Shown here piece after piece: positions 1-39,552 of a stretch of 39,552 nt of DNA. Source of the DNA: Sulfobacillus benefaciens. GTDB taxonomy: Bacteria > Bacillota > Sulfobacillia > Sulfobacillales > Sulfobacillaceae. The notes below the pieces were generated by a model that did not search any database, was not told the DNA's origin, and saw nothing but the letters and a program-made list of their open reading frames with translations. The DNA lies in the NCBI GenBank assembly GCA_003023725.1, contig PXYT01000034.1:26508-66059 (forward strand), in the 5' to 3' direction. The position numbers and the translations under genes are program-made. Numbering within the stretch: position 1 is the stretch's first letter; each line of letters starts with the position of its first letter.

Positions 1-111
1 GCGAATTAAGACCGCTCCAACCGGGACTTCCCCCGATTGAGCGGCGTTTTTGGCTTCCTGTAGGGCCAGCTCCATAAAGGGTTCATAATCTAGCGTGACA
101 ACAATCCCCAT
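1..111 (-). CDS. tadA: tRNA adenosine(34) deaminase TadA, N-terminal part (cut by window edge)
   Basis: TadA deaminates the wobble adenosine of tRNA-Arg(ACG) to inosine. Only the first 37 codons are in the window; the reading frame is open to base 1. The visible part carries the first helix (PFMELALQEAKNAA) and then GEVPVGAVLIR, the hallmark first strand of the TadA/cytidine deaminase fold; the zinc-binding HAE and PCxxC motifs lie outside. The ATG at 111 follows the CCA end of tRNA-Arg by only five bases and has no Shine-Dalgarno sequence. An internal ATG at codon 13 is also possible but has no ribosome site either. The gene appears to share the tRNA promoter at 219-247. Family call is quite sure, start less so. 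Confidence 0.82.
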   Translation of the reverse strand, partial: MGIVVTLDYEPFMELALQEAKNAAQSGEVPVGAVLIR

Positions 112-116
112 TTAAT

Positions 117-192
117 TGGTGCGCCCGGGAGGACTCGAACCACCGACACAAGGTTTAGGAAACCTCTGCTCTATCCCCTGAGCTACGGGCGC
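117..192 (-). tRNA. tRNA-Arg (anticodon CCU)
   Basis: The minus strand folds into a complete cloverleaf: 7-bp acceptor stem GCGCCCG/CGGGCGC, D arm, 5-bp anticodon stem around loop TTCCTAA (anticodon CCT), variable loop, and T arm with GGTTCGAGTCC. Discriminator A and the CCA end are encoded. It reads the codon AGG. No terminator separates it from tadA. Confidence 0.95.
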
Positions 193-218
193 AGATTTTT
201 GACCTTGCACGATAAATA

Positions 219-247
219 ATATTACCCATCGAACCTTGGTATGTCAA
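219..247 (-). promoter_or_regulatory. Promoter of tRNA-Arg (and probably tadA)
   Basis: On the minus strand a perfect -35 TTGACA (242-247) is followed after exactly 17 bases by -10 TAATAT (219-224). The predicted start near 212 gives a tRNA leader of about 20 bases. Near-consensus vegetative sigma-A promoter. Confidence 0.85.
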
Positions 248-1144
248 GGGACGGGCTGCTTGAAGACCCCGAATTAATTGGTTTGGACCCGAATGGGCCG
301 GTGTCAATCCCGGACGTATACGTGCCGTGGTCACACTCGTTAGTCATCCACGCCTGCCTGAATAGAGAGAAAGAGATAACTTGGGTATTCGCACTAACAC
401 AACGCTCACATTATTCCGACATATGCCATTTATTGCAGTAGAGCACTAAAGTCTATTCGTAGACGATATTTTGAAATGGGTGTTATTGGTGGACGATGAC
501 TGTCCATCACGTCGTGCGGGAAGAGAGCTGGACGGATCCCAAGCGACGGCATGCCACCTGGATTTCAGTCTAGGTCTGCACGCGAAAAAATGTGGTGACG
601 CACTGCAACGTAAGGTGGCCCGCCACCAATAGGACATAGCAGAATATGGCTTGTCGAAAAGCGCCGCGACTACCTTGCAATCCATTTCATAGCAAAGACT
701 GTATTGGCATGAAAAACTGTTACATCTTGTATGCGACAACTCATTTTTTCCCTAGCTTGATGCCGTGCTCGGTGACACTTGGGAAAACCGTTCTGCTGTC
801 CAAAATTCAGAGCGCACGATTTCTGCCTACGAGGCATTTTTACGGGGCAGTAGTCCAGCCTGAATTCTTTAGAAGGCTTGTGCAGCGCGAGCATTCCTTC
901 CGGCTGGTCGGGTAAAGGCCCGGACATTGACAAAAAGCATCGAGATCCGCACGGCGCCTTACCGCACGTGAGGCGCTGCCTCAAGACCGTACAGCCTCCT
1001 GCGACGTTGTCAGAGATCCACTTCTATAGAACATTATCTCGAAAACCGATCGGTTTCCTGGGACTTTTAACTCGGAAAATTTTTATTGTGGTGACTCACG
1101 GCTCACTCCGACGTCAATGCCGTATACTTGAACTGGTGATTCCT
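248..1144. other. Gene-poor stretch
   Basis: Only short unrelated open frames occur on both strands, without a convincing ribosome site plus recognisable protein. No RNA gene or clear repeat was seen. It may be decayed coding sequence. Confidence 0.5.
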
Positions 1145-1315
1145 ATGATAAAGAACATGTCCATCGTACTGTACGTTGTGGTGCTGGCAGCTGTCGTCGT
1201 CAGTATAGATTTACTTTTCTTTAAGAATCACCTCTGGGAACGGCTGATAGCAAACATCGGCATTGTCTTGATTTTTGCGGCCTTCTATTTGAGATTCTTT
1301 CCAAAGAAACCCTAG
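1145..1315 (+). CDS. Small two-helix membrane protein, function unknown
   Basis: 56 residues from ATG 1145 (MIKNMSIVLY...). Two hydrophobic helices can be read at about residues 6-25 (SIVLYVVVLAAVVVSIDLLF) and 33-50 (LIANIGIVLIFAAFYLRF), joined by a short polar turn with KNHLWER, and a basic tail FPKKP, so a hairpin in the membrane with both ends probably cytoplasmic. GGTGAT lies a few bases upstream as a weak ribosome site; ATG 1157 is an alternative start. A longer in-frame extension upstream (to 878) is low-complexity, has no ribosome site and is not believed. The composition is typical of short conserved integral membrane proteins of Firmicutes, but I do not recognise a named family. Confidence 0.6.
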   Translation: MIKNMSIVLYVVVLAAVVVSIDLLFFKNHLWERLIANIGIVLIFAAFYLRFFPKKP

Positions 1316-1935
1316 AATCCTTGCAAAAGGTCACGACGACAATAACAAACAATATGTGCAATGCTCATCCCAAACACCTTATATAGTGGTCTTCATCTTT
1401 GAACGATGAATACATGGACGAGCTCCCGGGCTAAATACTGCAGTACCAACGGATTGTCTAACTATCACCTGGCTCCGACAGAATTAACCGTGACGAAACA
1501 TTTCTACAATTACAATGCCGTCACGACAAAAAATCGTCGGTGCCATATCCACAAAATGGATGTCCATGTTTATTGGCGAAATGACGGTTTGTGAAAATGC
1601 GGCGGTGTGAAAGGAGGCTTGACAAGGCTCCGCGACCTGTTGGCAAAGGCGTGCTGCCGTGGCTGAAGCCACAAATCACTCTCAAGACCCGCTCATTCCG
1701 CAATTTGTCCTCGGCTCTGCCACCAACAGGTCATTCGCTTTTTCCGCAATTCGCCGCATTGCGCCCTCCCGGCGGCTTACGGACGAAGACCTCCTCATGT
1801 TGAACCCGCGGCCTCTTGGACCGACAGGTCTTAAGACCAAATCGCAAACGGTGTTCGCAACTTTGGCCATAGTGTGCGAACCTGTACAAAATAGCGTGTG
1901 CCGTGCGATCAACGGAACTCCCTCTTCCTTTCCGG
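1316..1935. other. Gene-free stretch with inverted repeat and hairpin
   Basis: No believable gene. It holds a 10-bp inverted repeat, GACCTGTTGG at 1634-1643 and CCAACAGGTC at 1723-1732, with a small perfect hairpin GTGGCTGAAGCCAC (1659-1672) between the arms. These sit downstream of the DUF4338-like fragment and could be remnants of the same element. Confidence 0.4.
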
Positions 1936-2085
1936 TCACTTTGCCGAGAGGGACCAATCGACCAGTTTGCCTCGACTCAGGCGGTGGAAGCATCGTAATG
2001 TTTCGCGAAGTACCTGTATATCGTCTTCCGAGAAATACCGATCCCCAATCCAAAACGGCGCATCAAACCTTGTCGACATCCGCAT
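1936..2085 (-). pseudogene. DUF4338-like N-terminal fragment
   Basis: A 49-residue minus-strand frame starts at ATG 2085 behind a good ribosome site (GGGAGG, four bases before the ATG) and stops at TGA 1936-1938. The stretch FSEDDIQVLRETLRCFHRLSR resembles the opening helices of DUF4338 proteins, usually written FSEEEIELIREI...LSRxEL, which occur with transposases and defence genes. The rest of that domain is missing; after the TGA another stop follows within eight codons. I read it as the leftover 5' end of a lost mobile or accessory gene. Resemblance is from memory of the motif, so the call is tentative. Confidence 0.38.
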
Positions 2086-2421
2086 GATTCCTCCCACACA
2101 CGTTTTGAGGATATCATCTCACGTCGTGCTGTGCCTGTTCACTCCCTTTGTGGAATTAATTTTTCATAGAATTCTCGCGGCAGTTAGTTTTAAACTCTCG
2201 TACGTCAGCATTGAGGGGGCTTAAAAGCAATCTCTTCAGTTCAATATGGAAATCAATTGCAGGCATTGTTGTGTATGCTAAATATCGGCCTCATAGGCTT
2301 GACTACACTGCCGCGGTGATTCGGTACAGATCGGATTCCGGATGTTCATGCCGAACAAGAAATCGGTTTGCTGATTCGAAGTCCCGAGTTTGGTTCTGAG
2401 AACTCGTGGTTATGCTGCACA

Positions 2422-2450
2422 TTGGAGTTGCGTTTTATTTGGCATATAAT
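2422..2450 (+). promoter_or_regulatory. Promoter of the UGA-containing glutaredoxin gene
   Basis: -35 TTGGAG (2422-2427), a 17-base spacer and a perfect -10 TATAAT (2445-2450). The predicted start near 2457 leaves a leader of about 26 bases containing the ribosome site AGGTGG (2471-2476). An intact promoter argues against long-standing decay of the gene behind it. Confidence 0.6.
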
Positions 2451-2482
2451 AAGCGGGTAACTGAAATGAAAGGTGGAATCCG

Positions 2483-2722
2483 ATGAAAGTCATTGTTTAT
2501 ACACAACCGGGATGACAGGCTTGTAGCGAGGAGAAAGCGTGGCTTTCCCAACATCACGTTCAGTTCGAAGAACGCAACATTCGCGATAACATTTCTTACG
2601 TTGACGAAGTTGTGGCTCTTGGCTCGGAGTCTACTCCTACGACCATCATCGAAGACGAAAGTGGGCAACATATCATTGTGGGTTTCCGGATTCGGACGTT
2701 AAAAGATCATTTACAGTTGTAA
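2483..2722 (+). CDS. Candidate selenocysteine glutaredoxin-like protein (in-frame UGA at the first active-site position)
   Basis: Reading through one TGA (2513-2515) gives a complete 79-residue thioredoxin-fold protein: MKVIVYTQPG-[UGA]-QAC at residues 1-14, a helix, EERNIRDN (29-36), the cis-proline segment STPTT (50-54), VGF (66-68) and a last helix LKDHLQL before TAA. Length, order and motifs match short glutaredoxin/NrdH/YruB-like proteins, in which the UGA position is the nucleophilic cysteine of CxxC. The second cysteine (14) is present, so the motif would be UxxC. ATG 2483 has AGGTGG seven to eight bases upstream and an intact promoter. A SECIS-like hairpin follows the UGA. UGA serves as a normal stop elsewhere here (namA, lonC), so general reassignment is unlikely. 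The alternative is a pseudogene made by one Cys-to-stop change, or a sequence error. No selA/B/C/D gene is in the window. Confidence 0.62.
2530..2549 (+). promoter_or_regulatory. Candidate bacterial SECIS hairpin
   Basis: Directly downstream of the in-frame UGA: GG, bulged A, stem GAAAGC (2533-2538), loop GTG (2539-2541), stem GCTTTC (2542-2547), CC. That is eight base pairs with a single-base bulge on the 5' side. The loop begins with G, 24 bases after the UGA. Known bacterial SECIS elements have a short apical loop with a G in the first two positions, about 16-37 bases after the UGA. Confidence 0.5.
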
Positions 2723-3306
2723 CCGCAGGACTCCTGATTTGTGGCCGGGGAATAATTGGCCGGTTTTGGGATCAGTAGAAGACAAGACCTAACAGACCCT
2801 ATCCTTTTTGAATTATGATTTGTCGCATCAACCCGCACAAATTTTAGGCGCCTATCCGAGCAATTAATGGAACCTTCCAAACAGTGCGTCACAACCATTC
2901 TCGGTATAACGTCGTAGTTTGTCCTTATTCTGACCCGAGATTTGGATCCCATAAGACTCCCAGGTACGGCTTTCCGCGGTCTTTGATGCCGATAGTATGA
3001 CCACGCAATAGTGTGTTCTTTTCACTCAAACCTTTGCTCACGCACCGCAAAGATGTGGGTTAATTACCGTCGATCCGCTTTTCTCGCAGCCAAACTCCCA
3101 CTTGTTGCGGCATTGTATTTGTCGTATCTCTTGCCCCTGTACTCCCCGTACTCGGCTAAAGGGAGCTTGGAGTTTTTGTGACATCGTGTAGAGAACCGGG
3201 ACAAAAGACCTTACTGCTTCGTGAACATTAATTTTGCATTCTAGATTCATAATTTCTTCCGGGTACCGGCGCTTAGACCGGTTTGCTGTCAGACATCAAT
3301 GTTTGA
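2723..3306. other. Gene-free stretch
   Basis: No protein with a recognisable motif or ribosome site on either strand. Just after the glutaredoxin-like gene, two GGCC blocks (about 2742 and 2758) followed by GGTTTTGGG could form a weak stem, too poor to call a terminator. Confidence 0.45.
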
Positions 3307-3348
3307 ATAGCGAAATACTATCCGCTATCAATTTATTTGAATTATACT
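3307..3348 (+). promoter_or_regulatory. Palindromic operator-like site and -10 box before the acyl-CoA operon
   Basis: ATAGCG (3307-3312) and CGCTAT (3323-3328) form a perfect inverted repeat with a 10-base spacer, the geometry of a dimeric repressor site. A TATACT -10 box follows at 3343-3348; the matching -35 region is poor and falls within the palindrome. This suggests a regulated promoter, about 60 bases before the first gene. The regulator is unknown. Confidence 0.35.
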
Positions 3349-3406
3349 ATTATTGTTGTATTATTGCGCGCTGCCTTTTGCACGTCACTTGAGGGGGAGT
3401 CCAAGA

Positions 3407-4369
3407 ATGTTAGAAGGCGTCACCGTATTGGATTTCACCACACTGCTTCCCGGCCCGTATGCGTCTTCACGGCTTGCCGAACTCGGCGCAACAATCTGGA
3501 AAGTCGAACCGCCGGGCGGGGATCCAGCCCGCCACATGCATCCCCAGAAAAAAGGAACCGGCATTGTCTTTCTCGTCCACTCTCAGAACAAAACCTTGTT
3601 GGAAATTAATCTCAAAACGGAAGACGGACAGAAAACGGTGCGAAATTTCATAGACCGGGTCGATGTTCTTCTCGAAGGATTCCGACCCGGAGTGCCCGAG
3701 AGGCTGGGAATTGGATACGAACAGTTGAACAAAATCAATCCTCGCCTGATATATTGCGCACTCACCGGATATGGGCAATCCAGCCGGCTGGCCCACGCCG
3801 CGGGCCACGATATCAACTACATGGCCTTAAGCGGCATGCTGGCCCAGCATTTAGACTCCCAAGAGAATCCCATATTGCCTTCGGTCCAGTGGGCTGATCT
3901 TATCGGAGGACAAGGAGCGGTGGAAGCCATCTTGGCCGCATTGGTGGAACGGCATCGCACTAATCAAGGCCGGTTTCTTGATATTTCTATCTTTGCTCAA
4001 CTCCAACGATTACTCAAAGTTCACACGGCAATTTGGCAAGCTACAGGGTTTTCGCGAGGAGTTCCTCAACTCACGGGTGCGGTCGTATGCTATCACTTAT
4101 ACCAAACCAGCGATAGCCGTTTTGTAGCACTAGGTGCCTTGGAGACCAAATTTTGGGACAATTTCTGCCGTGCTCTGGGCAACCCGCAATGGATTCCCCA
4201 TCAATTTAGCCGGGCCGATCCCGAAAATTCTGTCTATCGGGAAATTCGGGACGTTTTTTCAATTAAAACTCTGGCCTATTGGTCGGACTTCGGACATGAG
4301 GCAGATTATTGCCTCACGCCCGTCTTGTCATTGCCGGAAAGCTGCTCGGACATCTTTTCTCCAGACTAA
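3407..4369 (+). CDS. Alpha-methylacyl-CoA racemase-like protein (CaiB/BaiF family), short at the C-terminus
   Basis: 320 residues from ATG 3407, chosen because GGGGGAG lies eight bases upstream. Family III fold signature LLPGPYASSRLAELGATIWKVE at 13-34. The racemase catalytic set is visible: His134 in GHDINY, Asp164 in WADLIGG and Glu246 in GALETKFW, with the same 30-residue His-Asp spacing as mycobacterial MCR (His126/Asp156). These favour epimerisation of 2-methyl-branched acyl-CoA over CoA transfer. The protein ends at TPVLSLPESCSDIFSPD, where family members usually run on for some 40 or more residues, so the C-terminal segment is missing. First gene of an operon; the thiolase starts 36 bases later. 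A CoA-transferase role cannot be excluded. Confidence 0.82.
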   Translation: MLEGVTVLDFTTLLPGPYASSRLAELGATIWKVEPPGGDPARHMHPQKKGTGIVFLVHSQNKTLLEINLKTEDGQKTVRNFIDRVDVLLEGFRPGVPERLGIGYEQLNKINPRLIYCALTGYGQSSRLAHAAGHDINYMALSGMLAQHLDSQENPILPSVQWADLIGGQGAVEAILAALVERHRTNQGRFLDISIFAQLQRLLKVHTAIWQATGFSRGVPQLTGAVVCYHLYQTSDSRFVALGALETKFWDNFCRALGNPQWIPHQFSRADPENSVYREIRDVFSIKTLAYWSDFGHEADYCLTPVLSLPESCSDIFSPD

Positions 4370-4405
4370 TCCTTAACAACATTCCTGCAGAGGAGGAGAC
4401 AAATC

Positions 4406-5569
4406 ATGAATGACGCGGTTATCGTCGATGCCGTACGCACCCCTATCGGACGCCGGAAGGGGAGTTTGTCGGCCATTCACCCGGTGGATTTACTCGCTGG
4501 TGTCTTACAAAGCATCGTTGAACGCAATCACTTGAAACCGGAACTCGTAGATGATGTGTTGGTGGGTTGCGTCGATCAGGTTGGAGAACAGTCGGTCAAT
4601 ATTGCCCGCAACGCCTGGTTGTCGGCAAATCTGCCGGAATCTGTTCCAGCGGTGACCATTGACCGGCAATGCGGGTCCAGCTTGCAGGCTTTGCACTTCG
4701 CGGCCCAAGGGGTTATGGCCGGCGCCTATGACATCGCCATTGCCGCAGGCGTCGAGTCTATGTCCCGAGTACCCATGATGAGCACGATGCAAATTAATGG
4801 CAGTCCCATGACCGCCTCCCTGCACGCCCGGTTCCGGCTTGATCGGTATCACCGAGAATTCTTTGATCAAGCCTTGGGAGCCGAATTAATTGCCAAACAG
4901 TGGCATCTCACCCGTGATGATCTCGACCAATTCGGACTACAGAGCCATCACCGTGCTCATCTCGCCCAGACATCCGGGGAATTCGATCAGGAACTCATTC
5001 CTGTTCCCCTTCCCGACGGGAACCTCTTTGATCACGATGAAGGTATACGGCCAAACACGTCAGAGGAAAAAATGCGCAATTTGCCTCCCGCCTTTTCCGA
5101 TCTGGAACTCATTACGGCGGGGAATGCCAGCCAAATATCCGATGGTGCCAGCGCAACCCTGGTCATGCGGAGGGAGGTCGCGGAAAGCATGGGTCTGCGC
5201 CCTCGGGCACGTTTTGTTTCCTTTGCCGCAGTCGGAGTTGATCCCATCACTATGCTGACCGGTCCGATTCCCGCAACGCACAAAGTCCTGCAACGCGCGG
5301 GTCTCGATGTCAGCCAAATTGACTTGTTCGAGGTTAATGAAGCCTTTGCCTCGGTTGTTCTAGCCTGGCAGCACGAATTGAAAGCTCCATGGTCGCGGGT
5401 GAATGTCCACGGCGGAGCAATTGCTCTCGGCCATCCTCTGGGAGCCACCGGCACCCGGATTGTGGCCACCTTGCTCAACGCGCTGGAACAACGTGAGGGT
5501 CATTACGGCCTCATTGCTATTTGTGAGGGAGGCGGCATGGCCAATGCCACCATTATCGAGCGATTATAG
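4406..5569 (+). CDS. Acetyl-CoA acyltransferase (thiolase)
   Basis: 387 residues, the usual thiolase length. Thiolases cleave 3-oxoacyl-CoA with CoA to acetyl-CoA and a shortened acyl-CoA, or run the reverse condensation. The nucleophile Cys89 sits in RQCGSSLQ; the catalytic His343 in GHPLGATG and Cys373 in CEGGGMA are both present. ATG 4406 follows GAGGAGGAG by seven bases. The HSD10-type dehydrogenase starts 17 bases downstream, so both are cotranscribed and act in sequence. In this context the likely substrate is 2-methylacetoacetyl-CoA from isoleucine, giving propionyl-CoA and acetyl-CoA; general beta-oxidation is equally possible from sequence alone. Confidence 0.93.
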   Translation: MNDAVIVDAVRTPIGRRKGSLSAIHPVDLLAGVLQSIVERNHLKPELVDDVLVGCVDQVGEQSVNIARNAWLSANLPESVPAVTIDRQCGSSLQALHFAAQGVMAGAYDIAIAAGVESMSRVPMMSTMQINGSPMTASLHARFRLDRYHREFFDQALGAELIAKQWHLTRDDLDQFGLQSHHRAHLAQTSGEFDQELIPVPLPDGNLFDHDEGIRPNTSEEKMRNLPPAFSDLELITAGNASQISDGASATLVMRREVAESMGLRPRARFVSFAAVGVDPITMLTGPIPATHKVLQRAGLDVSQIDLFEVNEAFASVVLAWQHELKAPWSRVNVHGGAIALGHPLGATGTRIVATLLNALEQREGHYGLIAICEGGGMANATIIERL

Positions 5570-5586
5570 AGGGAGAGAAGGCAACC

Positions 5587-6348
5587 ATGGAATTGAATGA
5601 TAAAGTGTTTATTATCACCGGCGGATCCTCGGGTCTGGGAGCCGCCACAGCAGAAGTCTTTGCCGCAGCCGGGGCCCGAATCGCGGTTTTTGACCGTGAC
5701 GAGGCTCACGGCAAAACGGTCGCACAGGCTACCGGTGCCAAATTTTATCCGGTGGACGTAACGGACGATAGGGCGGTTCAACAAGCCGTCGACGATGTAG
5801 TGGGACATTTTAACGTCATCCATGGAGCCGTGAACTGCGCAGGCATCGCCATAGCGGCAAGAGTCGTGGGAAAACAGGGAGTACATTCGCTCGATGCCTT
5901 TCACCGTGTGCTTCTGGTCAACGTGGTGGGAACGTTTAACGTGATCCGCCGTGTGGCCTGGGCCATAAGTCAACTCCCGTCCGGTGAGGAGGAAGAACGC
6001 GGCGTGATCATTAACACGGCCTCCATAGCGGCTTTTGAGGGTCAAATTGGCCAAGCCGCTTACTCTGCTTCAAAAGGTGCCGTAGCCGGAATGACTTTGC
6101 CTATTGCCCGCGAACTTGCACACTATGGCATTCGGGTTATGACGATAGCTCCGGGAATCTTTGACACCCCAATGCTAGGGCTTTTGTCCGAAGACATACG
6201 GCGCTCTCTGTCGGCACAAATACCCTTTCCGTCGAGGCTGGGGAACCCTAAAGAATATGCCTTGTTAGCACGGCACATTGTCGAAAACCCCATGCTTAAT
6301 GGCGAAATTATTCGGCTTGACGGAGCCATCCGCATGGGACCGCGTTAA
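5587..6348 (+). CDS. 3-hydroxyacyl-CoA dehydrogenase, HSD10-type short-chain dehydrogenase
   Basis: 253 residues. Rossmann motif TGGSSGLG at 11-18, Asp36 after the second strand (NAD preference), and the catalytic Ser146, Tyr159 and Lys163 in YSASKGAVAG. The segments GVIINTAS, AAFEGQIGQAAYSASKG, RVMTIAPGIFDTPM and NGEIIRLDGAIRM closely follow the HSD10 (type II 3-hydroxyacyl-CoA dehydrogenase) pattern, not FabG. HSD10 enzymes oxidise 3-hydroxy-2-methylbutyryl-CoA in isoleucine breakdown as well as straight-chain 3-hydroxyacyl-CoA. A GGGAGAGAAGG ribosome site precedes ATG 5587. Last gene of the three-gene operon; no clear terminator follows. Confidence 0.9.
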   Translation: MELNDKVFIITGGSSGLGAATAEVFAAAGARIAVFDRDEAHGKTVAQATGAKFYPVDVTDDRAVQQAVDDVVGHFNVIHGAVNCAGIAIAARVVGKQGVHSLDAFHRVLLVNVVGTFNVIRRVAWAISQLPSGEEEERGVIINTASIAAFEGQIGQAAYSASKGAVAGMTLPIARELAHYGIRVMTIAPGIFDTPMLGLLSEDIRRSLSAQIPFPSRLGNPKEYALLARHIVENPMLNGEIIRLDGAIRMGPR

Positions 6349-7070
6349 GGGGAGGCGGAACATATCCTAATCCTAATTCCCCTGTGGAACCCGAGGAACT
6401 CCACCTTGTTCTACGCGATTTCTCGAATAGAAAGCAGTGGTGCCGAGCGGTTACCGCGAGAATTCTGACAGAAACTGGGCGCTTAAGAATTCCGTGCCCC
6501 ATCATGAAATTGGGCCACCTGGGAGCCTGTGGTGATTTTGGTTTGCTATGCGGGGGTACCTAGGCGGCCCCCAATAGTACCTTTTGTAGGTATTGTGGTT
6601 TGGTGACGCAATTCCCCCCTAAGAGCGATGACATTCGGCATTTATCCGCAAGCAAAATTGAATTCCCAAAGGCCGCCTTGGCAAGGAGCTGACGAGAGTT
6701 GGTTGAGGTTGTAAAAAGCGAACTGCACAGCGATGTTGCCGTCCCTTAAATTGTAGGTCCTATGAAGGGAACGGACGATCTTGGGCCGTTGGCTTCCGTC
6801 CTGTGTAAGAGAGAATGAATAACGGCCTTTGCCGTGACTGAACCTAAGAGGGCTGAAATCCCGCCCTAATACCTATGGTTGCCATCGTCAATGGTGTTAT
6901 GACAACCCTCACCGTCAAAATTGTGTTGGAAGAATAGATAAAGACCAGAAGAGGAGGAAAAAATCCCGGGATTCTGGTTGGCAGTTATGAAGTCCAAAGC
7001 AATCATTTTTCCCCGAATTTGATGTGATCCTCACCGAAAGGACACGAAAGTATTCGGTTTCGCTCAAGAG
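6349..7070. other. Gene-free stretch between convergent operons
   Basis: No gene is supported. Several short hairpins occur (for example ACGGC/GCCGT near 6820 and AGGGC/GCCCT near 6850). A strong AGAGGAGG ribosome-site-like sequence at about 6949-6956 has no proper frame behind it; the nearest ATG (6987) opens only eleven codons. This may be the remains of a lost gene. Confidence 0.4.
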
Positions 7071-7101
7071 CAAAAGCGCCCCTTCCACGCGAAGGGACGC
7101 T
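7071..7101 (-). terminator. Rho-independent terminator of lipB
   Basis: Minus strand: stem AGCGTCCCTTC, loop GCGTG, stem GAAGGGGCGCT (11 pairs with one G-T), followed by TTTTG. It lies 56 bases beyond the lipB stop. Confidence 0.8.
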
Positions 7102-7156
7102 CATCCCGTCAAACCATCGCCACCTGCCCGCATAACTGGCCAGAGCTTTTTAGTGT

Positions 7157-7843
7157 CTACGAAATCCGGTCCATTAACGAAGACAATGTGATCGTTTCAA
7201 AATCGAGTGCGAGAACTCGAGCCAGGTGACGAACCACTACCGGCTTAACTTCGTCAAGCGTCATCCGCCGACCGGTCAACTTTTCTAAAGATGTCACACC
7301 TTTGTCTTGAATACCACAAGGAACGATACCCTGAAAATGTTCCAGATTGGGTGCAACATTTAAGGCGAATCCATGCTGTGTAATCCAACGGCTGGCTTTC
7401 ACCCCGATAGCGGCCACTTTCTCGTTTCCGACCCACACTCCGGTATTCGGGGGCATACGCTCACCTATCACGCCAAATTCTTCTAACGTACGGATCAGTG
7501 CCTCTTCGAGATTGCGGAGATATTGATGCAGGTCGCGGCCATAACGGTTCAAATCTAAAATCGGATAGCCCACAATCTGTCCAGGCCCGTGATAAGTAAT
7601 GTCGCCTCCGCGATCAACTTCTACAAAGCCGATCCCTTCCCGCGTTCTTTTGTCCTGGTCCCATATCAGATTTTGCGCAGAACCATGCGCTGCGCGCCCC
7701 AGGGTATATACTGGGGGATGTTCCACTAGCAAAAGGACGTCGGGAACAAGGTTTTTCGCAACTCCCTGCGCCACGCGCCGCTGCAAATCCCACGCTGCAC
7801 GGTATTCCATCGACCCTAAGTCGACAACCCACCCAGTATTCAT
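7157..7843 (-). CDS. lipB: Lipoyl(octanoyl) transferase LipB
   Basis: 228 residues from ATG 7843, chosen because GGAG lies eight bases upstream; the open frame continues to 8074 but the added 77 residues have no LipB similarity. LipB moves octanoyl groups from octanoyl-ACP to the lipoyl domains of E2 and GcvH. The signature RGGDITYHGPGQIVGYPI is at 78-95. The catalytic pair is Lys142 (NEKVAAIG) and Cys176 (VPCGI), the same numbers as in the M. tuberculosis enzyme. It follows the branched-chain dehydrogenase operon, whose E2 is a direct substrate, at about 400 bases, so it may have its own promoter. A terminator closes the unit. Confidence 0.93.
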   Translation of the reverse strand: MNTGWVVDLGSMEYRAAWDLQRRVAQGVAKNLVPDVLLLVEHPPVYTLGRAAHGSAQNLIWDQDKRTREGIGFVEVDRGGDITYHGPGQIVGYPILDLNRYGRDLHQYLRNLEEALIRTLEEFGVIGERMPPNTGVWVGNEKVAAIGVKASRWITQHGFALNVAPNLEHFQGIVPCGIQDKGVTSLEKLTGRRMTLDEVKPVVVRHLARVLALDFETITLSSLMDRIS

Positions 7844-8251
7844 CGGTTGATCTCCGGAATCGGTAACGCCGCATGATACAATCAGCCGTCCGGATCCCGC
7901 ACAAAACGGATCCTCGCACCATACGGCTTCCCGCTTTGTCTCTGCTGCTTGTGTCGCCCTATTATGCCATTTCTCTTGTGATTGCCGAGAATTAATTTGC
8001 CGCCAGTACATCGTCACACTTGCTACCTCTATATGGAGCATCCTATTCGGCAAACATTCCAGATCCCGTGACAAAGCGCCTCAACCCCACTTTGTTGCCA
8101 GGTGTGCCACATTCTGACAATATCGGAGAATGGATTTTACCCTCAGCCACTATCGCTCGGGATTGAACGTCACAAGACTTTCAGCGAACAGAACGGCAGA
8201 GACTCCGTTTTGGCCCTCCTTTCCTTCTCCCTTCTGTGCTGCGTCAGGGCT
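7844..8251. other. 408-base spacer between E2 and lipB
   Basis: No gene on either strand. Minus-strand TTGTCA (near 8120) and CATAAT (near 7966) elements exist but not at promoter spacing, so I cannot place a lipB promoter. No terminator was seen behind the E2 gene. Confidence 0.4.
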
Positions 8252-9610
8252 CTAGTAAATGGACGTGGACGGTCCGATAGCCTCCAAATTTTCCTTAACA
8301 AGCCGAACAAATTTACCCGCTTCTGCTCCATCAACGGCCCGGTGGTCAAACGAAATACAAATATTCATCATCGACCGGATGGCCACCATATCCTGCACCA
8401 CGACGGGTCTTTTGACGATAGATTCCATGGTTATAATACCAACCTCGGGAGCATTGATAATGGGATAAGTTAGTACGGTCCCGATGGCTCCTGTATTGTC
8501 CACGGTGAAAGTTCCACCAGTTAAGTCATCCATGGTTAAACGTCCTGTCCGTGCTCGCCTGACAAGGTCTTGTGAAGCCTTAGCCAGTCCGACGATGCTT
8601 TTTTCATCCGCATTCTTGATGACCGGTACAACCAATCCCCGGTCGGTGGCCGAGGCCATCCCAATATTGATCCGTTTTTTCATGACAATACTGTCGCCGT
8701 TCCACTGCACATTCATCTCCGGCACAGCTTTCAATGCCTGAACCACCGCCCTCAGCATAAAAGGAACATAGGTTAAAGAAACCCCTTCTTTGGCCTTAAA
8801 TTCGTCTTTTACCCGGTCACGCAGCGCGACCAGGCCACTCACATCAACTTCCATCATGAGCCAGGCATGGGGCACGGTGGTCTTCGAACGAACCATCCTT
8901 TCCGCAATGACCTTTCGCACCGATGCCAACGGGACAATCTCATCTTCCGGATCAATCACCGCCGGAGCTCCCTGGAGCACGGGCATCTCCGCCGCAGATA
9001 CGGATGGCGCTGACGCAGAAGGCTTGGTGGGCTGAGCTTGGGGTTCTGCCGATACCGAACGTGTCTCCTCACTTGCACCTTGACGGTGTTCTGACACAGC
9101 TTTCAAAATGTCCTGACGCGTGACACGGCCCTTGGCCCCTGTTCCGGTTATGGTATCGGGGTTGATATGGTTTTCCGATGCCAAACGCCGAACAGCCGGA
9201 GAGTAGCGCCCACGCAACGAGTCCCCCTGTTCGGATGTTTCGGATTCGCCGCCCCGGGTCGCTTGCTGGACCTGCTCCGTTCCTGTCGCCGCCGGACTGG
9301 GTTTGGATTCGGACGAAGGTCTTGCTTGTGAGCCTTCCTGAAGACTTGACGTACCGGACTCGACTTCTTCTTCCGCACCAGCGATCTCGCAGATAGGGGT
9401 ACCCACCTCTACGGTTTGCCCTTCTTCCACCAAAATTTTACTCACAATGCCGCCAACCGGAGCCGGTACCTCTGCGTTAACTTTGTCTGTCATGACCTCC
9501 AACAATGACTCGTATTTCTCGACTTCGTCCCCAACTTTTTTCAGCCACTGTCCGATGGTTCCTTCGGTCACCGACTCCCCTAATTGCGGCATTAACACGA
9601 CTTCTGCCAT
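8252..9610 (-). CDS. bkdB: Branched-chain 2-oxoacid dehydrogenase E2 (dihydrolipoyl acyltransferase)
   Basis: 452 residues, core of the dehydrogenase complex; transfers the acyl group from E1 to CoA. Order of domains: lipoyl domain 1-80 with lipoylated Lys43 in VMTDKVNAEV; a long Ser/Glu/Gln-rich linker (about 84-130); E1/E3-binding domain at about 135-170 (YSPAVRRLASEN, GTGAKGRVTRQDIL); a second Ala/Pro/Ser linker; catalytic domain from about 220, with His423 and Asp427 in DHRAVDG. AGGAGG lies six bases before ATG 9610. Last gene of the bkd operon, 41 bases after E1beta. PDH E2 proteins look alike; the E1alpha sequences favour branched-chain substrates. Confidence 0.9.
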   Translation of the reverse strand: MAEVVLMPQLGESVTEGTIGQWLKKVGDEVEKYESLLEVMTDKVNAEVPAPVGGIVSKILVEEGQTVEVGTPICEIAGAEEEVESGTSSLQEGSQARPSSESKPSPAATGTEQVQQATRGGESETSEQGDSLRGRYSPAVRRLASENHINPDTITGTGAKGRVTRQDILKAVSEHRQGASEETRSVSAEPQAQPTKPSASAPSVSAAEMPVLQGAPAVIDPEDEIVPLASVRKVIAERMVRSKTTVPHAWLMMEVDVSGLVALRDRVKDEFKAKEGVSLTYVPFMLRAVVQALKAVPEMNVQWNGDSIVMKKRINIGMASATDRGLVVPVIKNADEKSIVGLAKASQDLVRRARTGRLTMDDLTGGTFTVDNTGAIGTVLTYPIINAPEVGIITMESIVKRPVVVQDMVAIRSMMNICISFDHRAVDGAEAGKFVRLVKENLEAIGPSTSIY

Positions 9611-9651
9611 TGTTCTCCTCCTTGCAGTTCCAAGGTTATGGGAATTTTCCT

Positions 9652-10635
9652 CTAAAACTTGGCCAAATCCCTGGCAGCCTCGGTAATCTTGTCACTTGTG
9701 ATCATAAATGCATGCTCTAAAGGTGGGCTGTAAGGCATTGCAGGAACATCCGGGCCTGCAAGCCGTCTAATCGGGGCATCAAGGTCGAACAGGGCATGCT
9801 CCGCAATCAGGGCACTGATTTCTCCGCCAACTCCTCCAGTCAGATTGTCCTCGTGGACAACCAGCACCTTTCCCGTTTTTCTTGCGGTGTCCAGAATCAT
9901 CTCCACATCTAGAGGACGAATGCTCCGCAAATCCAGAATCTCGACCGAGATACCCTCCTTTTCCAGCGTTTCAGCTGCCTTAAGCGCGTAACTCACCATC
10001 AGACCATAGGTAATGATAGAAACATCCTTTCCGGACCGTTTCAAATCCGCTTTGCCAATGGGGATTAAATATCGTTCCTCGGGCACTTCGCCTTTCAAGG
10101 ATCGGTATGCCGCCTTGTGTTCGAAATAAAGGACCGGATCCTCGTCTTCCACTGCTGACGCCAATAAACCCTTGGCGTCATAAGGCGTCCCAGGAATGAC
10201 CACCTTGAGCCCCGGAACGTGAGCAAAAAAAGCTTCCACACTCTGCGAGTGGTACAAAGCGCCGTGCACGCCGCCACCGAAGGGTGCACGGATGACTAGG
10301 GGAACACCGAATTCTCCGTTGGATCGATACCGGATACGGGCGGCTTCCTCCACAATCTGATTTATTGCGGGAAAAATGAAATCGGCAAATTGAATCTCGG
10401 GTATGGGCCGTAGTCCGTTAATCGCGGCACCAATCGCGGTGCCCACGATCGCGGCTTCCGCCAATGGAGAGTCGATGACCCGGTCTTCACCAAATTCCTT
10501 TTGCAACCCCTCCGTAACGCGAAAAACTCCACCTCGCACTCCGACATCTTCACCGTAAATAATAATCCGGCTGTCGCGGCGCAGTTCTTGCCTCAATGTT
10601 TCGCGAATTGCCTCCAAATAACTCATTACTGCCAT
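9652..10635 (-). CDS. bkdAB: Branched-chain 2-oxoacid dehydrogenase E1 beta subunit
   Basis: 327 residues from ATG 10635 (MAVMSYLEAIRETL), preceded by GGGAG with good spacing and matching the usual family start. ATG 10662 is a possible alternative, and the frame is open to 10719 but that start lacks a ribosome site. Transketolase-like pyrimidine domain in the first half (IIYGEDVGVRGGVFRVTEGL; DSPLAEAAIVGTAIGAA) and transketolase C-domain in the second (YGLMVSYALKAAE, LDLRSIRPLD, VHEDNLTGGVGGEI). It pairs with an E1alpha subunit to form the ThDP-dependent heterotetramer that decarboxylates branched 2-oxoacids. There is only one beta gene for two alpha genes. Confidence 0.9.
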   Translation of the reverse strand: MAVMSYLEAIRETLRQELRRDSRIIIYGEDVGVRGGVFRVTEGLQKEFGEDRVIDSPLAEAAIVGTAIGAAINGLRPIPEIQFADFIFPAINQIVEEAARIRYRSNGEFGVPLVIRAPFGGGVHGALYHSQSVEAFFAHVPGLKVVIPGTPYDAKGLLASAVEDEDPVLYFEHKAAYRSLKGEVPEERYLIPIGKADLKRSGKDVSIITYGLMVSYALKAAETLEKEGISVEILDLRSIRPLDVEMILDTARKTGKVLVVHEDNLTGGVGGEISALIAEHALFDLDAPIRRLAGPDVPAMPYSPPLEHAFMITSDKITEAARDLAKF

Positions 10636-10736
10636 TCCGACTCCCGGCATCATGACTGACATTTCCCTGTTTCGCCGGGGCTGCCCTCCTTCTAGTGATT
10701 GCTCATTTCGAGCATTCAAGGGAAATGATTGAACAT

Positions 10737-11714
10737 TTATTCGGCGTAGACATACCGTCCCAACGTGCTAGGATCAGGCAGCGGCGCCTTTTCAGCAAAA
10801 TCTGTTGCGTCGTTGACCTCATCTTTAATGCGCTGTTGCATGGCCTTCAATTCGTCTTGGGTCATCACCTTTTCGTCAATCAACCGCTTTTCGAACGTAA
10901 TGACCGGGTCCCTTTTTTTCCACTCGGCCACTTCTTCCCGTGAACGGTATGCCCGGTCATCGTCATCACTGGAATGGGGAACAAACCGGTACGTTTTCGC
11001 CTCAATCAAGGTTGGCCCTTCCCCTCGTCTGGCGCGTTCCGCTGCTTCTTGCGTGACTTCATAAACCTTAATGGGGTCGTTGCCGTCGACAATCACGCCG
11101 GGAATGCCATATCCTTGAGCCCTTGCCGCCACGTCCATTATGGCCATTTGCTTACGAGCCGGTACCGAAATGGCATAGCCGTTATTTTCGTTCAGAAAGA
11201 TGACCGGCAGTTTGTGCACCGACGCAAAATTCAGTGCCTCGTGAAACTCACCCTGACTAGTCGACCCTTCGCCAAACGAGGCCAGCGAGACACGCCCGTC
11301 CTTGAGAACTTTGGAGGCCAGAGCCAGCCCGGCGGCATGGACATCCTGGGTTGCCACCACAGACCCAGTTGTCATGATATGGCGCCGTTTTAGCCCCCAA
11401 TGGGCTGGCATTTGTCTGCCGCCGGAATTGGGATCGTCGGCCCTCCCCAGCAAATGCAGCATGACCTCGCGAGGTGTTTCCCCATAGGCTATGACCATCG
11501 CCAAATCACGGTAATAGGGCACAATCCAGTCTTCGCCACGGTTTAAGGCCATAGCAGCTCCTACCTGAGTCGCTTCATGACCATTGGCAGAATAAACCAC
11601 CGGAGCTCTTCCTTGGCGGTTCAAAATCCACATCCTGTCGTCCAGGGCACGGGATAATGCCATGTAATAATATATCTCTTTCAGCAGTTCCGGGGTTAGT
11701 TTCACTTTCGCCAC
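10737..11714 (-). CDS. bkdAA: Branched-chain 2-oxoacid dehydrogenase E1 alpha subunit, copy nearer E1beta
   Basis: 325 residues with a GTG start at 11714 behind AAAGGAG. ThDP-binding segment GEGSTSQGEFHEALNFA...NENNGYAIS at about 147-182; active-site loop VPHSSDDDDRAYRSREEV, where BkdAA proteins have HSSDDDD. Clearly homologous over its whole length to the E1alpha gene immediately upstream (11757-12761), sharing GGRQMPAH, GEGSTSQGEFHE and HSSDDDD. It differs near the active site: ANGHEATQVG where the other has CQGQEGAQVG, and GSVVATQDVHAAG where the other has GSSPVTTQVAHAAG. Both copies look intact, so they may be alternative alpha subunits with different substrate range. Confidence 0.9.
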   Translation of the reverse strand: MAKVKLTPELLKEIYYYMALSRALDDRMWILNRQGRAPVVYSANGHEATQVGAAMALNRGEDWIVPYYRDLAMVIAYGETPREVMLHLLGRADDPNSGGRQMPAHWGLKRRHIMTTGSVVATQDVHAAGLALASKVLKDGRVSLASFGEGSTSQGEFHEALNFASVHKLPVIFLNENNGYAISVPARKQMAIMDVAARAQGYGIPGVIVDGNDPIKVYEVTQEAAERARRGEGPTLIEAKTYRFVPHSSDDDDRAYRSREEVAEWKKRDPVITFEKRLIDEKVMTQDELKAMQQRIKDEVNDATDFAEKAPLPDPSTLGRYVYAE

Positions 11715-11756
11715 AATATCCCCACTCCTTTCGCAATCCGGACCTCTGTTGCGTGT

Positions 11757-12761
11757 TTACGCCCGGGGTGAATAATACACATGGTCCATTAAAGTGGACG
11801 GGTCGGGGTATGGAGCCTGTTCCGCGTAATCCGTCGCATCGTCCACCACTTCACGGACCTTTTTGAGCAAAGTGTTTTCTTGCTGGTCATCCCATTGCTT
11901 TTGCGTCATCAGCCAATTGCGAAACACGACAATGGGATCATCGGCTTTCTCACGCATAAGTTCTCCCCGGGAGCGGTATGTCTTGTCGTCATCATCGCTG
12001 GAATGCGGAGTATACCGATACGTCTTCGCCTCAATTAATGTCGGTCCCTCACCGCGAAGTGCCCTTTCTCGTGCGGCCATAGTCGCCTCATACACGGCCA
12101 GGGGATCCGACCCTTGCACCACCACGCCTGGTATACCATAGCCCGAAGCTTTGTCAGCCACGTTCACCACTGCCATCTGATGGATTTGGGGGACAGAAAT
12201 GGCATATCCGTTGTTTTCGACCACCACGATTAACGGTAATTTGTGAACAGCCGCAAAGTTTAACGATTCGTGAAATTCTCCTTGACTGGTTGAACCTTCT
12301 CCCAGAAAAGACGCAGCGATTCCGGGAAGGCCCCGTAATTTCATGGTCAGAGCCAGTCCTGCCGCATGCGCCACTTGCGTCGTAACCGGCGACGATCCTG
12401 TCATAATGTGTTTAGCACGATGACCATAATGTGCCGGCATCTGCCTTCCGCCTGAACTTGGATCATCTCGTTTGGCCAGAAAGCCCAGCATCACTTCCCT
12501 TGGAGTCATCCCAAAAACCAGCACGACGGCCAAATCCCGGTAATACGGAGTAATCCAGTCTACGGATGGGTCCATTGCCAAAGCAACTCCTACCTGAGCC
12601 CCTTCCTGACCCTGGCACGAAATGACGAAGGACGCCTTCCCCTGTCGGTTTAAAATCCACATCCGCTCGTCCAGTTTTCTGCTTAGCACCATATAATAGT
12701 ACATGGTCTTTAATTTTTGCCAATCAACTGGCAGCCCAGAGAGTAATTCCCTCTGTGCCAT
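11757..12761 (-). CDS. bkdAA: Branched-chain 2-oxoacid dehydrogenase E1 alpha subunit, second (upstream) copy
   Basis: 334 residues from ATG 12761 (MAQRELLSGLPVDWQ), with GGAGGGAGGGG eight bases upstream; the open frame runs to 12830 but would overlap the E3 gene. Segments CQGQEGAQVG, TGSSPVTTQVAHAAG, GEGSTSQGEFHE, VENNGYAIS and TPHSSDDDDKTYRSR follow Bacillus BkdAA more closely than the neighbouring copy does, so this is probably the canonical alpha subunit. It begins 46 bases after E3 and ends 42 bases before the second E1alpha. The tandem layout implies duplication inside the operon; clear divergence shows it is not recent. Confidence 0.9.
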   Translation of the reverse strand: MAQRELLSGLPVDWQKLKTMYYYMVLSRKLDERMWILNRQGKASFVISCQGQEGAQVGVALAMDPSVDWITPYYRDLAVVLVFGMTPREVMLGFLAKRDDPSSGGRQMPAHYGHRAKHIMTGSSPVTTQVAHAAGLALTMKLRGLPGIAASFLGEGSTSQGEFHESLNFAAVHKLPLIVVVENNGYAISVPQIHQMAVVNVADKASGYGIPGVVVQGSDPLAVYEATMAARERALRGEGPTLIEAKTYRYTPHSSDDDDKTYRSRGELMREKADDPIVVFRNWLMTQKQWDDQQENTLLKKVREVVDDATDYAEQAPYPDPSTLMDHVYYSPRA

Positions 12762-12807
12762 GGCGTCCGCCCCTCCCTCCACAACCCATTGTGTCCCCCG
12801 AAGATTC

Positions 12808-14214
12808 TCAAATGTGAATGGCCATGCCATCTACAGCCAAACCTGCTTCATGGAGAACCTCAGAGACCGTTGGATGTGCATGAACACTTTCACCGATTTC
12901 CCACGCCGTAGCTTCCAAGAATTTGGCAAGCGCCATCTCATTGATGAGATCAGACGCGTGCGGACCGACGATATGCGCACCAAGCAGTGCATCCGTTTTC
13001 TTATCGGCTACTAATTTTACCATGCCGTCAGCTTCGCCCAAAATGAGCGATTTGCCATTGGCCCTGAATGGGAAAGTTCCCACTTTTACATCGATCCCTT
13101 GGACCTTCGCTTCCTGTTCGCTGATCCCCACGGAAGCGACTTCAGGACGCGAATAGGTCACACGGGGAACCCGGTGAGGACTCAGTAATTCGGGGTCTTT
13201 TCCGGCAATCGTTTCAACGGCAATCATCCCTTCATGGGCAGCCACATGAGCCAGGAGATAGCCGCCAATGACATCGCCGATAGCGTAAATATGAGGAACA
13301 TTGGTCCGGTAGTGATCGTCTACAGCGATAAATCCCCTCTGTATTTCAACACCAGCCTGCTCCAGTCCCAGGTTTTCAGTGACGGCCTTGCGTCCAATGG
13401 CCACCAATAAGACATCGCCCTCCACTGTGACGCGGGTTTGGTCAGATTTGACAACTTCGGCACTAATCCCGTCGTTTCCCGCTCGCAGTGAGGCAGGATC
13501 AAAAGTTGCCGACGTGTAGATGGTAATCCCACGTCGGGTTAATAATTTGGTCAGTTGTTGGGCTATCTCTTCGTCGTCTTGTGGAAGAATATGAGGCAGC
13601 ATTTCCACGACGGTTACACGAGATCCAAAGTCATTGTACATGGACGCAAATTCGACGCCAATGGCCCCGCCACCCAGAATAACCACCGAGGGTGGAACAT
13701 CCGGTCGATTAAGCACATCGTCCGAACTCAAAATTCTCTTTCCGTCAAACTCCACGCCCGGCAATGAACGTGCCACAGAACCCGTTGCCACGAGAATGTC
13801 CTTAGCTTCCAACCGTGTCGTAGAACCGTCGTGGAGTGCCACGTCCACAATTCCTGGCCCTTGCAGTCGACCATATCCATCAAATACGGTCACTTTATTC
13901 TTTTTCAACAAAAATTGGACGCCGCGGTAAAGTTGGTCGACGACCTTGTCCTTACGCTCTATCGCCTTGGGATAGTCCAACGCAACATCCTGGGCACGAA
14001 GCCCGTAATCGGCAGCATGTTGAAGGGTGTGAAACAGTTCCGCGGTGTTCAGCAGTGCCTTAGTGGGAATGCAACCTTGATGCAAGCATGTTCCGCCAAC
14101 CTTGGCTTTGTCAATCACGGCTGTCTTTAAACCGAGCTGGGACGCCCGGATAGCCGCCACGTAACCTCCGGTGCCGCCACCCAAAACAATCAAATCAAAT
14201 TGCGTTTCTGCCAT
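12808..14214 (-). CDS. lpdA: Dihydrolipoyl dehydrogenase (E3)
   Basis: 468 residues. E3 reoxidises dihydrolipoyl groups on E2, passing electrons through FAD to NAD+. FAD motif LGGGTGGYVAAIRA at 11-24; redox-active disulfide Cys43/Cys48 in GGTCLHQGCIPTK; NAD motif GGGAIGVEFASMY; TNVPHIYAIGDV; and the C-terminal HAHPTVSE, which supplies the catalytic His-Glu pair. ATG 14214 follows GAGGAGG by about ten bases. It heads the four E1/E2 genes and follows the ggt stop by 41 bases, so it is probably cotranscribed with the upstream genes. Confidence 0.94.
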   Translation of the reverse strand: MAETQFDLIVLGGGTGGYVAAIRASQLGLKTAVIDKAKVGGTCLHQGCIPTKALLNTAELFHTLQHAADYGLRAQDVALDYPKAIERKDKVVDQLYRGVQFLLKKNKVTVFDGYGRLQGPGIVDVALHDGSTTRLEAKDILVATGSVARSLPGVEFDGKRILSSDDVLNRPDVPPSVVILGGGAIGVEFASMYNDFGSRVTVVEMLPHILPQDDEEIAQQLTKLLTRRGITIYTSATFDPASLRAGNDGISAEVVKSDQTRVTVEGDVLLVAIGRKAVTENLGLEQAGVEIQRGFIAVDDHYRTNVPHIYAIGDVIGGYLLAHVAAHEGMIAVETIAGKDPELLSPHRVPRVTYSRPEVASVGISEQEAKVQGIDVKVGTFPFRANGKSLILGEADGMVKLVADKKTDALLGAHIVGPHASDLINEMALAKFLEATAWEIGESVHAHPTVSEVLHEAGLAVDGMAIHI

Positions 14215-14255
14215 TCCGATTAGGTCCTCCTCATTTTGGTTCGTGTCAGTTTGTC

Positions 14256-15854
14256 CTAAAAACCCATTGTTTGCCCGATTCCCCGCGGATCCGACGCTCC
14301 CACCCAGTTTCCATTGACCCGCTTGATGACCTGTGCCGATCCGCCTCCTTGCAAGGGGCCGATAACTTGCACCGCATGACCGCGTTTGCGAAGGTTCTCA
14401 ATAACATGAGGTGCAAAACGCGATTCAAGCAGGACATAAGAACTTTCATTAAGGGTGTGCACATCAGTCGCTGGCCCTACCGTCAATCGGGGAGCCTGCA
14501 CTGCTTCATGGGGCAAACTGTGGGCCAGTAATAAGTCGAGGAGAATTGTCAAATTCCACTGAGGTTGACCGTCTCCTCCTGGAGTATTGCCAACTACATA
14601 AAATTCATCGAGGTGGGTTACTAGATAGGTGTTTAACGTATGCATAGGCCTTTTACCCGGCACAGCCTGATTGGGATGGTTCGGAATTCTGTTGAACGAA
14701 CGACCGGCACGATTGTTTAAGAAAAACCCTCCCTGAGGCACGAACACATGGGAGCCGAACGACAAGGCCAAGCTATGAATAAAGGACACGACATGTCCTT
14801 CCTCATCCACGGCAACCAAGGATGTCGTGTCCCCAGCCTTCAATTCGGTGTTGATGGGGGAGGCACGAAATCCGATGCCGGCCCGTCTTTTCTCGATCCA
14901 TTCCGGACTTAATAGCGCATAGGCATCAAACGAATGCCACAGTGGGTCGCCCACATACTCGCGCCGGTCATAAAACGCCCATCTTAACGCCTCAATAACC
15001 TCGTGAACCTTTGCCCCGTCCTCACGCCAGTCGTGCGGAAACTCCGACCCCAGTATGGCCATTGCCTCTAACATGACAATGCCTTGCGAAGGAGGAGGAG
15101 TCTGGTAAACGGTGTAAGGGCCAAAGGCCAGCGAACACGGAATCGTCACCTCTGTCTCATACCCACTTAAATCGTTGTAATCAAGAAATCCTCCCGCTTG
15201 TTTGACAGCTTCAACAATATAGTGAGCGATTTCACCCCGGTAAAACCCCTCCCTACCTTTATCCTGCAGTATGGCCAGAGTTCTTGCCAGTTCAGGCTGT
15301 CTAAGCAGCTGACCTTCGGTCAAAGGTTGTCCATACGGAAAAAAAAGGTTTTGACATGATGGAGCCTGTTCCTTGAGATACTGCGATTCCTGAAGCGATT
15401 GGGCCAGTCTGACATCGATGGGAAATCCGTCTAAGGCGAGCCTTCGGGCCGGTTCGATGATGTCCCTCCATGACAAGCGCCCTTCTTTTTGGTGCAGCTG
15501 CCAGTATAAGTCCACAGCCCCAGGCACCGAGATGGACGGACCTTGATGAAGGGGCAACATCAGGGCTTTCGGCAACTTCGATTCATCAAAGCCTTGAGGA
15601 AGCGGGCCACTGCCGACATACGCTCTGACTTCCTGACGGGGACCCTGGTGAAGAACAAAAGCTTCCCCGCCCACTCCCGCCATGTCGGGCATCACAACGC
15701 CTGTGGCAAAAGCGGCCGCGACAGCGGCATCGACGGCATTGCCTCCATGATGCAGGATACTGAGGCCGGCTTGAGTCGCCAAGGGATGGCCCGTAGCAAT
15801 CATAGCGTGCCGGGCCCATACACTGTCACGAGGATATTGCCCCTTTACATTCAT
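14256..15854 (-). CDS. ggt: Gamma-glutamyltransferase family protein (cytoplasmic type)
   Basis: 532 residues from ATG 15854, preferred over ATG 15863 because AAAGGA lies eight bases before it, whereas it abuts the upstream ATG. N-terminal hydrolase motifs ATGHPLATQAGLSILHHGGN and GNAVDAAVAAAFA; MPDMAGVGGEAF. The autoprocessing nucleophile is the first Thr of DTTSLVAVDEEGHVVSF (about residue 343); the mature enzyme would split there into large and small subunits. The small-subunit segments FLNNRAGRSF and NTPGGDGQPQW are present. No signal peptide, as in the YwrD-like intracellular group. Substrate could be a gamma-glutamyl amide or a cephalosporin-type acyl side chain. It lies between the deacetylase and E3 genes. 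Confidence 0.88.
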   Translation of the reverse strand: MNVKGQYPRDSVWARHAMIATGHPLATQAGLSILHHGGNAVDAAVAAAFATGVVMPDMAGVGGEAFVLHQGPRQEVRAYVGSGPLPQGFDESKLPKALMLPLHQGPSISVPGAVDLYWQLHQKEGRLSWRDIIEPARRLALDGFPIDVRLAQSLQESQYLKEQAPSCQNLFFPYGQPLTEGQLLRQPELARTLAILQDKGREGFYRGEIAHYIVEAVKQAGGFLDYNDLSGYETEVTIPCSLAFGPYTVYQTPPPSQGIVMLEAMAILGSEFPHDWREDGAKVHEVIEALRWAFYDRREYVGDPLWHSFDAYALLSPEWIEKRRAGIGFRASPINTELKAGDTTSLVAVDEEGHVVSFIHSLALSFGSHVFVPQGGFFLNNRAGRSFNRIPNHPNQAVPGKRPMHTLNTYLVTHLDEFYVVGNTPGGDGQPQWNLTILLDLLLAHSLPHEAVQAPRLTVGPATDVHTLNESSYVLLESRFAPHVIENLRKRGHAVQVIGPLQGGGSAQVIKRVNGNWVGASDPRGIGQTMGF

Positions 15855-15942
15855 TTTCCCCATCCTTTCAGACTATTAGTAGCCTAACGCTTTGGTAGAT
15901 CGCCTGCAAGCGTTGTTATTTACCGAAATATTTATCCTATTT

Positions 15943-16689
15943 TTAACTTTGCCAGGCATACGCATTAAAGTGCAGATGATGCTGAGTCAGCACCTTAAAT
16001 GGCTCAGCCCGCTCCACGCCAATTTTTTGTCCGTTTTCCTGTGCGTGCAGTGTCAAATACATCATCAGCTGGGGACCCAACGGCGGTGCAAACTGGCTCT
16101 TATGTGCTTCCAGCGCCGCCAGCTTACGGTCAAAAGTGCCGCTCACGTCGATAAAGGCATTGGGCCAGGCACTGCCGTAAAACGCGATGGCAGGAGAAGG
16201 GACAGGTGTTCCGGATTGTTGGAAGGCAAGAGAAAACGGGGCCATAATCACACCCGTGGCCACGGCGTGGCCCAAAGTCCGGTGATCGGGGTGAGCCTCA
16301 TAGGGAAGCCAAGGGTCAGGGGCCATGACAAAGTCTGGCCGGTATTGACGGATTACACGAAGCACATCGCTTTGAAGAGCGCTCTCGTGGGCCCGAAGCA
16401 TAGTGTCCGGGTACGACCAAAAAATCACTTCTCCGCCGCCCAACGTCTTTAATGCCTCCTCTTGTTCCCGCTTGCGAACCTGTCCCAATTCCTGAGTGGT
16501 GATTCCCATATCTTCACTGCCTGCCTGCCCAACGGTAGCCACGACATAGACCACCTCGCATCCCTGACTGATAAGGCGTGCAATAGTGGCGCCTGCTCCC
16601 ACTTCGTTGTCGTCGGGATGGGGAGAAAAAGCCAGCAACCGTTTGGCCTGCGTCAAATCGGGAATGGGCAAAATAGTCGATAAATCCAT
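15943..16689 (-). CDS. PIG-L/LmbE family deacetylase
   Basis: 248 residues from ATG 16689; a GTG one codon earlier is possible. Zinc site: HPDD near residue 24 (AFSPHPDDNEVGAGA) with a later HPDH in YEAHPDHRTLGH. This family removes N-acetyl groups from sugars such as N-acetylglucosaminyl conjugates; some members (BshB, MshB) work in low-molecular-weight thiol synthesis. The sequence does not decide the substrate. ATG comes right after the mazG-like stop codon (TAG GTG ATG), so translation of the two is probably coupled. Ggt follows at 88 bases; a bacillithiol-type or cell-wall salvage role is only a guess. Confidence 0.82.
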   Translation of the reverse strand: MDLSTILPIPDLTQAKRLLAFSPHPDDNEVGAGATIARLISQGCEVVYVVATVGQAGSEDMGITTQELGQVRKREQEEALKTLGGGEVIFWSYPDTMLRAHESALQSDVLRVIRQYRPDFVMAPDPWLPYEAHPDHRTLGHAVATGVIMAPFSLAFQQSGTPVPSPAIAFYGSAWPNAFIDVSGTFDRKLAALEAHKSQFAPPLGPQLMMYLTLHAQENGQKIGVERAEPFKVLTQHHLHFNAYAWQS

Positions 16690-16692
16690 CAC

Positions 16693-17055
16693 CTACCTGC
16701 CTTTCTGATCATCGGAACCGTGGGCATTCGTCAATCCAGAAGATTTTTTCGTCCACCGGTCTTGATCGCGTGCACGAAACTTTGTCATAACCGCTTCAAA
16801 AACCTGGTCTAAATCCAGTTGGAGCGAATTCGCGAAGGAGATGAGCACAAACAGCATATCGCCCAATTCCATAGCCACCGAGCCAGCCGGCTCGGTGGGC
16901 TTTTTGGGCTTTTCTCCGAATACGTCATTGACTTCTCTCGCCAATTCTCCCAATTCTTCTGCCAGCCGCAAAATCATCGTCGGAGGAGAAAAATAACCCT
17001 CTTCAAACTGGCTGATCCAGGCATCGACCTGTTGTTGCATTTCTTTGATTGTCAT
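16693..17055 (-). CDS. MazG-like nucleotide pyrophosphohydrolase
   Basis: 120 residues. All-alpha NTP pyrophosphohydrolase fold with the metal-binding pattern RLAEELGELAREV (ExxE) and MELGDMLFVLI (ExxD). It is the single-domain form, half the size of full MazG. Such enzymes hydrolyse non-canonical or excess NTPs to NMP and pyrophosphate. The ATG at 17055 overlaps the namA stop in a TGATG junction, and its own stop abuts the deacetylase start, so the three genes are tightly coupled. The C-terminal tail after TKFRARDQDRWT is polar and poorly conserved. Confidence 0.85.
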   Translation of the reverse strand: MTIKEMQQQVDAWISQFEEGYFSPPTMILRLAEELGELAREVNDVFGEKPKKPTEPAGSVAMELGDMLFVLISFANSLQLDLDQVFEAVMTKFRARDQDRWTKKSSGLTNAHGSDDQKGR

Positions 17056-18104
17056 CACACCATCACTTTAGACGGGCGCTGAACAAAGTCCCGGGGGAAA
17101 GCCCGGTCATATTCCGCCGGAACCTGAATCGTTCCCCCCAGTGCCTGCGCAGCGGTATTGGCCCAATAGGGGTTCCGCAGCATACCGCGGGCAATCGCAA
17201 TGATATCCGCCTGCTCCTGTTGTAACACCGATTCGGCCAAATCCGGGGTCTCCAGCATTCCGACGGCGATGACCGGCACACCAAGATGCTCACGAAGTTT
17301 GGCCGCATAAGGCACTTGGTAACCTGGAAAAACTTTGGGCATTACCGGTGCATTACCTCCCGACGACACATCAAAGATATCCACTCCCTGTTTATGGTAG
17401 ATTGCCGCCATTTTTTCCAACTCGGCAAAATCGTAACCTTCCTCAACGTACTCCGTAGCCGACAGCCGCATGATTAAAGGCATTCCATGCGGCAGGCCGC
17501 TCTTGACAGATTGAATCACTTCGACGCCGAATCGCACGGGATCTCCATATGTATCCATGCGGCGGTTTGATAAAGGAGACATAAATTGATGCACCAAATA
17601 GCCATGAGCGCCGTGAATTTCAATCACATCGGCCCCAGCTTTCACCGCCCGTTTGGCAGCCTCTCCAAATTGTTCGACCAGTCGGCGAATATCACTGACA
17701 CTGAGTTCCTCCGGAACACGGTAACGATCGGAAAATGCAATCGGAGAGGGGGCGACCGGTCTTAACTCCGGCGATTCCGTCTTGCGTCCTGCATGCGCAA
17801 TCTGTACTCCGATCTTGGCTCCGTATCCGTGAACTTGGTCGATGATACGCTGAAACGCCGGGATTTGATCATCAGACCATAGCCCTAAATCGCGAACTGT
17901 GATGCGTCCATTAGGGTCGACATCGGTCATTTCCATCATAATGAGACCGGCCCCGCCAACGGCACGTGATATGTAATGAACGTAGTGCCATTCATTGGGC
18001 TTGCCGTCCTCATCCCAAACCGAATACTGGCACATGGGTGACATCATAACGCGATTTTTCAGCGTCAAATTATTGAGTGCAAACGGGTCAAATAATTTTG
18101 CCAT
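17055..18104 (-). CDS. namA: NADPH-dependent ene-reductase of the Old Yellow Enzyme family (NamA/YqjM type)
   Basis: 349 residues, TIM barrel with FMN. Cys25 and Tyr27 (SPMCQYSVW) mark the thermophilic-like YqjM class; substrate-anchoring His164 and His167 lie in IEIHGAHGYLVHQF; QIAHAGRK and the C-terminal FMN-phosphate segment ADIIAIARGMLRNP are present. These enzymes reduce activated C=C bonds (enals, enones, nitro compounds, maleimides) and serve in stress or detoxification. ATG 18104 is preceded by AAAGGCAGG. The gene overlaps mazG by one base and starts 109 bases after rlmH. Confidence 0.93.
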   Translation of the reverse strand: MAKLFDPFALNNLTLKNRVMMSPMCQYSVWDEDGKPNEWHYVHYISRAVGGAGLIMMEMTDVDPNGRITVRDLGLWSDDQIPAFQRIIDQVHGYGAKIGVQIAHAGRKTESPELRPVAPSPIAFSDRYRVPEELSVSDIRRLVEQFGEAAKRAVKAGADVIEIHGAHGYLVHQFMSPLSNRRMDTYGDPVRFGVEVIQSVKSGLPHGMPLIMRLSATEYVEEGYDFAELEKMAAIYHKQGVDIFDVSSGGNAPVMPKVFPGYQVPYAAKLREHLGVPVIAVGMLETPDLAESVLQQEQADIIAIARGMLRNPYWANTAAQALGGTIQVPAEYDRAFPRDFVQRPSKVMV

Positions 18105-18213
18105 GCTAGAACCTGCCTTTCACAATGTTGTTATTATCGCCCAGTCTTCCCTCACACACTGACCCAACCCTTTGGCCACGACTAGGGCATAATCCGTCAT
18201 TCTCCACACTACA

Positions 18214-18687
18214 TTACGCCTTGTGGTAGGGATGGTGATGAATGATACTGCAAGCCCGGTAAATCTGCTCAACCGCAACCAATTGAGCCAGGGAATGAGG
18301 CAAGGTCAGGGGGGATAGTGACCACCGCCAGTCAGCACGATCGCGTATACGTTCGGATACCCCTAAGCTTCCTCCAACAAGAAACACCACCGAGGACCCT
18401 TGTTCCTGATACCTGCTAATGCGGCGGCTCAGATCCTCGGATGTAACCTGCTGACCTCCAATGTCCAACAGGATAACCAAATTGGGCGGCTCAATGCGTC
18501 TTATAATGGCACGAGCTTCCCGTTCCAGAACCTCGTTTGTCTGCCCCGGTTTGTAGCCAATTTCGGCCGTAACTTCCCAATCCAGAGGCTGCCAGGGTTC
18601 CAGACGAAGTCGGTATTCATCGATCATACGCACCAGTGCGGGGTCCTTAGGACGGCCCACAGTCAAAAATCGCCAACGACGAGCCAT
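18214..18687 (-). CDS. rlmH: 23S rRNA (pseudouridine1915-N3)-methyltransferase RlmH
   Basis: 157 residues, exactly the family length. SPOUT fold: the SAM-binding knot appears as VVFLVGGSLGVSERIRDRADW followed by LSLSPLTLPHSLAQL-type sequence (WSLSPLTLPHSLAQLVAVEQ) and the conserved end PYHKA. It methylates pseudouridine 1915 in helix 69 of 23S rRNA on assembled ribosomes. The frame is open further upstream to 18816, but similarity begins at MARRWRF (ATG 18687), with GAAAGGG upstream. RlmH is usually a lone gene near the origin in Firmicutes. Confidence 0.92.
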   Translation of the reverse strand: MARRWRFLTVGRPKDPALVRMIDEYRLRLEPWQPLDWEVTAEIGYKPGQTNEVLEREARAIIRRIEPPNLVILLDIGGQQVTSEDLSRRISRYQEQGSSVVFLVGGSLGVSERIRDRADWRWSLSPLTLPHSLAQLVAVEQIYRACSIIHHHPYHKA

Positions 18688-18935
18688 TTTTGTTATACGG
18701 CCCTTTCTAGTACTGTCCAGTAGTGCCATGCTCCCGGTTACAGTCTCTAGTGTACCAATTTTCTTGTCAAGAACTAGACTTTTTCCGGCTTGTACTATTA
18801 CCGCACAGCCAGCCATAAATATAAATGGTGACAGGAGCGCACTATGCGCAAGAACACACTTTAAACTGCCGTATAGTCATCCGTTTGGCTCAGGAAAGAG
18901 CACAGAGGGTTAGAGATGGGGAGGAAGAAACATCG

Positions 18936-19268
18936 ATGTATGACGATAATCCCACCGAAAATCGCAATACGGCGAGTCACGCTCTCTTATCAGCCGTCGG
19001 CGCCACGTTCGGCGGCGGTGCCGGTCTCACCCTGATTCGCGTCGCGATTAGATGGGAATCTCTTCCCCTTTCCCATATTGTTATACTCGTTTTAACAACC
19101 GCGGCTGGCGGTTTGCTCCTCTCCACCATCTGGCCAGGCCGGCCCGATAAAAAATGGCCCCTTAACCGTTATATTTTGTGGATAAGCGTGCTTGCTGTCG
19201 CCACCACCATTCTAGCCACGACGATCTGGCCATGGTACTGGCACTGGGCTTTCCCTAATACTCCTTGA
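18936..19268 (+). CDS. Hypothetical three-helix membrane protein
   Basis: 110 residues from ATG 18936 (MYDDNPTENRN), chosen for the GGGGAGG ribosome site about 13 bases upstream and because the upstream extension (to 18825) is unremarkable. After a polar N-terminus there are three hydrophobic segments: about 20-38 (glycine-rich, FGGGAGLTL), 47-66 (SHIVILVLTTAAGGLLLSTI) and 80-103 (ending in a tryptophan-rich IWPWYWHWAF). I do not recognise a family. It is divergent from rlmH and precedes the amtB promoter region by several hundred bases, so it is probably transcribed alone. Confidence 0.6.
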   Translation: MYDDNPTENRNTASHALLSAVGATFGGGAGLTLIRVAIRWESLPLSHIVILVLTTAAGGLLLSTIWPGRPDKKWPLNRYILWISVLAVATTILATTIWPWYWHWAFPNTP

Positions 19269-19600
19269 GATTATTCCAGAAAATTTTTCGCCCTCGTTAT
19301 CAGCCTTCCATAAGATAACCCGCCAAAAGGGGTCAAGAGACATTGCTTTTCGTTTGTCCGCTTCTTGGATCGTGCTGTAAGGAGCAGTTCGACGATGACT
19401 TTCGGCGTTTTTGATGTGTCTGACTCCAAAATCTGGTGTCCCCCCCACGGCGCATTTCTTGCCTACGCAACACCTCTTTAAAATGCGATATATATCCCCT
19501 AAATCTTGCAACATGTTATGCAAAAACCATTGATTTTTATATTTATGTTAGAATGTCTCCCATTGTTACCATTTCATGTAATATATATGACGCTTTATCG
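19269..19600. other. Gene-free, increasingly AT-rich upstream region of amtB
   Basis: No gene. The last part is strongly AT-rich. TTAGAAT occurs at 19548-19554 in a context (TGTTAGAAT) repeated at the real -10 box (19644-19651), but without a -35 at usable distance. Confidence 0.4.
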
Positions 19601-19651
19601 ATATTTTATGTAATTTATGTATTGACTTTGTGAGGTAATGCGTGTTAGAAT
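19576..19651 (+). promoter_or_regulatory. amtB promoter with two upstream direct repeats
   Basis: -35 TTGACT (19622-19627), 18-base spacer, -10 TAGAAT (19646-19651). Just upstream are two near-identical blocks, ATGTAATATAT (19576-19586) and ATGTAATTTAT (19608-19618), 32 bases apart, about three helical turns. They may be a tandem binding site for a nitrogen regulator, or AT-rich UP elements. They do not fit the TnrA/GlnR consensus well. Confidence 0.6.
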
Positions 19652-19736
19652 CACGGCGTTGCGTGGCAGACATCTGGGGTAAAAGTTTTATTTTTGTTAT
19701 GTTGGTTCAAACAATTTGTAAGGGAGGAAGAAGTCT

Positions 19737-21110
19737 TTGGTAGCCAATTACGTCCCCGCTCCCACTTTTCTCAGCCCCGGTGATACCGCATGGCAGCTGA
19801 CAGCTGCAACCTTGGTCGGGTTGATGAGCATACCTGGTTTGGCAGTTCTTTATGGTGGATTGGTCAAGAAAAAATGGGCTGTGAATTCAGCTTTGATGGT
19901 ATTTTATGCGTTTTCGATGGTGCTTATCGTATGGGTTTTATGGGGCTATAAGATGGGGTTCGGCCAACCCTTGCAACTGGGGCCAGGCATTCTATCGCGT
20001 ATCGTAGGCATTCCGGGCCCTGCGCTTTCCTCAAAAATGTTGGAAGGAAGAGCTTCTGTTCCCTTATTGAATGGCGGAATGCCAGGACTGCACATGCCGA
20101 TGTCCTCTCTCGTGTATTTTCAATTCGTCTTTGCAGCCATCACTCCGGTGCTGCTGGCCGGAAGTGTGTTGGGCCGCATGAATTTCAAGGCGTGGATGCT
20201 GTTCGTTCCCATATGGGCGACTCTTGTCTATAGCGTCAATGCCTTTATGCTTTGGGGAGGGGGATGGCTGGCGTCTTTAGGCGTCGTCGACTTCAGCGGA
20301 GGATATGTGATCCATGTAGCCGCCGGTATTTCCGGGTTTGTCGCGGCAGCCGTGGTCGGACCGCGTCTCACTAAAGACCGAAACAGCTTCAATCCCAATA
20401 ACCTGCTGGCAGTGGTCACCGGGGCAGGCCTGTTATGGCTGGGATGGAATGGATTCAATGGTGGAGATCCCTATTTTGCCAACATGGACGCTTCCGCTGC
20501 CGTTCTGAACACCAACGTCGCCGCAGCCACAGCGCTGGTTGCATGGCTGGCTATGGATATGATGGCCTACAACAAAGCATCATTATTAGGCGCGGTCAAC
20601 GGCATGGTGGCAGGTCTAGTGGCCATCACCCCGGCAGCAGGGTATGTCAACGGTACCGGGGCCTTGTTAATTGGCCTAGCCGCCGGAGTCATCCCCTGGC
20701 TTACCATGAACAAGTTGGGAAAGGTCGGTATCTTCAAAAAGGTGGATGATACCTTAGGCGTAATCCACACTCACTACTTTGCGGGGGCTGTGGGAGGACT
20801 GATGACGGGACTCCTCGCCGATCCTCACATTATGGAATACATTGGAAAGACCGGCTTTTCCGTCACGGGATTGTTTTACGGGAATCCAAAGCAGTTCTTT
20901 CTGCAATTATTGGGTCTGATAGTCATCACGGTCTACGATGGAGTTATGACCTTTATCATCTTGAAGCTTATCAGTCTGGTTGTCCCATTGCGATCCTCCG
21001 AAGCAGATTTAAGCCACGGAGATATCCGAATTCATGGCGAAATGGTGTATGAAGAACCTATACCCATTGGATTAATGGGCGGTGAGGAGGTTAAGGAACA
21101 GGATATTTAA
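19737..21110 (+). CDS. amtB: Ammonium transporter (Amt family)
   Basis: 457 residues with a TTG start at 19737, ten bases after AGGGAGG; no better ATG exists nearby. About eleven hydrophobic helices. The twin pore histidines are visible: His193 in DFSGGYVIHVAAG and His346 in HTHYFAGAVGG, and Asn/Asp-rich helices NPNNLL and WLGWNGFNGG match Amt signatures. No cleavable signal peptide. A 30-residue cytoplasmic tail (HGEMVYEEPIPIGLMGGEE) would contact a PII protein, but no glnK gene lies next door. It stands alone between a strong promoter and a strong terminator, so it is a single-gene unit, presumably induced by nitrogen limitation. Confidence 0.94.
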   Translation: MVANYVPAPTFLSPGDTAWQLTAATLVGLMSIPGLAVLYGGLVKKKWAVNSALMVFYAFSMVLIVWVLWGYKMGFGQPLQLGPGILSRIVGIPGPALSSKMLEGRASVPLLNGGMPGLHMPMSSLVYFQFVFAAITPVLLAGSVLGRMNFKAWMLFVPIWATLVYSVNAFMLWGGGWLASLGVVDFSGGYVIHVAAGISGFVAAAVVGPRLTKDRNSFNPNNLLAVVTGAGLLWLGWNGFNGGDPYFANMDASAAVLNTNVAAATALVAWLAMDMMAYNKASLLGAVNGMVAGLVAITPAAGYVNGTGALLIGLAAGVIPWLTMNKLGKVGIFKKVDDTLGVIHTHYFAGAVGGLMTGLLADPHIMEYIGKTGFSVTGLFYGNPKQFFLQLLGLIVITVYDGVMTFIILKLISLVVPLRSSEADLSHGDIRIHGEMVYEEPIPIGLMGGEEVKEQDI

Positions 21111-21146
21111 CCTGAAACCTGACATAACAGATCTTATTAAGATTCT

Positions 21147-21186
21147 GTCAAAAGAACCCGCACGAAAGAATGCGGGTTCTTTTGAC
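21147..21186 (+). terminator. Terminator of amtB
   Basis: Perfect 16-bp stem (GTCAAAAGAACCCGCA at 21147-21162 and its complement at 21171-21186) with loop CGAAAGAA. The 3' arm contains TTCTTTT. The symmetry means it could also work on the opposite strand. Confidence 0.85.
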
Positions 21187-21699
21187 GATCCTGCCGCGTT
21201 ATCGTGCTTATATCATCTGTCTCTCGATCTCTTCCCTGGAGACATTCAATTTGAGGGTGGGAGCAGGTTCTTTATCCTGTGGAGTCCGCGCTGGATTTGC
21301 GTTGCGGAAAAGAGACAAATAGCGGTGTTTAAGTCCTTCGTGACCAAAACGCGCCCCGCTTCGGTAAGGTTCTTTGGTCCCAAAGTCAACATCGGCACAC
21401 AGCCACAGTGCCCGAGGCTCTTTTGGCAATAAGTCTCAAGAGGCCAAAAAAGGCGAACCCTGGGTTCTCACGTTCGAGTACGGCACTGGCCGCCATGACC
21501 GGAATCGCTTCTTGGTTGCAATCTTGCGTATCTTGATCCAGGCCAATTCAGGCAGCATTCACCTGTGTAGGATCAAATTTCCGCCGCAGCAAAAAACCTA
21601 ACCTCATAGTCGCAGCCCAGTAGCAATTTAAACCTGCCGAAGATGCCCAGATCCTCAAATTAACACAGCAACGCATTTCGGGTTAATTTCCGCAGGTTT
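21187..21699. other. Gene-free stretch between amtB and htrA
   Basis: No gene recognised. Two overlapping frames on opposite strands around 21208-21600 have no ribosome site or known motif. An 8-bp inverted repeat AAATTAAC/GTTAATTT (about 21657-21692), just behind the htrA stop, is a weak candidate for its terminator. Confidence 0.4.
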
Positions 21700-22719
21700 T
21701 CACGGGTATCTTTTGACCCCTCTCGCATGCGTCAAGGGTAACTCTCCCAATTTCACAGAAACTGTCAAGGGCTGATTTCCCCGCAAGATTCCAACCTGGA
21801 CAATCCGCCCAACTCCGGCCTTCTGGATTACCGGGATAATATCCTGCATTTGATGAACCCTGACGCCGTTAATTGAGACAAGAAAATCTCCATTCTTGAT
21901 ACCGGCTTTGGCTGCGGGACTGCCTGGCGCCACGCCCACTACAAGTAACCCGACCGAATTCGAACCAGCAGATTCGAGGGCAGCTCCCAGCCAAGGCCGG
22001 CGAACATGGCCGTATTTAATCAGCTGCGTGCTAATCGCTTTTACGGTATTGCTGGGAATAGCAAAACCTATTCCCTCTACACCAGTCTGAGCAATTTTGC
22101 TGGCATTAATCCCGATTAATTGCCCCTGCGCATTCACCAAGGCTCCCCCGCTGTTCCCCGGATTGATGGCTGCGTCGGTCTGAATCAAATGATATTCCCA
22201 CCCATCCCGGTACATCACGCGGTCTTTCGCCGAAATAACGCCGGTCGTCACCGTATGGGATAAGCCCAATGCATTGCCGATGGCCACCACGAGTTCACCT
22301 GGCTCGACCGTTCCCGACGATGAAAAAGCAATCGGCTGTAGATTTCCTGCCTTCACTTTCAGTACCGCCAAATCACTCGCCGGATCTTCCCCCACCACAT
22401 GTGCGTGATATCGCTTGCCGTTGGACAAGACGACAAACAACTCGTTGGCACTGGCCACGACGTGATAGTTGGTCACAATATAACCCTGACGATTGAGAAT
22501 AACCCCTGATCCAATCCCTTTAGTGCGCAACTGCCTGTTTTCCCGCTGTTTGTTGAGGACGATGACAACTGAAGGGTCGACCTTTCGGGCAATACTCACG
22601 ACGGGCCAGTTAAGTGCATCGGGAGTCCGTCTCAGGGTATGATAAGCAATGAGAGCGCCGACGATCACCCCCAGAAATCCAAACAAAAAGGATCGCCATC
22701 CCTTACCACACCCTGACAT
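21700..22719 (-). CDS. htrA: HtrA/DegP-like membrane-anchored serine protease
   Basis: 339 residues from ATG 22719, ten bases after GGGAGG; a GTG at 22740 is less likely. One N-terminal membrane anchor (about 10-27), then an extracytoplasmic trypsin-like domain with catalytic His86 (TNYHVV), Asp116 (ASDLAVLKV) and Ser190 (GNSGGAL), and one C-terminal PDZ domain (GVAPGSPAAKAGIKNGDFLVSINGV read in pieces at about 260-290). Such proteins degrade misfolded proteins at the outer face of the membrane. It is the Gram-positive HtrA layout. Its upstream region has no regulator gene, and the downstream end is close to a weak inverted repeat. Confidence 0.93.
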   Translation of the reverse strand: MSGCGKGWRSFLFGFLGVIVGALIAYHTLRRTPDALNWPVVSIARKVDPSVVIVLNKQRENRQLRTKGIGSGVILNRQGYIVTNYHVVASANELFVVLSNGKRYHAHVVGEDPASDLAVLKVKAGNLQPIAFSSSGTVEPGELVVAIGNALGLSHTVTTGVISAKDRVMYRDGWEYHLIQTDAAINPGNSGGALVNAQGQLIGINASKIAQTGVEGIGFAIPSNTVKAISTQLIKYGHVRRPWLGAALESAGSNSVGLLVVGVAPGSPAAKAGIKNGDFLVSINGVRVHQMQDIIPVIQKAGVGRIVQVGILRGNQPLTVSVKLGELPLTHARGVKRYP

Positions 22720-23866
22720 CACACCGATACCTCCCGTCACGACAAGATATGAGACGGCAGGACAAGGTAGTACCCTCTTAGCGGATTGAGGGGACGTCGC
22801 AACTGTTAACAGACCGGACGTCTAAACCCGTCCAGGATGCCATTTCATGTCTGGCGTGAAGAGCCTCTCAAAATTACCACCGAACCCTTAGCTCCATCGT
22901 TAGCCGACCGGATAATGCCTTAAGGAGCCTTATCCCTAGTGGACGTGCGGCCTCGCAATACCACTCATACAATCCCATACCATCAGACCATCCGGTTTGG
23001 CTAATCACGGACGATTCAAGCTGATGCCAGTCCACCTTCACAAATCGTTTTTTAGGAAGGGATCCATTTTGGGCACGCAGTGAACCCAACACGTTGGATA
23101 CGCCCATGCGAATCATGATCTAATCTACTATTACCCCGATCTTAGTCGCAGAGGCGTCGTTGACCATTTCGCTCCCCCGTCTCCCTGCGCCCGATTCTTT
23201 GCGTAGCCTGTAATCGCTCATGCACATTTTCCTTACCACGTAAAAACTTTGTGCGTTGCCATTCGATTGAAATTAGACGCACCAAGGGACGCCTCAAGCG
23301 GTCTACGACTGCTAACCATTAACCTTTTCAGCCCCGAAAAATGGCGCTTGGTGACCACTCTCAAAATTCATTCTTCAGGAAGTCTCAAGTTATCCACAAA
23401 TGGTCCACAAACCACTTATGTTCGGAGCCCACTAAACCCGTATCCGCATCAGAACTGTACTCTCAGCCAATACGGCACGAGACATAATCCGCTTCCCCCC
23501 CTTAAATCACCACTATCTCACATCAACCCGTCGGGTTCCTTGAGAAGGCACTGCTGACTGAGGTGAGTATAGTCTATGTCAGCACCAGTACACCGAAGTG
23601 TCACCTATTCTGTGCATTCCTCTTCTCTCTCCTTTCGTTCAACATTCTTTGCAATGAAACGCATCTGAGGGCATGATGTCTCTGCATTATATTAATCGCA
23701 CTGGTGAAACGAACCTGACTTCGAGACCGAAGTTCCTCCGACGAAAATATCTTTCTGGCGGGTTGTAACTGCCGTAAGTACGCAAGCTGATAAAGCAAAT
23801 TCGCCGGAGTTTCCTCCCCCTTCAGGAGGGGAGAAATGGGTTGTCCTTGCCATGAGACATTGCCGA
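22720..23866. other. 1.1-kb stretch with no firm gene
   Basis: A minus-strand frame at 22874-23116 (80 residues) is the only sizeable one; it has no motif and no clear ribosome site, so it is not called. A perfect DnaA box TTATCCACA lies at 23390-23398 with a partial one, TGGTCCACA, at 23401-23409. One such 9-mer is expected by chance every few windows, so this is weak evidence. Confidence 0.4.
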
Positions 23867-24460
23867 TCAAGGCGCCGGTCCGCCTCCCCCCCAAGCACAA
23901 TTTGATGGATTAGGACTCCTGAGCCATTTTGGAACTCTGCTAATATCGTGGCTGGCATCAGCACTAACAATGCCTTTGGGACGTCCGTCCCGCATCATGC
24001 GAAGACTGACGACAACACGGAGTGTCGCATTGCGGTAGGGATCTCCTGCAGGTAAAGCAGGGTCGTAAAACCATGCCACGTACGTCTCTTTCCCCCCGGA
24101 AGACCTTTGCAAAATACCGTTCTCAACGGTCATACCCACAAGAGAGGTAGCGACATCATGAGTGGTGATCACGCGAACTAAGCCAAAGCGGATGTTTCCT
24201 TGCCGGTATGGCACGACGGCGCCGGCATCGGAATAAAATGTCCGAAACACATACCCGGGAGACGATGGGGAATAGACGCCACTGACACTCGTTCGGTACT
24301 CACGGGACTCTTGTGGACGACTGGCAAACGGATGCACACGGCCTGCAATCGAATGGGCTCGACGCTCATGAAACATCGCGGCATTCCCACATCCGGTGGA
24401 GATCAAACCTACCAGTGCCAGCACGCTGAAGACAAATCTAATTCCATATATCAAACTCAT
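23867..24460 (-). CDS. Putative lipoprotein, function unknown
   Basis: 197 residues if started at ATG 24460. The N-terminus is a lipoprotein signal: basic/hydrophobic MSLIYGIRFVFSVLALVG then lipobox LISTGC with the lipidated cysteine at 24. The mature part has no motif I recognise; it contains a possible beta-rich region with VRVITTHDVATSLVGMTVENG and AWFYDPALPAGDPYRNATLRVVVSLR. AGGAGG lies only two or three bases before the ATG, too close, but seven bases before the TTG of codon 3, so TTG 24454 may be the true start. The tail CAWGGGGPAP is unusual and could come from a frameshift. Stands alone. Confidence 0.6.
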   Translation of the reverse strand: MSLIYGIRFVFSVLALVGLISTGCGNAAMFHERRAHSIAGRVHPFASRPQESREYRTSVSGVYSPSSPGYVFRTFYSDAGAVVPYRQGNIRFGLVRVITTHDVATSLVGMTVENGILQRSSGGKETYVAWFYDPALPAGDPYRNATLRVVVSLRMMRDGRPKGIVSADASHDISRVPKWLRSPNPSNCAWGGGGPAP

Positions 24461-24731
24461 ACCCTCCTGTTCTCCGGTGGGTAAATCAGTGGTGATCCGT
24501 TCAATAGGGCGATATACTGCCTCATGTTATGGAAAATTCGTTGCCAGCATATCGCGGCGGCACCATGAAATCCATACATCGTTGGTCTTATCTCCCGCAC
24601 TCGGTTTGTCTGGCGTGTCCCCCATCCCTCCTTGTAAACGTCAAATAAACCCCGCACCTAAGAAGCAATTTAGATCCGTTCATTTCCTAACCCTGTTCGG
24701 TATGGCGTGCATATAACGTCGGCGAAAATAC
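24461..24731. other. Divergent spacer between the lipoprotein and MBL genes
   Basis: No gene or RNA seen. It should carry the lipoprotein promoter, but no good hexamer pair was found on the minus strand. Confidence 0.35.
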
Positions 24732-24760
24732 TTGCCGTATTCAAATTTTTACGCTAGGGT
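24732..24760 (+). promoter_or_regulatory. Probable promoter of the MBL-fold hydrolase
   Basis: TTGCCG (24732-24737), 17-base spacer, TAGGGT (24755-24760). The predicted start near 24767 is just ahead of the ribosome site GAGGAGG (24769-24775), giving a very short leader. Confidence 0.4.
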
Positions 24761-24783
24761 AATGATTAGAGGAGGAAAAATGC

Positions 24784-25800
24784 ATGTCCAATATGAGTCC
24801 CGACGTGATTACACAACCTGCAGAAGGAATTTTCCGCATAGCGATTCCGGTTCCTTTGCCCTTGAAATATCTCTACAGCTATGTAATATCGATGGATTCC
24901 CAATATCTAATCCTCGATTTAGGCATGGATACACCGGAAGCGCGTCAAACCTGGATGAATGTCAGCAAACACCTGGGCCTCGCCCCTGGCAGAGTGTCGT
25001 CCGTCTTCATTACACATTTTCATCCGGACCACGTGGGGTTGGCACAGTTTGCAGCGGACTTGTGGGATGCTCCTCTCTTTATGTGGGGACAAGAAATTGA
25101 TACCGTTTACCAGATTTTTGGCAACTCTTCCCGGAACCTGGTGCCCTTTCTGGAGTTTCATGGAATGCCTCATGATCTCGCGACGTATGTGGACCAAGAA
25201 CAGTTTTTCACGAAATCCGTCGTGCGGTTGCCGGCACAGCCACCAATCCAACCACTCGATCCCTTGACGACATGGGGCCCTCTCCAGCTCCTCGACCAAC
25301 CGGGGCACACGGACCATCAGTTGCTACTATACTGGCCGGAGAGGGAACTGCTTTTTACGGGAGATCAAATTTTGGCGAGAATTACCCCTAACATCAGCTT
25401 GTGGCCCAATACCGACCCAGACCCCTTGGCGTCCTATCTACAGTCGCTGCGATACCTTCACCAACTGCCTGTCAAGATGGGGCTGCCGGCGCATGAAGCC
25501 ATTATTCCCGACGTTCCGGGAAGAATAACCGAAATTATCCATCATCACGACGACAGGGCGCAGCGTATTCTCGATTTGATCAATGAGCCTCATACAGCTT
25601 TTGAGGTGGCACAGAAACTTTTTACGCGGCCTTTGACACAATTCCAATGGCGCTTCGCCGTCAGTGAAACGCTGGCCCACCTTGAGTATTTGCGTCGCCG
25701 TCAACTCGTGACATTTCGTGAGACCAATCACAAAGGATTTTACCAAACGCTTCGCGATGATCTTGCTGAATCACCAGAAGGCGGGACAGCTTTAGGTTAA
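24784..25800 (+). CDS. MBL-fold metallo-hydrolase with C-terminal winged-helix-like domain
   Basis: 338 residues from ATG 24784, eight bases after GAGGAGG. The ATG at 24780 is closer to the ribosome site but opens another frame. Binuclear metal site HFHPDH at 78-83 (THFHPDHVGL), then PGHTDHQ, FTGDQIL and GLPAHE supply the further ligands. The region after about 265 (RAQRILDLINEPHTAFEVAQKLF...LEYLRRRQLV) resembles the small winged helix found in LACTB2-like and related hydrolases. Substrate unknown: thioester, lactone or RNA hydrolysis all occur in this superfamily. It is convergent with the glycerate-kinase-like gene, whose stop lies 43 bases away. Confidence 0.85.
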   Translation: MSNMSPDVITQPAEGIFRIAIPVPLPLKYLYSYVISMDSQYLILDLGMDTPEARQTWMNVSKHLGLAPGRVSSVFITHFHPDHVGLAQFAADLWDAPLFMWGQEIDTVYQIFGNSSRNLVPFLEFHGMPHDLATYVDQEQFFTKSVVRLPAQPPIQPLDPLTTWGPLQLLDQPGHTDHQLLLYWPERELLFTGDQILARITPNISLWPNTDPDPLASYLQSLRYLHQLPVKMGLPAHEAIIPDVPGRITEIIHHHDDRAQRILDLINEPHTAFEVAQKLFTRPLTQFQWRFAVSETLAHLEYLRRRQLVTFRETNHKGFYQTLRDDLAESPEGGTALG

Positions 25801-25843
25801 CTCAAAAGTTCCACTCTTGGCCCTTACATCGAATTCATCGAAT

Positions 25844-26944
25844 TCAACGCATCCACGCAGCCACGCGGTAGGCGGCTTGCTGTAATAAATGGACACGCAT
25901 CCGCTCCACGTCGCGTGCTCTGCGAGGCTTGTCTATTAGGGGATAAATCCCTTTCAAAGAATGCCTGTAATACTGCATGTACTGCTCACCCAGCCGTTCC
26001 ACGATCGCGACCAGGGGAGTGGAGAAAGGGAGCAGCCGGCGTGAGAGGGTAGGTGCCAGACTTATCATTTGCGATTCATCCAAAGTTCGTTGGGCGGTTA
26101 ACACCCAGTCAGCCTGTTGACAATATTGCTCAAGGTGAAAAATGTCTAGCAGAAAGTCCGTGGCCTCTTTATATTGGGCTCCCATTGCTAAAAAAGCCAA
26201 TCCCAAACCTCCTCCCTCACCGGCTGCGGGATGCTGCAGCAGTGAGGTTGCAAAGAAATCTTCTAAAAGAGTAGCATAGTGCCACATTTGCCGATCAACG
26301 GCCGCCAATTGATAGGTTGGAAGTCCTTTGAGACTTCCGTCACGAAAAGTCACCCCGTTTTTGCCACTCACAGCCAGAAGTCGAGGATACAGCACTATCA
26401 AAGGAATTGATGGAATTCGCCAGTTGGGAGACTTGGCAATGTGATGAACCCGTTCCAGAGCCCGTAAGCCACGCGGAATATCTTCGCCTCTCTCATCCGC
26501 GAACGTCAAACCAAAATATTCAAGGAGGCCAATGCCACCGTCATGGGTCATCACATCCCCTAGGCTTACCACGATTTGATAAGGATGAAAACGGGCGACG
26601 TCGCTAATCATAGGTCCCAACCCCCATGAACTGGCACGGGATATATCCGACAACTCGGTCTCGCCTAGTATTTCCCCGGCATCAATCATCGCCGTGCCGT
26701 CTGGCAGTAGAGCCCACCGGGCTTCGACCGACCGTCCCGAGGCATTACGGGTGACAGCACGGCGAATCCGCCCTGAAAGAGCGCGAACCACGATATCAAT
26801 GGTGCCGCGTCCTCCTCCGGGAATGGGTCGCACCATCGTTCTGGTCTCCTCGCAACATTGGCGGATTCCCCGCTCTAAGGCATCCGCCACCGCCTGGGAT
26901 CCGACATTGGGCAAGAACCTGGTTGGTGCTATCAAGACATTCAT
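25844..26944 (-). CDS. Glycerate kinase-like protein, divergent (GlxK/GarK family)
   Basis: 366 residues, the usual length. The family fold is recognisable: opening strand NVLIAPTRFLPNVGSQAVADALERGI, then PIPGGGRGT where typical members have PxxDGGEGT, SSWGLGPMI, and SLGDVMTHDGGIGLLEYFG where typical members have GxGGSATNDGGxGMLxALG. Glycerate kinases phosphorylate D-glycerate to 2-phosphoglycerate. Loss of the DGGEGT acid and of GGSAT means that activity is doubtful; it could be a related kinase with another substrate or a non-catalytic relative. ATG 26944 is preceded by GGGAGT. No glycerate or glyoxylate genes flank it. Confidence 0.68.
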   Translation of the reverse strand: MNVLIAPTRFLPNVGSQAVADALERGIRQCCEETRTMVRPIPGGGRGTIDIVVRALSGRIRRAVTRNASGRSVEARWALLPDGTAMIDAGEILGETELSDISRASSWGLGPMISDVARFHPYQIVVSLGDVMTHDGGIGLLEYFGLTFADERGEDIPRGLRALERVHHIAKSPNWRIPSIPLIVLYPRLLAVSGKNGVTFRDGSLKGLPTYQLAAVDRQMWHYATLLEDFFATSLLQHPAAGEGGGLGLAFLAMGAQYKEATDFLLDIFHLEQYCQQADWVLTAQRTLDESQMISLAPTLSRRLLPFSTPLVAIVERLGEQYMQYYRHSLKGIYPLIDKPRRARDVERMRVHLLQQAAYRVAAWMR

Positions 26945-28851
26945 GCGCTTTACTCCCTGTCATTGAAATTCCGTACTCGGTCATGAGTACCATGCCTTTT
27001 GTGAATTGGTGCGCCTGGATAGTATGCGCAGACTTTTTATGTTCGCGCGTATCCAATTGCCTGAATCCGATCACGGAATGTCGCGGGACATCCATTGCCT
27101 TCTCAGTCCACTCGATATGCTTCCAAGCTAATAGATTCGGAAATATGAAGAACGTCGGTCCGGTAACATGTGAGGTCAGGATTTACACCACCGTAAAGGA
27201 TTTTTACTCTGAAAATTAAGAATAGCTAACGAGGCAAGGCCGTGTTAGATCTTACTAGCCAAGCTTGTGGTGCCTGGTAAACATCCCCATACGCTGTCCG
27301 CAATCCTTCGCCTGCCGCACACGTGAAAAAGGGGAAGCTTTCAAATACTATGACCCTCTTGTCTTCCTTGTGTGCACGACCATTTATTACTCGAAGTTTC
27401 CTTTCCGGTCGGGCCTAATAAGGCGCTCAAAGATTTCTTCTCATGGTTCAGCCAAAACAACACGGATTTTCTCACGCTTTCGTGTCGATATCTTAACCAA
27501 ACAGTTCGACAAAAACAGAATAAATCCTGCTGAGGTGTTGTCGCCTCGGAAAAAATCTGAAATCACCGACTTCTTCTCCACAAGGCACCGCGGCAACCGG
27601 TGACCGCTCGTGACAAAAATACGTTCCCTTTTGATGGGTTGCTCAGGATGAAGCCAAGAACCCTTGGTTTTTCGCATCGCCTGCAACACCCACCAACATG
27701 CCGATTGTCTTCAGCTCTTCCCAAGTTCAACCACGACCATTTCACTGGTTGTCTAGTGCGTCCGGGTCTCCAAAGGAACGGCGGTCATCGTCTCAAGCAC
27801 CAATCCTGCAAGACCGAAAACCGCGGCTGCTGACGTTAACTCCGCTGTCGCGTACATCCCCTTGAGTTATATAAGAGGCTTGCCCTCGTTCGTCGGGCTC
27901 GCAGATTTCCCCTGGTTTTCGCTCATGAGTGGCGCCTTTCATATGATCAGGTTATTCCAGCGGCAAATGTTTGGGCGATCTGTTGTCGGCGATCGGTTTC
28001 GCTGTTGCAAATAATGGGCAACGCCTTGCCAGCGTTTTCCGTGAAGTTTGCTTTTGCACCCATAGAACTTGCTATGAGGTTCTTTGAATCGGTTCGTCGT
28101 CACGTCATCTGAGAAGGAGTTCGCCGACTACCGAAGAAGCCAGTTTCTTGGGTCTGTGATCTTGCGAGCGTCATTTTGACTGCGCCTCGACTGCGACTCT
28201 CGATCCTCTCCATGGCTTTTCTTCGCGCCTTCCGCTCGGACTCTCGCCGGACCGGCTCCACTTTTTGCCTTCCGTTGCATGCAAAGCTTTGGCTGGTTTC
28301 TGTGATAAAGGAGGATGCCGAGAACGCCCTGGACGCCTCAATATCCGGAATGGCCTATAATAAATGCTGCCACAAAAGTTGAAACCCAATCCTTATCCAT
28401 TACCTGGTCCGCCAGTCACCAAGTCAATACCACAAGTTTCCACCGTGTCCGCGAGTCCTAAATTCTCCCCATACGTTCAGTGCGTTGCAGCCACGGGAAT
28501 CTGGACAAATCTTTAACCTATGCTATTCTCCCCGGAACAAATGATTTATGCACAGTCACCGGGACCCTCATGGCGAACGGAAGGCATGTGGCCGGGTTAT
28601 AGATGCCCTTCAGGAGCCAATGCGGTGACTATAGAAAGCGAGGGGGCTCTTGGATGCAGTTTTGGCGAGTCGTGGATCCAACAGCAGAACAGCCGGTGAT
28701 GCTAAAAAACTCGCGATCAGCGGTCTGCGGCAGGGTGCCTTCGACCACTTTTCCAATACGTTGCAACGGTTCGTGCATCATTGTGAGTTCTACGAATTCT
28801 GTAAGGCCCCCGGTCATGTTGATGAAGCGCTCAGTGTCCTCGATAAGGCCA
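26945..28851. other. 1.9-kb stretch without recognisable genes
   Basis: Frames are short, overlap on both strands and lack ribosome sites and motifs. A minus-strand open stretch (about 28629-28850) reads IEDTERFINMTGGLTEF and continues protein-like for about 70 codons, but has no start signal and is crossed by the tRNA-Thr terminator. The region may be decayed accessory DNA. Confidence 0.45.
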
Positions 28852-28878
28852 ATAAAAAAGTCCCGAGGATGGCTCGGG
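28852..28878 (-). terminator. Terminator of tRNA-Thr
   Basis: Minus strand: stem CCCGAG, loop CCATC, stem CTCGGG, then ACTTTTTTATT. It lies ten bases past the tRNA 3' end. Confidence 0.85.
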
Positions 28879-28888
28879 GCAAATTATG

Positions 28889-28964
<76 letters not shown>

Positions 28965-28976
28965 AGTCCGTTCCCA

Positions 28977-29005
28977 ATTATACTCGCTTTTATGCAGCTT
29001 GACAA
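28977..29005 (-). promoter_or_regulatory. Promoter of tRNA-Thr
   Basis: Minus strand TTGTCA (29000-29005), 17-base spacer, perfect TATAAT (28977-28982). The start would fall a few bases before the tRNA. Confidence 0.8.
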
Positions 29006-29114
29006 CCAGGCGATTTGACTCATAAAGTACCCGGAAAGGCATCGTAGCCTCACAAAAATCCATTCAATCATGAGAGTTATGTCTGAATAGCTGTCACACG
29101 CAATATCGAGCGCG

Positions 29115-29849
29115 TCACGCGTCTGCTAAATATCCGGGATTTTTGCCGGCCTGATGAGTATATTCCAAAAGTTTTTTGACCGTCTCGTGTGAAGCGGTGC
29201 CCGTCGCAGGCAAATGCATCATAACCTGGAAAGTTTCCACGGATTTTCTTACTTCTCGCGAGAAAATTCCATTAAGCGACCCGGAATAGACTTTGGCTAA
29301 TTTTAATAGACGTTGTAATTCCACAACATCTTCCCCGATTTCCCCGAAGCTTAATTCGCGCCGAATCGGCGTGTAGGGGGTAATTCCTTCAATAATGACC
29401 GGGGTCCCCAAGCTGATCAAAGCGTAAAGCTGTTCTACATCACGATTATACATCCGGAAGCATCCGTGGGAGGCCACAGTGCCTACGGTCCATGGCTTGT
29501 TTGTGCCATGTATGCCGTAAATACCCCATGGTGCAGAAAATCGTATCCACCGGGTACCAAAGCCATCTCCCCAGATGGCCTTCTGGGTTACGACAAATTC
29601 ACCACGGGGACTGGGCGTTTGTGGCTTGCCCACGGCAACAGGGTAAACATGAAAAAGCTTATCGTTTCGATAGAGGAATAGTTTACGCTCGGGGACATTG
29701 ATGACAATTTTGGTTGAAACTCTTTTGGCAGAAGCCCGCACCGTACGGTGGGGCATACTCCAAATTAATCCGCCGTAGAGAACCACCAGTAGTACCCCGG
29801 TCATAATCAAAAGCCACGGCCACCGAACCCGTCGTTCGTCCACTTTCAT
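29115..29849 (-). CDS. L,D-transpeptidase (YkuD domain) with peptidoglycan-binding domain
   Basis: 244 residues from ATG 29849, which overlaps the stop of the upstream membrane protein (ATGA) and follows GGGAGG by ten bases. Membrane anchor at about 12-31 (LLIMTGVLLVVLYGGLIW), then the YkuD domain with TKIVINVPERKLFLY and the active-site pattern IHGTNKPWTVGTVASHGCFRM: His114, His128 and nucleophile Cys130. The C-terminal 70 residues (GEIGEDVVELQRLLKLAKVYSG) form a peptidoglycan_binding_1 domain. It makes 3-3 cross-links or modifies the cell wall on the outer face, as in spore-former cortex or wall enzymes. Confidence 0.93.
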   Translation of the reverse strand: MKVDERRVRWPWLLIMTGVLLVVLYGGLIWSMPHRTVRASAKRVSTKIVINVPERKLFLYRNDKLFHVYPVAVGKPQTPSPRGEFVVTQKAIWGDGFGTRWIRFSAPWGIYGIHGTNKPWTVGTVASHGCFRMYNRDVEQLYALISLGTPVIIEGITPYTPIRRELSFGEIGEDVVELQRLLKLAKVYSGSLNGIFSREVRKSVETFQVMMHLPATGTASHETVKKLLEYTHQAGKNPGYLADA

Positions 29850-30241
29850 GGAATGTCGGCCTCCCATGCGGTCCATAGAGTAAACGCCAGCCACACTGCG
29901 GCCATCACCTTGGCGGTGGGAAAGTCCAGCAATGACCAAAGACTTTGTGGACCGAAAAAGTTTGTAAAACTCCCCGCGGGCGCTATGGCTATGATTAGTG
30001 CCGGCAAACCGTGCGTGACAATTTTAAATCGGTCGGCACGCACCTTAAGCCCTTTTTTCACATGTCCTGCAATCCGCCCAAATTCGGCTATGCCCAGTAC
30101 AACAATAGGCCACAGAATCATCTGCCAAGCCATCCACTCCGGACGTTGGTCAATGGGTAAATCCCGGAACCCCAAACTCAGAACCACGAGGCCCCATATC
30201 ATCAAAAACGAAGATCCAATTATGACGATTCGTCGCATCAT
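29846..30241 (-). CDS. Hypothetical membrane protein coupled to the L,D-transpeptidase
   Basis: 131 residues from ATG 30241, six bases after GAGGTGG; the frame is open to 30256 but that start is poorer. Hydrophobic segments at about 3-23 (IVIIGSSFLMIWGLVVLSLGF), 38-54 (AWQMILWPIVVLGIAEF), 78-95 (LPALIIAIAPAGSFTNFF) and 108-126, so three or four helices. A basic loop (HVKKGLKVRADRFK) lies between the second and third. Not a family I can name. The ATGA overlap with the transpeptidase gene suggests a shared role at the cell envelope. Confidence 0.65.
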   Translation of the reverse strand: MMRRIVIIGSSFLMIWGLVVLSLGFRDLPIDQRPEWMAWQMILWPIVVLGIAEFGRIAGHVKKGLKVRADRFKIVTHGLPALIIAIAPAGSFTNFFGPQSLWSLLDFPTAKVMAAVWLAFTLWTAWEADIP

Positions 30242-30479
30242 GACAAGCCACCTCATTGAACCCTATGAGCGACCATCGAGGATTATAACCAGGATTGGAT
30301 GTAAAAACGCAATATGGGAACAATGGTATACGTACAACAAAGAGGGAACAGCCGGGTTCAAGTGGCACTCTCTTGGCTGGGCGATTGGAAAAGATATAAA
30401 GACAAGTAGAATGGCCGGCAAAGGCCCCGGCTACACGAGAAAGTCTTCATATCTGTTTGTCATCGAGTTTCCGTGGTTT

Positions 30480-31124
30480 TCAATCGTTGGGATGTTGCCC
30501 ATAATGACGGAATTGATCGCGTACCGCCGTGATTTCCTCTGGACTCAAAACGCGGGGATTGCCAATGCTTCGAGCACGATAGAATAACCGCGCCGTCCAC
30601 TCAACGTCCAGGGCAGTTTGGTAGGCCGCAGTCAAGCTGGACCCGACCGTTACTAGTCCATGGTTAGCCAGAAGTACGGCCCGGTCGTGGGAACCCATTG
30701 TCTTAAGCGCATTCTGGGCCAACTGATCGGTTCCGTACGTGGCATATGGAGCGCAGTTCACCTCATAGACGGACAAGGACATCTGGTAATGTACAGGAAC
30801 TATGGGTTCTCCCAATGCGGCAAAAATAGTGGCGTATTCGGAATGGGTGTGAACAATCGCACCAATATCAGGTTGGTTACGATAGAAAGCCAAATGAAGC
30901 GGTAACTCCGATGAGGGGCGAGCAGGGGATTCCACAATTTTCCCTGAAACGATCTCGACACCCACTATGTTATTCGCGTCCACCTCGTCAAACGGTATGC
31001 CGGATGGTGTTATCCATAGCAGATCATTATCGCGGACGCTCAAGTTGCCCGTTGTGCCAAACGCTAGACGGTCCTGAACCATACGACGGGAATATTTAAC
31101 GAGTTCATCTCTCACCTCTACCAT
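30480..31124 (-). CDS. Class II aldolase/adducin family protein (L-fuculose-phosphate aldolase-like)
   Basis: 214 residues from ATG 31124. GGAGG sits only one base before this ATG, so GTG 31115, ten bases after it, is also plausible; the ATG at 31145 lies inside the tRNA-Gly terminator and is unlikely. Motifs: GTTGNLSVR and WITPSG (substrate phosphate), ARPSSELPLH with the catalytic Glu, zinc ligands HTHSEYAT and NHGLVTVG. The family cleaves or epimerises ketose phosphates, for example L-fuculose-1-P or L-ribulose-5-P, or works in methionine salvage. No sugar operon surrounds it, so the substrate is open. Confidence 0.85.
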   Translation of the reverse strand: MVEVRDELVKYSRRMVQDRLAFGTTGNLSVRDNDLLWITPSGIPFDEVDANNIVGVEIVSGKIVESPARPSSELPLHLAFYRNQPDIGAIVHTHSEYATIFAALGEPIVPVHYQMSLSVYEVNCAPYATYGTDQLAQNALKTMGSHDRAVLLANHGLVTVGSSLTAAYQTALDVEWTARLFYRARSIGNPRVLSPEEITAVRDQFRHYGQHPND

Positions 31125-31144
31125 CCCTCCACGGCCGCGAAACA

Positions 31145-31169
31145 TAAAAATAGCTCGCCATTTGGCGAG
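31145..31169 (-). terminator. Terminator of tRNA-Gly
   Basis: Minus strand: CTCGCCA, loop AA, TGGCGAG, then CTATTTTTATG. It starts five bases after the tRNA CCA end and just ahead of the aldolase ribosome site, so the aldolase needs read-through or its own promoter. Confidence 0.82.
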
Positions 31170-31173
31170 GTTA

Positions 31174-31249
31174 TGGAGCGGAAGACGGGACTCGAACCCG
31201 CGACTTTCGGCTTGGGAAGCCGACGTTCTACCAACTGAACTACTTCCGC
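31174..31249 (-). tRNA. tRNA-Gly (anticodon CCC)
   Basis: Minus-strand cloverleaf: acceptor GCGGAAG/CTTCCGC, D arm GTTCAGTTGGTAGAAC, anticodon stem TCGGC/GCCGA around TTCCCAA (anticodon CCC), T arm CGGGTTCGAGTCCCG. Discriminator T, CCA encoded. Reads GGG. Confidence 0.95.
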
Positions 31250-31259
31250 AACTGCTATA

Positions 31260-31288
31260 ACATTATCATGTTATCCCGCGTAAAGCAA
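31260..31288 (-). promoter_or_regulatory. Probable promoter of tRNA-Gly
   Basis: Minus strand TTGCTT (31283-31288), 17-base spacer, TAATGT (31260-31265). A perfect inverted repeat ATAACAT/ATGTTAT (31257-31263, 31268-31274) overlaps the -10 box. Confidence 0.5.
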
Positions 31289-31600
31289 CGCCTCTCGGTA
31301 CAAAACCGGAAAAAGGAGTCTCCGGCGAGTTTTTCCCAGCCAATGGTTTCAGAATGTTCTCGTAGTTGGCAACGAAGCCATCGCCGGCTCGAACAGGGCC
31401 CGGTGAGATATCCGGCAGCAGCCCGTGCAAAAGTCACCTACGCCAATGACAGGAGAGACTACGACGTTAAAGAATCCCGTGTATTTGTTTTGAGGTCACT
31501 GAAAGATTTGGACGCTGCAATCGGACCTTGAGATTCTGTCGCCGCGTGGCGGGACACAGTGAACGGCAATTCGCTCTCTATACCGTCTTGGAGCCCAGGG
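31289..31600. other. Gene-free stretch upstream of tRNA-Gly
   Basis: No gene, RNA or repeat recognised between the tRNA-Gly promoter and the purA terminator. Confidence 0.45.
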
Positions 31601-31632
31601 AAAAAATTGGCGCCCCTTTGTGCAAGGCGCCA
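31601..31632 (-). terminator. Terminator of the yybS-rplI-lonC-dnaB-purA operon
   Basis: Minus strand: TGGCGCC (31626-31632), a loop of eleven bases, GGCGCCA (31608-31614), then ATTTTTT (31601-31607). Lies 30 bases after the purA stop. Confidence 0.82.
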
Positions 31633-31662
31633 TGGTGGAGCAGGTAGGAGCGAGAAATCTCC

Positions 31663-32961
<1,299 letters not shown>

Positions 32962-32984
32962 TCACTTAAAAGTGCACCAGACCT

Positions 32985-34313
32985 TTATACCTCGACCGGC
33001 GTTGTGTTAAAGAATTTTCCAATGTCCTTCTTGAATAGAAGATTAACGGTACCTGTCGGTCCATTACGTTGCTTTGCCACGATCAGTTCAGTGATATCCG
33101 GGTTCGCGGCGTCCTTCACATAATAATCTTCCCGGTAGAGAAAAGCGACAATGTCCGCATCCTGCTCAATAGCTCCCGACTCTCTTAAATCAGAAAGCAT
33201 TGGACGTTTCTCTTGGCGGCTTTCTACAGCCCGGGAAAGTTGCGAGAGTGCCATCACCGGTACATCCAGCTCTCGTGCTAAAGCTTTTAAGGAACGGGAT
33301 ATATCTGAAATTTCTTGTTGGCGATTTTCGGACCGCCGGCCCGACATGAGTTGCATGTAATCGATTATGACCAATCCGATATTGTGCTGAGCCTTCATTT
33401 GCCGGGATTTTGCCCGTACTTCCAGGGCCGAAATTCCCGGCGTATCGTCGATATAGATCGGAGCCTCTCCCAAACGTCCCAAAGCGTGGCTGACGATAGC
33501 CCACATATTGTCATCCATTTCACCTGTTCTGAGCCTTTGCGCCGGCAACTCGGCCTCGGCACTCAGCAATCTTAAAGCCAGCTGTTCGCGCGACATTTCC
33601 AGACTGAATATCGCAACCGGTACGTGATCATACAGGGCGACATAACGGGCCAAATTCAAACAGAGCATGGTCTTCCCCATAGAGGGACGGGCTGCCACTA
33701 TGATGAGGTCGGATTTTTGCAGTCCTGCCGTCATTCGGTCCAAATCATGAAATCCGGTAGGCAGTCCGACGAGCTTGCCCTTGTTGGCATAAAGCACCTC
33801 GAGACGGGTAAAGGTTTCCAGCAGAACCTGATGTAAACTGACATAGTCGCGTTGCCCACCTTGGGCCAACGAAAACAAGTCTTTCTGTGCCCGGTCCACT
33901 AGATCCTGCGCCGGCAGATCATTTTGATACGCTTCAGATATGAGTTTCGTAGACACTGATATAATGCGGCGCATAATCGAAGCTTCTTTAACGATCTTGG
34001 CGTAATATTCAATATGAGCAGCCGTCGGGACAGCCGAAGCCAGCTCCATTAAATAGGCCAGTCCTCCCACCGTCTCTAGGTCGGCATTTTGTCTCAACTG
34101 TTCTCCCACTACTACAACATCCAGCGGTTTCGCTTGATTAAAGAGCTCGACGCACGCCTCAAAAATCCGCCGATGAGTCTCATGATAAAAATCGCCCGAC
34201 TGTAGAATTTCTACAGCTTTGGCTACGGCCTCAGGATGAATCAGCATCGACCCTAGGACTGAGACTTCGGCATCGGGATTATGGGGCGGTGTGCGAACGG
34301 TATCCATATTCAC
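32985..34313 (-). CDS. dnaB: Replicative DNA helicase
   Basis: 442 residues. Start taken as GTG 34313, which overlaps the lonC stop (GTGA) and lies five bases after GAGGTG; ATG 34307 is the alternative. N-terminal primase-binding domain (about 10-110: PDAEVSVLGSMLIHPEA), linker, then the RecA-like ATPase with Walker A RPSMGKT at 209-215, Walker B IGLVIIDYMQLM, and the H4 region SQLSRAVESRQEKRPMLSDL followed by SGAIEQDADIVAFLYR. It unwinds DNA ahead of the fork as a hexamer. Translationally coupled to lonC. Confidence 0.96.
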   Translation of the reverse strand: MNMDTVRTPPHNPDAEVSVLGSMLIHPEAVAKAVEILQSGDFYHETHRRIFEACVELFNQAKPLDVVVVGEQLRQNADLETVGGLAYLMELASAVPTAAHIEYYAKIVKEASIMRRIISVSTKLISEAYQNDLPAQDLVDRAQKDLFSLAQGGQRDYVSLHQVLLETFTRLEVLYANKGKLVGLPTGFHDLDRMTAGLQKSDLIIVAARPSMGKTMLCLNLARYVALYDHVPVAIFSLEMSREQLALRLLSAEAELPAQRLRTGEMDDNMWAIVSHALGRLGEAPIYIDDTPGISALEVRAKSRQMKAQHNIGLVIIDYMQLMSGRRSENRQQEISDISRSLKALARELDVPVMALSQLSRAVESRQEKRPMLSDLRESGAIEQDADIVAFLYREDYYVKDAANPDITELIVAKQRNGPTGTVNLLFKKDIGKFFNTTPVEV

Positions 34314-36193
34314 GCTAACACCTCGGGTAAAACCTCTTCGACCGTACCGACAAAAATAATCTTCATGTCTCCGATTCCGGGAGGCACATCTCCCTCGTTG
34401 TCCTTGGGAATCAGCACCGTAGTCAATCCTTGCTGACGGGCGCCAAAGATTTTCTCGGGAATTCCTCCGACAGGCTTAATGCGTCCCGACAACGACAATT
34501 CCCCGGTTAACGCCACCGTTGGGCGCAGAGGTATCTGTGTCAAGGCACTATAAATGGCGGCGAAGATCGCAACCCCAGCAGACGGTCCGTCGATATTGCC
34601 CCCGCCCACCACATTAACATGAACATCATATTGGGTCAGATCCCGTCCCGTCAAATTCCGGAGAACAGTCGCCGCATTGAAAACCGAATCTTTGGCCATT
34701 GAGCCGGCTGTGTCGTTAAACCTCCAGCGACCTTCTCCCCCTTTGTCCCGCGGAAACACCGTCGCCTCAATCTCCAATACCAGCCCCTGAAAGCCAGCCA
34801 CGGCCAACCCCAGTGCTCGCCCTACTACGGGTTCCCGTGAAATAGAAGGACGTACCGGAACCAGCCGACTCCGGCTAATGACATCTTTCATAACCTCGGC
34901 CCCGATAATCTGAGGGCGCTCATTGTTGCGCAGATAGGCAACCGAAAAAGCATCGGCCAAAAGAGCCACCGCTTTCCGGCCTTCCAGTGTATAGTCTCCG
35001 ATAAGGCGAGCCGCGTCGGCCGTTGTGGAAACTTGCAACCGTTCGGCAGCTTGCATCACGATCTTGCGGATATCGTCCGGTGTTAGCGGGTCAAAGTAAA
35101 TTTCTGCGCAGCGAGAACGCAAGGCCGGAGAAATATCCTCAGGGCTTCTTGTCGTAGCGCCAATGAGAATGAAATCGGCCGGAGCTCCCTCCGCGAAGAG
35201 TTTGTGAACGTATTTGGGAACATTGAGGTCGGTCGGGTCGTAATACGGGGAGTCAAAGTACACCCTCTTGTCCTCAAGGACTTTCAAAAGCTTGTTCTGG
35301 AGGATCGGATCCATTTCCCCGATCTCATCAATGAAAAGTACGCCCCCATGAGCATCAGTCACTAACCCTGTCTTGGGCTCCGGAATTCCGCTTTCGGCAA
35401 GATCACGCCGAGCGCCTTGGTATATCGGATCGTGAACAGAACCCAGAAGAGGGTTGGTAATCTCTCGAGGATCCCACCGCAGTGTTGTGCCGTCAGCCTC
35501 CACAAAGGGAGCTTCTTCGGCAAAAGGACTCTGATTGATTGTCCGGGCCACCTGCAGTACAAGCCGGGCTACCGTGGTTTTTCCCACACCGGGCGGACCG
35601 TACAGCAAAACGTGTTGCGGATATGGAGATGCCAGTTTGGCGAGAAGGCTGTCGACGGCGTCTTCTTGACCAATCACTTCATCCAGTTTTTCGGGGCGCA
35701 TCACTTCCAACGCCGACTGGGTTAATCCACCCTGGTCGAGTTTGACCAATTGGGCAAACTTCTTTAATGTCTCAGGCGTTTCCGGTCCACTGTCGTCTTT
35801 GAGAATTTGGTTGCGGATATCGCGAACGTAATCTTCGTGACGTTCTTGCATTTTCTCGGCGATTCGTTTTTCCAGGTCGTCTTCGAGGGTACGCCGAGCC
35901 AAGATATCCGCTAACTCATCCTCCAGTTGGTCTAATAACGGTCCGACTTCCTTTTTGCTGGGAATGTCATTAAACGACGGATCCTCTCGGATTAACTTTG
36001 CCAAAGCGAGAGTCCTTAATCCCAAATCCTCGGATCGCAGATATTTAAGGGCTTGAAGCTTGCCGGCACGTAGGATGAGGCGCTCGGGACCGTAGATCTG
36101 CATCAGGATTTCATGCAATGCAGCAACTCGCCGTTCCAGGGTATTAGCCTGTCTCCGTGTTTTAGGTTCTGTTTTCTTTGCGTTATCTGCCAT
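34310..36193 (-). CDS. lonC: ATP-dependent protease LonC (spore-former Lon family)
   Basis: 627 residues from ATG 36193, six bases after AGGAGGG; an earlier ATG at 36220 directly follows the rplI stop without a ribosome site. No classical Lon substrate domain; instead a charged coiled-coil-like N-terminus (about 90-150), then an AAA+ module with Walker A GPPGVGKT at 199-206 and Walker B VLFIDEIGEM near 285-294, arginine-finger region SPALRSRC, and a Lon protease domain with Ser538 (IDGPSAGVA) and Lys581 (GIPEKIFGAR), 43 apart as in E. coli Lon. Matches the LonC type of endospore formers. It sits in the rplI-dnaB operon, overlapping dnaB by four bases. Confidence 0.9.
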   Translation of the reverse strand: MADNAKKTEPKTRRQANTLERRVAALHEILMQIYGPERLILRAGKLQALKYLRSEDLGLRTLALAKLIREDPSFNDIPSKKEVGPLLDQLEDELADILARRTLEDDLEKRIAEKMQERHEDYVRDIRNQILKDDSGPETPETLKKFAQLVKLDQGGLTQSALEVMRPEKLDEVIGQEDAVDSLLAKLASPYPQHVLLYGPPGVGKTTVARLVLQVARTINQSPFAEEAPFVEADGTTLRWDPREITNPLLGSVHDPIYQGARRDLAESGIPEPKTGLVTDAHGGVLFIDEIGEMDPILQNKLLKVLEDKRVYFDSPYYDPTDLNVPKYVHKLFAEGAPADFILIGATTRSPEDISPALRSRCAEIYFDPLTPDDIRKIVMQAAERLQVSTTADAARLIGDYTLEGRKAVALLADAFSVAYLRNNERPQIIGAEVMKDVISRSRLVPVRPSISREPVVGRALGLAVAGFQGLVLEIEATVFPRDKGGEGRWRFNDTAGSMAKDSVFNAATVLRNLTGRDLTQYDVHVNVVGGGNIDGPSAGVAIFAAIYSALTQIPLRPTVALTGELSLSGRIKPVGGIPEKIFGARQQGLTTVLIPKDNEGDVPPGIGDMKIIFVGTVEEVLPEVLA

Positions 36194-36220
36194 ACTCACC
36201 CTCCTAGCCCCTTGTGCCAT

Positions 36221-36661
36221 TTATTCTGGAAGCACCTGTAACGTAAAATCAGCATTAATATCCTGGTAGAAGTGGCAATGCACCGTATATGTCCCGACAT
36301 GGTGAATAGGTTCGGTTTCAATTTTCTTTTTATCAACAGGATATCCCCGACTCTTGAGGAGATCGGCCACATCCTGGGTAGTAATAGCACCGAATAATCG
36401 GCCTTGGTCACCACTTTTAGCTCGCAGAATAAACGTTTGATCCTTCAACTCCTTGACCAGTTTTCGATATTGATCCAGAGTCTTTTGCTGCTGTGCCTCC
36501 TGTTTGGCTCTCTCTCGTCTCAGCTGATCCTCCCTGGCTTTGGTAGCTTCCACAGCAAACCCTTTCCGGATTAGGTAATTACGGGCGTAGCCGTCCTTGA
36601 CTTCAATAACATCCCCTTTATTGCCGCTGCCGCGTACATCCTGTAACAGAATAACCCGCAT
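36221..36661 (-). CDS. rplI: Ribosomal protein L9 (bL9)
   Basis: 146 residues. N-terminal rRNA-binding domain MRVILLQDVRGSGNKGDVIEVKDGYARNYL, the long connecting helix rich in Lys/Glu/Gln (about 41-75) and the C-terminal domain ending in TYTVHCHFYQDINADFTLQVLPE (seen in parts at 120-146). Binds 23S rRNA at the base of the L1 stalk. ATG 36661 lies one base after the yybS stop; its ribosome site AAGGAGG is inside the last codons of yybS, so translation is coupled. Confidence 0.96.
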   Translation of the reverse strand: MRVILLQDVRGSGNKGDVIEVKDGYARNYLIRKGFAVEATKAREDQLRRERAKQEAQQQKTLDQYRKLVKELKDQTFILRAKSGDQGRLFGAITTQDVADLLKSRGYPVDKKKIETEPIHHVGTYTVHCHFYQDINADFTLQVLPE

Positions 36662-36662
36662 G

Positions 36663-37634
36663 CTATAACCTCCTTAACGTCATTGCGTAATCCCGCAGGT
36701 GCCAAATGCCTTCATACATTCCCAGCAGGCATAACAAAACGAGGCCGACCCATGACGCAACTGCCCACAAACCCAATAAACACACCCGGTAAACTTTCGG
36801 TAATCCCGCTAATTCGGCGACCCGCCAGACTACATTGGCGCCGATCACCACATAAGCCGTGAGAGTCACCACGGCCCCTTCTACCAACATAAGGGGCTCG
36901 TGATGGAAAAAATTTGCCACAGCCAATACTAAAAGATCGGTCAGGGTCACCCACATGAACCACTGTGGAAGCCGCCAGCGACCGAAAAAAGGAACTTGCG
37001 CAATCGACAGGTCCTCAAGTTCGGCAAAAAAAGCCAGTAACAAAAATATCGCAGTACCCCAAAAAATCTGATTAGCGACAAAGCCAAGAAACCAGTACCG
37101 GGAGGTCCAAGCAGCCCCAAGGTTCAGCTGTAAGGCAGCCTGAATCCATAGAAGGGATCGCGTACTCGACAACATCAAGGCGTGATTGGGATGAAAATCA
37201 TAAGCCTGCGCAATTAGGTATTGACTGATTCCCACTCCTGCCACAGTGCCGAGCCAGCGGTACGCAGCCTTTTTGCGCTTGCGGTACGCCCATCCGGTAA
37301 CCACGGTTACCGGGAGCGCGGACAAAACAAAAAATATATCCCATTGAGAGCCACCGGGAAATAACGGGATAGCCGCCATCTCCATCAGCACCATGCCGAC
37401 GACAAACGGCCACGGCCTCCGCATCACCGTGATGCTTAGCCCCAGGGGCATGATAGCGCGAACCAAGGGCTGCCAGTCAGGCGCTACAACCAGCCAGCCG
37501 CATAACATGACGGCAAAACTAGTCAGGAATGCTATTTCCGTAATGAATTCGAGTCGCCGTAGATGGGCGGTCATTCGCCGTTGACCTTTTACGGTTTTAA
37601 GGGCCGAATCAATCGGTTCCGGACTCCGGATCAT
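36663..37634 (-). CDS. YybS-like DUF2232 membrane protein
   Basis: 323 residues with seven to eight hydrophobic segments, including LEFITEIAFLTSFAVMLCGW, GLSITVMRRPWPFVVGMVLM and LLGLWAVASWVGLVLLCLLG. The position directly upstream of rplI, and the overall length and helix layout, match the DUF2232/YybS family, which resembles S-component or polytopic transport proteins of unknown role; it lacks the usual GAT-rich conserved C-terminus that I could point to, so the call rests partly on context. ATG 37634 follows TAGGAGAA. First gene of the yybS-rplI-lonC-dnaB-purA operon, with a leader of about 190 bases. Confidence 0.75.
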   Translation of the reverse strand: MIRSPEPIDSALKTVKGQRRMTAHLRRLEFITEIAFLTSFAVMLCGWLVVAPDWQPLVRAIMPLGLSITVMRRPWPFVVGMVLMEMAAIPLFPGGSQWDIFFVLSALPVTVVTGWAYRKRKKAAYRWLGTVAGVGISQYLIAQAYDFHPNHALMLSSTRSLLWIQAALQLNLGAAWTSRYWFLGFVANQIFWGTAIFLLLAFFAELEDLSIAQVPFFGRWRLPQWFMWVTLTDLLVLAVANFFHHEPLMLVEGAVVTLTAYVVIGANVVWRVAELAGLPKVYRVCLLGLWAVASWVGLVLLCLLGMYEGIWHLRDYAMTLRRL

Positions 37635-37832
37635 GCCTTATTCTCCTACCTTTAGGTTAGGACTGCTCACCAAATTGCCACCCGAAACACCAACAGACCA
37701 ATCCCTGGATGCGAGGATGTATGGCACCTTTTCATTGTGGTGGTTTATCCCGGAAACTGAATCCGTGTAACCGGCTATCCAGTGATTAAGGATTTCGCAA
37801 GCAGACTTTGCCTACCGGTCTTCATAACCCTT

Positions 37833-37861
37833 GTTATACTCCACTACCATGCCATAAGCAA
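37833..37861 (-). promoter_or_regulatory. Probable promoter of the yybS-rplI-lonC-dnaB-purA operon
   Basis: Minus strand TTGCTT (37856-37861), 17-base spacer, TATAAC (37833-37838). It follows the terminator of the preceding rpsF operon and would give a leader of about 190 bases. Confidence 0.55.
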
Positions 37862-37893
37862 TCTTTTCGTCTCTTAACACAACAACCATATCA

Positions 37894-37934
37894 TAGAGTA
37901 AAAAGAGCACGCCTCGCGTGCTCTTTTTACTCTA
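37894..37934 (-). terminator. Terminator of the rpsF-ssb-rpsR operon
   Basis: Perfect 19-bp stem (37894-37912 with 37916-37934) and a three-base loop, with an A/T-rich outer part containing AAAAAG/CTTTTT. It begins one base after the rpsR stop. The stem is symmetric enough to act in both directions. Confidence 0.85.
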
Positions 37935-37935
37935 G

Positions 37936-38166
37936 CTACTCAATGGTGAAGGGCAAAAGAGCCATTTGGCGAGCACGCTTGATGGCTACTGTCATTTGCC
38001 TCTGGTGCTTGGCGCAGTTTCCGGAGATTCTTCGAGGAAGAATCTTTCCCCGTTCGGTAATATACCGCCTTAGGCGCGTCGCCTCTTTAAAGTCAACAGA
38101 TTCAACCTTGTCCACACAAAACCCACAAACCTTTTTCTTGGGTCGACGACCCCGTTCCTTCCGCAA
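37936..38166 (-). CDS. rpsR: Ribosomal protein S18 (bS18), zinc-binding form
   Basis: 76 residues from TTG 38166, eight bases after AAAGGAG; the GTG at 38175 directly abuts that ribosome site and cannot use it. The core [22 protein letters not shown] and [23 protein letters not shown] is standard. Cys14 and Cys17 (KVCGFCVDK) with Cys51 and His54 (NCAKHQ) make a CxxC...CxxH zinc site, so this is the C+ paralogue. It binds 16S rRNA as a dimer with S6, encoded two genes upstream. Last gene of rpsF-ssb-rpsR. Confidence 0.95.
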
Positions 38167-38219
38167 GCTCTTCACTCCTTTCGACTGTGGATTCTCGCTT
38201 GGTAGAAATTAAGGAGAAA

Positions 38220-38618
38220 TTAAAAAGGGAGATCATCGGGAAAGGCGACATCTTCCGTGTCAGGATTCTCTTGGGGCGCAGATGATGTCTGTCCCTCTTT
38301 GGGGCGATCCAAGAATCTCACGCTATCCGCTATCACCTCGGCCACACGCCGTTTCGTGCCGTCTTGGGCTTCATAGCTGCGAATTTGGAGGCGCCCCTCC
38401 AAAGCCACTAATCGCCCTTTTGCCAAGTGGTTTCCCACCGTCTCTCCCAACTTACGCCACGCCACGCAGTCGATGAAGTCGGCTTCTCTTTGCCCTTGCT
38501 GGTTCGTGAAAGGGCGATCCACTGCTAACGTAAACGAAGCCACGGGGACACCTTGCGGCGTGTAGCGCAGTTCGGGATCACGCGTTAAGCGGCCAATGAG
38601 AATAATGCGGTTTAACAT
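38220..38618 (-). CDS. ssb: Single-stranded DNA-binding protein
   Basis: 132 residues. OB fold in the first 105 residues with [45 protein letters not shown] and [17 protein letters not shown]; a short linker; and the acidic tail ending DDLPF, which recruits partner proteins of replication and repair. GGGAGG precedes ATG 38618. It sits between rpsF and rpsR, the classical Firmicutes order, and is coexpressed with the ribosomal proteins. Confidence 0.96.
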
Positions 38619-38633
38619 GAGGTTCCTCCCTTT

Positions 38634-38927
38634 TTAATCGTCAATCCGTACAACAATCGACCGGACCACGTCCTCATGAATTTTCAAGACACGCGTTATT
38701 TCATTAGTGATGTCATTGGGTCCCTCGTAATCGAAGTCGACAACCACATAGAATCCTTCGGTCAGGCGCGTAATCTCGTAAGCTAACTTGCGGCGTCCCC
38801 ACTTGTCCACTTTGGTAACTGCAGCGTGTTCCTGGGCCAACAATTCATTAAAATGGTCGATGTCGGCCTGAGTCTGTTCTTCACCCAAGTCAGGTTTTAA
38901 AATATACATAAGCTCATAATGAGCCAA
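38634..38927 (-). CDS. rpsF: Ribosomal protein S6 (bS6)
   Basis: 97 residues with a TTG start at 38927, nine bases after GAGGAGG. MAHYELMYILKPDLGEE, the central KVDKWGRRKLAYEI and EGFYVVVDFDY are typical S6 signatures; the C-terminus ends shortly after HEDVVRSIVVRIDD without a glutamate tail. It binds the central domain of 16S rRNA together with S18. First gene of rpsF-ssb-rpsR, 15 bases before ssb, preceded by a structured leader. Confidence 0.96.
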   Translation of the reverse strand: MAHYELMYILKPDLGEEQTQADIDHFNELLAQEHAAVTKVDKWGRRKLAYEITRLTEGFYVVVDFDYEGPNDITNEITRVLKIHEDVVRSIVVRIDD

Positions 38928-38943
38928 ACTTTTTCACCTCCTC

Positions 38944-39012
38944 CACGGTCACCCGTACGCACGGGGGCTCCGTATTCCACCGGAGCAGGGTGGTGTGAGC
39001 AGAAGCTCAAAC
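38944..39012 (-). promoter_or_regulatory. Candidate S6:S18 leader RNA of the rpsF operon
   Basis: Between promoter and ribosome site the minus-strand transcript can form GAGC/GCTC (about 38996-39007), GCTCCG/CGGAGC enclosing GTGGAATA (38967-38986), and CCCGT/ACGGG (38952-38965). The hairpin at 38967-38986 contains CCGGTGGAATAC, made of the same elements (GGAATAC and CCGGTGG) as the S6:S18 binding region of 16S rRNA. Many rpsF operons carry an autoregulatory leader recognised by the S6:S18 complex. Fit to the published consensus was not tested. Confidence 0.45.
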
Positions 39013-39018
39013 AGACAT

Positions 39019-39047
39019 AGTGTAGCAGCTAATGGATGTGTTGGCAA
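39019..39047 (-). promoter_or_regulatory. Promoter of the rpsF-ssb-rpsR operon
   Basis: Minus strand TTGCCA (39042-39047), 17-base spacer, TACACT (39019-39024). The start near 39012 gives a leader of about 85 bases. Confidence 0.65.
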
Positions 39048-39552
39048 CGATCAGGAGCGGCACTCGGTAGGGCAAGCCCCGCTATACGGATATCAATGCC
39101 CTCGGTGATCATGTCTTGAAGTTTGCACAGTTGTCTCAACTTGGATGTCAGGGCATGGCCAACAACCGTGAGGGGTCTTTAAGAGAGAGTTTAGGTTGGT
39201 TCACGTTTTCCGATACCGTCATCGACGGTTCGATTGCCCGATCGAAAGAATCCGCACCATTGGCGGTTCTGTTCTTCGTCCATGCCTAGGCCGTTTGGAG
39301 TTAGTTCTTCTAGGCTCTAGGCCTTCACATATGAAATGTCGAAGCTAATATATTGCACACATATTCTGTGGGCTCACTCTCTTAAAATTCTTTTGAGCTA
39401 CCAACGGACACCCTTGCCGCATAAAGTTTCCACACGATCCGCAAGCCGAAGCGATAGGCACGTCCCTGTCCGCCGTGGCCCGATAAGCCAGCTGTTTCCA
39501 AGTGTTACAACTCTTGCAGCAACGTGTTGGACTCCCGCCTGATGGGTCACCC
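39048..39552. other. Gene-free stretch at the right edge
   Basis: No gene recognised. A plus-strand frame is open for 72 codons (39071-39286) with possible TTG 39116 or ATG 39155 starts, but no clear ribosome site and no known motif. Confidence 0.4.

Follow-up and report, generated by a model that had tools for sequence, protein, structure and literature searches.

A predicted selenocysteine-containing glutaredoxin-like protein with a SECIS-type stem-loop in Sulfobacillus benefaciens

Gene, reading frame and upstream signals

The DNA analysed here, a stretch of 39,552 nucleotides from Sulfobacillus benefaciens that is referred to as the window, carries a short glutaredoxin-like gene with one in-frame TGA. 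The features of this gene and of related loci are collected in Table 1. With the TGA read as selenocysteine (Sec), the translation was MKVIVYTQPG-U-QACSEEKAWLSQHHVQFEERNIRDNISYVDEVVALGSESTPTTIIEDESGQHIIVGFRIRTLKDHLQL, followed by the stop codon. This TGA was the sole one in frame and occupied codon 11 of 79, with 68 codons after it. Both the sequence and the translation therefore bore out the initial annotation, which had described a 79-codon frame interrupted only at the first position of a UxxC motif.

The ribosome-binding site claimed upstream was found to be a good one. Of the promoter that had been proposed together with it, the −10-like element stood as a perfect TATAAT, but the −35 element was poor, and a consensus promoter scan reported nothing at TATAAT/TTGGAG upstream of the redoxin gene. 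The neighbouring genes of the window encoded a CoA-transferase, a thiolase and a short-chain dehydrogenase, followed by a lipoyl-ligase/2-oxoacid dehydrogenase cluster, and they gave no functional clue for the redoxin. Before the redoxin gene, positions 200-2440 of the window held about 2 kb of short overlapping ORFs with no convincing gene, possibly a decayed element. Plasmid searches returned no close relative.

Table 1. Coordinates of the redoxin gene, its predicted signals and related loci (window positions unless a locus is named)
Feature	Coordinates	Strand	Remarks
Predicted Sec-containing glutaredoxin-like gene	2483..2722	+	79 codons plus TAA stop; open if TGA is Sec
UGA codon, predicted Sec, residue 11, first position of UxxC	2513..2515	+	at the catalytic Cys/Sec position of 47 aligned homologues
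TGT codon, predicted resolving cysteine, residue 14 of UxxC	2522..2524	+	TGC/TGT in all motif-covering homologues
Ribosome-binding site AAAGGTGG	2469..2476	+	from sequence reading; purine-rich site at the same place in congeners
−10-like TATAAT	2445..2450	+	perfect match; common to two congeners (upstream alignment)
Weak −35 TTGGAG	2422-2427	+	3/6 matches; 17-nt spacer to −10
Predicted bacterial SECIS stem-loop	2530..2549	+	5' arm 2530-2538; apical loop GUG 2539-2541; 3' arm 2542-2549
selD, itself a predicted selenoprotein gene (SGUGCK)	L119 3771-4706, G000 contig C84	+	plain ORF call begins inside the gene
Second predicted Sec-glutaredoxin, UPHC type (TTPT-U-PHC)	L199, G000 contig C90 32280-32498	-	one TGA
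tRNA-Cys(GCA)	L012 1861-1953	+	
tRNA-Cys(GCA)	L013 1861-1953	+	
tRNA-Cys(GCA)	L015 1204-1294	-	
tRNA-Cys(GCA)	L016 1381-1471	-	

Fold and family placement

The protein matched the Pfam family PF00462 (Glutaredoxin) at an E-value of 3.1e-9; its score of 37.3 bits exceeded the family cut-off, which is 22.9. The AlphaFold model showed a compact glutaredoxin fold with a pLDDT of 96, and the structure comparison of this model gave Z-scores of 11-15 to glutaredoxin/NrdH structures, with BC3987 and cGrx1 as the top matches at Z 14.2-14.7. The best structural match was the Bacillus cereus thioredoxin-like protein BC3987 (PDB 3zij/3zit; Z 14.4-14.7; 31-32% identity), which is taken to be a cysteine protein without Sec. 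cGrx1 of C. (Alkaliphilus) oremlandii (PDB 7c10/7c12) had the same fold, with a Z-score of 14.3 and an rmsd of 1.0 over 74 residues. It is likewise a small single-domain glutaredoxin with the GF motif at the same place, and Sec natively occupies the first position of its UPxC/UxxC motif (PMC7642778, PMC4479559). However, cGrx1 comes from another organism and shares only about 30% identity with the window protein; the subfamily of the window protein has UQAC/UHAC where cGrx1 has UPxC, and STPTT where cGrx1 has its own cis-Pro segment. E. coli-type glutaredoxins contain a GGxDD segment; this was absent from the window protein, which has IIVGFRIRTLK at that place.

Among curated NCBIfam models, the nearest were Uxx_star/UXX-star (NF041212, NF041211, NF041114) and the YruB/NrdH-type models (TIGR02196, TIGR02194). 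The protein scored 52 bits with TIGR02196 (cut-off 88.6), 45.4 bits with the NrdH redoxin model TIGR02194 (cut-off 85.75) and 40.2 bits with Uxx_star NF041212 (cut-off 66). It lay below the cut-off for all curated NCBI family models, Uxx-star included, and eight further members likewise all stayed below cut-off in the models listed for each. Glutaredoxin (UxxC, PF00462) is a listed selenoprotein family with members in Geobacter sulfurreducens, Alkaliphilus metalliredigens and Moorella thermoacetica (PMC1794560). The likeness to these proteins lies in the family listing, whereas the members found of the window protein's subfamily came mainly from Sulfobacillaceae and relatives. Sec-glutaredoxins were known as a family before (PMC1794560, PMC13188914), and this kind of protein is not new; what is new is the window gene and a Sulfobacillaceae-wide subfamily below the NCBI family cut-offs. 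In the open-licence literature, no paper naming the window gene was found.

Conservation of the UGA codon, selenocysteine machinery and stem-loop

Homologues were compared in 61 genomes, namely that of the window (G000) and 60 relatives from the genus, family, order and class. The redoxin was present in 40 of the 61. The codon aligned to position 11 was TGA in 38 of the 47 homologues and TGC/TGT in the remaining 9, and the TGA homologues were spread over 33 genomes of the order and class. A frame with such a TGA is far beyond chance, because the TGA is kept at the same codon in 38 homologues. Residues C/U11, C14, P52, G67 and F68 were invariant. Within the genus of the window, 7 of the 8 species carried TGA, which was the same in independent assemblies of these seven Sulfobacillus species; the eighth, S. 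thermotolerans (G005), carried TGC despite its retained Sec machinery. A minimum of six changes between TGA and a Cys codon was required on the tree, and at least three of them were forced by well-supported branches. The initial annotation had looked to related strains for an exchange of Sec and Cys at position 11, and a natural exchange of TGA, TGC and TGT was indeed observed, with related species keeping TGA. It had also counted TGC/TGT in closely related strains, together with a single intact paralogue elsewhere, as evidence against its reading, but the other glutaredoxin found in the genome was itself a UGA form.

The reading had further been made to depend on the presence of sel genes. 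selA, selB, selC and selD were all found in the genome of the window above curated cut-offs; the profile scores were 556 bits for SelA, 358 bits for SelB and 358 bits for SelD, and the tRNA-Sec, with anticodon UCA, scored 68.9 bits. selD lay on the contig of the redoxin gene, ending 8.3 kb upstream of it, and the two genes were about 6-19 kb apart in G002, G003, G004, G005, G006, G017 and G026. The 5.5-kb contig C15 of the same genome carried an odd 93-nt tRNA call (L188 1006-1098, minus strand; Glu CTC) that scored low with Rfam, at 32.7 bits, and that was next to tRNAs for Gln, Ala and Phe.

UGA could in principle be read here as Cys or Trp instead of Sec, either through a suppressor tRNA or because the genetic code as a whole has changed. 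A selC* tRNA-Cys with a UCA anticodon is reported from some Deltaproteobacteria (PMC7609411), and selC*-like tRNA-Cys are present in relatives within Sulfobacillus. However, every selC*-like tRNA found had the anticodon GCA, the genome of the window had none, and the sole UCA tRNA found was the tRNA-Sec: no other appeared among 47 tRNA hits plus tRNA-Sec, a tally that lacks Tyr, Asn and Ile and is therefore strong but not absolute. Elsewhere in the window UGA was an ordinary stop, terminating 6 of the 22 ORFs of at least 240 codons. With no second UCA tRNA found and UGA ending other long ORFs, the recoding is therefore local, and a general reassignment of UGA was rejected on the same two observations. 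In addition, TGA forms accompanied the sel genes, which were found in 31 of 33 genomes with a TGA form versus 4 of 7 Cys-only genomes (Fisher p 0.03, with the genomes treated as independent, which they are not). Taken together, these points make a reading as Cys or Trp highly improbable. Of the two TGA-form genomes without sel genes, one was 63% complete and the other was G019. The contig of G019 with the TGA-form redoxin (C120, L197) showed 100% identity over 1.4 kb with a MAG that has sel genes and belongs to a different genus, and by its sequence it was probably mis-binned.

The part of the gene behind the TGA was then considered in terms of selection. The dN/dS was about 0.03-0.12 in codons 12-57 of the TGA-form congeners with unsaturated synonymous sites, and 0.076-0.115 for the window against four congeners with unsaturated synonymous sites. 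Such low values in codons 12-57 mean strong purifying selection, and the sequence after the TGA is therefore translated.

Behind the UGA, the window carried the stem-loop GG-A-GAAAGC-GUG-GCUUUCCC, with one bulged A, while most homologues had GAGAAAGC-GUG-GCUUUCUC. The element was compared with the four bacterial SECIS constraints as given in PMC13188914 and agreed with all of them: the 3-nt loop began with G, the stem was within 6-8 bp, the distance from UGA to the loop was 23 nt, and the MFE of the stem-loop alone was −8.6 kcal/mol. In the 37-row alignment of TGA forms, 90.9% of the stem cells were paired, versus at most 62.5% in slid-strand controls. Changes on both sides of a pair occurred in 23 cells of these 37 sequences versus 5.1 in shuffles, and the column pair 23/33 appeared as AU, CG, UG, GC and UA with no break. 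As a single sequence, the window stem had a modest z-score of −2.2, and none over 54 nt. The stem codons GAG-AAA-GCG-TGG-CTT were identical in 7 of 7 Sulfobacillus TGA forms, at a pairwise synonymous divergence from the window of 0.54-0.86 in codons 12-57. Three stem-region codons were changed in the Cys form of S. thermotolerans. At the protein level, AWLS occurred in most TGA forms, and the Cys forms carried other residues at that Ser. The frozen stem codons and the AWLS pattern are observed because the constraint acts on the RNA and not on the protein. Among the nine Cys forms, 58.3% of stem cells were paired, and the SECIS stem has mostly been lost in them. The exchange of TGA, TGC and TGT in close relatives, together with this loss, offers a clean natural series for the conversion of Sec to Cys.

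A pseudogene or sequencing error, in which a Cys codon became TGA by mutation or miscall, would need only a single-base change from TGT/TGC and could point to the Cys form of S. thermotolerans, but it is ruled out by the TGA shared among 38 homologues from independent assemblies, the low dN/dS of the frame behind it and the covarying stem-loop, and we give it practically no weight. Collectively, the comparative evidence makes a strong case for UGA recoding with a local SECIS element.

Predicted function, associated tRNAs and distribution

As the initial annotation proposed, the gene almost certainly encodes a functional selenoprotein that belongs to the dithiol glutaredoxin/NrdH-like class, with Sec delivered by SelB at the UGA; the conserved TGA, the full sel set and the covarying SECIS-type stem-loop support this reading. 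SelB on the stem-loop would bring Sec-tRNA(Sec) to the UGA and so produce the UxxC active site. From the fold and the motif, we infer a redox chemistry with Sec11 as the nucleophile and Cys14 as the resolving residue. By analogy with known Sec-glutaredoxins, Sec11 would attack a disulfide or another oxidised group of a substrate, Cys14 would resolve the mixed species so formed into a selenenylsulfide, and re-reduction of the redoxin would fall to a low-molecular-weight thiol or to a reductase.

The initial annotation had placed this gene in a lineage for which it knew of no described selenoprotein. This was mistaken: S. thermotolerans is reported to have the Sec-peroxiredoxin PrxU (PMC7409299), and there are also reports of Sec formate dehydrogenases from Sulfobacillus (PMC4378227). 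The Sec proteins that we found reported for the acidophilic, metal-leaching Sulfobacillaceae were all different from the redoxin, and a Sec-redoxin subfamily is now added to the selenoproteome of this group. PrxU is a reasonable guess as the predicted substrate of the redoxin. Ordinary gene finders would miss a gene of this form, and Sulfobacillus annotations probably omit or truncate this conserved redoxin.

In four congeners (G001, G003, G004 and G005), a tRNA-Sec-shaped tRNA-Cys(GCA) of 91-93 nt was observed 30-207 nt 3' of the redoxin gene, with both on one strand. In these tRNAs, which have U73, the acceptor stem was 8 bp long and the T stem a clean 5 bp; they scored over the Rfam tRNA-Sec cut-off. 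The selC* class of tRNA-Cys, as described for Firmicutes and others in PMC7609411, has a bulged 4-bp T stem. Judged by sequence, the downstream tRNA-Cys(GCA) probably belong to this class, though their T stem is 5-bp and unbulged. No tRNA remnant was detected downstream of the window redoxin gene by a covariance model with the filters off; the best match (9.9 bits, E 0.08) lay on the opposite strand inside the next gene. Near tRNA-Cys homologues in other genera, no glutaredoxin gene was found within 1.5-kb flanks. It seems unlikely that, in the Sulfobacillus lineage, the Sec-redoxin gene and the tRNA-Cys(GCA) formed an ancestral unit that links the decoding of Sec to that of Cys, for instance in the form of a selenium-dependent switch, with the tRNA lost in the species of the window.

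Beyond the class, members of the wider family were found in 72 genomes of a 249-genome phylum sample. About half of the matches listed in that sample carried one TGA, the position of which was not confirmed match by match; proteins of this fold in the phylum therefore probably often contain Sec. The genome of the window also contained the UPHC-type gene listed in Table 1, and this type of gene, with its TGA, was observed in G009 (L200) as well.
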